Positions 1 to 64,000 of a DNA stretch of 64,000 nt are shown piece after piece (the stretch's first letter is position 1; every line of letters starts with the position of its first letter). The position numbers and the translations under genes are program-made. The DNA is taken from contig OZ024786.1 in assembly GCA_964017065.1 (NCBI GenBank), positions 8,375,047 to 8,439,046 on the forward strand, read 5' to 3'. The stretch comes from Haliclona indistincta. Its lineage: Eukaryota; Porifera; Demospongiae; Haplosclerida; Chalinidae. The notes under the pieces are model-generated. The model had not been told where the DNA came from and made no database searches. It saw only the letters and a program-made list of their open reading frames with translations.

Positions 1-3000
1 TGCACCCTTTGGGTTTTGTGAATTCGCTGTGGGACCCCAATGGTGCACCCTGTGGGTTTTGTGAATTCGCGTTGGGACCCCAATGGAGCACCGTTGGAGT
101 ATTTTGAATTCGCGGTGGGACCCCAATGTTGCACCCTTGGGGTTTTGTGAATTCGCGGTGGGACCCCAATGGTGCACCCTTGGGGTTTTGTGAATTCGCG
201 TTGGGACACCAATGGTGCACCCTTGAGGTTTTGAGATTTCGCGGTGGGACCCCAATGGTGCCCCCTTGGGGTTTTGAGAATTCGCGGTGGGACCTCAATG
301 GTGCACCCTTGGGGTTTTGTGAATTCGCGGTGGGACCCCAATGGTGCACCCTTGGGGTTTTATGAATACGCGGTGGGACCCCATTGGTGCACCCTTGGGG
401 TTTTGTGAATTCGCGGTGGGACCCCAATGGTGCACCTTTGGCTTTTGTGAATTCGCGGTGGGACCCCAATGGTGCACCCTTGGGGTTTTGTGAATTCGCG
501 GTGGGACCCCAATGGTGCACCCTTGGGGTTTTGTGAATACGCGGTGGGACCCCTGTGGTGCACCCTTGGGGTTTTGTGAATTCGCGGTAGGACCCCAATG
601 GGTCACCCTTGAGGTTTTGTGACTTCGTGGTGGGACCCCAATGGTGCACCCTTCGGGTTTTGTTTATTCGCTGTGGGACCCCATTGGTGCACCCTTGGAG
701 TTTTGTGAATTCGCTGCGGGACCCCAATGGTGCACCCTATGGGTTTTGTGAATTCGCGTTGGGACCCCAATGGAGCACCGTTGGAGTTTTTTGAATTCGC
801 GGTGGGACCCCAATGTTGCACCCTTGGGGTTTTGTGAATTCGCGGTGGGACCCCAATGGTGCACCCTTGGGGTTTTGTGAAATCGCGGTGGGACCCCAAT
901 GGTGCACCCTTGGGGTTTTGTGAATACGCGGTGGGACCCCTATGTTGCACCCTTGGGGTTTTGTGAATTCGCGGTGGGACCCCAATGGTGCACCCTTGGG
1001 GTTTTGTGAATTCGCGGTGGGACCCCAATGGTGCACCCTTGGGGTTTTGTGAATACGCGCTGGGAACCCAATGGTGCACCCTTGGGGTTTTGTGAATTCG
1101 CGGTGGGACCCCAATGGTGCACCTTTGGGTTTTGTGAATTCGCGGTGGACCCCAATGGTGCACCCTTGGGGTTTTGTGAATTCGCGGTGGGACCCCAAAA
1201 AAGAACCCTTGGGATTTTGTGAAATCGCGCTGGGAACCAAATGGTGCACCCTTGGGGTTTTGTGAATTCGCGGTGGGACCCCTATGGTGCACCCTTGGGG
1301 TTTTGTGAATTCGCGGTAGGACCCCAATGGGTCACCCTTGAGGTTTTGTGACTTCGCGGTGGGACCCCAATGGTGCACCCTTCGGGTTTTGTTTATTCGC
1401 GGTGGGACCCCAATGGTGCACCCTTTGGGTTTTGTGAATTCGCTGTGGGACCCCAATGGTGCACCCTGTGGGTTTTGTGAATTCGCGTTGGGACCCCAAT
1501 GGAGCACCGTTGGAGTATTTTGAATTCGCGGTGGGACCCCAATGTTGCACCCTTGGGGTTTTGTGAATTCGCGGTGGGACCCCAATGGTGCACCCTTGGG
1601 GTTTTGTGAATTCGCGGTGGGACACCAATGTTGCACCCTTGGGGCTTTATGAATTCGCGGTGGGACCCCAATAGTGCACCCTTGGGGTTTTGTGAATTCG
1701 CTGTGGGACCCCAATGGTGCACCCTTGGGGTTTTGTGAATTCGTGGAGGTACCCCAATGGTGCACCCTTGGGGTTTTGTGAATTCGCGGTGGGACCCCAG
1801 TGTTGCACCCTTGGGGTTTAGTGAATTCGCGTTGGGACCCCAATGGTGCACCCTTGGGGTTTTGTGAATTCGCGTCGGGACAACATAGGTGCACCCTTGA
1901 GGTTTTGTGAATTCGCTTTGGGACCCCAATGGTGCACACTTGGGGATTTGTGAATTCGCGGTGGGACCCCAATGGTGCACCCTTTTGGTTTTGTGAATTC
2001 ACGGTGGGACCCCAATGGTGCACCCACGGGGTTTTGTGAATTCGCGGTGGGACCTCATTGGTGCACCCTTGGGGTTTTGGGAATTCGCGGTGGGACCCCA
2101 ATGGTGCACCCTTGGGGTTTTGTGAATTCGCGGTGGGACCCCAATGGTGCACCCTTGGGGTTTTGTGATTTCGCGGTGGGACCCCAATGGTGCATCCTTG
2201 GGATTTTGTGAATTCGCATTGGGACCCCAATGGTGCACCCTTGGGGTTTTCTGAATTCGCGTTGGGACCCCCATGGTGCACCTTTGGGGTTTTGTGAATT
2301 CGCGGTGGGACCCCAATGGTGCACCTTTGGCTTTTGTGAATTCGCGGTGGGACCCCAATGGCGCACCCTTGGGGTTTTGTGAATTCGCGGTGGGACCCCA
2401 ATGGTGCACCCTTGGGGTTTTGTGAATACGCGGTGGGACCCCTGTGGTGCACCCTTGGGGTTTTGTGAATTCGCGGTAGGACCCCAATGGGTCACCCTTG
2501 AGGTTTTGTGACTTCGCGGTGGGACCCCAATGGTGCACCCTTCGGGTTTTGTTTATTCGCGGTGGGACCCCAATGGTGCACCCTTTGGGTTTTGTGAATT
2601 CGCTGTGGGACCCAATGGTGCACCCTGTGGGTTTTGTGAATTCGCGTTGGGACCCCAATGGAGCACCGTTGGAGTATTTTGAATTCGCGGTGGGACCCCA
2701 ATGTTGCACCCTTGGGGTTTTGTGAATTCGCGGTGGGACCCCAATGGTGCACCCTTGGGGTTTTGTGAATTCGCGGTGGGACCCCAATGTTGCACCCTTG
2801 GGGCTTTGTGAATTCGCGGTGGGACCCCAATAGTGCACCCTTGGGGTTTTGTGAATTCGCTGTGGGACCCCAATGGTGCACCCATGGGGTTTTCTGAATT
2901 CGTGGAGGTACCCCAATGGTGCACCCTTGGGGTTTTGTGAATTTGCGGTGGGACCCCAATGGTGCACCCTTGGGGTTTTGTGAATTCGCGTCGGGACAAC

Positions 3001-6000
3001 ATTGGTGCACCCTTGAGGTTTTGTGAATTCGCTTTGGGACCCCAATGGTGCACACTTGGGGATTTGTGAATTCGCGGTGGGACCCCAATGGTGCACCCTT
3101 TTGGTTTTGTGATTTCACGGTGGGACCCCAATGGTGCACCCACGGGGTTTTGTGAATTCGCGGTGGGACCTCAATGGTGCACCCTTGGGGTTTTGGGAAT
3201 TCGCAGTGGGACCCCAATGGTGCACCCTTGGGGTTTTGTGAATTCGCGGTGGGACCCCAATGGTGCACCCTTGGGGTTTTGTGATTTCGCGGTGGGACCC
3301 CAATGGTGCACCCTTGGGATTTTGTGAATTCGCATTGGGACCCCAATGGTGCACCCTTGGGGTTTTGTGAATTCGCGTTGGGACCCCCATGGTGCACCCT
3401 TGGGGTTTTGTGAATTCGCGGTGGGACCCCAATGGTGCACCGTTGGGGGTTTGTAAATTCGCGGTGGGAACCCAATGGTGCACCCTTGGGGTTTTGTGAA
3501 TTCAAGGTGGGACCCCAACAGTGCACCCTTTGGGTTTTGTGAAGTCACGGTGGGACCCCAATGTTGCTCCCTTGGGGTTTTGTGAAGTCACGGTGGGACC
3601 CCAATGTTGCTCCCTTGGGGTTTTGTGAATTCACGTTGGGACCCCAATGGTGCACCCTTGGAGTTTAGTGAATTTGCGGTGGGACCCAAATGGTGCACAA
3701 ATGGGGTTTTGTGAATTCGCGGTGGGAACCAATTCGAGCACCCTTTGGGTTTTGTGAATTCGCGGTGAGAAGCCAAAGGTGTCACACTTGGGATTTTGTG
3801 AATTCGCGGTTGGACCCCAATGGTGCACCTTTGGGGTTTTGTGATTTCGCTGTGGGAACCAGGTGGTGTACCCTTGGGGTTTTTTGAATTCGCGGTGTGA
3901 CCCCTATAGTGCACCCTGGGTGTTTAGTGAATTCGTGGTGGGACCACAATGGTGCAACCTTGGGGTTTTGTGAATTCGCTGTGGGACCAAGATGGTGAAA
4001 CCTTGGGGTTTTGTGAATTCGCGGTGGGTCCCCAACGGTGCACCCTTGGGGTTTTGAGAAATCGCGGTGGGACCCCAATGGTGTACCCTTGGGGGTTTGT
4101 GAATTCGCGATGGGACCCCAATGGTGCACCCTTGGGGTTTTGTGAATTCGCGGTGGGACCCCAATGGTGCACCCTTGGTGTTTTGTGAATTCGCGGTGGC
4201 ACCCAGCACCCTTGGGGTTTTGTGAATTCGCTGAGGGAACCCAATGGTGCACCCTGGGGTTTTGTGAAGTCACGATGGGAACCCAATGGTGCACCCTTTG
4301 GGTATTGTGAATTCACTGTGGGAACCCAATGGTGCACCCTTAGGGTTTTGTCAATTCGCCGTGGGACCCCAACTGTGCACCCTTGGGGTTTTGTGAATTT
4401 GTTGTGGGACGCAGATGGCGCACACTTGGGGTTTTGTGAATTCGCGATGGGACCCCAATGGTGCACACTTGGGGTTTTGTGAATTCGCGGTGGGACCCCA
4501 ATGGTGCACCCTTGGGGACCCCAATGGTGCACCCTGGGGCTTTTGTGAATTCGCGGTGGCACCCCAATGGTGCACCCTTGGGGTTTTGTTAATTCGCGGT
4601 GGGACCCCAATGGAGCACCCTTGGGGTTTTGTGAATTCGCGGTGGGACCCCAATGGTGCACCCTTGGGGTTTTGTGAATTCGCGGTGGCACCCCAATGGT
4701 GAACCCTTGGGGTTTTGTGAATTCGCAGTGGGACCCCAATGGAACACCCTTGGGGTTTTGTGAATTCGCTGTGGGACCCCAATGGTGCACCCTTGGGGTT
4801 TTGTGAATTCGCGTTGGGACACCAATGGTGCACCCTTGAGGTTTTGTGAATTCGCGGTGGGACCCCAATGGTGCACCCTTCGGATTTTGTGAATTCGCGG
4901 TGGGAACCCAAAGGTGCACCCTTGGGGTTTTGTGAATTCGCGTTGGGACCACAATGGTGCACCCTTGGGGTTTTGTGAATTCGCAGTGGGACCCCAATGT
5001 TGCACCCTTGGGGTTCGTGAATTCGCGTTGGTACCCCAATGGTGCACACTTGGGGTTTTGTGAATTCGCGTTGGGACCCCAATTGTGCACCCTTGGCGTT
5101 TGCGGTCGGACTACAATGGTGCACCCTTGGGGTTTTGTGAATTCGCGGTGGGACCCCAATGGTGCACCCTTGGGGTGTTGTGAATACGCGGTGGGACCCC
5201 TGTGGTGCACCCTTGGGGTTTTGTGAATTCGCGGTGGCACCCCAATGGTGAACCCTTGGGGTTTTGTGAATTCGCAGTGGGACCCCAATGGAGCACCGTT
5301 GGAGTTTTTTGAATTCGCGGTGGGACCCCAATGTTGCACCCTTGGGGTTTTGTGAATTCGCGGTGGGACCCCAATGGTGCACCCTTGGGGTTTTGTGAAT
5401 TCGCGGTGGGACCCCAATGGTGCACCCTTGGGGTTTTGTGAATACGCGGTGGGACCCCTATGTTGCACCCTTGGGGTTTTGTGAATTCGCGGTGGGACCC
5501 CAATGGTGCACCCTTGGGGTTTTGTGAATTCGCGGTGGGACCACAAAAAGGAACCCTTGGGATTTTGTGAAATCGCGCTGGGAACCAAATGGTGCACCCT
5601 TGGGGTTTTGTGAATTCGCGGTGGGACCCCTATGGTGCACCCTTGGGGTTTTGTGAATTCGTGGTAGGACCCCAATGGGTCACCCTTGAGGTTTTGTGAC
5701 TTCGCGGTGGGACCCCAATGGTGCACCCTTCGGGTTTTGTTTATTCACGGTGGGACCCCAATGGTGCACCCTTTGGGTTTTGTGACTTCGCGGTGGGACC
5801 CCAATGGTGCACCCTTCGGGTTTTGTTTATTCGCTGTGGGACCCCAATGGTGCACCCTTGGAGTTTTGTGAATTCGCTGCGGGACCCCAATGGTGCACCC
5901 TATGTGTTTTGTGAATTCGCGTTGGGACCCCAATGGAGCACCGTTGGATTATTTTGAATTCGCGGTGGGACCCCAATGTTGCACCCTTGGGGTTTTGTGA

Positions 6001-6203
6001 ATTCGCGGTGGGACCCCAATGGTGCACCCTTGGGGTTTTGTGAATTCGCGGTGGGACCCCAATGTTGCACCCTTGGGGCTTTGTGAATTCGCGGTGGGAC
6101 CCCAATAGTGCACCCTTGGGGTTTTGTGAATTCGCTGTGGGACCCCAATGGTGCACCCTTGGGGTTTTGTGAATTTGCGGTGGGTCCCCAATGGTGCACC
6201 CTT
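1..6203. repeat. 43-bp EcoRI-site tandem satellite, left-truncated by window
   Basis: About 144 tandem copies of a 43-bp unit are present. A typical unit runs TGCACCCTTGGGGTTTTGTG, then AATTCGCGGTGGGACCCCAA, then TGG, so nearly every unit carries a GAATTC site. Copies differ by a few substitutions, and a few have 1-2 bp indels. Distinct variants recur in the same order: a GTCACCC...GACTTCG variant lies near 602, 1331, 2491 and 5679, showing higher-order blocks of about 17, 27 and 74 units. The period is 1 modulo 3 and the reverse-complement unit has no stop codon in any frame, so the minus strand is open for up to 600 codons. This looks like a property of the repeat, not a gene. The array ends at about 6203, where it joins the next repeat within a shared CTTTTATGTG-like stretch. 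Confidence 0.97.
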
Positions 6204-9200
6204 TTATGTGTGTGGTTCCTTGTGTGTTATTGAAAAAAAATGTTTTTTTATTTCAATTTTTTTTACCATTATTTTATTATTGTTATATATTTTTTTCAAT
6301 AGTACACAAGAAACCACATACATAAAAAATATAATAATAATAAAGTAATGGTAAAAAAAATAAATAAAAAACATTGTTCCCATGACGCCTATAAACAATG
6401 GGAACAATGTTTTTTATTTATTTTTTTTACCATTATTCTTTTAATTATATATTTTTTTCTATAATACACAAGGAACCACATACATAAAAAATATATAATA
6501 ATACAATAATGGTAAAATAATTGTAAAAAAAATAAATAAAAAACATTGTTCCCAGGCATCATGGGAACATTGTTTTTAATTTGATTTATTAATTTTAATT
6601 TTTTACCCTTATTTTATTATTGTTATATATTTTTTTCAATAGTACACAAGGAACCACAAACATAAAAAATATAATAATAAAATAAGGGTAAAAAAAAATT
6701 AAATAAAAAAATTAAATAAAAACTATTGTTCACATACCATAATCAAACCAAAGTGTGCGTTTACGGGCACACTGAAGCCACAAATGTGCAAACAAATTGC
6801 CGCGGCGCCGAGTGCCTTTCGCTCCCTACCTACGGGATGCAAACCTATGTCACTCTTCGGTTACAGTAATGTTTTAGTTGAATAAGCGCGAGAAACAATT
6901 TTGTTTTTTTTGCGGAAAATTCCCATTCTACACTTTTATGTATGTGGTTCCTTGTGTGTTATTGAAAAAAAATATTTTTTTATTTCAATTTTTTTTACCA
7001 TTATTTTATTATTATTATATATTTTTTTCAATAGTACACAAGAAACCACATACATAAAAAATATAATAATAATAAAATAATGGTAAAAAAATAAATAAAA
7101 AACATTGTTCCCATGACGCCTATAAACAATGGGAACAATGTTTTTTATTCATTTTTTTTACCATTATTCTTTTAATTATATATTTTTTTCTATAATACAC
7201 AAGGAACCACATACATAAAAAATATATAATAATACAATAATGGTAAAATAATAGTAAAAAAAATAAATGAAAAACATTGTTCCCAGGCATCATGGGAACA
7301 TTGTTTTTAATTTAATTTTTTAATTTTAATTTTTTACCATTATTTTATTATTGTTATATATTTTTTTCAATAGTACACAAGGAACCACAAACATAAAAAA
7401 TATAATAATAATAAAATAAGGGTAAAAAAAATTAAATAAAAAAAATTAAATAAAAACTATTGTTCACATACCAAAATCAAACCAAAGTGTGCGTTTCCGG
7501 GCACACTGAAGCCACAAATGTGCAAACAAATCGCCGCGGCGCCGAGTGCCTTTCGCTCAAAACCTACGGGATGCAAACCTATGTCACTCTTCGGTTACAG
7601 TAATGTTTTAGTTGAATAAGCGCGAGAAACAATTTTGGTTTTTTTGCGGAAAATTCCCATTCTACACTTTTATGTATGTGGTTCCTTGTGTGTTATTGAA
7701 AAAAAATATTTTTTTATTTCAATTTTTTTTACCATTATTTTATTATTATTATATATTTTTTTCAATAGTACACAAGAAACCACATACATAAAAAATATAA
7801 TAATAATAAAATAATGGTAAAAAAAATAAATAAAAAACATTGTTCCCATGACGCCTATAAACAATGGGAACAATGTTTTTAATTTATTTTTTTACCATTA
7901 TTCTTTCAATGATATATTTTTTCTATAATACTCAAGGAACCACATACATAAAAAATATATAATAATACAATAATGGTAAAATAATTGTAAAAAAAATAAA
8001 TAAAAAACATTGTTCCCAGGCATCATGGGAACATTGTTTTTAATTTGATTTATTAATTTTAATTTTTTACCATTATTTTATTATTGTTATATATTTTTTT
8101 CAATAGTACACAAGGAACCACAAACATAAAAAATATAATAATAAAATAAGGGTAAAAAAAATTAAATAAAAAAAATTAAATAAAAACTATTGTTCACATA
8201 CCATAATCAAACCAAAGTGTGCGTTTCCGGGCACACTGAAGCCACAAATGTGCAAACAAATCGCCGCGGCGCCGAGTGCCTTTCGCTCAAAACCTACGGG
8301 ATGCAAACCTATGTCACTCTTCGGTTACAGTAATGTTTTAGTTGAATAAGCGAGAGAAACAATTTTGGTTTTTTTGCGGAAAATTCCCATTCTACACTTT
8401 TATGTATGTGGTTCCTTGTGTGTTATTGAAAAAAAATATTTTTTTATTTCAATTTTTTTTACCATTATTTTATTATTATTATATATTTTTTTCAATAGTA
8501 CACAAGAAACCACATACATAAAAAATATAATAATAATAAAATAATGGTAAAAAAAATAAATAAAAAACATTGTTCCCATGACGCCTATAAACAATGGGAA
8601 CAATGTTTTTTATTTATTTTTTTTACCATTATTCTTTCAATGATATATTTTTTCTATAATACTCAAGGAACCACATACATAAAAAATATATAATAATACA
8701 ATAATGGTAAAATAATTGTAAAAAAAATCAATAAACATTGTTCCCAGGCATCATGGGAACATTGTTTTTAATTTGATTTATTAATTTTAATTTTTTACCA
8801 TTATTTTATTATTGTTATATATTTTTTTCAATAGTACACAAGGAACCACAAACATAAAAAATATAATAATAAAATAAGGGTAAAAAAAATTAAATAAAAA
8901 AAATTAAATAAAAACTATTGTTCACATACCATAATCAAACCAAAGTGTGCGTTTACGGGCACACTGAAGCCACAAATGTGCAAACAAATTGCCGCGGCGC
9001 CGAGTGCCTTTCGCTCCCTACCTACGGGATGCAAACCTATGTCACTCTTCGGTTACAGTAATGTTTTAGTTGAATAAGCGCGAGAAACAATTTTGTTTTT
9101 TTTGCGGAAAATTCCCATTCTACACTTTTATGTATGTGGTTCCTTGTGTGTTATTGAAAAAAAATATTTTTTTATTTCAATTTTTTTTACCATTATTTTA

Positions 9201-12200
9201 TTATTATTATATATTTTTTTCAATAGTACACAAGAAACCACATACATAAAAAATATAATAATAATAAAATAATGGTAAAAAAATAAATAAAAAACATTGT
9301 TCCCATGACGCCTATAAACAATGGGAACAATGTTTTTTATTCATTTTTTTTACCATTATTCTTTTAATTATATATTTTTTTCTATAATACACAAGGAACC
9401 ACATACATAAAAAATATATAATAATACAATAATGGTAAAATAATAGTAAAAAAAATAAATGAAAAACATTGTTCCCAGGCATCATGGGAACATTGTTTTT
9501 AATTTAATTTTTTAATTTTAATTTTTTACCATTATTTTATTATTGTTATATATTTTTTTCAATAGTACACAAGGAACCACAAACATAAAAAATATAATAA
9601 TAATAAAATAAGGGTAAAAAAAATTAAATAAAAAAAATTAAATAAAAACTATTGTTCACATACCAAAATCAAACCAAAGTGTGCGTTTCCGGGCACACTG
9701 AAGCCACAAATGTGCAAACAAATCGCCGCGGCGCCGAGTGCCTTTCGCTCCCTACCTACGGGATGCAAACCTATGTCACTCTTCGGTTACAGTAATGTTT
9801 TAGTTGAATAAGCGCGAGAAACAATTTTGTTTTTTTTGCGGAAAATTCCCATTCTACACTTTTATGTATGTGGTTCCTTGTGTGTTATTGAAAAAAAATA
9901 TTTTTTTATTTCAATTTTTTTTACCAATATTTTATTATTATTATATATTTTTTTCAATAGTACACAAGAAACCACATACATAAAAAATATAATAATAATA
10001 AAATAATGGTAAAAAAATAAATAAAAAACATTGTTCCCATGACGCCTATAAACAATGGGAACAATGTTTTTTATTCATTTTTTTTACCATTATTCTTTTA
10101 ATTATATATTTTTTTCTATAATACACAAGGAACCACATACATAAAAAATATATAATAATACAATAATGGTAAAATAATAGTAAAAAAAATAAATGAAAAA
10201 CATTGTTCCCAGGCATCATGGGAACATTGTTTTTAATTTAATTTTTTAATTTTAATTTTTTACCATTATTTTATTATTGTTATATATTTTTTTCAATAGT
10301 ACACAAGGAACCACAAACATAAAAAATATAATAATAATAAAATAAGGGTAAAAAAAATTAAATAAAAAAAATTAAATAAAAACTATTGTTCACATACCAA
10401 AATCAAACCAAAGTGTGCGTTTCCGGGCACACTGAAGCCACAAATGTGCAAACAAATCGCCGCGGCGCCGAGTGCCTTTCGCTCAAAACCTACGGGATGC
10501 AAACCTATGTCACTCTTCGGTTACAGTAATGTTTTAGTTGAATAAGCGCGAGAAACAATTTTGGTTTTTTTGCGGAAAATTCCCATTCTACACTTTTATG
10601 TATGTGGTTCCTTGTGTGTTATTGAAAAAAAATATTTTTTTATTTCAATTTTTTTTACCATTATTTTATTATTATTATATATTTTTTTCAATAGTACACA
10701 AGAAACCACATACATAAAAAATATAATAATAATAAAATAATGGTAAAAAAAATAAATAAAAAACATTGTTCCCATGACGCCTATAAACAATGGGAACAAT
10801 GTTTTTAATTTATTTTTTTACCATTATTCTTTCAATGATATATTTTTTCTATAATACTCAAGGAACCACATACATAAAAAATATATAATAATACAATAAT
10901 GGTAAAATAATTGTAAAAAAAATAAATAAAAAACATTGTTCCCAGGCATCATGGGAACATTGTTTTTAATTTGATTTATTAATTTTAATTTTTTACCATT
11001 ATTTTATTATTGTTATATATTTTTTTCAATAGTACACAAGGAACCACAAACATAAAAAATATAATAATAAAATAAGGGTAAAAAAAATTAAATAAAAAAA
11101 ATTAAATAAAAACTATTGTTCACATACCATAATCAAACCAAAGTGTGCGTTTCCGGGCACACTGAAGCCACAAATGTGCAAACAAATCGCCGCGGCGCCG
11201 AGTGCCTTTCGCTCAAAACCTACGGGATGCAAACCTATGTCACTCTTCGGTTACAGTAATGTTTTAGTTGAATAAGCGAGAGAAACAATTTTGGTTTTTT
11301 TGCGGAAAATTCCCATTCTACACTTTTATGTATGTGGTTCCTTGTGTGTTATTGAAAAAAAATATTTTTTTATTTCAATTTTTTTTACCATTATTTTATT
11401 ATTATTATATATTTTTTTCAATAGTACACAAGAAACCACATACATAAAAAATATAATAATAATAAAATAATGGTAAAAAAAATAAATAAAAAACATTGTT
11501 CCCATGACGCCTATAAACAATGGGAACAATGTTTTTTATTTATTTTTTTTACCATTATTCTTTCAATGATATATTTTTTCTATAATACTCAAGGAACCAC
11601 ATACATAAAAAATATATAATAATACAATAATGGTAAAATAATTGTAAAAAAAATCAATAAACATTGTTCCCAGGCATCATGGGAACATTGTTTTTAATTT
11701 GATTTATTAATTTTAATTTTTTACCATTATTTTATTATTGTTATATATTTTTTTCAATAGTACACAAGGAACCACAAACATAAAAAATATAATAATAAAA
11801 TAAGGGTAAAAAAAATTAAATAAAAAAAATTAAATAAAAACTATTGTTCACATACCATAATCAAACCAAAGTGTGCGTTTACGGGCACACTGAAGCCACA
11901 AATGTGCAAACAAATTGCCGCGGCGCCGAGTGCCTTTCGCTCCCTACCTACGGGATGCAAACCTATGTCACTCTTCGGTTACAGTAATGTTTTAGTTGAA
12001 TAAGCGCGAGAAACAATTTTGTTTTTTTTGCGGAAAATTCCCATTCTACACTTTTATGTATGTGGTTCCTTGTGTGTTATTGAAAAAAAATATTTTTTTA
12101 TTTCAATTTTTTTTACCATTATTTTATTATTATTATATATTTTTTTCAATAGTACACAAGAAACCACATACATAAAAAATATAATAATAATAAAATAATG

Positions 12201-15200
12201 GTAAAAAAATAAATAAAAAACATTGTTCCCATGACGCCTATAAACAATGGGAACAATGTTTTTTATTCATTTTTTTTACCATTATTCTTTTAATTATATA
12301 TTTTTTTCTATAATACACAAGGAACCACATACATAAAAAATATATAATAATACAATAATGGTAAAATAATAGTAAAAAAAATAAATGAAAAACATTGTTC
12401 CCAGGCATCATGGGAACATTGTTTTTAATTTAATTTTTTAATTTTAATTTTTTACCATTATTTTATTATTGTTATATATTTTTTTCAATAGTACACAAGG
12501 AACCACAAACATAAAAAATATAATAATAATAAAATAAGGGTAAAAAAAATTAAATAAAAAAAATTAAATAAAAACTATTGTTCACATACCAAAATCAAAC
12601 CAAAGTGTGCGTTTCCGGGCACACTGAAGCCACAAATGTGCAAACAAATCGCCGCGGCGCCGAGTGCCTTTCGCTCCCTACCTACGGGATGCAAACCTAT
12701 GTCACTCTTCGGTTACAGTAATGTTTTAGTTGAATAAGCGCGAGAAACAATTTTGTTTTTTTTGCGGAAAATTCCCATTCTACACTTTTATGTATGTGGT
12801 TCCTTGTGTGTTATTGAAAAAAAATATTTTTTTATTTCAATTTTTTTTACCAATATTTTATTATTATTATATATTTTTTTCAATAGTACACAAGAAACCA
12901 CATACATAAAAAATATAATAATAATAAAATAATGGTAAAAAAATAAATAAAAAACATTGTTCCCATGACGCCTATAAACAATGGGAACAATGTTTTTTAT
13001 TCATTTTTTTTACCATTATTCTTTTAATTATATATTTTTTTCTATAATACACAAGGAACCACATACATAAAAAATATATAATAATACAATAATGGTAAAA
13101 TAATAGTAAAAAAAATAAATGAAAAACATTGTTCCCAGGCAACATGGGAACATTGTTTTTAATTTAATTTTTTAATTTTAATTTTTTACCATTATTTTAT
13201 TATTGTTATATATTTTTTTCAATAGTACACAAGGAACCACAAACATAAAAAATATAATAATAATAAAATAAGGGTAAAAAAATTAAATAAAAAAAATTAA
13301 ATAAAAACTATTGTTCACATACCAAAATCAAACCAAAGTGTGCGTTTCCGGGCACACTGAAGCCACAAATGTGCAAACAAATCGCCGCGGCGCCGAGTGC
13401 CTTTCGCTCAAAACCTACGGGATGCAAACCTATGTCACTCTTCGGTTCCAGTAATGTTTTAGTTGAATAAGCGCGAGAAACAATTTTGTTTTTTTTGCGG
13501 AAAATTCCCATTCTACACTTTTATGTATGTGGTTCCTTGTGTGTTATTGAAAAAAAATATTTTTTTATTTCAATTTTTTTTACCAATATTTTATTATTAT
13601 TATATATTTTTTTCAATAGTACACAAGAAACCACATACATAAAAAATATAATAATAATAAAATAATGGTAAAAAAATAAATAAAAAACATTGTTCCCATG
13701 ACGCCTATAAACAATGGGAACAATGTTTTTTATTCATTTTTTTTACCATTATTCTTTTAATTATATATTTTTTTCTATAATACACAAGGAACCACATACA
13801 TAAAAAATATATAATAATACAATAATGGTAAAATAATAGTAAAAAAAATAAATGAAAAACATTGTTCCCAGGCATCATGGGAACATTGTTTTTAATTTAA
13901 TTTTTTAATTTTAATTTTTTACCATTATTTTATTATTGTTATATATTTTTTTCAATAGTACACAAGGAACCACAAACATAAAAAATATAATAATAATAAA
14001 ATAAGGGTAAAAAAAATTAAATAAAAAAAATTAAATAAAAACTATTGTTCACATACCAAAATCAAACCAAAGTGTGCGTTTCCGGGCACACTGAAGCCAC
14101 AAATGTGCAAACAAATCGCCGCGGCGCCGAGTGCCTTTCACTCCCTACCTACGGGATGCAAACCTATGTCACTCTTCGGTTACAGTAATGTTTTAGTTGA
14201 ATAAGCGCGAGAAACAATTTTGTTTTTTTTGCGGAAAATTCCCATTCTACACTTTTATGTATGTGGTTCCTTGTGTGTTATTGAAAAAAAATATTTTTTT
14301 ATTTCAATTTTTTTTACCAATATTTTATTATTATTATATATTTTTTTCAATAGTACACAAGAAACCACATACATAAAAAATATAATAATAATAAAATAAT
14401 GGTAAAAAAATAAATAAAAAACATTGTTCCCATGACGCCTATAAACAATGGGAACAATGGTTTTTATTCATTTTTTTTACCATTATTTTTTTAATTATAT
14501 ATTTTTTTCTATAATACACAAGGAACCACATACATAAAAAAATATATAATAATACAATAATGGTAAAATAATAGTAAAAAAAATAAATGAAAAACATTGT
14601 TCCCAGGCATCATGGGAACATTGTTTTTAATTTAATTTTTTAATTTTAATTTTTTACCATTATTTTATTATTGTTATATATTTTTTTCAATAGTACACAA
14701 GGAACCACAAACATAAAAAATATAATAATAATAAAATAAGGGTAAAAAAAATTAAATAAAAAAAATTAAATAAAAACTATTGTTCACATACCAAAATCAA
14801 ACCAAAGTGTGCGTTTCCGGGCACACTGAAGCCACAAATGTGCAAACAAATCGCCGCGGCGCCGAGTGCCTTTCACTCCCTACCTACGGGATGCAAACCT
14901 ATGTCACTCTTCGGTTACAGTAATGTTTTAGTTGAATAAGCGCGAGAAACAATTTTGTTTTTTTTGCGGAAAATTCCCATTCTACACTTTTATGTATGTG
15001 GTTCCTTGTGTGTTATTGAAAAAAAATATTTTTTTATTTCAATTTTTTTTACCAATATTTTATTATTATTATATATTTTTTTCAATAGTACACAAGAAAC
15101 CACATACATAAAAAATATAATAATAATAAAATAATGGTAAAAAAATAAATAAAAAACATTGTTCCCATGACGCCTATAAACAATGGGAACAATGTTTTTT

Positions 15201-18200
15201 ATTCATTTTTTTTACCATTATTTTTTTAATTATATATTTTTTTCTATAATACACAAGGAACCACATACATAAAAAAATATATAATAATACAATAATGGTA
15301 AAATAATAGTAAAAAAAATAAATGAAAAACATTGTTCCCAGGCATCATGGGAACATTGTTTTTAATTTAATTTTTTAATTTTAATTTTTTACCATTATTT
15401 TATTATTGTTATATATTTTTTTCAATAGTACACAAGGAACCACAAACATAAAAAATATAATAATAATAAAATAAGGGTAAAAAAATTAAATAAAAAAAAT
15501 TAAATAAAAACTATTGTTCACATACCAAAATCAAACCAAAGTGTGCGTTTCCGGGCACACTGAAGCCACAAATGTGCAAACAAATCGCCGCGGCGCCGAG
15601 TGCCTTTCGCTCAAAACCTACGGGATGCAAACCTATGTCACTCTTCGGTTCCAGTAATGTTTTAGTTGAATAAGCGCGAGAAACAATTTTGTTTTTTTTG
15701 CGGAAAATTCCCATTCTACACTTTTATGTATGTGGTTCCTTGTGTGTTATTGAAAAAAAATATTTTTTTATTTCAATTTTTTTTACCAATATTTTATTAT
15801 TATTATATATTTTTTTCAATAGTACACAAGAAACCACATACATAAAAAATATAATAATAATAAAATAATGGTAAAAAAATAAATAAAAAACATTGTTCCC
15901 ATGACGCCTATAAACAATGGGAACAATGTTTTTTATTCATTTTTTTTACCATTATTCTTTTAATTATATATTTTTTTCTATAATACACAAGGAACCACAT
16001 ACATAAAAAATATATAATAATACAATAATGGTAAAATAATAGTAAAAAAAATAAATGAAAAACATTGTTCCCAGGCATCATGGGAACATTGTTTTTAATT
16101 TAATTTTTTAATTTTAATTTTTTACCATTATTTTATTATTGTTATATATTTTTTTCAATAGTACACAAGGAACCACAAACATAAAAAATATAATAATAAT
16201 AAAATAAGGGTAAAAAAAATTAAATAAAAAAAATTAAATAAAAACTATTGTTCACATACCAAAATCAAACCAAAGTGTGCGTTTCCGGGCACACTGAAGC
16301 CACAAATGTGCAAACAAATCGCCGCGGCGCCGAGTGCCTTTCACTCCCTACCTACGGGATGCAAACCTATGTCACTCTTCGGTTACAGTAATGTTTTAGT
16401 TGAATAAGCGCGAGAAACAATTTTGTTTTTTTTGCGGAAAATTCCCATTCTACACTTTTATGTATGTGGTTCCTTGTGTGTTATTGAAAAAAAATATTTT
16501 TTTATTTCAATTTTTTTTACCAATATTTTATTATTATTATATATTTTTTTCAATAGTACACAAGAAACCACATACATAAAAAATATAATAATAATAAAAT
16601 AATGGTAAAAAAATAAATAAAAAACATTGTTCCCATGACGCCTATAAACAATGGGAACAATGTTTTTTATTCATTTTTTTTACCATTATTTTTTTAATTA
16701 TATATTTTTTTCTATAATACACAAGGAACCACATACATAAAAAAATATATAATAATACAATAATGGTAAAATAATAGTAAAAAAAATAAATGAAAAACAT
16801 TGTTCCCAGGCATCATGGGAACATTGTTTTTAATTTAATTTTTTAATTTTAATTTTTTACCATTATTTTATTATTGTTATATATTTTTTTCAATAGTACA
16901 CAAGGAACCACAAACATAAAAAATATAATAATAATAAAATAAGGGTAAAAAAAATTAAATAAAAAAAATTAAATAAAAACTATTGTTCACATACCAAAAT
17001 CAAACCAAAGTGTGCGTTTCCGGGCACACTGAAGCCACAAATGTGCAAACAAATCGCCGCGGCGCCGAGTGCCTTTCACTCCCTACCTACGGGATGCAAA
17101 CCTATGTCACTCTTCGGTTACAGTAATGTTTTAGTTGAATAAGCGCGAGAAACAATTTGGTTTTTTTTGCGGAAAATTCCCATTCTACACTTTTATGTAT
17201 GTGGTTCCTTGTGTGTTATTGAAAAAAAATATTTTTTTATTTCAATTTTTTTTACCAATATTTTATTATTATTATATATTTTTTTCAATAGTACACAAGA
17301 AACCACATACATAAAAAATATAATAATAATAAAATAATGGTAAAAAAATAAATAAAAAACATTGTTCCCATGACGCCTATAAACAATGGGAACAATGTTT
17401 TTTATTCATTTTTTTTACCATTATTTTTTTAATTATATATTTTTTTCTATAATACACAAGGAACCACATACATAAAAAAATATATAATAATACAATAATG
17501 GTAAAATAATAGTAAAAAAAATAAATGAAAAACATTGTTCCCAGGCATCATGGGAACATTGTTTTTAATTTAATTTTTTAATTTTAATTTTTTACCATTA
17601 TTTTATTATTGTTATATATTTTTTTCAATAGTACACAAGGAACCACAAACATAAAAAATATAATAATAATAAAATAAGGGTAAAAAAAATTAAATAAAAA
17701 AAATTAAATAAAAACTATTGTTCACATACCAAAATCAAACCAAAGTGTGCGTTTCCGGGCACACTGAAGCCACAAATGTGCAAACAAATCGCCGCGGCGC
17801 CGAGTGCCTTTCACTCCCTACCTACGGGATGCAAACCTATGTCACTCTTCGGTTACAGTAATGTTTTAGTTGAATAAGCGCGAGAAACAATTTTGTTTTT
17901 TTTGCGGAAAATTCCCATTCTACACTTTTATGTATGTGGTTCCTTGTGTGTTATTGAAAAAAAATATTTTTTTATTTCAATTTTTTTTACCAATATTTTA
18001 TTATTATTATATATTTTTTTCAATAGTACACAAGAAACCACATACATAAAAAATATAATAATAATAAAATAATGGTAAAAAAATAAATAAAAAACATTGT
18101 TCCCATGACGCCTATAAACAATGGGAACAATGTTTTTTATTCATTTTTTTTACCATTATTTTTTTAATTATATATTTTTTTCTATAATACACAAGGAACC

Positions 18201-21200
18201 ACATACATAAAAAAATATATAATAATACAATAATGGTAAAATAATAGTAAAAAAAATAAATGAAAAACATTGTTCCCAGGCATCATGGGAACATTGTTTT
18301 TAATTTAATTTTTTAATTTTAATTTTTTACCATTATTTTATTATTGTTATATATTTTTTTCAATAGTACACAAGGAACCACAAACATAAAAAATATAATA
18401 ATAATAAAATAAGGGTAAAAAAAATTAAATAAAAAAAATTAAATAAAAACTATTGTTCACATACCATAATCAAACCAAAGTGTGCGTTTCCGGGCACACT
18501 GAAGCCACAAATGTGCAAACAAATCGCCGCGGCGCCGAGTGCCTTTCGCTCCCTACCTACGGGATGCAAACCTATGTCACTCTTCGGTTACAGTAATGTT
18601 TTAGTTGAATAAGCGCGAGAAACAATTTTGTTTTTTTTGCGGAAAATTCCCATTCTACACTTTTATGTATGTGGTTCCTTGTGTGTTATTGAAAAAAAAT
18701 ATTTTTTTATTTCAATTTTTTTTACCAATATTTTATTATTATTATATATTTTTTTCAATAGTACACAAGAAACCACATACATAAAAAATATAATAATAAT
18801 AAAATAATGGTAAAAAAATAAATAAAAAACATTGTTCCCATGACGCCTATAAACAATGGGAACAATGTTTTTTATTCATTTTTTTTACCATTATTTTTTT
18901 AATTATATATTTTTTTCTATAATACACAAGGAACCACATACATAAAAAAATATATAATAATACAATAATGGTAAAATAATAGTAAAAAAAATAAATGAAA
19001 AACATTGTTCCCAGGCATCATGGGAACATTGTTTTTAATTTAATTTTTTAATTTTAATTTTTTACCATTATTTTATTATTGTTATATATTTTTTTCAATA
19101 GTACACAAGGAACCACAAACATAAAAAATATAATAATAATAAAATAAGGGTAAAAAAATTAAATAAAAAAAATTAAATAAAAACTATTGTTCACATACCA
19201 AAATCAAACCAAAGTGTGCGTTTCCGGGCACACTGAAGCCACAAATGTGCAAACAAATCGCCGCGGCGCCGAGTGCCTTTCGCTCCCTACCTACGGGATG
19301 CAAACCTATGTCACTCTTCGGTTACAGTAATGTTTTAGTTGAATAAGCGCGAGAAACAATTTTGTTTTTTTTGCGGAAAATTCCCATTCTACACTTTTAT
19401 GTATGTGGTTCCTTGTGTGTTATTGAAAAAAAATATTTTTTTATTTCAATTTTTTTTACCAATATTTTATTATTATTATATATTTTTTTCAATAGTACAC
19501 AAGAAACCACATACATAAAAAATATAATAATAATAAAATAATGGTAAAAAAATAAATAAAAAACATTGTTCCCATGACGCCTATAAACAATGGGAACAAT
19601 GTTTTTTATTCATTTTTTTTACCATTATTTTTTTAATTATATATTTTTTTCTATAATACACAAGGAACCACATACATAAAAAAATATATAATAATACAAT
19701 AATGGTAAAATAATAGTAAAAAAAATAAATGAAAAACATTGTTCCCAGGCATCATGGGAACATTGTTTTTAATTTAATTTTTTAATTTTAATTTTTTACC
19801 ATTATTTTATTATTGTTATATATTTTTTTCAATAGTACACAAGGAACCACAAACATAAAAAATATAATAATAATAAAATAAGGGTAAAAAAAATTAAATA
19901 AAAAAAATTAAATAAAAACTATTGTTCACATACCATAATCAAACCAAAGTGTGCGTTTCCGGGCACACTGAAGCCACAAATGTGCAAAAAAATCGCCGCG
20001 GCGCCGAGTGCCTTTCGCTCAAAACCTACGGGATGCAAACCTATGTCACTCTTCGGTTACAGTAATGTTTTAGTTGAATAAGCGCGAGAAACAATTTTGT
20101 TTTTTTTTGCGGAAAATTCCCATTCTACACTTTTATGTATGTGGTTCCTTGTGTTATTGAAAAAAAATATTTTTTTATTTCAATTTTTTTTACCATTATT
20201 TTATTATTATTATATATTTTTTTCAATAGTACACAAGAAACCACATACATAAAAAATATAATAATAATAAAATAATGGTAAAAAAATAAATAAAAAACAT
20301 TGTTCCCATGACGCCTATAAACAATGGGAACAATGTTTTTTATTCATTTTTTTTACCATTATTCTTTTAATTATATATTTTTTTCTATAATACACAAGGA
20401 ACCACATACATAAAAAATATATAATAATACAATAATGGTAAAATAATAGTAAAAAAAATAAATGAAAAACATTGTTCCCAGGCATCATGGGAACATTGTT
20501 TTTAATTTAATTTTTTAATTTTAATTTTTTACCATTATTTTATTATTGTTATATATTTTTTTCAATAGTACACAAGGAACCACAAACATAAAAAATATAA
20601 TAAAAATAAAATAAGGGTAAAAAAAAATTAAATAAAAAAAATTAAATAAAAACTATTGTTCACATACCATAATCAAACCAAAGTGTGCGTTTACGGGCAC
20701 ACTGAAGCCACAAATGTGCAAACAAATCGCCGCGGCGCCGAGTGCCTTTCGCTCCCTACCTACGGGATGCAAACCTATGTCACTCTTCGGTTACAGTAAT
20801 GTTTTAGTTGAATAAGCGCGAGAAACAATTTTGTTTTTTTTGCGGAAAATTCCCATTCTACACTTTTATGTATGTGGTTCCTTGTGTGTTATTGAAAAAA
20901 AATATTTTTTTATTTCAATTTTTTTTACCATTATTTTATTATTATTATATATTTTTTCAATAGTACACAAGAAACCACATACATAAAAAATATAATAATA
21001 ATAAAATAATGGTAAAAAAATAAATAAAAAACATTGTTCCCATGACGCCTATAAACAATGGGAACAATGTTTTTTATTCATTTTTTTTACCATTATTCTT
21101 TTAATTATATATTTTTTTCTATAATACACAAGGAACCACATACATAAAAAATATATAATAATACAATAATGGTAAAATAATAGTAAAAAAAATAAATGAA

Positions 21201-24200
21201 AAACATTGTTCCCAGGCATCATGGGAACATTGTTTTTAATTTAATTTTTTAATTTTAATTTTTTACCATTATTTTATTATTGTTATATATTTTTTTCAAT
21301 AGTACACAAGGAACCACAAACATAAAAAATATAATAATAATAAAATAAGGGTAAAAAAAATTAAATAAAAAAAATTAAATAAAAACTATTGTTCACATAC
21401 CAAAATCAAACCAAAGTGTGCGTTTCCGGGCACACTGAAGCCACAAATGTGCAAACAAATCGCCGCGGCGCCGAGTGCCTTTCGCTCCCTACCTACGGGA
21501 TGCAAACCTATGTCACTCTTCGGTTACAGTAATGTTTTAGTTGAATAAGCGCGAGAAACAATTTTGTTTTTTTTGCGGAAAATTCCCATTCTACACTTTT
21601 ATGTATGTGGTTCCTTGTGTGTTATTGAAAAAAAATATTTTTTTATTTCAATTTTTTTTACCATTATTTTATTATTATTATATATTTTTTTCAATAGTAC
21701 ACAAGAAACCACATACATAAAAAATATAATAATAATAAAATAATGGTAAAAAAATAAATAAAAAACATTGTTCCCATGACGCCTATAAACAATGGGAACA
21801 ATGTTTTTTATTCATTTTTTTTACCATTATTCTTTTAATTATATATTTTTTTCTATAATACACAAGGAACCACATACATAAAAAATATATAATAATACAA
21901 TAATGGTAAAATAATAGTAAAAAAAATAAATGAAAAACATTGTTCCCAGGCATCATGGGAACATTGTTTTTAATTTAATTTTTTAATTTTAATTTTTTAC
22001 CATTATTTTATTATTGTTATATATTTTTTTCAATAGTACACAAGGAACCACAAACATAAAAAATATAATAATAATAAAATAAGGGTAAAAAAAATTAAAT
22101 AAAAAAAATTAAATAAAAACTATTGTTCACATACCAAAATCAAACCAAAGTGTGCGTTTCCGGGCACACTGAAGCCACAAATGTGCAAACAAATCGCCGC
22201 GGCGCCGAGTGCCTTTCGCTCCCTACCTACGGGATGCAAACCTATGTCACTCTTCGGTTACAGTAATGTTTTAGTTGAATAAGCGCGAGAAACAATTTTG
22301 TTTTTTTTGCGGAAAATTCCCATTCTACACTTTTATGTATGTGGTTCCTTGTGTTATTGAAAAAAAATATTTTTTTATTTCAATTTTTTTTACCATTATT
22401 TTATTATTATTATATATTTTTTTCAATAGTACACAAGAAACCACATACATAAAAAATATAATAATAATAAAATAATGGTAAAAAAATAAATAAAAAACAT
22501 TGTTCCCATGACGCCTATAAACAATGGGAACAATGTTTTTTATTCATTTTTTTTACCATTATTCTTCTAATTATATATTTTTTTCTATAATACACAAGGA
22601 ACCACATACATAAAAAATATATAATAATACAATAATGGTAAAATGTGACCATGCATAGGAAAACCAGCCATTTCGCGCAAATATCCAAAATCAAGTTATT
22701 GGTATCAGCGTATTCCTCTATGTTTGGCGAGTAAATGAAATGTGGAAGCGTGGCGATCGCGCATTCCGTCGCTAAGATATAACGCTGAACGCGAGCGCTA
22801 TTGGCTAAGCATTGAATCAAGAAAAAGCAATTTTTAGTTCATAAATTAACGTCCGTATATTCACTCTAGTAATCCGTATACGTAATTTTGAATTCAACGT
22901 GACCACACCCACCAACGAACTGAAACTGATAAAGCGATGGCTTTCGTTGGATTTGGCACTGTATCTCTTTCCATCCAGTCTCAACGAAGTCTAGAGACAT
23001 TCAAACAAGGTGCAGTTCACCAAGGAAAGCCTGCTATTGCTCGAGAAACGCTCGTGCTGTCAGCCTTGCGTTGCCATGGTGAGCGCGTGACAACAAAATT
23101 ATTGCATTGGTATACGGGCGGCAAGAAACTTGGTAGCCCTAAACAAACGCTTCGTACAGAACAACTAGAGCGTTCTGGGACACGGGACTACCTCGAGAAC
23201 ATGCAGGAATGATGGAACAATCCTCCAGAGCACATAACTCGATTTCCCACAGAATTCAGTTGAGCGTACTATGACGCTAATATCTCAGTTCGTTAATTTG
23301 CGCGACATGGCCGATTTTCCTAAATCCGGTCACAAATAATAGTAAAAAAAATAAATGAAAAACATTGTTCCCAGGCATCATGGGAACATTGTTTTTAATT
23401 TAATTTTTTAATTTTAATTTTTTACCATTATTTTATTATTGTTATATATTTTTTTCAATAGTACACAAGGAACCACAAACATAAAAAATATAATAATAAT
23501 AAAATAAGGGTAACAAAAATTAAATAAAAAAAATTAAATAAAAACTATTGTTCACATACCAAAATCAAACCAAAGTGTGCGTTTCCGGGCACACTGAAGC
23601 CACAAATGTGCAAACAAATCGCCGCGGCGCCGAGTGCCTTTCGCTCCCTACCTACGGGATGCAAACCTATGTCACTCTTCGGTTACAGTAATGTTTTAGT
23701 TGAATAAGCGCGAGAAACAATTTTGTTTTTTTTGCGGAAAATTCCCATTCTACACTTTTATGTATGTGGTTCCTTGTGTGTTATTGAAAAAAAATATTTT
23801 TTTATTTCAATTTTTTTTACCATTATTTTATTATTATTATATATTTTTTTCAATAGTACACAAGAAACCACATACATAAAAAATATAATAATAATAAAAT
23901 AATGGTAAAAAAATAAATAAAAAACATTGTTCCCATGACGCCTATAAACAATGGGAACAATGTTTTTTATTCATTTTTTTTACCATTATTCTTTTAATTA
24001 TATATTTTTTTCTATAATACACAAGGAACCACATACATAAAAAATATATAATAATACAATAATGGTAAAATAATAGTAAAAAAAATAAATGAAAAACATT
24101 GTTCCCAGGCATCATGGGAACATTGTTTTTAATTTAATTTTTTAATTTTAATTTTTTACCATTATTTTATTATTGTTATATATTTTTTTCAATAGTACAC

Positions 24201-27200
24201 AAGGAACCACAAACATAAAAAATATAATAATAATAAAATAAGGGTAAAAAAAATTAAATAAAAAAAATTAAATAAAAACTATTGTTCACATACCAAAATC
24301 AAACCAAAGTGTGCGTTTCCGGGCACACTGAAGCCACAAATGTGCAAACAAATCGCCGCGGCGCCGAGTGCCTTTCGCTCCCTACCTACGGGATGCAAAC
24401 CTATGTCACTCTTCGGTTACAGTAATGTTTTAGTTGAATAAGCGCGAGAAACAATTTTGTTTTTTTTGCGGAAAATTCCCATTCTACACTTTTATGTATG
24501 TGGTTCCTTGTGTGTTATTGAAAAAAAATATTTTTTTATTTCAATTTTTTTTACCATTATTTTATTATTATTATATATTTTTTTCAATAGTACACAAGAA
24601 ACCACATACATAAAAAATATAATAATAATAAAATAATGGTAAAAAAATAAATAAAAAACATTGTTCCCATGACGCCTATAAACAATGGGAACAATGTTTT
24701 TTATTCATTTTTTTTACCATTATTCTTTTAATTATATATTTTTTTCTATAATACACAAGGAACCACATACATAAAAAATATATAATAATACAATAATGGT
24801 AAAATAATAGTAAAAAAAATAAATGAAAAACATTGTTCCCAGGCATCATGGGAACATTGTTTTTAATTTAATTTTTTAATTTTAATTTTTTACCATTATT
24901 TTATTATTGTTATATATTTTTTTCAATAGTACACAAGGAACCACAAACATAAAAAATATAATAATAATAAAATAAGGGTAAAAAAAATTAAATAAAAAAA
25001 ATTAAATAAAAACTATTGTTCACATACCAAAATCAAACCAAAGTGTGCGTTTTCGGGCACACTGAAGCCACAAATGTGCAAACAAATCGCCGCGGCGCCG
25101 AGTGCCTTTCGCTCCCTACCTACGGGATGCAAACCTATGTCACTCTTCGGTTACAGTAATGTTTTAGTTGAATAAGCGCGAGAAACAATTTTGTTTTTTT
25201 TGCGGAAAATTCCCATTCTACACTTTTATGTATGTGGTTCCTTGTGTGTTATTGAAAAAAAATATTTTTTTATTTCAATTTTTTTTACCATTATTTTATT
25301 ATTATTATATATTTTTTTCAATAGTACACAAGAAACCACATACATAAAAAATATAATAATAATAAAATAATGGTAAAAAAATAAATAAAAAACATTGTTC
25401 CCATGACGCCTATAAACAATGGGAACAATGTTTTTTATTCATTTTTTTTACCATTATTCTTTTAATTATATATTTTTTTCTATAATACACAAGGAACCAC
25501 ATACATAAAAAATATATAATAATACAATAATGGTAAAATAATAGTAAAAAAAATAAATGAAAAACATTGTTCCCAGGCATCATGGGAACATTGTTTTTAA
25601 TTTAATTTTTTAATTTTAATTTTTTACCATTATTTTATTATTGTTATATATTTTTTTCAATAGTACACAAGGAACCACAAACATAAAAAATATAATAATA
25701 ATAAAATAAGGGTAAAAAAAATTAAATAAAAAAAATTAAATAAAAACTATTGTTCACATACCAAAATCAAACCAAAGTGTGCGTTTCCGGGCACACTGAA
25801 GCCACAAATGTGCAAACAAATCGCCGCGGCGCCGAGTGCCTTTCGCTCCCTACCTACGGGATGCAAACCTATGTCACTCTTCGGTTACAGTAATGTTTTA
25901 GTTGAATAAGCGCGAGAAACAATTTTGTTTTTTTTGCGGAAAATTCCCATTCTACACTTTTATGTATGTGGTTCCTTGTGTGTTATTGAAAAAAAATATT
26001 TTTTTATTTCAATTTTTTTTACCATTATTTTATTATTATTATATATTTTTTTCAATAGTACACAAGAAACCACATACATAAAAAATATAATAATAATAAA
26101 ATAATGGTAAAAAAATAAATAAAAAACATTGTTCCCATGACGCCTATAAACAATGGGAACAATGTTTTTTATTCATTTTTTTTACCATTATTCTTTTAAT
26201 TATATATTTTTTTCTATAATACACAAGGAACCACATACATAAAAAATATATAATAATACAATAATGGTAAAATAATAGTAAAAAAAATAAATGAAAAACA
26301 TTGTTCCCAGGCATCATGGGAACATTGTTTTTAATTTAATTTTTTAATTTTAATTTTTTACCATTATTTTATTATTGTTATATATTTTTTTCAATAGTAC
26401 ACAAGGAACCACAAACATAAAAAATATAATAATAATAAAATAAGGGTAAAAAAAATTAAATAAAAAAAATTAAATAAAAACTATTGTTCACATACCAAAA
26501 TCAAACCAAAGTGTGCGTTTCCGGGCACACTGAAGCCACAAATGTGCAAACAAATCGCCGCGGCGCCGAGTGCCTTTCGCTCCCTACCTACGGGATGCAA
26601 ACCTATGTCACTCTTCGGTTACAGTAATGTTTTAGTTGAATAAGCGCGAGAAACAATTTTGTTTTTTTTGCGGAAAATTCCCATTCTACACTTTTATGTA
26701 TGTGGTTCCTTGTGTGTTATTGAAAAAAAATATTTTTTTATTTCAATTTTTTTTACCATTATTTTATTATTATTATATATTTTTTTCAATAGTACACAAG
26801 AAACCACATACATAAAAAATATAATAATAATAAAATAATGGTAAAAAAATAAATAAAAAACATTGTTCCCATGACGCCTATAAACAATGGGAACAATGTT
26901 TTTTATTCATTTTTTTTACCATTATTCTTTTAATTATATATTTTTTTCTATAATACACAAGGAACCACATACATAAAAAATATATAATAATACAATAATG
27001 GTAAAATAATAGTAAAAAAAATAAATGAAAAACATTGTTCCCAGGCATCATGGGAACATTGTTTTTAATTTAATTTTTTAATTTTAATTTTTTACCATTA
27101 TTTTATTATTGTTATATATTTTTTTCAATAGTACACAAGGAACCACAAACATAAAAAATATAATAATAATAAAATAAGGGTAAAAAAAATTAAATAAAAA

Positions 27201-27945
27201 AAATTAAATAAAAACTATTGTTCACATACCAAAATCAAACCAAAGTGTGCGTTTCCGGGCACACTGAAGCCACAAATGTGCAAACAAATCGCCGCGGCGC
27301 CGAGTGCCTTTCGCTCAAAACCTACGGGATGCAAACCTATGTCACTCTTCGGTTACAGTAATGTTTTAGTTGAATAAGCGCGAGAAACAATTTTGTTTTT
27401 TTTGCGGAAAATTCCCATTCTACACTTTTATGTATGTGGTTCCTTGTGTGTTATTGAAAAAAAAAATTTTTTTATTTCAATTTTTTTTACCATTATTTTA
27501 TTATTATTATATATTTTTTTCAATAGTACACAAGAAACCACATACATAAAAAATATAATAATAATAAAATAATGATAAAAAAATAAATAAAAAACATTGT
27601 TCCCATGACGCCTATAAACAATGGGAACAATGTTTTTTATTCATTTTTTTTACCATTATTCTTTTAATTATATATTTTTTTCTATAATACACAAGGAACC
27701 ACATACATAAAAAATATATAATAATACAATAATGGTAAAATAATAGTAAAAAAAATAAATGAAAAACATTGTTCCCAGGCATCATGGGAACATTGTTTTT
27801 AATTTAATTTTTTAATTTTAATTTTTTACCATTATTTTATTATTGTTATATATTTTTTTCAACAGTACACAAGGAACCACAAACATAAAAAATATAATAA
27901 TAATAAAATAAGGGTAAAAAAAATTAAATAAAAAAATTAAATAAA
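6204..27945. repeat. tandem array of ~733-bp AT-rich hairpin unit (~29 copies)
   Basis: Near-identical units recur every 730-735 bp. The landmark hairpin (ATTGTTCCCATGACGCC followed by its mirror) lies near 6371, 7104, 7837 and so on to 22498, then again from about 23928 to 27594 after an insertion. Each unit has two such hairpins, long A/T tracts containing TACCATTATT and its reverse complement AATAATGGTA, inverted copies of TGTGGTTCCTTGTGT, and one GC-rich core of about 170 bp containing CGCCGCGGCGCC. Variants in the core (CGCTCAAAACC, CGCTCCCTACC, CACTCCCTACC) recur in blocks. The four units at about 7.4-10.3 kb are repeated at 10.3-13.3 kb, and a GGTTCCAG variant repeats at 13444 and 15648, three units apart. 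No gene is supported here; the 67-residue ORFs are by-products of the repeat. Confidence 0.95.
22644..23334. mobile_element. non-autonomous TIR element, TGTGACC family, copy 1
   Basis: A 691-bp insert interrupts one 733-bp unit; removing it restores the unit. It begins TGTGACCATGCATAGGAAAA and ends in the imperfect reverse complement finishing GGTCACA. The two ends share TGTGACC, AGGAAAA and TCGCGCAAAT at matching positions. Comparison with uninterrupted units (GGTAAAATAATAGT) implies a 2-bp AA duplication. An internal stretch containing GCATTCCGTCGCTAAGATAT matches the reverse complement of copy 2 (28257-29895), so the two are relatives in opposite orientation. A 91-codon plus-strand ORF (22937-23212) lies inside. 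I recognise no domain in it and it may be chance. No transposase was seen. Confidence 0.85.
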
Positions 27946-30900
27946 AAACATTGTTCCCAGGCGTCATGAGAACATTGTTTTTAATTTAATTTTTTTTTTA
28001 ATTTTTTTTAGCATTATTTTATTATTATATATTTTTTCAATAATACATTAGGAACCACATACATAAAAAATATAATAGTAATAAAATAAGGGTAAAAAAA
28101 ATTAAATAAAAAACATTGTTCCCAGGCGTCATGGGAACATTGTTTTTAATTTAATTTTTTTTATTTAATTTTTTTTACCATTATTTTATTATTATTATAT
28201 ATTTTTTCAATAATACATTATGAGCCACATGCATAAAAAATATAATAGTAATAAAATGTGACCCGATTTTGGAAAACCCGGAATGTCGCGCAGATATTCG
28301 TTTTGAGTTATAAGCAACTTTAGGTAGAGTATGATCGCATACGCGATCTCGGTTTTTTGCGCTAGCTATAAAGCGCTATCCTTTAGCTACAGTTTGGTAC
28401 TAGCGCCAATCTTCTGAGCGCTATGGTTGCAAAGTTACGAGCGTTTGTTTGTAGGTAACTGAATTCAGCCATAATACGTGATACGGAGCTAATAATTGCG
28501 TTGCTATGGCAATTATTTGACGCGCGCGAACACTGCTGCACAAAGAAGGACGAGTTGCCTCCACGTTCAACGCTCTAGCTCAAGATTGCTTCGATGAAGC
28601 AACTGCAGATAGCCTCCAGGGCTTCTCTGATGACTGCTCTTGTGATTTGTCCGAAGAATTCCTCTGGTATGTGATGAATGACAGTATCAGCACATGAATA
28701 ATGTATTGCTATCACAACTGCTATGTTTAGAAAGCGATTATAGTGGCTCTTCACAAGATAAGGCTTCAATTTAATACACACACTGCTACTGCTAGCTATC
28801 CAGCTCCTTCTGGTGACAACCAATCTTGCTGCTGTACCCAGATCTAGTGAGGGAACAGAGGGTATAATTATCGTGCAGTTTGCTTCCGGCCGGTACTACA
28901 GAGAAGGCGGCAAGTGTGAGCTTGGTCCTAGGAAGACTTCATGGTCCTAGTTCCAGAGTACTATAGAGAGATGAGAGGATATTGTCATGAGATGAACAGA
29001 GAAGAGAAAGAACTACTAATGGGAAAGATCTTCATAGAAAACCATACTAACAAGCGCATCAGTACTCAATCTCACTCAAGCAAGCAATAGGTAAGTTGTG
29101 AAACGTATGTGTGTGAAGATTGTTGTGATAGTTGTGTGTTTGTGTGTGATAATGAGTGTGTGTTTGTGTGTGTGTGTGTGATAGTGTGTGTGTGTGTGTG
29201 TGTGATAGTGTGTGGTACCTAGCTTTGATATCCATTCCTATTCCTTGTTACAGATTGATAAACACATGAGAGAGAGACAGCATCAAGCGATTGGTCACAC
29301 ATCAATGGAACTGTTCTAATTACTGCTCATCACGAAATGATTTCCAATAATTCTTGCTCACTTTAACATCATGATTAGTCAAATACAAAGTAGAAGGCTT
29401 AAAAACAATGCTGTGTTAAAGAAATCTAACATTATAGTCGATAGAATACACTTATCAGACAGATTGTACTTACCAGCATGGCTCACACACATCAGTTTAG
29501 TTATCCAGGCCTTCTCCATAGCTAAAACCAGGTAAGAACAACTTCTCAACACTCAAGAAAGGCTTCTCAACACTCAGAAGAGACGTAACAGGCCTTGTTA
29601 GCAAGAGAAAGAGAAGTGAGCTAGTTCAACCGGGAAACCATTAGCGCCATGTGCTCGTGCACGGAAGAATGCGGACACGCCCACGCGTAAATTATTTACA
29701 AGTTTACACGCGATTATCTTGCAACAATGTTTTGCTAAAACAGCGCGCGTTTTAGCTTATATCTTAGCGACGGAATGCACGATCTCGGCGCTTCAAACGT
29801 TACCATGACCAGCGAAGACAGGGCTATTGCCAGGTACCAATAACTCAAATTTCGAAATTTGCGCGACATTCCGGGTTTTCCAAAATCGGGTCACAAATAA
29901 TGGTAAAAAATTAAATAAAAAACATTGTTCCTAGGCGTCATGGGAACAATTTTTTTTATTTAATTGCTTTATTTAATTTTTTTACCATTATTTTTTTATT
30001 ACAATATTTTTTATGTATGTGGTTCCTTGTGTATTATTGAAAAAAATATAATAATAACAAAATAATGGTAAAAAAATTAAATAAAATTAATTAAATAAAA
30101 AACATTTTTCCCATGACGCCTAGGAACAATGTTTTTTATTTAGTTTTTTATTTAATTTTTTTATAATTATTTTAATATTATTATATTTTTTATGTGTGTG
30201 GTTCCTAGTGTATTATTGAAAAAAGTATAATAATAATAAAATAATAGTAAAAAAAATTAAATAAAAAACATTGTTCCCAGGCGTCATGGGAACATATTTT
30301 TTAATTTAATTTTTTTTATTTAATTTTTTTTACCATTATTTTATTATTATTATATTTTTGTCAATAATACATTATGAACCACATGCATAAAAAATATAAT
30401 AGTAATAAAATAATGGTAAAAAAAATTAAATAAAAACATTGTTCCTAGGCGTCATGGGAACAATTTTTTTTATTTAATTGTTTTATTTAATTTTTTTTAC
30501 CATTATTTTTTTATTACCATATTTTTTATGTATGTGGTTCCTAATGTATTATTGAAAAAAAATATAATAATAACAAAATAATGGTAAAAAAATTAAATTA
30601 AAAACAATGTTCTCATGACGCCTCGGAACAATGTTTTCTATTTAATTTTTTTACCCTTATTTTATTACTATTATATTTTTCATGCATGTGGTTCATAATG
30701 TATTATTGAAAAAATATATAATAATATTAAAATAATAGTAAAAAAAATTAAATTAAAAAATTTAAATAAAAACCATTGTTCCCATACCATAATCAATGCA
30801 AAGTGTGCGTTTCCGGGCACCTTGAAGCCACAAATGTGCAAAACAAATCGCCGCCGAGTGCCTTTCGCTCCCTACCTACGGGATGCAAACATATGTCGAT

Positions 30901-31345
30901 CTTCGGTTACAGTAATGTTTTAGTTGAATTAGCGCGAGAAACAATTTTGGTTTTTTGGGGGAAAATTCCCATTCTACAATTTGGCTGTATTTGAGCTTCA
31001 CTATTTATGACGTCCAATGTGGGTGGTACCAATTATGACGCAAAACGGCGTCATTAGGGGTTAAAGGGTTATGGGCGTCATGAGAACAATGTTTTTATTT
31101 CTAATTTTTTTGTTTTTTTTTACCATTCTATTATTATCACTTTTTTTTTCAATAAGACACAAGGAACCACATACATAAAAAATATCATAATAAAATAATG
31201 GCAAAAAAAATTAAACAAAAAAGTTAAATAGAAAACATTGTTCCAAGGCGTCATGAGAACATTGTTTTTAATCTAATTTTTTGATTTAATTTTTTTTACC
31301 ATTATTATTTTATTATTATTATATATTTTTTCAATAATACATTAG
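27946..31345. repeat. diverged relatives of the hairpin repeat at the array edge
   Basis: Outside the inserted element, this stretch consists of shorter, more diverged copies built on the same hairpin (ATTGTTCCCAGGCGTCATGG type), each followed by A/T tracts with TACCATTATT. The hairpins recur about every 150-180 bp, suggesting the ancestral monomer from which the 733-bp unit was assembled. One diverged copy of the GC-rich core lies at about 30790-30990. It continues into sequence not present in the array, including GGCGTCATTAGGGGTTAAAG near 31050. A 72-codon ORF over the core (30776-30994) is most likely incidental. Confidence 0.85.
28257..29895. mobile_element. TIR element, TGTGACC family, copy 2 (1.64 kb)
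   Basis: The termini are perfect 36-bp inverted repeats beginning TGTGACCCGATTTTGGAAAA and continuing through CCCGGAATGTCGCGCA. The left flank ends TAATAAAA and the right flank begins AATAATGG. The uninterrupted relative at about 30400 reads TAATAAAATAATGG, implying a 2-bp AA duplication, the same target context as copy 1. The interior has a (TG)n-rich stretch at about 29115-29215 and no recognisable protein; the 82-codon minus ORF at 28575-28823 has no motif I know. The right portion is homologous to the left portion of copy 1. Confidence 0.88.
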
Positions 31346-32198
31346 GAACCACTGACAAGTGAGTTCAAACTGATCACTCTTCATCATTTTTCTCCAGAAA
31401 CATACACAAGAGAGTGGTTATACTGTGGGACTTAATAGTGTATGTAATGGGGTGGCTGCTGTTTCAACGTTATAGATGTGCTCTTTAGCTAGGGGGATGA
31501 TGAACTGCAATTTGATAGCCTGGGCGTGGTTAGACACAAAGTGGAGCTCAGTAATAAGAGTAGCGGAGAATAAGAGTCAGTCTGTATAGCATTTCCTACA
31601 GTGCCTGCAGTAATAGGACAAAAGTATTTTACGCACGTACAGCTGAGCAATTTTAAATAACTCACAAGCCGTGAATATGGATGACAGTGTCATAGCTCAT
31701 CAAACAATACTTCACAACCTTACGTATAATCTATGAGAAAACAGCAAATAGACAAGCTCGCAAATCAATTTTCACTCACTGTTGGTACTTTCCAATTGCA
31801 TCTCATATGGACGACAGTTTCTTGTTATATTCGTGTAGTCCTTCGCTGTACAGTCTCTCTGCTTCTAGCAAGTTCAGACAACTCATCTCCACCAACTGCA
31901 AACAGAACAAGAAAGTAAAAACGAAGGTTTGTTGAACAAACACTTGCGTCTTATACCAATGAACAGCAAATCTGCTTTTCTCTCTTTCTGCAAAACAAGC
32001 ATTAGTTCTACACTAGTAACGGATCAAACACGAAACCAAAGACATGTCATGAAGTTTCGTTCGAAGTCTCTCCACATTCGATGCACGTTGAACTCAAGTC
32101 ATCTTTGTTGATGGACGAGGAAGAACTCCTTTGCAATTTGGGCAAGTATAGCTGTACGTAGTCCCTGAATTTAGTCTCTTTAGTGGGTCTGAGAAAAT

Positions 32199-32263
<65 letters not shown>

Positions 32264-32358
32264 ACTTTACGGTTGGAATCAGCTCGGTCGCTAGCGAATG
32301 ATCCCACATGATTTCAGTCGTATAAGCACCGTGTGATTCTATGCGAATCGGGTGCAGG
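31346..32358. other. no recognisable gene; ordinary intergenic sequence
   Basis: Unique-looking sequence lies between the hairpin repeats and the MULE. Small ORFs at 31733-31918 and 31929-32111 show no known motif. The only clear structure is the AG microsatellite at 32201-32261. Confidence 0.6.
32201..32261. repeat. (AG)n microsatellite
   Basis: About 30 uninterrupted AG dinucleotides. It produces artificial Ser-Leu ORFs on the minus strand (32047-32480), which should not be annotated. Confidence 0.98.
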
Positions 32359-33032
32359 AATGGTAAAGGGGTATTAGAGACATTTAGATTTACACGTTTT
32401 TGACCTGTACGTGTACGCGTAACGTGTAGATGATCACGTGAGCACCGCCCACTCACGCTACACGGTCGAGCACACGTCAATTTCCCCCGTTCTTAACGTG
32501 TAGGACCCCTTCTACAGGTCGGCCGTTTCCCTGTAGTTCCTGTTGCTCAAGATTCCGTCAGCTCCACGTTTGTTATAGCTAAAAATGTAGCTTGATGCCT
32601 GCTCTATATGTTCGACTAGTTAAAGCGCTGATACGTGCTGTCTGTCACCTGCAGCACTCGACAGAACAGAAGTAACCATAGATTCACTTACCGCTCGCTA
32701 TCCAACTGCACTGCTGGAAGCTCATCTGTGGCAGCAAACTTGTGCTGGCAGTTGTTTATAGCGTTTGAAATCTGTTTCAAGCCATGTCTTGGTGCAAAAC
32801 CTGGAAGTTTGTAGCCGCCTCGCCACAAGTAAAAACCACAACTGTAGAATCTAAATCGCCACTGGAATTTCCCCTGTAACGTGAAACGCGAGTTACAGTT
32901 TACAGGTCACGGCTGTTTTTGGCTAATTGAAATGTGGACATTTAGACACACCCCCTGTAATTTCAAACGTGCATAGCAACACATAGCAACCAACTTCCGG
33001 TCCGTTTTTAAACTGTTCTGTGTGACTTTCAC

Positions 33033-33263
33033 GTGACTGTCCAACCAACGTGGCGAAGACAATCGAGGAGAAGGAAAGCTGCTCTTTCTCTCGGAGCAAA
33101 AAGCGTATCAATAGCTGAAAGTACGGCGGAGTTACAAGTTCAGCGCAAGGGGAAAAGGTCTTACAATAAAAGAAGACATAGCGCAAGATCCTACTTGATC
33201 CAAGACGTCGAAAAGGAACGGAATCAAAGGTTAGCTAGTGTGCTATCAGGTTGTAGTAACTAA
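33033..33263 (+). CDS. small basic ORF inside the N-RAG-type element, unknown
   Basis: A 76-codon plus-strand ORF, rich in Arg/Lys/Ser, starts with ATG and lies between the left terminal region and the 3' end of the RAG1-N-like gene, on the opposite strand. A GT follows a CAG near its end, so it could be a first exon, but no partner exon was found. I recognise no domain. It may be a second element gene or chance. Confidence 0.22.
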   Translation: MTVQPTWRRQSRRRKAALSLGAKSVSIAESTAELQVQRKGKRSYNKRRHSARSYLIQDVEKERNQRLASVLSGCSN

Positions 33264-33386
33264 TAGCTGTAACCTTTTTTCTCCCGCATGATATGGCGCT
33301 TTAAAAGGACAATATTTAGACGTGCGTTAATGTGTTTCCCCAACAATGTTTGACACTTTTTGTGCCTTACTTTGACAATACTAGAC

Positions 33387-34805
33387 TTATGTATGTGCAT
33401 TAAGCGAGTCTTCTTCTCTAGGTCTTTTCTTGTATTGTTTTTGAGCTGGCTGTAAGTCATTCAGCCCTGGTGCTGACTCAAGATTGTGCTCATTAAACAC
33501 GTAGCGTAGCTTTTGAAGTGGGTTGACGATTCCACAATATGTGGTCTCTAGTCGTCCTATATGGGCATGGATAGACTCTGCTCCCTGCTCTCCCATGAGT
33601 CCAGCACCTATCTTCCACCTCTTCATCCACTCCACCACATGGTCTTCCAAGATATGCATCTTGGGTAAGATGGTAGCATTTGGGAAAAACTCTCTATAAC
33701 TGCTCATGAAGGTCTTGATGTCCTTTTCTGTTTGTATAAAGATTAATAATGAAACATGTGGTTTTTAAATTTACCTGAGTTTATCTATTTGTTCATCAGT
33801 GACTGCCCCTCCACTGTAGCCTTTGTAACAGCTACTGTACTGCTTTAGAATGGTTTTAAAGGTAACAGTGACAGAATTTGCATCCTCTAGTAGCCCTATA
33901 CAATGCGTGTTTGCCACGTCAAGGATGCCGGAGCAGATGACATTGATGGATGGTTCCTATGTCACATGTAATAGATTTCTGTAGTGTATTATGTCTTTCG
34001 TTACATGTACCTGAAGCAGCTTATGCACATGGTTCCCTACAAAGGTAGCCCCGTGGTAAGCCTGTCGCTCCACATGCAGGGCACCAAGTGATGTATTCAC
34101 ACTAGCCAGGAAAGGGCCATCTTTTGGTGTTGCCTTCTGAAGAACTTCCTCTGCAGCACTAACTTCCAGGTTCTGTTTATAACATGAAATTATTGTGTTG
34201 AATATTATAACTTGTTCTATTACCTTTCTAGTGACCAGGTGTTGTGTGTTCCTAAACTCTTCCTGCACTTGCCTGAGTGTGACATTTTGGTCTGGTGCTG
34301 GTAATGTGACAATCAAATATGTGGCTATCTGGTTTAACGCTGATGCTCTCGCTTTCAGCTTTAACTGCTCCTCTTTGAGGTGAGCTAGTCTCTGCGCAGT
34401 TGTAATGTACTGATTGTACGTGGCTCAGCAGGCATGGCAGTACCCTCAATATGCTTGCATACCTATAATGGATGCATGATTTAGTAAACCTGTTTTGTTC
34501 TATACTTACAGTGCAATCATCAATGATGTGTTCTGTCCAGTTGAAAAGAGTGATAGAGTGCCTGTACAGGACCCCTTTGGACACAGCAGCCTTCTTTTTA
34601 CGGGTAGCGGCACAACAGGAGTTGCAGAAGTATGCCGGATGGATAGCGGGAGAGTCTAGCTTTACCACCAACCCAAAAGTGGTTTCCAGTGCCTCCTGAT
34701 AACTCAGACAGCTATATTTTGGGTTCCTCCTCCTTGATCTTTCTAATCTGCCCCCACACACTCTGCAGTGTGCACTGAGCTGGTGCATTTCTGCCATTCT
34801 CTTGC
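33387..34805 (-). CDS. spliced protein with RAG1-type N-terminal zinc domain and conserved GEQGAESIH C-terminal module
   Basis: Five exons with short introns: 34805-34510, 34462-34224, 34172-34011, 33956-33775 and 33727-33387 (stop TAA), all GT-AG. From the ATG at 34797 the first exon reads CRVC (C11, C14), IHPAYFCNSC (H53, C58, C61), W87 and H90; the last Cys pair CTVC (C95, C98) is formed across the first splice junction. This spacing (CxxC, IHP-x3-FCxxC, W-x2-H-x4-CxxC) is the pattern of the zinc-binding N-terminal region of vertebrate RAG1. Later exons contain GATFVGNHVHKLLQ, PKMHILEDHVVEWM and GLMGEQGAESIHAHI, a module I recall from uncharacterised invertebrate proteins. Exon 2 is 239 nt and changes frame near 34420, consistent with one lost base. 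The length is about 400 residues after repair. It may have an upstream exon, because an acceptor-like TTGTAG precedes 34805. The RAG1-N call is by motif only. Confidence 0.75.
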
Positions 34806-35589
34806 CTACAATCACCAAATTTGTGTATTTTATAAGCCGTTGTATTACTCGTTACAAAAAAGGTTACACTTCCATTTGTTTATCAATCTCTTTAGTAATG
34901 CTTACTTTAGCAGCAGGTCAATGATATTCACTGTGATCTAAGTACACTTCCGCTCAATCACCTCCTCAAGTACCAGACCACAACAATTCTTCACGATTGT
35001 GATTGCAGCTGTGTTGTTTTTGTGCATGCGCAGTAGTGTATGAATGGTGTTATGGGTGCGCACTACCGCTAGTACTAGTTGTAGTGGTTGTATGAAGTGG
35101 CTAATGGACAATTTTAAGTACTAAGGTAACCAAGTAGCGTGCAGTAGCAACCGCTAGACACTGGTTGTTCTTGTGTGCGCACGCGGCTAGATTAAAGCAA
35201 TACCGTAATAAATTTTTATTGTTTTAATTACAGACTAAATGTCCACAAAAAAACAGCCGTGAGGTTACACGTTACGCGTAAAACGTGTAAATCTAAAAGT
35301 CTCTATTATTACTTTCACATCATCCCATGGACCCCTGTCACGTGATAAGTAGTTTTAACCCTGTTGCATCATTAAAACGCATGGTCCATATCTGTTCGTT
35401 TCTCGGTTCGTTTCACGCGAGTTTCTAAGTGTGTTCCACTACTTCCGCTGCTGTCACAACCTTCTTACGACACGCGTTAGGAGTTCTATGTTATCTGAAG
35501 CTGCCAGATGATTCTTCAGCGCCTAATTGTAGGTTCGTAATTACAATGGTGCAAGCAAACTCGCTCGTGTCTTTAATCATTGTCAAGTT

Positions 35590-38500
35590 TTACAAAACTT
35601 CTGTCATTATAGACTCCTGGCCAGTGAGAAGAGGAAGAGTTTGACACACTGTACCAGTGTCACTATCTACTACACGGTCATAGTGAGTGTTAGTGTGATA
35701 CAGCAACTCCAAGTGTGTATAGGTACACGCACTTCTGTGACAAATTCATCCACTAGGTATGGATATGTCAGATTAGCCTCTGTTGGTAGGATGATGTGCC
35801 ACCTGTACTCCCCAGTTACCAATCTTTGCAGATAGTACACTGGAATTTTTAGATAAGTAGCAGTAGCTTCGATTTCAACATTGGTTCCCCATTCATATGG
35901 CATGAGCATCTTGCGAATGTGTTCATCTATAGTACTGTTGAAGACCTTGTTCTTGAACACCTCTTTGTTCAGGTTAACGAACCGTACCAGCATGTTGCGA
36001 ATCTCGCCATGATGCTCCTCAGTACCTGTCAGCTGGTAGGACACCGCTCTGAATAAACAATTTCCATCGCCTTTAATACGATAGATTGTTCTGGAACTTG
36101 CACTCAACAATTATTCCAGACTTGTTTCTGGCTTGTTGCAACTCTAAAAGTAATACATACATTGTGATGAACCACATAATTTATATCATAATTGTTTTCT
36201 TTACCTTGTCAACCATTGACAGTGAATCAGTAGAATCAATTTCTGTAAAAGGTACATAATAGTATGGTACATCATATGATCATACTACATTCAGGCTTGT
36301 CCCAATTAAAGCCAGCACCAATTTTACCTGTTGTTAAGGCAATTGTTGCCTCTGAGTGACGATGACTTGTGTTACTTTGTAGACAGCGACGTTGAGTGCA
36401 GCATTGCTTCTTGCGTCCTGTACCACCAAATTGCTTTAGGTCTTTGCAGTTAGGGCACTTCCCACAATTTTCACTTTTACAGCCATCACATTCACCACAC
36501 CTTTTCCTTTTTGTTCCTTATCAAGTGGTGCAATACAATGTTATTTTGTACACAATAATTCTTGGTTTACCTGGTCTTGTTTGTTGTGCACTGATTCTCA
36601 TGTTCCTGTACTTCTTCAGTGTTTTCTGTGCAGCCTATACAATACAAATAATATGTATGTCCTACATGCATCAGTCTTTACCTCTCGTAGTGTCTGAGCT
36701 TTTTTTCCTACTCTGTTACTGTAAGCAGCTTTTTTCCTTCCTCGCCTAATCTGCAGTGGTAGTTCTTGAGTATGTTGCAATTTATGACTGATCTTCTTTT
36801 GTCTTGCTAACTTTAGCTCTTTTCTCAACTGTGGTCTAAGGAGTAGGCCTTCGTGTTTAGGTAATTTTGAATTGAAGCTTTTCGTGATCTGTAGCAAGTG
36901 CTGATGTAGATCTTGTAGATCTTCAATATTGTCTTCTGTACTAGAGTAGGTCAAGGTTGTCAGTGTTTTCAGTGTTACTCGAACTTCTTGAGCTATCTTG
37001 TCTGCTGACCTTTTTGTCCTACGTGTTGTATAGAATCAACAATAATGATGTAATAAGCCTTTCCCAATAAGACGATGGAATGTATGGGTGGAGTTAATTA
37101 AACGTGACGTCACTTCCGGAGTACCAAAGCAACTCCACTAGCGGCTGTAATGTATGGGAGTGATTGAGAAAATGGTCGAACTTTGAGCTCACCGTACTCA
37201 AGCTGGGTTTTGATTATTCTTGTTAAATTCGGTTAAGTTTGGGTGCACAAGCCTGGCTATTAATACGAACTAAAATCAGCACGATCGTGCTTGGTTGAAC
37301 GGCAAAACAGCGATGGCAGAAATAGCTGTATAACTGGAAGGAACACGTTACTGAAAGAAGCACAGGTTTGGGGAAGCGCCAACCATATGCGAGCAGTTCC
37401 GCTTTGTCGGTGTAGAGTGTTTAGCGCCGGTAAGCAACGGTATAACAAAGGCAAAGACGAGGATAAGCTTGCTACCGCGTACAGTTGCGCGGTGTGTTGG
37501 TAGTCACGAACAACGGTTGTTTACAGCGGGAAGAACACTAGTACAGCTTGCTACAACGTTAAGCAGAAGTGCAGTAGTGTGCAGCGCCAGCAGTCATTGT
37601 CGTTAGTGAAGTAAAACCAAAATGAGTGATCGCTACAGCATGCATCTATGTACCCTGCAGCGCTGGTTGTCAACGTAGATCACGTGTGAAATTCATAGCA
37701 AAGAATAGCCAAAGTATCGCCAATTACACTAGCGGAGTTTTAAAACTTGTGCCTGAAAGGTGTAAGAGCATGCGCAGTCTAAAGTTCGCCTATTTTAGGC
37801 TATTTTCTCAATCGCTCCCATACATTACAGCCGCTGGGAGGAGCTAAATGGGACTCCGGAAGTGAATAGGCCATTCCTACTAAGAGCCTAAAGAATTTAA
37901 TTAGCGATATTGGCTAGCGTAATTGGCTTCCGGGCTAGCTGGGGTGTGAGATGATTACGTAAGCGCTAAGATTAATACACGAATTTATATGGGGCTTATG
38001 GGAGAGATCGCGATACTTTCGACATCTTTGTAGTGCTCTCCGTAAACTGGACAACCGCGTGGTCTTGCTGCTTGTGTTCCTCTGCCTTCGCTCTGTCGAA
38101 CGCAAAAGACTACGCGTGCACTGGCAACAACGTTTTGGACAAACAGGCGCGCAAAGAAGGCCTACTTGCACTATAGAACAAGCTAACAAAGGACACAGTC
38201 TCCACAGATCAAGTAACCACTGGCAGCAGTACCTGCACGCAGTATACTCTTACAGTATCCAGCGTTACAAAATTGTTTCTCTCTAGAAAAATGCCCAACA
38301 AGCTTGCCATACTTAGCGTAACTTGGGCCTGTTTGCGCGCCCGTTTCTCCAAAACGATGTTGCCAATGCACGCGTAGTCTTTTGCGTTCGACAGAGCGAA
38401 GGTAGAGGAACCCAAGCAGCAAGACCACGTGGCTGTCAAGTTTACGGAGAGCACTACAAAGATGTCGAAAGTATCGCGATCTCTCCCATAAGCCCCATAT

Positions 38501-40987
38501 AAATTCGTGTATTAATGTTAGCGCTTACGTAATCATCTCACACCCCAGTGCTGTGGCCAGCAGAGCGGTGTGCCCACGCATACATTCCACGCATACTTTG
38601 CTCTTACTGGGAGTGGCCTATTCACGTTCATTAACGCTTAATTACATTCTTTAGCCCGTTATTGGGAAAGGCTTATTGTTTGTGTGTGTGTGTGTGTACC
38701 TTTTGTGGAATTTCTTGAAATTGGGTCTCATTCTGTTCTCCATCAGTTTGTCCTCTACTATCCATACCAGCTGTGTCCACTTCTTGTTGTGCTGTGTTGA
38801 CATACTGTTCTATAGCTGCTGTGTCCAAGGTCAAATATGGAGAATTCAAGTACTCTGTTGGGAGACGTCCCCAATACCAGTCTGGATGGAGTCTAAAGAT
38901 GGCAAAGAAATGCTTGCAAGGTATTTTGTGATTTAGCCAGTCCTTGCATGAGCAGGATGGTTCTCCAGAAGTAACACCAAAATCAGTTGTGTGTACAATC
39001 GACCCCTTTCCCTTTACACTGAATCTGCCTTTGTCTTCCAAGCTGCTGACATCTGCATCTGCAATTGCATTGCTTTTAGCTTGTCGGTGCAAACAATGCA
39101 GTATTGTTGCCTTAGGACGTCCTTGAAGGTAGTCAGGTACAATAGCAGGGTTGTACGTACGGTACATGCCGGACTGTTTGAAGTTCTGATAAATGTATTT
39201 GTTGTGCAGAGCAGGAAGGAACTCCTCGATGATGGTAGTCATGATGTCCGAAAGTGTCATGTGTTTTCTTCTCGGCAAGTACTTGTACTTCAGTACACGA
39301 TTTAAAGCCTCTGCACCATTGTTTGTCTCAACTGCACCATGATACGAGGTGTCTCTGTATGCTCTTGCCCATCTCTAGGAAATAACAATGCAACATAATC
39401 ATTATCAAGTATTATTTTGTAGCTATACCTTTGATACACTCAGCCAAGTGTTAGTCACCCACTGTCTTACATTCTCATTACTCTTCCACAGGTTTGATTG
39501 TTTCAGTATTGTCACTGCTTGCTGGAACTGATGGTCAACAGGCATGTGTTCGTCAGAAGAGGATGGAGCCCATGCACATGCTCTTAGCTGACTAAGAAGC
39601 CATTCGGCATCAGAGGTACTCAATCCATGCTTCTTCTCTCTGACCCACCTTTCCCATGCCTGCTCACGATGGAAATCACACAAATATACTGTAGTACCTG
39701 GGAAGGTTGCTTCTAGTGCTGCTATCTCAGCTTCCGAGTAGTCCGTCATAAAATACGTGGGTTGCCAACTTGGATTCCATTTCTTGATGACGTCGAGAGC
39801 CTCTGTCACATGTTCAGTTGATTCCGATTGAACTACAAAATCTGCTACGACGCAATACCCCGAATTTGTTCGTACACTAATAAAAAATAGTGGCAGCTCG
39901 TACCTTGTTGTTTTGTAGGTAGCATCCATTAATGCAATCGTGTTGCCGTATTTTGTCATCAGTTGTTGCTGCCATGGCTCTTGGTGCACCCACAGCAATG
40001 TCGTCTCGGTATGCTCTTCTCTCTCGCTGCTACATGTATACGGTCGGAACAAAAATTTAGCCTCTGGACAAAGAGCCTTCCACTGGTCTACTTTTAATGC
40101 CGCATTCTCTTGATCGATTATTGATAGCTTGAGACTGCTTAGCTCTGTTGACATGATTTCTGACATCGTCTACCATGGGAAAGTAAGACCGATCATTTGG
40201 ATCTGGTGGGTTAGTATGCATTTGGCTGCGCACATGGCTTCTCAGCAAACGCTGCACTACTGTTGGATCAGTAAAGCCAGTTTGAACAAGCTCGTGAATC
40301 TTTATAATAATCTCTGGGTGGATACGCTGGGAAAACCCCATTGCTCCTTTTGTTGGATGGCACATGCATGTGATGTGCCTCTTCAGTTGGGAGCCTTACA
40401 TAGTACATTTGTGTGACCTTGCCTGGATTACCTGCCTCTAGTGCCTGCCGCAATGATTGCATCAGTCCCTCCTTCAGTTTGCGAGCTTGTTTTTGTGACG
40501 TGGTGGGTGTTATTGACGTTATGCTGTAATCGGGATACAAAGTTAACTCTGTGATTTCAACGTGTGCTTTACACCCCTTCTTCTTGCTCCCTTGTAGGCG
40601 TGTTCTGGTGCTCTTTGGTGGTGACGGTTTCTTGTAGAGCTGACCATACTGGCAATCAAGGAGTCTTTTGGAGGCTACACTAAATGGTGCACCAAACTGA
40701 AGTTTATGAGCTCCAAAAGAGTGTGTCCAGTACAGCCGCTATCATGAGATTGCATGTTATGTTATTGTTATTATAATAAATTATTGTACCTTTTTGATCT
40801 GCTTGACATCCGTATCCGAGTTATCTTGGGTCTCATCTTTGGTGCAACTACGGCTGCTCCTTGTACCGAAAGTAGAGACCGTATCACGCTTGTGTGCCTC
40901 AAGAACACTGTTCAAGTCACTGCTGTCTACAGTCCCCTCAAAGTATAACCCTCTTTGGTAAAGGCCTGTTCTCCAAGACGATGTCAT
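35590..40987 (-). CDS. MULE transposase with SWIM, CXXC zinc finger and OTU protease domains (frameshifted)
   Basis: Exons read from the minus strand: 40987-40790 (ATG start, 66 codons), 40738-39429, 39374-38700, about 37019-36682, 36634-36571, 36516-36328, 36242-36205 and 36141-35590. Exon 2 has the MULE core: Asp in MDATYKTTRY (codon about 39926) and Asp in FMTDYSEAE (39743). Exon 3 supplies Glu in GAVETNNGAEALN (39329) and a SWIM finger, CSCKDWLNHKIPCKH. Exon 4 is a basic linker. Exon 6 is a CXXC finger (RCGECDGC...CGKCPNC...KQFGGTG...KQCC), the unmethylated-CpG reader fold of DNMT1/MLL. Exon 8 has an OTU cysteine protease: GDGNCLFRAVSY (Asp, Cys) and LELLYHTNTHYDRV (His). Single-base frame changes occur near 40370, 40125, 36080 and 35715. 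Exon 2 is 1310 nt, exactly two bases over a whole codon number, fitting two 1-nt insertions. The exon 3-4 junction phase is unresolved because a 1.6-kb insert fills that intron. Confidence 0.85.
37054..38675. mobile_element. palindrome-rich TIR element in intron 3 of the MULE gene
   Basis: The ends are perfect 17-bp inverted repeats (TAAGCCTTTCCCAATAA at 37054-37070 and its complement at 38659-38675). The target duplication is not clear because the flanks are themselves palindromic (AAT/ATT). It lies between MULE exons 3 and 4, immediately next to the exon 3 donor. Inside are a second inverted pair (CGGCTGTAATGTATGGGAG at about 37142, complement at about 37813-37832) and the long hairpin 37939-38548, so at least one nested insertion is likely. 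No coding potential was recognised. A (GT)n tract (38676-38699) separates it from exon 3. Confidence 0.7.
37939..38548. repeat. long inverted repeat (~230-bp arms, ~150-bp spacer)
   Basis: The left arm from 37939 (CTGGGGTGTGAGATGATTAC) matches the reverse complement of the right arm ending at 38548 for about 230 bp with only scattered mismatches, for example shared CTTTCGACATCTTTGTAGTG and AACGCAAAAGACTACGCGTG. A transcript across it would fold into a long double strand. It lies within the intron insert of the MULE gene. Confidence 0.88.
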
Positions 40988-41130
40988 GATAGAGCATGTA
41001 GAGTGCTAGTGATGATAGACTAGCAAGCGCCTGCTTTGGATTTCGCGCGCGATTGGCGGTAATCATATTCATGACTTATATCACGTGAGGGGGCATGGAT
41101 GATGTGAAAGTAATAAACCCCAATGGTAAA

Positions 41131-41523
41131 GTAGGCGGGTGTGCATGATTTTTACCACACCTAGTTGTTGCAGAGTAGAGTAGTTGTTGCAGAGTAGTTG
41201 TAGTTGTTGCGTATTAATCTTCACGTGCAGCAATAATGTCCAAAATGGCGGTGAAGGAGCAGGTCTTTCATCGGTTACCATCGCGGTGTTTCCTTGTTGT
41301 TTGTTCGGATTCTATACAGGTTTGTGACTCCTAAACAATGTATTTTATCTATGTTTGGTCTACGAATGTTTTCTGCGCTATTTTGGCAACGACATTGACT
41401 ATTGATGACTTGATCATACAACAAACTTATCGACGCGGACTCAACGATTGTTCCTCGAACTCATTACAAGGTGATACAACGCATGGACATAATTATTTTC
41501 AAGTAAGCCATAATGGTAGATGG
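41131..41523. other. no gene seen; GTTGTTGCAG-rich repeats
   Basis: Between the MULE and the hAT-like remnant there is only a short imperfect run of GTTGTTGCAGAGTAG copies at about 41164-41212. An 83-codon ORF (41338-41589) runs into the next element and shows no motif. Confidence 0.5.
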
Positions 41524-41650
41524 CAGGGGCGGATACAGGATTTGAAAAGGTTGTCTCTAAATTCACAACAGTTGAAGTACACCGCGTGAAAAGCACGTTA
41601 TTTGTGTTGGGCGCGCGTACAGAATTGTTTGTAGGATAGTAAGGTCAGCA

Positions 41651-41726
41651 GTTCCTGGTGGCTCAGCGGTTTGGTGCGGTTGTTTGTAATGCAGACGTTC
41701 AGGGTTCGATTTCCACTGCATTCATG
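41651..41726 (+). ncRNA. tRNA-like sequence, possible SINE head
   Basis: TGGCTCAGCGGTTTGG resembles a tRNA A box and GGTTCGATTTC, about 45 bp downstream, resembles a B box, the spacing of a Pol III internal promoter. The acceptor ends do not pair convincingly and no good anticodon arm is evident, so a functional tRNA is unlikely. A T-rich stretch follows. A tRNA-derived SINE fragment is the best reading. Confidence 0.42.
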
Positions 41727-41797
41727 TTTTTTTTTAAAGAGAAATTAAGTTTTTTTGCTTTGACGATCCTTAGGAGAGCCAGGGGTCCTGTTTAGAA

Positions 41798-42336
41798 CTA
41801 GTCTCGCGGGCCAGACGTTCTGGGGGAACGTCTGGTCACTAAGGCCAGGTTTCTGTGAGCGACGCCAACATTCCGGCGCGCCCTCATAAGCAATCAATTG
41901 CGTGGGTTTTCACGTGACTACGGGGCGCGATTGCGCATGAAGCTGTTTACAGAGCTTTTTAGCTGCCAAAACTGGCGTGTTCGTCGTGAAAAGTCTTACA
42001 AGCGACGGCTAATACCTGCTACTCGTTGTTCTCGATGCTGCTGACGGTATATTGTACATGATTCATGTTCACGCAATGGTTCTCTTGTTGTCTCATGACT
42101 GCTCCAGCGATCATGAACATCGCGATTGTAGCCAACCAGGTTGGTATTGCTCTAGGAAGAGTTTTAGCATGCTAAAAGCCTGTTAACATGCTACACGCTT
42201 GCTAACTAGACTGGTGACGTCGGCTAAAACACGTGATTTCAAGCGTGACGTGTCGTTTGTTTACATTCCATTGTGTCACGAAAACCTGGCCTTAGTGACC
42301 AGACGTTCCCTCAGAACGTCTGGCCCGCGAGACTAG
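41798..42336. mobile_element. MITE with hairpin-containing TIRs and 7-8 bp TSD
   Basis: The ends are inverted repeats of about 55 bp beginning CTAGTCTCGCGGGCCAGACG. Each end itself folds: CCAGACGTTC pairs with GAACGTCTGG. TTTAGAA flanks both sides (41791-41797 and 42337-42343), extendable to 8 bp depending on how the terminal C/G is assigned. The interior (about 430 bp) has no coding capacity. Duplication size would suit hAT- or P-type mobilisation; I cannot assign the superfamily. Confidence 0.85.
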
Positions 42337-43172
42337 TTTAGAACGACTCTCCGACGATCCTTAGGGTTACCAAGGGCCGAAGGCCTGGGTTAGGACACCC
42401 CTCCCGACTTTGCACAGTTAGGAAAAGGTTTTTTAGGGTTGAGGGTTTAGGGTTTAGTAACCAGGCTGACTACAAACAAGTAATTCTGAACGCGCAGTTA
42501 AAAGCTAATTGCACGTGACTTCCGTACTTCAACTGTTGTGAATTTAGAGACACCTGATTTGAAAAAGGAGCGGGCCAATAATGGTTGCAAATGACTAATT
42601 ATTAATCATTTATTCATGAGATTCAATTTATTCATTACAATTTGCTTTGCGTCTTGTGAAGTTGTGCTACTACAATGTCATAAATTAATAGTGCTGGTAT
42701 AATAATAAAAAATTAATTATGTTATACAATGATGATGCAGTTATATAAGTGCATGGGTGCATTAATTGTAGTCAATGTTAACTAGTCTGCTAGTGGATTT
42801 GCCATAAGAAGCCTTCTGGCGAATGTTCATGCTGCCAACACAGGGCTGCTTTGTCGATCTCTTGGAACTTCGACCTCTCTTCATGGTTATAGGCTTGATA
42901 CTACAGTACTAGTAGTCCCCAGCTAGCTGCTCATCATGTATATGTATGAGCTCGTGCGCTTGTTAACGATTGAGAGGCGTGGTAATCAATAAAATGGTCA
43001 TAAATTATTTAAACGTGCTCGCGAACGGGGGGAATTGGCCCCCCGATTCCCCCTGGATCCGCCACTGGATGGTACAGGAATTTGCAATGTTCTTGCAACG
43101 CGGCAAGCGAAGCGAGAATGCCACGCCCATTTTGACCACGTGAAATTCTGAACGCGCGCTTTTACGTTTGAA

Positions 43173-44162
43173 ATGACTTCCATTGAATCAACACGAAGCA
43201 GCGCCTACAGTGAAGATATTCGCTGGCGGATGGTTTGGCAAACGGAAGCCCTTGGACACAACTATTCGGAGGTAGCGAGGAACTTGTGTGTTGATCAATC
43301 AACTGTCTGTAGGACTGTTTCCTTGTTTCATGAAACTGGAAGGGTCACAAAGAGGTCTTATCCGAAAGAAAAAGCCCACAGAATACTCACTACACCAGCT
43401 CAGCTTCTTATCCTCCATCTCGTCTGTCAAACACCTGGTATTCTTTTACGTGAAATCCAAACTAGTTTACTGCAAATTCTATTAGTGGATGTCAGTATTT
43501 CGACGATTTGCAGGTTTCTGTACAAAAGTGGTTTCACTAGGCAGAAGTTAAAAATCACAGCTTTGCAACGAGATGAATTCCTTCGTCAGAGATATATACT
43601 TGACATGTCTATGTATTCTCCTGAGATGCTGATTTTCGTAGATGAAACAGGTGCTGATCTGAGGAACACTATAAGAAGATATGGGTATAGTATTCGTGGG
43701 AAGCCTCTGACTAGTCAAGTTATGCTTGTACGAGGAGAAAGGGTTTCAGCCATTGCATGCATATCTGTTTCAGGCCTATTGGATGTGATGACTGTGAAAG
43801 GTACAACAGATGGAGATGATTTTTACAAGTTTGTTCAAGAGTACTTACTACCACACCTAATGCCCTTTAATGGCATAAACCCACAGTCCGTGGTGATACT
43901 CGACAACTGTTCGATCCATCATATTGTTGAAATTGTCCGATCAATTGAAGATGTAGGGGCACTAGTACACTTCCTCCCCCCATACTCGCCAGACTTGAAT
44001 CCGATTGAAGAAACCTTTTCAAAAGTGAAGTCAATTTTAAAATCCACTGAGATCGACACAATTGGCATGACTGATGTAGAAGATTTGCTTCTAGCTAGTT
44101 TTACACAGGTTACCCAGGAAGACTGTGAAGGCTGGATCTCTCATAGTGGAGTGTATACATAG
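43173..44162 (+). CDS. DD34E (Tc1/IS630-type, DDE_3) transposase
   Basis: A single exon encodes 329 residues, starting at the ATG 98 bp inside the left terminus. Residues about 12-60 form a helix-turn-helix DNA-binding region (YSEVARNLCVDQSTVCRTVS), followed by a second HTH-like segment to about 125. The catalytic core shows D157 in LIFVDETGAD, D244 in VVILDNCSIHH and E279 in LPPYSPDLNPIEE, with 34 residues between the second Asp and Glu, the DD34E spacing of Tc1-like and IS630-like enzymes. The expected role is end recognition and cut-and-paste transposition into TA, matching the observed flanks. Its 3' end faces the accessory gene. No frameshift or internal stop was seen. Family assignment is strong; the exact clade is not determined. 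Confidence 0.93.
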   Translation: MTSIESTRSSAYSEDIRWRMVWQTEALGHNYSEVARNLCVDQSTVCRTVSLFHETGRVTKRSYPKEKAHRILTTPAQLLILHLVCQTPGILLREIQTSLLQILLVDVSISTICRFLYKSGFTRQKLKITALQRDEFLRQRYILDMSMYSPEMLIFVDETGADLRNTIRRYGYSIRGKPLTSQVMLVRGERVSAIACISVSGLLDVMTVKGTTDGDDFYKFVQEYLLPHLMPFNGINPQSVVILDNCSIHHIVEIVRSIEDVGALVHFLPPYSPDLNPIEETFSKVKSILKSTEIDTIGMTDVEDLLLASFTQVTQEDCEGWISHSGVYT

Positions 44163-44264
44163 TTCATTAATTAATAAACTATTCACACCTGTTCACACTA
44201 TACAATCACATCATTGGATCACATTACAATCACACATCCCATTTGAACATTAGTCAACAAGTGA

Positions 44265-45302
44265 TTACATGCATGGTTGGTTAGGAGACAGGTTTCTAAG
44301 AGTACAAAGGATTATTTCTTTCTGTTCAGTATACTCAGGCAGGGACAATACTCCATCATCATATAACTGTTGGAGATACCTGAGCTGTTCAAAGTTTTTC
44401 ATGCGAAGATCCACTACTTTTACTGGCGAAAGACCACCTGTAGTAGTTGTACGAGCATGTGTTGGTGTAGCTGTTTTTGATGGATCATCATGATCATTCT
44501 TCAGTGCTTGGGCAAAGGCGACTGCTGCACCAGAGATAGCATCGGAGAATGACTGCTGTTGTGATCGCTTTGGGATACTTTTACCAAATGCTGGAATATT
44601 AGGAGGGCTCTCTCTGTCGTCATGTAAGTGTGAAGCTATCATCCTGGCCCACAAGCGCAGCTGAGGGGTACTGAAATCACCATGGTGTGCTTCCATAAGT
44701 TCCTCAAACACCTCGTCAACTTCCTCCTCCTTTTCTTGCCGCCTTGAAGCTGCCTCTTCCTTCCTTCGTTTTCCTAGTGGCCGTCCTCCTTCATCACTTA
44801 ATTCAACTCGGCTGTCACACCACAAAGTGATTTCACCTTTTTTATTGCAGTGAGCATACATGCAATCAAGGTCATCATTGCAAACTAAAGAGATTTTGGA
44901 GTGGGACTGTCCCTCAAAATAACCGACATTAAAAGTTAGATCGCTGGGTACTTGCTCTTGAAATTCTTCCACCAACTTTGCACGCATAGATATAACAGTA
45001 TCAAACTTGTCATGAAAATGGTTCAACTGACGTAGAATGATGTCTTTCTTCCTTACTGGATTGGTAATTTTAACTTTATACGAATACTTTCGCTACAGCA
45101 ATAATGTAATTATAATGACAGTACTGGTATGGTCATGCGTACGTTTACAACTAAATTCAGTAATTCAACTGACCTGAACTTCTTTCTGCGCAGTTGAACT
45201 AACGTTCGAAAAAGTGTTTCCTGTGCCAGTGTTTACTTGTACTTGCGTTAAAGCGGGCCGAACAATGACAGCTTGCCGATGTTCCGCCATACCTTGTACC
45301 AT
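44265..45302 (-). CDS. accessory protein of the two-gene DD34E transposon, PB1-like N-terminus
   Basis: Two exons: 45302-45174 (ATG start chosen at 45302; the frame is open upstream without another ATG) and 45092-44265, joined by an 81-nt GT-AG intron in phase 0. The protein is about 318 residues. The N-terminal third after the junction (YSYKVKITNP, VGYFEGQ, CMYAHCNKKG, ITLWCDSR) has the look of a PB1-like ubiquitin fold. Then come a basic stretch (GKRRKEEAASRRQEKEEEVD), a conserved-looking STPQLRLWARMIASHLHDD block, a low-complexity Thr/Ala linker and a C-terminal Leu-rich helix. It lies inside the same terminal repeats as the transposase, so it probably belongs to the element. PB1 folds usually mediate protein-protein contacts; any role in transposition is inference. 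Confidence 0.78.
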
Positions 45303-45654
45303 AGATCTATGCTTGTACACAATAGAACCTGCACGCGCTTCACACGTGATCAATAATATTTATGCTGACGTAGGCAATCTCGCTTCGCTTGCCGCGTTGC
45401 AAGAACATTGCAAATTCCTGTATCTGATATGAGTGAAGGGCATGTTAATAGATCATATATCAATGGTTTGCATGAGTTGAGTCTCAGACAAAATTAGTAT
45501 GAATCACAAGACTAACCAAAATACAAAGACTCAGTTTTAAATAGGGAGTGCACACCACGACATGTACATAAACAATAGTCAGCAGACTCTGACCAAGAGT
45601 ATAATAATAATAGTGTACAATGTACCATACCCGCATACAATATCTGTGTGGAAA

Positions 45655-46184
45655 GTAATATTACACGCACGTGAGTAATCGTCGTGTACACATTATGTAC
45701 GTGTAGACTGTATTCTACAGTTTCCCTGTGGATTCCAATCATTCCATGGCTCGAGGTTTTATCAAATCCATGTGTATTGTAGATGTATGTGTAGCTTAAA
45801 GCCAGCTCTACATGCTTGACTTATTAAAATCCCGATAAGCGGTATCCTTCGCCTATACGAATCACCAGAACATGAACGACTACTGTTTTACCCAGAAACT
45901 GCAATTCAATGGAGCCTCTGCCCAAGCTGCAGGTTATATAAACGATGTTCAAAGCTGCCAACATGTGCTGTGGCCGTTTGCAGCGTTGTAAATCATGACG
46001 TTCGTATTCCTGCCGCTTATCTGATAATTTCGCTGTACCCAAGCGCTCATCTCCCACGTCCCGGTTGCTGCCTGACCACAGTTCACAGGTTGTAATTCTT
46101 GATCGCCAACTGAAACAAACCTGTGACGTGTAACGCGAGTTACAGGTACATGTACACGTTAACGTGTAAATCTTAAGGTCCCTA
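45655..46184. mobile_element. short diverged relative of the N-RAG-type element
   Basis: The right end CACGTTAACGTGTAAATCTTAAGG resembles the terminal repeat of the 32375-35305 element, and the body shares blocks such as TGTAGCTTAAAGCCAGCTCTACATGC and CTGTGACGTGTAACGCGAG with the copies at 47295 and 57517. The left terminus is too decayed to place exactly. No coding capacity. Confidence 0.6.
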
Positions 46185-46214
46185 CTTCTTGGTTACCTGA
46201 TGCTGTACAATTAA

Positions 46215-47269
46215 GGTGGTACGGAAGCGAAATTTGACCTCTTCAATTTGTTTCATTTTAAAGTATGTTGTAGAGTTGGTGCATACAAATAGGATCCTCA
46301 AAGGAAATTGAAGTAAACTCCTTGGTTGCTAAGATATTGTTGTACAAATGTTACCCAACTGGTTGCTATGCGTGGGCGATGGAATGCAATAACAATAATC
46401 CGTATATGTAAGTACAACGTCTCTGTGGTGTTAGTGCAGCCGCAGTCCAAGTCTTGGGCTAGAAGAAGCTGTACAAACACTAAACAAAGCTTTTACAGCC
46501 AACAGGTGACGCTACAACAAGTTGCAGCCAAGATCGTTCGCGGTACGTTTTATCGCACGTGTATGTTAATATTATTCATAATTTGTGGACGCGTTGCTAG
46601 GGCGGGGCACTGCGGTCGCGGCTAGGTTGTGCTGCGGTTCTGACGGCGTCTAGTGGGGCTTGTGGAGGTCAGAATGACTCAGAAGGTTACTGTAGAGTGT
46701 CGAGTCACGAAACAAACGATGTATTTTCACAAAGTCTGACTAAGGCCGTGTATAATGTAGCCACTGCGTGTAGCGTGCACAAGGAGTATGGTAACTTTTC
46801 TACCGAACAGCACTGTCAGGTAAGAATTGATTCCCCGCTAGTACACTAGCGTGCTAAATTTTTGGCCAGAAGCCGCAGTTCCACGCTCTTCGTAGGCTCC
46901 TACTGGCGTCTTTGTAGGAAAGTGAGCCAAGTTTGCTTCTTTGCTGCCTTACGGGATACTAAAGGGCGATCCAATTGCGGCCTCTGCTGAAAAGTTAGCC
47001 CTTGGCGTTCTCCATAGAATTCTATTCAATATACTGGCATACAGTGCTTCTGGCAATAGCTTTGAGAAGAATTAACAAATACAGTGGGTGTATCTGAAGC
47101 GCCATAATATGAACACTAATTCTCAGGACCTCTTCTTGTTTTGTGATTGCATGCTACACACCTCAAACAACCATTATAATAACTCCAACTTGCACAGTAT
47201 TTTAAGTTTCAGAAATTATACATAAATAAAAAAATTCTTCCAAATTCACACCTTCGCTTCCATACCACC
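46215..47269. mobile_element. TTAA-flanked MITE, GGTGGTACGGAAGCGAA ends
   Basis: The ends GGTGGTACGGAAGCGAA and TTCGCTTCCATACCACC are inverted with one mismatch. TTAA precedes (46211-46214) and follows (47270-47273). TTAA duplication suggests mobilisation by a piggyBac- or Kolobok-type enzyme. A 99-codon ORF (46326-46625) has no recognised domain. Confidence 0.82.
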
Positions 47270-47273
47270 TTAA

Positions 47274-48344
47274 GGTGGCGGTGCACTTAGTTAATAGAGA
47301 GATTAAGTTGCACGTCTTTCACTCAGTACGTGTAACGCGTAACGTGTAAATGATCACGTGAGCGCTACAAGTCAGGTACAATTTGCTGGCTACCCGTTGA
47401 TTTTACCCGTTACGTACGTCTAGACCCCCTTCTACAGGTTGGCTGTTTCCCTGAACATTTTGCAGCTCTGAGTTTCATCAGATCCACGTTTGCTTTAAAC
47501 TAAACTGTTGCTTGATGCCTGCTCTACACACTCGACTTGTTGAAACGCTTGTACGTGCTGTCCTTCGCCCAGGCGATTCGTCAGAACAGGAGCGACCATA
47601 GTTTCATCGAGCGTATGATATTCAATCAAGCCTCTGCACTGCTCGGCTCGAAGCGCTATAGTTCGCGCGCATAGCTACCGACTTGTGTAGCTGTTATTCA
47701 TGACGTTTTGCTTACCTTTCGATCCACTCTGAATGCAAAAGCTAAAATTTTGACAGCTAGTCTTCTTCCTGCTTATTCAGTCGCCCGAGCGCTCAGCAAA
47801 GGTAAACGCGAATCTTAATTGCCATTGGAATGCTACCTGTAACGTCTAACGTGAATTACAGGTTATGCGTACACGTTAAGTTTCACGTGACGTGCAACTT
47901 AATCTCTCTAATATTCAAGCGCTTCAAGCGCAGCAGCATGCAGTGCCATCTTGCGCACAGACGTACAGAGCGAATTTCCGTAATACGATCTAGATTTTTT
48001 GTTAAGGAATTTTTTCTGGTCTAGGTTTGCTGTTTTGCCGTGTTAGCAAAGGAGTGTCGAAAAATCGCTCTGTACGCCTGTGCGCGCTGGAATTTTTAAG
48101 CTGTAAACGAAGTTCTTTCCGGACCAAGCCAGCCAAACTGGAGATAGCAGCCACAGACTGGTCTATACTGGGCGAGCTCGCTGCTCCACATTAGCTAACA
48201 CTTCGTGACTGAAACTTGCTAGAATCGATGTATATCGATAGACAAACTCAATGCATACTGGAGCATGCCTGTACAAAATACCATTGCTGGATAATAAAGC
48301 TACTTGTATAGTTATGAATCTCATTAAATTGGCGCTCCGCCACC
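47274..48344. mobile_element. second TTAA-flanked MITE, sharing one TTAA and hosting a nested MITE
   Basis: The left end GGTGGCGGTGCAC and the right end GCGCTCCGCCACC are imperfect inverted repeats. The left TTAA is the same one that closes the preceding element; the right TTAA is 48345-48348. The TA-flanked element 47295-47910 is nested only 22 bp inside the left end. An internal palindrome pairs GCGCACAGACGTACAGAGCG (about 47954) with its complement at about 48070-48090. Without the nested insert it is about 455 bp. Confidence 0.75.
47295..47910. mobile_element. MITE of the N-RAG-type element family, TA-flanked
   Basis: Perfect 22-bp inverted ends, TAGAGAGATTAAGTTGCACG plus TC, include the TA duplicates. 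The subterminal GTAACGCGTAACGTGTAAAT block and the body (CACGTTTGCTTTA, TTGATGCCTGCTCTACA, GTACGTGCTGTCC) align with the left 560 bp of the RAG1-N-like element. It has no gene and looks like an internally deleted relative. Confidence 0.85.
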
Positions 48345-48348
48345 TTAA

Positions 48349-49600
48349 TGTTGACTTCTTTGTGTATTAATATGGTACATTGTGTTTAACTCCATTCTTA
48401 CCTATTTTTAAGCTTTCAGCTGTTTAACACTGTAGTTGATTGAATAATGACTAGTTGTGATTTGAAATTTTAGGTAAAGGTAGTTTATAGATTCATGACG
48501 TCTAGTTTTTACCTTTTGTGCCTATGTGAGTAGACAGCTGATGATTATAATTTTGTTATTTGGTCAGTTCTAGATAAAATTAATGTGTCAGATATGTGCC
48601 ATGGTTGCTATTTTGTTTCAAAATATTTAATTCATATTACAATTCGTTTACTTTTTTAATTATTTTGTGTAATGAGATTAAATTTACGATTATTTCGGCA
48701 TACTTTCATCATTATTTATTTCTCATGACTTTCTTTTACCATGCTATGACAGAAATTTTGTTGAAATTTAATTTTGCCTTATTTTGTAAATTTTTATTTT
48801 CTTTTAAAATGTGTATAATAACAAGCTTGACACAAGTTATCGATAATCTGTCTAAGTTGCTGATATGTTGTTAACTACGGGAGCTCTTGTTAGCAGCTTT
48901 TGGTCAGCATTCAGTCTTATTAAAAAATGAGTTTGTCATAAAAAAATTAATCCTGAATTGTGTGTCACTGGGAGGTGTTGGTGTTCAAACAAACAGATAT
49001 GCTCACCATGTGAATAATTTATGTTGATGTTAGTCGAATCATCATTGAGCAAACTGAGCAAGAGTGGAAAGCCTTTCTTTGGCATACAACCAGCCAGAGG
49101 TTGTTGAGCTGCTCTTGAATCATGATGCTGGGCCTAACATCGCCACTGATTATTAAAGCTTTCTCTTCCAACCAAATTAATTATCTTTAGATAGCTCTTG
49201 TTTATAAACATCTCTGGTCAGCGTTCTTGGAGAATGGAGACCAATGTGACCAATGCGCTCATTAACACGTGTCTAAAGGCCAGTGACAACATCGCTAAAA
49301 CTATTTTGTTGACTACTTTGAAGTTTGAATGTCAGTAAGGAACAATTACAGAATGTTAATGTAACAACGATTTATGATACACATCAGTTTGACAACGGAA
49401 CGATGAATGTTGTATGCTTCGGTCAGTGTGCACTTTACAAAAGACATTAACCGCAAATATTTGTGAATATGTAGATTGAATTATCTGATCATGCTGTCGT
49501 GTGTTATCTTCATATCGGCTCTTTATCAAGTCTTCGTTGTCATGAAAAAACATGAATTTTCTATATCAAATCTTTATACTTCAAATTTGATTTTTTTTTG
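48349..49600. other. AT-rich intergenic stretch, no intact gene
   Basis: No intact coding region was seen. The 92-codon ORF at 48596-48874 is hydrophobic and AT-driven. A short ankyrin-like remnant lies at 49094-49156. Confidence 0.5.
49094..49156 (+). pseudogene. ankyrin-repeat remnant
   Basis: Read in one frame, the stretch gives PEVVELLLNHDAGPNIATD and then a stop. It resembles the helix-helix-loop core of an ankyrin repeat (VVELLL-x3-A-x-PN). The upstream frame is broken just before it. It is probably a fragment of an old ankyrin gene; chance similarity cannot be excluded on one repeat. Confidence 0.35.
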
Positions 49601-49603
49601 CAA

Positions 49604-50205
49604 AATGGCTCCACCTCTTTCTAATGATGATTTCGGTACTATTATACTGGGCTGGTAACTCTTGATTTCAAGATTGAGAACTAACTGTTATTATCAAATG
49701 AAGTCGTTCTCTATTATGTATTAAAGCACTATTACAATTTTTTGTAGTTTCTGTATAAATGTTTGAGATTTGATTTATACATCATAATTGGTTTGAACAT
49801 TGCATTATTATTGTTATGCTTGTTTCTTTTTTGTATTACACTGTTACTGTCATTGTAATAGCGTCAACAGAAATCAGATTTGTAAACTTTTATTTCAAAA
49901 TTAAAGTTTGATTATTTTTTCATGATGGCTCCACCTCTTCTGATGATGATTTCGGTACTATTATACTTGGCTTATAACTCTTAATTTCAAGATTGAGAAC
50001 TAACTATTATTATCACATAAAGTCGTTCTCTCTTTTATGTATTAAAGCAATTTTTTTTAGTTTTTGTATAAAAAATTAATGTTCGACTTTTGATTTTAAA
50101 ATAATTGTACATCATAATTGCTTTGAACATATCTATTTTTATGCGTGTTTCTTTTGGTATTACACTATTATTGTCATTTTAATAGCGTCAACGGAAATGT
50201 GATTT
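49604..50205. repeat. two-copy tandem duplication, ~319-bp period
   Basis: The block starting ATGGCTCCACCTCTT, with GATGATTTCGGTACTATTAT, at about 49605-49890 is repeated at about 49925-50205 with moderate divergence, including the 3' part (TGTATTACACT, AATAGCGTCAAC). No coding role is evident. Confidence 0.85.
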
Positions 50206-50216
50206 GTTAGCATTAA

Positions 50217-50817
50217 GGGTGCAGTGTCACGCCCACGCATGTATTTTTGGCTGGTTGCTAGGGGACTGTATCTCAGAAACTACTGCTGATATTCCAAGAA
50301 ACCAAAGACCTATGCTACAAGACTGGCGAAGGCTGTACACATTGCAAACTATGAGCGCTGAAAGTGCCAGACGGAAACGTGACGGGCGCGGCTAGATACA
50401 ACGCTTAGGCTAATAAAACTTTCGTTCACTCAGGCAGTAGAATTTCAGATTTGGGATATATACGTAATTCAACAAGGCGAAGGCTGTAACGTAGAGCTTT
50501 TTCGTGTATTGTGCTTGAAAGTGCGATTATGAGCTGCTTACCTCGTGGTTTTCCTACTCAGAGTGTGTTTATTAAAAAAAACTCTACGTTAAGGTCTTTA
50601 TCTGGTCGCTAATAGTCATATATCCAAGTTTGGGTCTATTCTGAAGGCCACAGACAGAGTTTTATTGAGGAATGTATTGTTCACGATCTTGCCTGGCTAC
50701 TGTCACTTATTAGTATTGTTAATGTGCTTGTATAAACAGTGAATATCATTTGTGGTGTGTAATAATGTCCAACTTGTACATTCCTGAATAAGTTAATGGT
50801 TGTTAGGGTCTGCACCC
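50217..50817. mobile_element. TTAA-flanked MITE, GGGTGCAG ends
   Basis: GGGTGCAG at the left is mirrored by CTGCACCC at the right. TTAA lies at 50213-50216 and 50818-50821. The inverted match is short, so boundaries rest mainly on the TTAA pair. The left part is similar in style to the next element. No gene. Confidence 0.7.
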
Positions 50818-50866
50818 TTAATTCAATTTTTTCTAAATTTGATTAAACAATGTTTATTTGTGTTAA

Positions 50867-51453
50867 GGGTGCTCGGTCACTATTAATATTCATCAGGCAG
50901 TCAGTACTTGTGAATATCATTATGCGGTTGTGAATATCGGCACGTGGTTGTGAATATCATTTCGCGCTTTGTAGTATGCTGTACTTCGTGTACGTGCTGG
51001 GAAAGCACAAAACAGTATAAAACTCGGGGATGAAGCGTTGGACTACGCTTATACAGTGCAAAGATGGTAAGCTACACGTGGCCAACACTGTAACGGAGAG
51101 TTTTTCGAATTGCGTATTCAACAGCCAAGATAAGTTACGTAAGTACTGTTTGTCGCTGCTTTACAGCAAAAAGCTCTCCGTTACTGGATTCCTCGTCTCA
51201 AGATAGCCACAGAAACGTGGTTTCAGCAACCTGGCATGCTCCGCTAAAAAGTCTTTCAGACAAATAGGCGTGGTTTTTGTCGCGCCACTGGCGGTCCTTC
51301 CCAGTTAGCTGTCTCGCTAAAACTTGGTATACAAGCAGTACTTCCAGTCGTGTTGTTTTGCAGCTAGCGATGCGTTCGTAGCTGCTTTACATCTGGAAAT
51401 CTGGCCCATAGCAACAGCGCCGCCTCATGAATATTAATAATGACCGAGCACCC
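50867..51453. mobile_element. TTAA-flanked MITE, GGGTGCTCGGTCA ends
   Basis: The inverted ends extend about 30 bp (GGGTGCTCGGTCA, then one mismatch, TATTAATATTCAT) and are flanked by TTAA (50863-50866, 51454-51457). A subterminal AACGGAGAG motif recurs in inverted form inside. No coding capacity. Confidence 0.82.
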
Positions 51454-51619
51454 TTAAATCATTTTTAAATTGAAGATATACGTGTGTATGGCTTGTGATC
51501 ATTATTAGCATATTTATTTGTTTAATGATAATTTCGTATAAAAATAATTTATAACATGTACATGTAATGTAAAGCTTTTACATGTGTATTGCTTGTCATC
51601 ATTATTAGCATGATTATTA

Positions 51620-52650
51620 TGCCTTGGTGGGTGGAGCCACGAGGCATACAGTAGTTCGTTTGTGTGTGTATCTGTGTGTGTGTGTGTGTGCCGTTCTGTC
51701 TGTTACTTCAGTTTTGCGGCGTGCGCTGAAAGGTAAGCTCTGAAACTAGCAATGCAAGTGGAACTCAATATTATCTCGCTTTTGAACATGTGAAAGCTTC
51801 ACACGAAGCTTCGTTCTTGAGTTATGGCGTGATTTGCTTGTTTACCGTTGCTGGCGATCTGGACTTCTTCAAAGGCAAAGCTGTGCACAGTTGACTGCCT
51901 AGAAGCTGATAGGTTAGAATTTTACTACAGGATAGCAGCACAGGTCCAGAGAAATCATGTAGGCAAACTATGGAAGCTGTCTCGCTCGTTGTATGCGTGT
52001 GCTGTGCTAAAACACTGTATACACACCCAGTTGAATTGTGGTTAGCACTGATTGGCTTCTGATTGCATAACTAAAGCACTGCATTGTGATTGCTGTACAG
52101 AAATCCATGCATCTGCAGTTGCTGTGTTTGTGGAATGGTGGATAGTTGTGTTTGTGTCATTCCACCGAGGCATCTGCACCTTAGGTGCTTCATTTATGTG
52201 TTTAATGATAATTCTGCTGTAATATGTTTGTCCCATCAGGTTGCAGTCGTGGTTTAGTTTTTTCAGCTGCTTTGTGGCAGCACTAATCCATTTTCGTTTG
52301 CTAGAGCTTTCGTCAATGTCGTCAACACAAAGCGGCTTGTGCTTTTCATTGGAGAGGCTATCAGGTGCATACTTTTCTAGTTGCAAACATGCATACTGGC
52401 AAAGTTTAGTGTCTTTGAGCTGTAAGCTCTTTATGTTGTTATGCCTCAGTGGGCGGAGCCACTGGACATACGGGTAGTTGTGTTGTGTAGTTGTCTGTAG
52501 GATTTCTCGTTTCTCGCTGAAAACTCATCGCTGAAACGTGCAACACTAGCTTAAGTCAATATTTGCTCAAAACTGAATTGTAAGGATTTTGGTTATAAGG
52601 CTTTGTTCGTGAGTTATGACGTGATTTGCTTTCCTTGATTTTTGCTCAGT
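51620..52650. repeat. two copies of a dispersed repeat (GGTGGGYGGAGCCAC)
   Basis: TTATGCCTTGGTGGGTGGAG at about 51618 and TTATGCCTCAGTGGGCGGAG at about 52439 begin related stretches of about 200 bp. Both continue through CGCTGAAA and GTGAGTTATGACGTGATTTG-like sequence. Orientation is the same. A TG microsatellite lies in the first copy. Function unknown. Confidence 0.7.
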
Positions 52651-53605
52651 GTTTTCGCTAGGATTTGAAAACCGAGTGGTGCAATCCAAACATAATTGCA
52701 TAGTGTCAATTCAATATCATTATTATACCATTATTGCTCTTGATCAGACAAAATTACCAAAATCTGATAATCATCACTGGGATTGCAGTAAAAATTGTGA
52801 AAACCAAGTGGTGCAATGTAACAACCAAGTGGTGCAGCACCACCAGAAAAAAAAGCCTAGTGAGAACACTGGTTTTGCTGCTCATCTGGTATTCTGTCAA
52901 AAGAAGAATGTTTACTTTCGACTGTTTAGCAACATTTACTGAGTGAACGACGTCGTGGCACTGCAAAAGGAACTAGTTGAGCCAGTGCTTGAGTGACGAC
53001 TTCACAAATGCACTTCTGTGATAATCTTCTCCCTTGCCGCTGTAGTGATCCGTGATAGATTTGAACAAGAGCCGCTTCAAGAATGCTTTCTTGCGTAACC
53101 ATTTCACTTCCAATCCATTTTTTCAGCATCTCCTCACTCAGCACTAACACCTGCATCATTTTAGCTGTTGTTCCTCTCTCATACTTAATCAGTAGCTTAG
53201 CAGATGTAAATTCGCGACAAACGTCGTATCTCTGCATCTGATATCGCGACTCTTTACTCGCGACTCTTGTCGTACACTTGAAGGCAAGCCCGGTACATCT
53301 CTTCAGTTCTTGAACGCCGATGATGGTTGGAGATTATAGTTGGTAAGTTTCTTCAGAGTCACCGCTGAATGCCGCACCAATGTCTTCGATAGTTCATGAT
53401 CGCTGGAGCAGTCACGAGTCAACAAGAGAACTAAGGCATACCAAAGTAACTCAAGAAATGGAGCACCAAAGGTGCAGATGCCTCGGTGGAATGCAACCAT
53501 TTGACAAAGATAGAAAACTGCAGCTGTTATACTTTCTGCATGTAGTTGTTGCAGCACAATACTTGAACAAAGTAGTGGTTGCAGCTATGCAATCAGAAGC
53601 CTAGT
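52053..53605. repeat. old inverted repeat with ~150-bp arms; unassigned ORFs between
   Basis: Left arm 52053-52200 and right arm about 53455-53605 are inverted relatives: CATTCCACCGAGGCATCTGC occurs at 52161 and its complement at about 53480, and GGCTTCTGATTGCAT at 52053 mirrors ATGCAATCAGAAGCC near 53588. Minus-strand ORFs of 84 residues (53303-53557) and 103 residues (52926-53237) lie in this span. I recognise neither; they could be exons or remnants of an element gene. Confidence 0.6.
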
Positions 53606-54074
53606 AGTGCTGACCACAACATAGCAACAGACTGTTTAGTTGACAAAATTACTTAATATAACTGTGCCTACTACCCAACCAACAATCAACAGAATTTTGA
53701 AATAATGTATATGTTCCGCACATTCTAGGAATTTGCGCATTCTATAGAATGCGCTGCTCATTCTAGGAATTCCTAGAATGGGCGCCATTCTATAGAATGG
53801 CGCCCATTCTATAGAATGTGCTGCGCATTCTATAGAATGGGCAGTCTACAGAATGCGCAAGTCACTTGCTCATTCTGTAGATACGCATAAGCATACCACA
53901 GCAGCCACTAGCCTATCTACATGGCATCAAGTGAGGTCTTCGTACTCCAGGACAAGTTGTGTCGTGTTCTACATTTAACTATGCACCCACAGTGTCGTTT
54001 ATTAAGATCGAGTGATGTACAAAGCCATTCGTTTAAAATTATATATTATGCAATGAAGTAATAGTATCACACAA

Positions 54075-54718
54075 TCATTTGAAGAAAAGTTGAATCTCTT
54101 CTTTGCTTAATCCAGGATTCTTCTTTGTCATAGCATGGTATCACCGACTGCATGAGAATGAACCATAAGACAGTAATGTGTGAGATAATAATACCTCTCT
54201 AAATAAAATGTCGTTGCTTAGTCGAAAAGCCGTTTCTTCGTTTTTCACTAACTTCCACGCGATATCTTGTTGTAACTTGTATACTAGGTCACCTAACTAT
54301 CAGACAAGAGAAAATCTTGAAATTACACATTCAAACTCTGTATACCTCTTCACTAGTGAAGTGATCAAGAGATGCACCATGGGCATCCAACTGCAGGATT
54401 TTCAATTCATTGGCATCACTCCCTGTTATGTGCCGTTTCAGAATCAAATTTCTGTCTTCATTTACTATGTCCCCTCTAATTATCTTGTTGAGGTTTTCCT
54501 ATACCAAAATATAGTTTTATACATAACGATTTGTATTAACAGCAACCTTATTCTCATCGATAGCAGCGCTTACTTCATCATACGTGGGCCACACAATTTC
54601 ATTTACAGCCCTGTCATAAAATATTATTTACAAGACAATGTTTGTTACGCATACTTACATTTTCCCACAGTTTGGATTTAGCAGCTTTTTCCTCCTCCAA
54701 ATCACTTTGTGCTTTGAT
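54075..54718 (-). CDS. probable multi-exon gene of unknown function
   Basis: Read on the minus strand, short exons with plausible GT-AG borders appear: 54718-54659 (QSDLEEEKAAKSKLWEN), about 54610-54547 (VNEIVWPTYDEVSAAIDEN), then a segment with ENLNKIIRGDIVNEDRNLIL and HITGSDANELKILQLDAHG, then one with LGDLVYKLQQDIAWKLV and NEETAFRLSNDILFRE, ending near 54075. Introns would be about 48-60 nt, like those of the MULE gene. Codon phase fails at one junction (54659/54610), so either a border or a base is wrong. The charged, helical composition is protein-like, but I know no family. The 157-codon plus-strand ORF at 54208 is antisense to these exons. Confidence 0.4.
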
Positions 54719-54750
54719 CTAAATGTAATATGTGGACAGTAATTGATGCA

Positions 54751-54753
<3 letters not shown>

Positions 54754-54840
<87 letters not shown>
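54754..54840. repeat. (GT)n microsatellite
   Basis: About 43 uninterrupted GT dinucleotides. It explains the Cys-Val run in the overlapping plus-strand ORF. Confidence 0.98.
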
Positions 54841-54842
<2 letters not shown>

Positions 54843-55096
54843 ACATCTTACTGATCACAATAGGCATGTAGGGAATAAATATTGCCCTACGAATATTGCA
54901 ATTGTGACAAATAGTTTCTACACACATGGGATGTTTTCAAGATGAGGCATACTCAGGCTCATCCCAATAAACAAAAACACATTGTGAAACTTACAAGATG
55001 TTTGCACAGTCAGAGATAATCAATGCTAGCCTCAATGCTAGCATCACTGCTGGTTCCAGTTGGGGTTGGTAGCTGCACTAGCGGATGAATCATTGG

Positions 55097-55272
55097 AGTA
55101 AGCAATGGCGTGCAACTGAGCTATAGGCTCCAGGGCAAGCCGTTGCGCGCCTGATGGATGAGTAAGTTGAGTAGGCGGCAGCGTGTGCAAGCTAGGCTCC
55201 AGGGTAAGTTGCGCGCCTGATCAGATGGATGAGTTGAGTAGGCAATGGTGTGCAAGCTAGGCTCTCGACATG
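55097..55272. repeat. short tandem repeat, ~65-bp unit, about 2.5 copies
   Basis: The series GAGTAGGCGGCAGCGTGTGC, AAGCTAGGCTCCAGGG and TTGCGCGCCTGAT repeats with small differences. It lies inside the palindrome-bounded element, just before its right arm. Confidence 0.75.
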
Positions 55273-55451
55273 CAGGGCTGCGGCGCCTCAGTAATCAACA
55301 TTGACTCAAAGCGTACAAGTGTCTAGAATGAGCAAGTGACTTGCGCATTCTGTATAGACTGCCCATTCTATAGAATGCGCAGCACATTCTATAGAATGGC
55401 GCCCATTCTAGGAATTCCTAGAATGAGCAGCGCATTCTATAGAATGCGCAA

Positions 55452-55651
55452 NNNNNNNNNNNNNNNNNNNNNNNNNNNNNNNNNNNNNNNNNNNNNNNNN
55501 NNNNNNNNNNNNNNNNNNNNNNNNNNNNNNNNNNNNNNNNNNNNNNNNNNNNNNNNNNNNNNNNNNNNNNNNNNNNNNNNNNNNNNNNNNNNNNNNNNNN
55601 NNNNNNNNNNNNNNNNNNNNNNNNNNNNNNNNNNNNNNNNNNNNNNNNNNN
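55452..55651. other. assembly gap, 200 N
   Basis: Exactly 200 undetermined bases begin within the palindromic right arm of the preceding element. A round number suggests a placeholder length, not a measured one. Confidence 0.99.
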
Positions 55652-56190
55652 AAGTCATCAAAGTAATGCTTCCACCAAGTCTGTTGTTGGCTTGAGACAC
55701 CGTACTAGAAATGTTCTGTCATCTGTATCATACTCTCTGTCAACTCAGAGTTGTTAAGGTTCTGTAACATAGGCAGTGTTATTGTTGTGGATAGCTTTCA
55801 TTGCTGTATGCTTCAAGTCGTAGAAATATTGCTAGCTGAATCACATCCAGTCAGACCATGGAGTGCAGGGAGACACCTTGCAAGCTTGTCCCGATGCAGT
55901 GCTGTGCAGATGTCATGTGACACATGACGAAGCAGATGATAGGATGATGTACCATATGCAGGATATTCTAATCAGGTTATCTTCCTGCACTCCATGCAGG
56001 CTCTGACTGGATGTGATACAACTAACAAGATTCTACGAAGCATGCAGCAATGAAAGCTATCCACAACAATTTAACACTGATACAGAACTTTAACAACTTA
56101 GAATTGACAGAGAGTATGATACAGATGGCAGAAATTTTTCTAGTAAGGTGTCTCAAGCCAACAAAAGACTTGGAAACATTTGCTAAACTG
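55652..56190. repeat. long inverted repeat, arms >220 bp
   Basis: 55660-55880 is the imperfect reverse complement of about 55965-56190. Shared blocks include TGGATAGCTTTCATTGCTG (55780), ATCACATCCAGTCAGA (55840) and TTGGCTTGAGACACC (55687), each mirrored on the right. The loop is about 85 bp. The left arm begins at the gap, so it may be longer. The right arm overlaps the start of the pseudogene reading below. Confidence 0.85.
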
Positions 56191-56545
56191 CGTCTTGCTG
56201 CTTTTAATAGCAATTCCCTCAAAACGAACTTTGAAAAATTCTGCACATCAGCCAATGCATGAACGCTTACTCAAAGAGCATAATATTATCAACAACAGAT
56301 ATGGATACAAGCCCACTTAAAGATGCCAGTTTAGAAATGAACGCTGAGTCGTATGGTTTCACTTTTGTGAAGAAAGAAAATTTAATTGTTCCTGATAATT
56401 ATTGTTATCTCCAAGCCTGAAGACCTTCCTGATACTTGCACATGTGGCAAATGCGGCCACAAGAATGGATGTCACTGCAGGGTAGCTGGAATCAAGTGTT
56501 GCAAATACTGCAAGTGTATAAAGGAGGTGAATCTTGCAAAATCCC
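56050..56545 (+). pseudogene. decayed transposon protein C-terminus with CXC cysteine motif
   Basis: Pieces in different frames read in order as a protein end: AEIFLVRCLKPTKDLETFAK and FAKLRLAAFNSN (56050-56262), then YGFTFVKKENLIVPDNY, then PEDLPDTCTCGKCGHKNGCH with CRVAGIKCCKYCKC. The Cys pattern CxC-x2-C-x5-CxC-x5-CC-x2-CxC is the type seen at the C-terminus of many invertebrate transposon-borne proteins. At least two frame changes and stops separate the parts, so it is non-functional as assembled. The family is not named with confidence. Confidence 0.5.
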
Positions 56546-56599
56546 TATCACTGAATAACTTCATTTTTGTGAACATCATTCTTGTAATACTATATGCTG

Positions 56600-57515
56600 C
56601 CTAAGTTTTATGTTTAAATGAATCCTCAAGTTAATAAATTGTGCCTTTTTGTTGGTAATACCCTGTACTTGTACTGTTTCAAACCATCAGAATCAAATTC
56701 TTTAGAATAGAGACGTTAATGCATTTCAGAGAAAGGTGTAGCCATTTTTGCTTTTTTGCAGTGAATATTGGTTTTGGCACACTTCCTAATACATTCCTTA
56801 GGGTCATATTAACTTAGAACAGTTGCCAGAAAGTGAATGGTTAAGAAGATAGACCAATTATTGTTAGTGACATTGCCGATAAAAAGGGCGTGGTCAATTT
56901 CGGGTATTTCGCAGCGGATAGACAAAAAGGCACATATCACATCTTATTCCTTGGGGTCAAATTACCCTAAAACAGTTGAGTTATCCTCTCCTAAATTAAA
57001 TGCATACAAATCTTAGTCAGGGCCTAGACTAGTAGTAATGAGAGTATTATAGTAATTCATAATAATGAACAACTAATTTTAGAAAACACAACAGAATACA
57101 GAAGAATGATAATAAAATGCTGAATGATAAATACTATACTAGTACATTCATGGAATGGCAGGGGCGAGCCTGAGCATTGATGTATTAATTCTACAGATAT
57201 TTCTAAGCATAATTTATGCTATCTTTACCAGAGATAGTGGTCACAGTTAACAAAAACTATGATGTACTATGGGCTAAAGTCGCAAGTCTGAGTTGAGATT
57301 CCAGGCTTAGTAACTGATAAGACAATGCAATTGATTATGCTGCAGTATTGAAATTTTGTTGCAATCAAAAATCAATAATATTTAATTTGATGAACAAATG
57401 TGGTTTCTAAAAATAATTTCTAAAAACAACTGTTTATGTTGTGTCCAGGATGTCTAGACGACATTAAAGTGTATGTAGTACTTGGCCTGTCCTGTAGTGA
57501 AAGAAAATGACTGTA
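56600..57515. other. no recognisable gene; one internal direct repeat
   Basis: AT-rich sequence. A block with ACATTCCTTAGGGTCATATTAAC and AGAACAGTTG at about 56791 recurs in diverged form at about 56946 (TTATTCCTTGGGGTCAAATTA, AAACAGTTG). Nothing else is supported. Confidence 0.5.
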
Positions 57516-57516
57516 T

Positions 57517-58054
57517 TAGAGAGATTAAGTTTTTATTACCTGTACGTGTAACGTGTTAAAGATCACGTGAGCGCTATAATAAGTGGGCTGGGCTGGCTTA
57601 CCCGTTGATTTTACCCGTACAGTGCGTGTAGACCACTGTCTACAGGTTGGCAGTTTACCTGTGGATTTTGTTGCTCAAAGTTTCATCAATTCCACGTTTG
57701 TTACAGATGTATGTGTAGCTTGATTCCTGCTCTACATGCTCGACTTTTCGAAACGCCGATACGAGCTGTCCTTCGCCCGTACAAGTCAACAGGGCAGGAA
57801 CGACCATGGCTCATCAAGTTGCTGGTTAGTTTGTCGAGCTACAAGCGTTTTGTTTACCCTTTGAACCATGCTCAACGCGAATCCTGGTCGTCTCTTGTCT
57901 TCTTAGCTACACACCCGAGCGCTCTGCTACATGCTCGAGTACAGGTATTACCCGCTACGCCTGCAAAACTTAATCACCGTTAGTAGCCTGCCTGTGACGT
58001 CTAACGCTAGTCTACAGGTTACACGTTACGCGTTAATAAAACTTAACCTCTCTA
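57517..58054. mobile_element. MITE of the N-RAG-type element family, TA-flanked
   Basis: The ends TAGAGAGATTAAGTTTTTAT and the complement of CTTAACCTCTCTA are inverted with few mismatches and include TA on both sides. The subterminal CTGTACGTGTAACGTG and GGTTACACGTTACGCG blocks, and the body (TACAGGTTGGCAGTTTACCTG, CCACGTTTGTTACAGATGTA), align with the copies at 47295 and 32375. Small ORFs inside (57711-57983) are not shared by the other copies in intact form. Confidence 0.85.
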
Positions 58055-58286
58055 TTGATGAAAAAACTAGTACTTCAGATTGCACCACTAGTGCTGTGGA
58101 ATGTATGTGCAGCAAGAACAGTTGTTATGCTGACAATACTTTGCTTTCATCATTAGTACTATCAGCAGGTGTACACAAACTGATAAGGAAATAATAATTA
58201 CTTACCAACTTACCATAGAGCAATCTGTGCAACAGAGCAAACACTATACACTAGTCTTTAAGCATCAAAAGTACTATAAATAATTA

Positions 58287-59955
58287 TTATAAAGTCTTGC
58301 TAGCATTACGAGATAGATAAAGCAATCGATCATCTTCTGTACGACGCTCAATAAACCTTTGACTTTTAGAAAGGTTGGCTACACGTTGATAATCAAATGG
58401 AGGGTCAAAGACAAGGCTACTGAGAGTGCGCACGCATGACAATGCAACAAATGTGAGCCCTACACAAAACTCTTTAGTACCAATATCCAGAACTACCTTG
58501 TCTAATGTTAGACCCTGTGCTTTGTGTATTGTAATTGCCCATGCCAGCTTCAATGGAAGCTGTAACCTAGAACAAGCACTACTCCCACTCATCCATGACC
58601 GACGAAGAGGAACTATAGGTACTGTACCATCTGATAGTGTGGGACCTGTGTATGCATCAAAATGAACCATCACAGCTGTTGGTAGTGCAGGACCTCCACT
58701 CTGGTAGCATATTGCCTGAACTGTTCCCATGGCACCATTCACCAGTCCAGCCTCCACCCACAAGTTAGATATGAGCATCACTCTGGCACCTTTAGCTATG
58801 TGAATCACTGCCTCTAGTCCACTTGCATCATCTGAACTGGCCTTATCAGCTCTTGGTCCACTATGAACTGCCTTGATCTGTGCTACAGGATGACTACACT
58901 TCTTAAGTTGATTTATATTACGCTCAGCTACACTTTCTACTGTAGGAGTGCATTAGTAAATGTGGGCAATTCACTTACGCGTGCAGCACTTCGAGTCATC
59001 AGATACTGCCAGTCATCAGTTGTCAACTTGCCATCTCTTAGAGACAAGAGCATATCCCTGAACCTTATCTGCTCAGGATCCTCTCCAGCCTGTCGCATTA
59101 CTTGAGTGAGAACTACTGCTTTGTCAAAGCACTGATATGCTGTACTACCCAAATCAGAGAGAGCTGATCTGGTATCAGATGAATACAACGGTAGATCCAT
59201 CACAGGAGGAAGCTGCCCAAAGTCACCAAAGAGAAGACATGAACTCCCTCCCAGTACCTCATCAGCATGGTGTGGAAATGCTTGTTGAAGACGCTTGTCA
59301 ACTTGTCCAAAAATTTTCCGCCCCACCATAGACATCTCGTCAATTATGTACTTGACCTCAGCAAATGATTGCTGCAAACTCCGAAGCCTGTCTCCTTCTA
59401 AATCTTTAAAGTCACCCCTTGTAGGCAGAGAGAGTAGTGAATGTAGTGTGCAACCATGTACATTGAATGCAGCTACTCCTGTTGGTGCTGCTACCTTTAC
59501 CCGTTCTCCCAGCAACCCTCTCAAGCAGCTGATGAGGAATGACTTACCAGTGCCAGCTGTACCAGACACAATGGTTCTACCCTATCTGACTCAAGATGAG
59601 CCTGTACGTCCTGGTTGTAGTTGCTTACTCTGTAGTAGCTGAGGGTCATTGGTGTTAGTATGTGCAATCCTTACCTGAGTTTCCTTATGCTTGGTGATGA
59701 AACGAGGACACTCTTCTAGATTGGGATAGGCCAAACCTGCTTCCAGCCAGTTCACGTCTTCAATCTGAGTCTCGCCATTTTGACCAAGTTGTGGACAGCT
59801 TTGGCAAATAAGCATCCATTCCTCCACCTCCCTAGTATTAGAGCTACTCTCAAGAGTGTTCTCCTCGTTTTCACTTTCATTATTCACATCACTCTCTCTA
59901 GCTAGCTGTATGAAGGTGTCAATGTCATCCTGTAAGCATGGGGGTGCATTGCTTG
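58287..59955 (-). pseudogene. PIF1-type helicase, frameshifted (Helitron-like or captured)
   Basis: Helicase superfamily 1 motifs appear in order on the minus strand: Walker A SGTAGTGKSFLI near 59560, APTGVAAFNVHG, Walker B IIDEMSMVG, LLFGDFGQLPPV, VVLTQVMRQ, then ARVMLISNLWVEAGLVNGAM and LKLAWAITIHKAQGLTLD with TFVALSCVRTL near the end. The region upstream (about 59955-59640) is acidic and reads PPCLQDDIDTFIQLARESDV. Frame changes occur between about 59640 and 59570 (probably two) and near 58940. PIF1 helicases of this kind are found in Helitrons, but no Rep/HUH nuclease or Helitron terminus was seen here, so a truncated Helitron, or a relocated host-type helicase copy, are both possible. 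Confidence 0.8.
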
Positions 59956-59987
59956 ATAAAACAAACCTGGAATATGGCCGTCACTAT

Positions 59988-60042
59988 TCGCTGGACTGGA
60001 CTACTGGACTGGAATACTGGACTGGACTACTGGACTCCAATT
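59988..60042. repeat. CTGGACTGGACTACT minisatellite
   Basis: Three to four imperfect copies of CTGGACTGGACTACTGGACT lie immediately beyond the 5' limit of the helicase pseudogene. Confidence 0.9.
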
Positions 60043-60059
60043 TTTGTATCTAGAATTCA

Positions 60060-60850
60060 ATTTTTACGGGTCCTCGTTTAATGAATATTAATGAGCAAAC
60101 TTATTTTGTCACACAGAAAGTACCAGACAGCACAGAACTTGCTTCATAGCATGTGACGGTCTCTATACATGCATAGTCAGGCCTGAGGGACTCTATCTGC
60201 AATGGACGAAGTGCGTGCATCATGTAGCAGCTCAATCATAGCTCACACATCACGATGCGTAACGATCTTGTGCTCGCGATTTCTCGAAGTGCAGTGCTAG
60301 GAAGTGTAAAAAGTCACGCTTGAATCAAGGTATAGTAAGGACATTTTTGAAGGCACAAGCACAGCACAAGAGACCGTGGCCGTCCGCGCCTACTTGGATT
60401 ACGCCCCTTAGAGAGACGCAAGTGTTGTTTGCGAAACAAAAGTAAACATCAAACATTAAACATGATCTATCCTTGCTAGCACCTTGACCTAAACTTTTCT
60501 CAGTCACAGCTAGCTATAGTGCTCATGCACTGTAGCTGCCGCTTATGCTGGGATCGCTGCAAACAAAAATCATCAGTAAGAGATGAATATTGTCAATTTT
60601 TTGCTGTAGATTAATTGCAACCAAAGTATAAAAACAGTATTATAATGATAAGCGCACTATAATGCTGATGTATGCAGTTACAAATCGTGTTGTGCGTTAA
60701 CTTGTGTAACAATTAACGTACAAAGAGAGTATTCCGCTACGTCATTTTCACATTATCATAATAATAATCACAAAGATTCAAGCAAACAAGAGTGACAATA
60801 ATAATACAGTAGTCACCATGTACACTGAGTTCAATGTCAAATGCCATCAG
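60060..60850. other. no gene recognised
   Basis: A 60-codon minus ORF (60325-60507) and AT-rich flanks only. No terminal repeat matching the downstream transposase gene was identified. Confidence 0.5.
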
Positions 60851-63322
60851 TTACAGCTGAATGCCAAAGAGTTCTCTCAGTGCGTCTTTGTGAGCCCTTT
60901 GCAGTTGCTCGAGTATTTCAGGTGGTATTTGCAACTGCATTGGTACAAACCAGCTGCAGCGTAGCCACACACAGTTGGGATTAAAGTGGTAATACACGTT
61001 GCCGAAGCGACTTTGTGTTCCACTTGGAGAACTTGGAGCCGAATATTCGCGCCATTCCTGGTGCTTAATGCATAAATCATCGGGAGGGGTAGCACGCTTA
61101 GTATAGTTGTTACGGCATCCAATACAAACCTTTATATTTCCTGATACTTTGCACAAAATAAAGGGATGTGAAGGAGGAGCTGTAGGTGACGGATAGCAAT
61201 AGGAAGGTGGATGCTGCCAAGTTGGTTGTGGAGAAAATGGAGGAGGATAGTAAGATTGTGATGGCCAACTGTTATAAGATTGGACCTGTCCCTGTACCTG
61301 AGGAGAAGCACTATAAGATGGACTGGCATATGAGCGGAGCTGTCCCTGGACTTGAGGAGAAGCATTAGAAGGACCGGCTGGCGATTGTTGCTGCTGAATC
61401 TGTGAGTACTGTTCGCTCAGTGCTGGGTTTTCTATCGTCATTTCTACCGTAGCACTGTCAGATTTCGATTTCCGTCGTGGTGCTACATTTCCTTTGCGGC
61501 CTCTTCCTTTGGGCATGGTTGCTTCGGCAAAGCTGGTGGTCTTTGGATTCTTCTTCGCCTGCTTAAGAGCTTTAATTTGCTTAGGAAGGTTTTGGTTCTG
61601 TTCAGCAACAGCAATGGCATGGGCAAAAACACCCAGGGCTTTCCAGTTTGGACAGTCTGCATCACATGCAAAAGTGCCACCTTTTTTTGGTACAACAAGG
61701 TGTGGCCTCTTTCCACTATAACTAAGAACAAATTTGCCACCCACAACCCCTGGAGCTTGAGATATTGCATTTTTGGTTTTTAAAAGCTCTGCAGCTTTGC
61801 TCCAAATTCCTTCTAAGCATGGTCGTGGAATACGAACTTCAGATGCGAAACTATCAACGTGCACTGATAAAGTAGAAGAGAGTGTATTGTCTCGACCAAT
61901 GCAAAGCTCATTTATTTCACTCTCATTAACATCGCTAAGAGATGCAGCTGCAAATTTGTTGAGATGTGAAGTCCGCTGGCTCTGACTCATTGAAAACCAC
62001 TTGGTTTCAGGGACGTACCAAGAACGATATTGACTGCGTAGCTCAAACTTTCCTCGTCCTATAATCGCTTTCTCAACTTCACGCTGTTGATCTTCAATTA
62101 ACTGCCGTAACTTGGTCAGAAATTCTGAAAGCTCACTCTTTTTGTAATTGACCTTGTGTTTCAGCAAGTAGTTTGCTGTCTCTGACGCATTAGTTGTAAA
62201 TGCTGTTGGTGGCGAACCAAGCCCACACTCTTCTCTGACCACTGCAATCATGGAATCCCGTATAACTGGCATTTTGAAGGTTTGAAACCAGTTAATGAAA
62301 CCCTCAATGTCGCTTGCACTAGTGTGTTCAGAATTCCTCCATTTTTCCAGCAACTTGCCTGCTTTCTCTTCAAAATCTTCTGTGTCAATGGAGTCGACAA
62401 GCCCCTTAACATAAACTGATCCCATTTTCTTTCCAAAGATGTCATCAAGCATCTCATTACTAAGGTGTGAAGAGATATTGTACTCACAGAGCTTGTCCCT
62501 TACATTTCTACGAACATGAATAAAGCATGTAAGATGCTGGGCGAAGCCAAATTCATGTTTAAACGCATCAATTAACGCTAGCTCTCCATCTGTTCCTATC
62601 GCTCGGACGCCTGCCAAATCTCGACATTGCCCAACAATAGTAGAAGCAAAAAAAAGATATGTCGAAAAAGATTTTTTGTAGTGAATACAAGCAGGACCGA
62701 CGAGCACAGGTGGTTGCTGGAATCGTTTCGACTGAAGGAATAGGTGGCGTGTGGTGATTAACGTCACATCAAAATCTCCAAGACAAAACGTGGGGTCAAC
62801 CGTTAAAATGGAAGACTCGAAAGAAGAAGTGCAAAATCTGGCAAGATCATGAAGCTGTGAATTAGTGGCAACTACAACAGCAGGTTCAGGAGCTGCATTA
62901 ACGGCTCTTATGAATTTATGTGTGGGATCGTCAGAATAAGCTTGTTGCATAACTGAAAAAAGCTCGTCGTCAGCTGCGCTAGAGACAGAGTGTTTAACCT
63001 TCTTTTTAAAATTAGACACCTGCTTAGCATCTCGGGGTAATTTGCCTGGAGCAGAGGCACCAACAATCCCACCAGCACTCACTGAAACAGTAGACACAGT
63101 ATCATCAGGTCCCAGAGTGAGACATTCTTCCTTTATTCGCTGTTTAGTGCTGGCCCATGTTGGATGAAAAGGAATATGTGACTTTGAATTTCCATGCTTT
63201 TTGATGGAAGGTGTGAATCCAGGTGGAATGCGATAAACAACCAAACAGAGGTGATGTGGAGAATTTTTAGCATCTGTATGGTTAGAAAAAAAAGTGTTTT
63301 CAAAGTGAATAATGAAAATCAA
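60851..63322 (-). CDS. MULE-like transposase, long single-exon body (823 codons open)
   Basis: The frame is open for 823 codons. The true 3' exon probably begins at 63272, because a T-rich tract ending CCATACAG precedes it; residues 1-16 of the open frame are then intronic and the N-terminal exon was not found. The conserved N-region has VSAGGIVGASAPGKLPRDAK. Candidate catalytic residues are D176 (LTVDPTFCLGDFDV), D245 (IGTDGELALIDAF) followed by CFIHVRRNV, and E381 (TTNASETANYL). A SWIM-like segment, ACDADCPNWKALGVFAHAIA (C553, C557, H568), lacks the usual second-pair Cys, with Phe at 566. A Pro/Gln/Ser-rich linker (640-720) leads to a C-terminal Cys/His module (C724, C733, C736, C751, H754) and NVYYHFNPNCVW. 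Related long proteins are, from memory, common in sponge and cnidarian genomes. No TIR was found. Confidence 0.82.
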   Translation of the reverse strand: MIFIIHFENTFFSNHTDAKNSPHHLCLVVYRIPPGFTPSIKKHGNSKSHIPFHPTWASTKQRIKEECLTLGPDDTVSTVSVSAGGIVGASAPGKLPRDAKQVSNFKKKVKHSVSSAADDELFSVMQQAYSDDPTHKFIRAVNAAPEPAVVVATNSQLHDLARFCTSSFESSILTVDPTFCLGDFDVTLITTRHLFLQSKRFQQPPVLVGPACIHYKKSFSTYLFFASTIVGQCRDLAGVRAIGTDGELALIDAFKHEFGFAQHLTCFIHVRRNVRDKLCEYNISSHLSNEMLDDIFGKKMGSVYVKGLVDSIDTEDFEEKAGKLLEKWRNSEHTSASDIEGFINWFQTFKMPVIRDSMIAVVREECGLGSPPTAFTTNASETANYLLKHKVNYKKSELSEFLTKLRQLIEDQQREVEKAIIGRGKFELRSQYRSWYVPETKWFSMSQSQRTSHLNKFAAASLSDVNESEINELCIGRDNTLSSTLSVHVDSFASEVRIPRPCLEGIWSKAAELLKTKNAISQAPGVVGGKFVLSYSGKRPHLVVPKKGGTFACDADCPNWKALGVFAHAIAVAEQNQNLPKQIKALKQAKKNPKTTSFAEATMPKGRGRKGNVAPRRKSKSDSATVEMTIENPALSEQYSQIQQQQSPAGPSNASPQVQGQLRSYASPSYSASPQVQGQVQSYNSWPSQSYYPPPFSPQPTWQHPPSYCYPSPTAPPSHPFILCKVSGNIKVCIGCRNNYTKRATPPDDLCIKHQEWREYSAPSSPSGTQSRFGNVYYHFNPNCVWLRCSWFVPMQLQIPPEILEQLQRAHKDALRELFGIQL

Positions 63323-64000
63323 TAACTAGAAAAATAAAGAACTGTGTGTGACTCTAACGACACATGCACATTATAAACAGACAAACTCAAAAACTTTTAA
63401 CCCTCCCGCATAATGCGCATAATTTATTATAAAATATTGTTCTGTGTATACGCAATGCATATCTGAGATCGAATACAAGCTATCACGCGATGACCATCTG
63501 TTCAAAACTATATACCCTCCACAAGTAATAAAAATTACACTTTAACAAAAATGGAAGAGGTGGCGATTTCAGTAAAAAGTATGAAAACAAGATTGCTGTA
63601 AAAGGTAAGTAAGCAAGATCGGTAAAGAAGAGAGCATATAATAATAATTTAGCCATAATGCTACACAAGCACGCTATCCAAAGTGGTCAGTTTAGGGAGG
63701 TAGCATAATGGCTAATAGTAATTACTGCAGCAATATTGTTTGTTGTTTTCATGTTAATGTTAACCCTAATTTACCGCATTCCACAGACATCCTGTTTTGT
63801 TATTGGGTGTCAGTGAGATAAGCTTAATTGTTGTACTCCCATGGAGAGTTGGTATATAGTCTACCTTTCTGTTTCCAAAAAGCACCGTACATGTAAATCA
63901 AGCCCCCTCAAATAGATGTCGACACCAAGGGTATTTCCAAAAAATAAAAAAACGCCTATTATTATTATTTTTTAATGCACTAAAATATAATTTTAGATGC
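63323..64000. other. no gene recognised; upstream side of the transposase
   Basis: AT-rich sequence that should contain the missing first exon and promoter of the 60851-63322 gene, but no convincing exon was found. A 61-codon minus ORF (63483-63668) is hydrophobic and unsupported. Confidence 0.45.

Follow-up and report, generated by a model that had tools for sequence, protein, structure and literature searches.

A RAG1-like zinc domain inside a sponge MITE: very probably a deletion derivative of a Chapaev transposon, with asymmetric ends

The stretch of DNA analysed here (the window, 64,000 nucleotides of a contig of the sponge Haliclona indistincta) contains, between inverted ends near 32375 and 35305, a spliced gene whose product begins like the N-terminal zinc region of RAG1. 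What kind of element carries such a domain? An earlier note, made from the letters alone, had answered that this is a single TA-flanked transposon, ends and gene together (32375-35305), and a member of N-RAG-TP, with the RAG1 N-terminal domain but without the RAG1 core. We reach another answer with high confidence: the gene very probably belongs to a non-autonomous Chapaev, a cut-and-paste transposon of the CMC/Transib clade, which lies in a pre-existing sponge MITE and is a deletion derivative of a RAG1-like autonomous Chapaev.

The reading as a single transposon has in its favour that the inverted outer ends do flank the gene in the window, and that N-RAG-TP is described, in the available part of PMC8355894, as entirely RAG1 N-terminal-like sequence. 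Nevertheless, a search of the 144-Mb genome (46 contigs) with 32375-35305 as query resolved it into two independent repeats; 40 of the 152 candidates were scored, so the copy counts given here are lower bounds. At all five other fetched loci (L017-L021) the outer parts were joined and gene-free, 570-571 bp long, L019 and L020 having flanks in common, and the inner part with the gene was found without the outer ends at six loci (L002-L007), between other ends. Furthermore, the inner part has its own ends with a 4-bp duplication, and complete relatives of it carry the catalytic core. The MITE ends and the gene occur apart in the genome, which is the outcome that the earlier note had itself named as refuting its reading, and we rejected the single TA-flanked transposon, which we now regard as highly improbable. 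The parts of the nested structure are as follows.

32376..35304, no strand assigned: outer host element, a MITE of about 570 bp with AGAGAC...GTCTCT ends, interrupted by the inner element (on the basis of five uninterrupted loci elsewhere)
32904..32907, plus strand: target-site duplication AGGT of the inner element, left copy (uninterrupted MITEs have a single AGGT there)
35262..35265, plus strand: target-site duplication AGGT of the inner element, right copy
32908..35261, minus strand: inner element of 2354 bp, very probably a non-autonomous Chapaev deletion derivative, which recurs without the outer ends

In the uninterrupted MITEs a single AGGT stands at the point where the window copy is broken up, and it was there that the inner element inserted into the older MITE, with a 4-bp AGGT duplication. 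Regarding the outer ends, they were found where the earlier note had placed them and the flanking TA is compatible with all six copies read (the window and five others); however, a 3-bp ANT duplication also fits the window copy, L019/L020 and L021, and does not fit L017 or L018.

The inner element begins with CACGGC and closes with GCCGTG. It has at least six further copies, three of them identical to the window copy (L002, L004 and L005), two with one base changed (L003 and L006) and one with a 4-bp insertion (L007); the differences among these window-type copies are at element positions 81, 2198 and 2264, outside the frame of the N-terminal domain (NTD). When the flanks of L001-L008 were compared, 4-bp duplications were found at seven of the eight loci (AGGT, ACCA, AGGG, CTAC, ATAT, CTTT and TCTC) and none at L004. 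A length of 4 bp is within the 3- to 4-bp range of Chapaev duplications. Such duplications are also present at L009-L013, L062, L063, F1, F1b and F2-F4, as well as at F5, whose ends were accepted on the duplication, and L063c had none. The termini are CAC...GTG in inverted repeats across the elements, these termini having been a search condition for F1-F5; in L012 one terminus is altered (CAAGG).

A domesticated RAG1-related host gene, and not a mobile element, would also be RAG1-like, and nothing further was found that favours it. Six of the seven near-identical dispersed window-type copies carry 4-bp duplications and the frame is broken, therefore this reading was rejected on copy structure and we leave it next to no probability.

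Other features of the window were recorded as well. An OTU-like cysteine protease frame (35670-36110, minus) adjoins the nested insertion. A minisatellite-like repeat of about 5 kb with several open frames and repeats of the kind ANSQNPKGAPLGSHREFTKPQGCTIGVPPRIHKTPRVHHWGP occupies 603-5744 (minus), adjoining open frames at 38673-40169 (minus) encode a MULE transposase domain and a SWIM zinc finger, and an open frame of 336 aa at 43152-44162 (plus) has HTH_23 and DDE_3 and is a Tc1/IS630-like transposase. Two overlapping frames at 58287-59581 (minus) encode a PIF1-like helicase, which we take to be possibly from a Helitron, and a single open frame of 824 aa at 60851-63325 (minus) had no Pfam match at E up to 0.001. 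Outside the window, the 24.9-kb contig C46 of this genome has a cox1 that stays open when TGA is read as Trp (four codons). Among the 120 matches listed for it, an unnamed protein ranks first with 91%, Demospongiae form the best named cluster with 85% and named cnidarians come next with 82-83%, so that a sponge is the most likely host.

Turning to the gene itself, its exons and remnants are all on the minus strand.

34510..34797, minus strand: exon 1, first part of the RAG1-like N-terminal zinc domain (Chapa/NTD)
34385..34462, minus strand: exon 2 remnant, which finishes the last CxxC, runs over the deletion junction and reaches a stop; predicted product of 121 aa
34422..34429, minus strand: junction of the internal deletion of about 2.0 kb, which removed the RING, the zinc finger, the two catalytic Asp, C(2)C and LH
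34224..34409, minus strand: transposase exon remnant equivalent to exon 8 of the complete relative L062
34011..34172, minus strand: exon 9 remnant (GATFVGNHVHKLLQ)
33775..33956, minus strand: exon 10 remnant; one extra donor base compared with L008 breaks the frame to exon 11
33387..33727, minus strand: exon 11 remnant, with H(4)H at 33665-33639 and the GEQGAES catalytic-Glu motif from 33593

Much of what the earlier note had said about the start of the protein was borne out. Exon 1 (34797-34510) and exon 2 (from 34462) are joined by a GT-AG junction, and the zinc pattern contains the CxxC, FCxxC and W-x2-H-x4-CxxC that it listed, with the correction that the spacing is IHP-x2-FCxxC and not x3. 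The last CxxC is complete only after the splice, as it had argued, and the match of the spliced exons 1-2 to Pfam RAG1_imp_bd (E 4.9e-7, 30 bits versus a cut-off of 23.3) makes chance unlikely. The claim of a full exon structure, on the other hand, has to be given up, as exon 2 crosses the deletion junction into a stop ending at 34385 and the later exons are what is left of the 3' part of a larger transposase gene, with a +1 break at the exon-10 donor near 33775, where L008 lacks the extra base. The second, C-terminal module (PKMHILEDH, GEQGAES), which had been suspected to be enzymatic, is the H(4)H and catalytic-Glu end of the transposase core; in the window copy both motifs are out of frame, at the junction and via the exon-10 donor base. 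The window copy cannot supply its own transposase.

Compared with L062, the window copy retains element positions 1 to ~829 and ~2861 to 4392, with 84% and 69% identity over the two retained parts. This comparison with a relative shows that the element originated from an autonomous Chapaev of about 4.4 kb, with a protein RAG1-like over its whole length, which lost about 2.0 kb internally. Among the 40 of 152 candidates scored in the genome search, there was no intact, full-length element closely similar to the window copy, and its immediate parent was not found. L014 and L015 are ~96% and ~95% identical to the window copy over ~838 bp and had no match to its 3' part within the fetched stretch.

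The complete relatives tell us what the lost part probably contained. L062 is 4392 bp long, is flanked by an ACAT duplication and encodes 958 aa in 11 exons, which were modelled by hand from GT-AG borders and comparison with L063; the latter has 4333 bp and an AGAT duplication. Residues 26-247 of the L062 protein align with mouse RAG1 143-377 (E 2.9e-12, by sequence alone), collinearly and including the RING, and a profile of six N-termini reaches RAG1 101-378 with E 2.5e-30. Thus, the homology of the protein start to the RAG1 N-terminal zinc region, as first proposed, is supported by the Pfam match, the alignment and the profile; with the RING models alone, the Pfam matches stayed below their cut-offs. 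The Chapa domain is followed by the RING in L062 and in the L008-type sister copies (L008 and L010-L013), in which the reading continues into the RING and a zinc finger and the catalytic Asp is lost, whereas the RING is lost from the window copy. Within this sister group, L008 and L012 are separated by ~14 kb on C4 and share their flanks and their TCTC duplication, L012 having an extra insertion and one altered terminus; this pair is probably a segmental duplication.

The motifs of the L062 core occur in the order GGDKG, SGDYEF, CLWC, LH, HILEDH, GEQGAES, which is the order D-D-C(2)C-LH-H(4)H-E described for Chapaev and its relatives (in the available parts of PMC12730594 and PMC4079192). The L062 protein has the complete DDE triad, C(2)C, LH and H(4)H, while the window copy has H(4)H and the Glu only. 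In alignment A1, which comprises 30 of 40 homologues and whose residue counts exclude gaps, the counts at these positions are D 30/30, D 28/28, C 24/25, C 24/24, L 19/19, H 20/20, H 26/27, H 28/28 and E 25/25. Pfam DUF1280, whose function is not known, matches all 30 Chapaev-type transposases of A1 and covers 369-528 of L062, spanning the first catalytic Asp. The fold was predicted for the crinoid homologue P0016 and not for a sponge protein (mean pLDDT 74.9, with 517-562 of low confidence and perhaps a mis-annotated insert). Judged by residues and by this model, complete relatives in the same genome possess a RAG1-type catalytic core. The absence of such a core, which had been part of the first reading, is therefore wrong for the family, the window copy having lost most of it by deletion. 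The transposase would probably act like RAG1/Transib, with a DDE RNase-H site cutting the CAC ends in synapsis, as the fold and the residues suggest. One 11-exon gene was modelled in L062, and no other gene was noticed on reading L062 and L063 in their three forward frames.

How was the window copy mobilised? Because there are at least seven near-identical copies, we infer a recent burst, in which the element would have been moved in trans, most likely by a relative of full length whose ends match it in the terminal 13 bp. The derivative could also act through its predicted 121-aa NTD-only product, for instance as a trans regulator of the full-length transposase; the KP derivative of the P element is such a trans regulator. 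The NTD frame is preserved up to the junction in all seven window-type copies, and the second derivative, the L008 type, likewise retains the NTD, RING and zinc finger while losing the catalytic Asp. However, the window-type copies are too young to reveal selection and the retained 5' sequence may merely preserve the ends, hence we consider this role improbable.

We come now to the ends, which have a CACGGC box at the terminus and a second motif farther inside, placed 11-12 bp deeper at one end than at the other. In the window copy they read as follows.

35235..35261, minus strand: 5' (short) end, CACGGCTGTTTTT, then GGACATTTAG from nt 18
32908..32945, plus strand: 3' (long) end, CACGGCTGTTTTT, then GGACATTTAG from nt 29, 11 bp deeper

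The second motif starts from nt 17-18 at one end and from nt 29 at the other, an offset of 11-12 bp, in eight of the nine families with both ends located (window, L062, L063, L009 and F1-F5). Outside this count are F6 and F8, with one end only, and F7, F2b and L063b, with no ends located in the fetched stretches; F1b and L063c add copies to families that the count already includes. Leave-one-out profiles, for which the motif starts were placed by eye, recovered the motif at both ends in six of the nine families (with no more than 2 shuffles in 1000 scoring as well), the offset being 11 in four of these and 12 in two. F5, whose ends rest on an 8/13 match and the 4-bp duplication, has an offset of 11 and a weak 3' end (74/1000 shuffles as good), and in F2 the 10-mer at nt 18 recurs unchanged at nt 29, although the profile missed its 5' end (103/1000) and found the 3' end weak (93/1000). 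By its leave-one-out profile, the motif is absent from F1. The shuffle test on single elements gave 0/200 for the window copy and L062, and 171/200 for L009 and 47/200 for L063, neither significant.

The pattern CACGGCYGTTTTN{3,18}GACAYTWA gave 40 matches genome-wide and its reversed control none. Lengths of 23-38 were allowed; 20 matches had 25, 26 or 28 nt, the other 20 had 36 or 37 nt, and none was between. All 16 two-ended elements pair a short with a long end, and eight matches were single. As 11 of these 16 are copies of the window/L008 family, it is the family count, and not the 40 matches, that is the independent evidence.

The inner motif is at two fixed distances that are about one helical turn apart, with one of each in all 16 two-ended elements. 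This geometry, as a feature of sequence, resembles that of the 12RSS/23RSS, whose spacers are 12 and 23 bp, and the asymmetry may serve synapsis. The ACA of the motif is at nt 20 and 31, which coincides with the start of the RSS nonamer; this was noticed post hoc and we give it no weight. We offer tentatively, as a possibility on the doubtful side, that Chapaevs with the complete RAG1 layout are bound and brought into synapsis with one end short-spaced and the other long-spaced, so that a 12/23-type geometry would exist in a sponge transposon lineage without a visible RAG2. A serious possibility, though short of an even chance, is that the asymmetry is inherited baggage without function. The families are related and the positions may be common by descent, and the motif is missing from F1 and scores weakly by profile in F2 and F5; moreover, invertebrate RAG-like transposases are expected to be relatively insensitive to end asymmetry (available part of PMC7204232). 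Nevertheless, the N-terminal segments of F2-F4 go down to ~40% identity with the window family and the end spacers differ, yet the motif and its distance persist, and the 40 genome-wide ends fall into two length classes only.

If the asymmetry is functional, the origin of the 12/23 rule becomes testable in a compact element that apparently moved recently. If the short-long pairing is true, the RAG1 N-terminal region and the asymmetric signals would both be ancient in the Chapaev/Transib clade, as a joint inheritance, and would not have been added late; elements like N-RAG-TP would be by-products of deletion and not building blocks. A review of June 2026 (PMC13337447) still derives, in its available part, the N-terminal part of RAG1 from the separate transposon N-RAG-TP. 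The N-terminal-only coding element found here is very probably a deletion product of a family with the whole RAG1 layout, therefore the inference of an N-RAG-TP origin is weakened, in agreement with Kapitonov and Koonin (PMC4411706, as far as its available text goes). As far as our searches go, two things are new, the end asymmetry and the route, worked out here, by which deletion yields an N-terminal-only element; no report of end asymmetry in Chapaev was found in the literature searched on Chapaev termini and recombination signals, as far as the available texts extend.

Regarding known systems, the Chapaev kind itself was already known. Kapitonov and Koonin (2015; PMC4411706, available part) name the Chapa domain, describe two Chapaev subgroups with a RING after it, as in RAG1, and infer that the Chapa-RING fusion is ancestral, and our element fits these Chapaevs and adds a non-autonomous member. 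The likeness comprises the RAG1-like N-terminal zinc domain, the RING and the transposase core, and in the complete relatives also DDE, C(2)C, LH, H(4)H, CAC/GTG ends and 4-bp duplications; the difference is that the window copy is a sponge deletion derivative and that the 11-12 bp asymmetry is absent from the description in that text. The part of PMC3630058 available held nothing further on RING in Chapaev, and in viral_contigs the 62 pattern matches to Chapaev relatives yielded none that was confirmed and the end pattern had 0 matches. GarfieldN1_BM (PMC4079192, available part) likewise arose by direct internal deletion of a full-length Chapaev and spread in a recent burst; Garfield, however, is a Chapaev3 with 3-bp TWA duplications, whereas here the duplications are of 4 bp and varied sequence and the RAG1-like N-terminus is kept.

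N-RAG-TP of Aplysia (Panchin and Moroz 2008), as described in the available parts of PMC8355894 and PMC13337447, is likewise reported as a mobile element of RAG1 N-terminal-like sequence, and the window copy shows that deletion can give rise to such an element; no match of that name appeared in the homologue searches. Canonical Transib transposases consist of the core with no other domain (PMC4411706). According to the available text of PMC8289069, the ends are symmetric in most Transib families, and ProtoRAG has spacers of 27/31 bp and 5-bp duplications; the sponge elements, with 4 bp, depart from the 5-bp duplications of Transib/ProtoRAG. Finally, in comparison with RAG1 and its 12RSS/23RSS, the sponge elements have 4-bp instead of 5-bp duplications, no second, RAG2-like gene was seen in their 4.3-4.4 kb, and GGACATTTAG takes the place of the nonamer.
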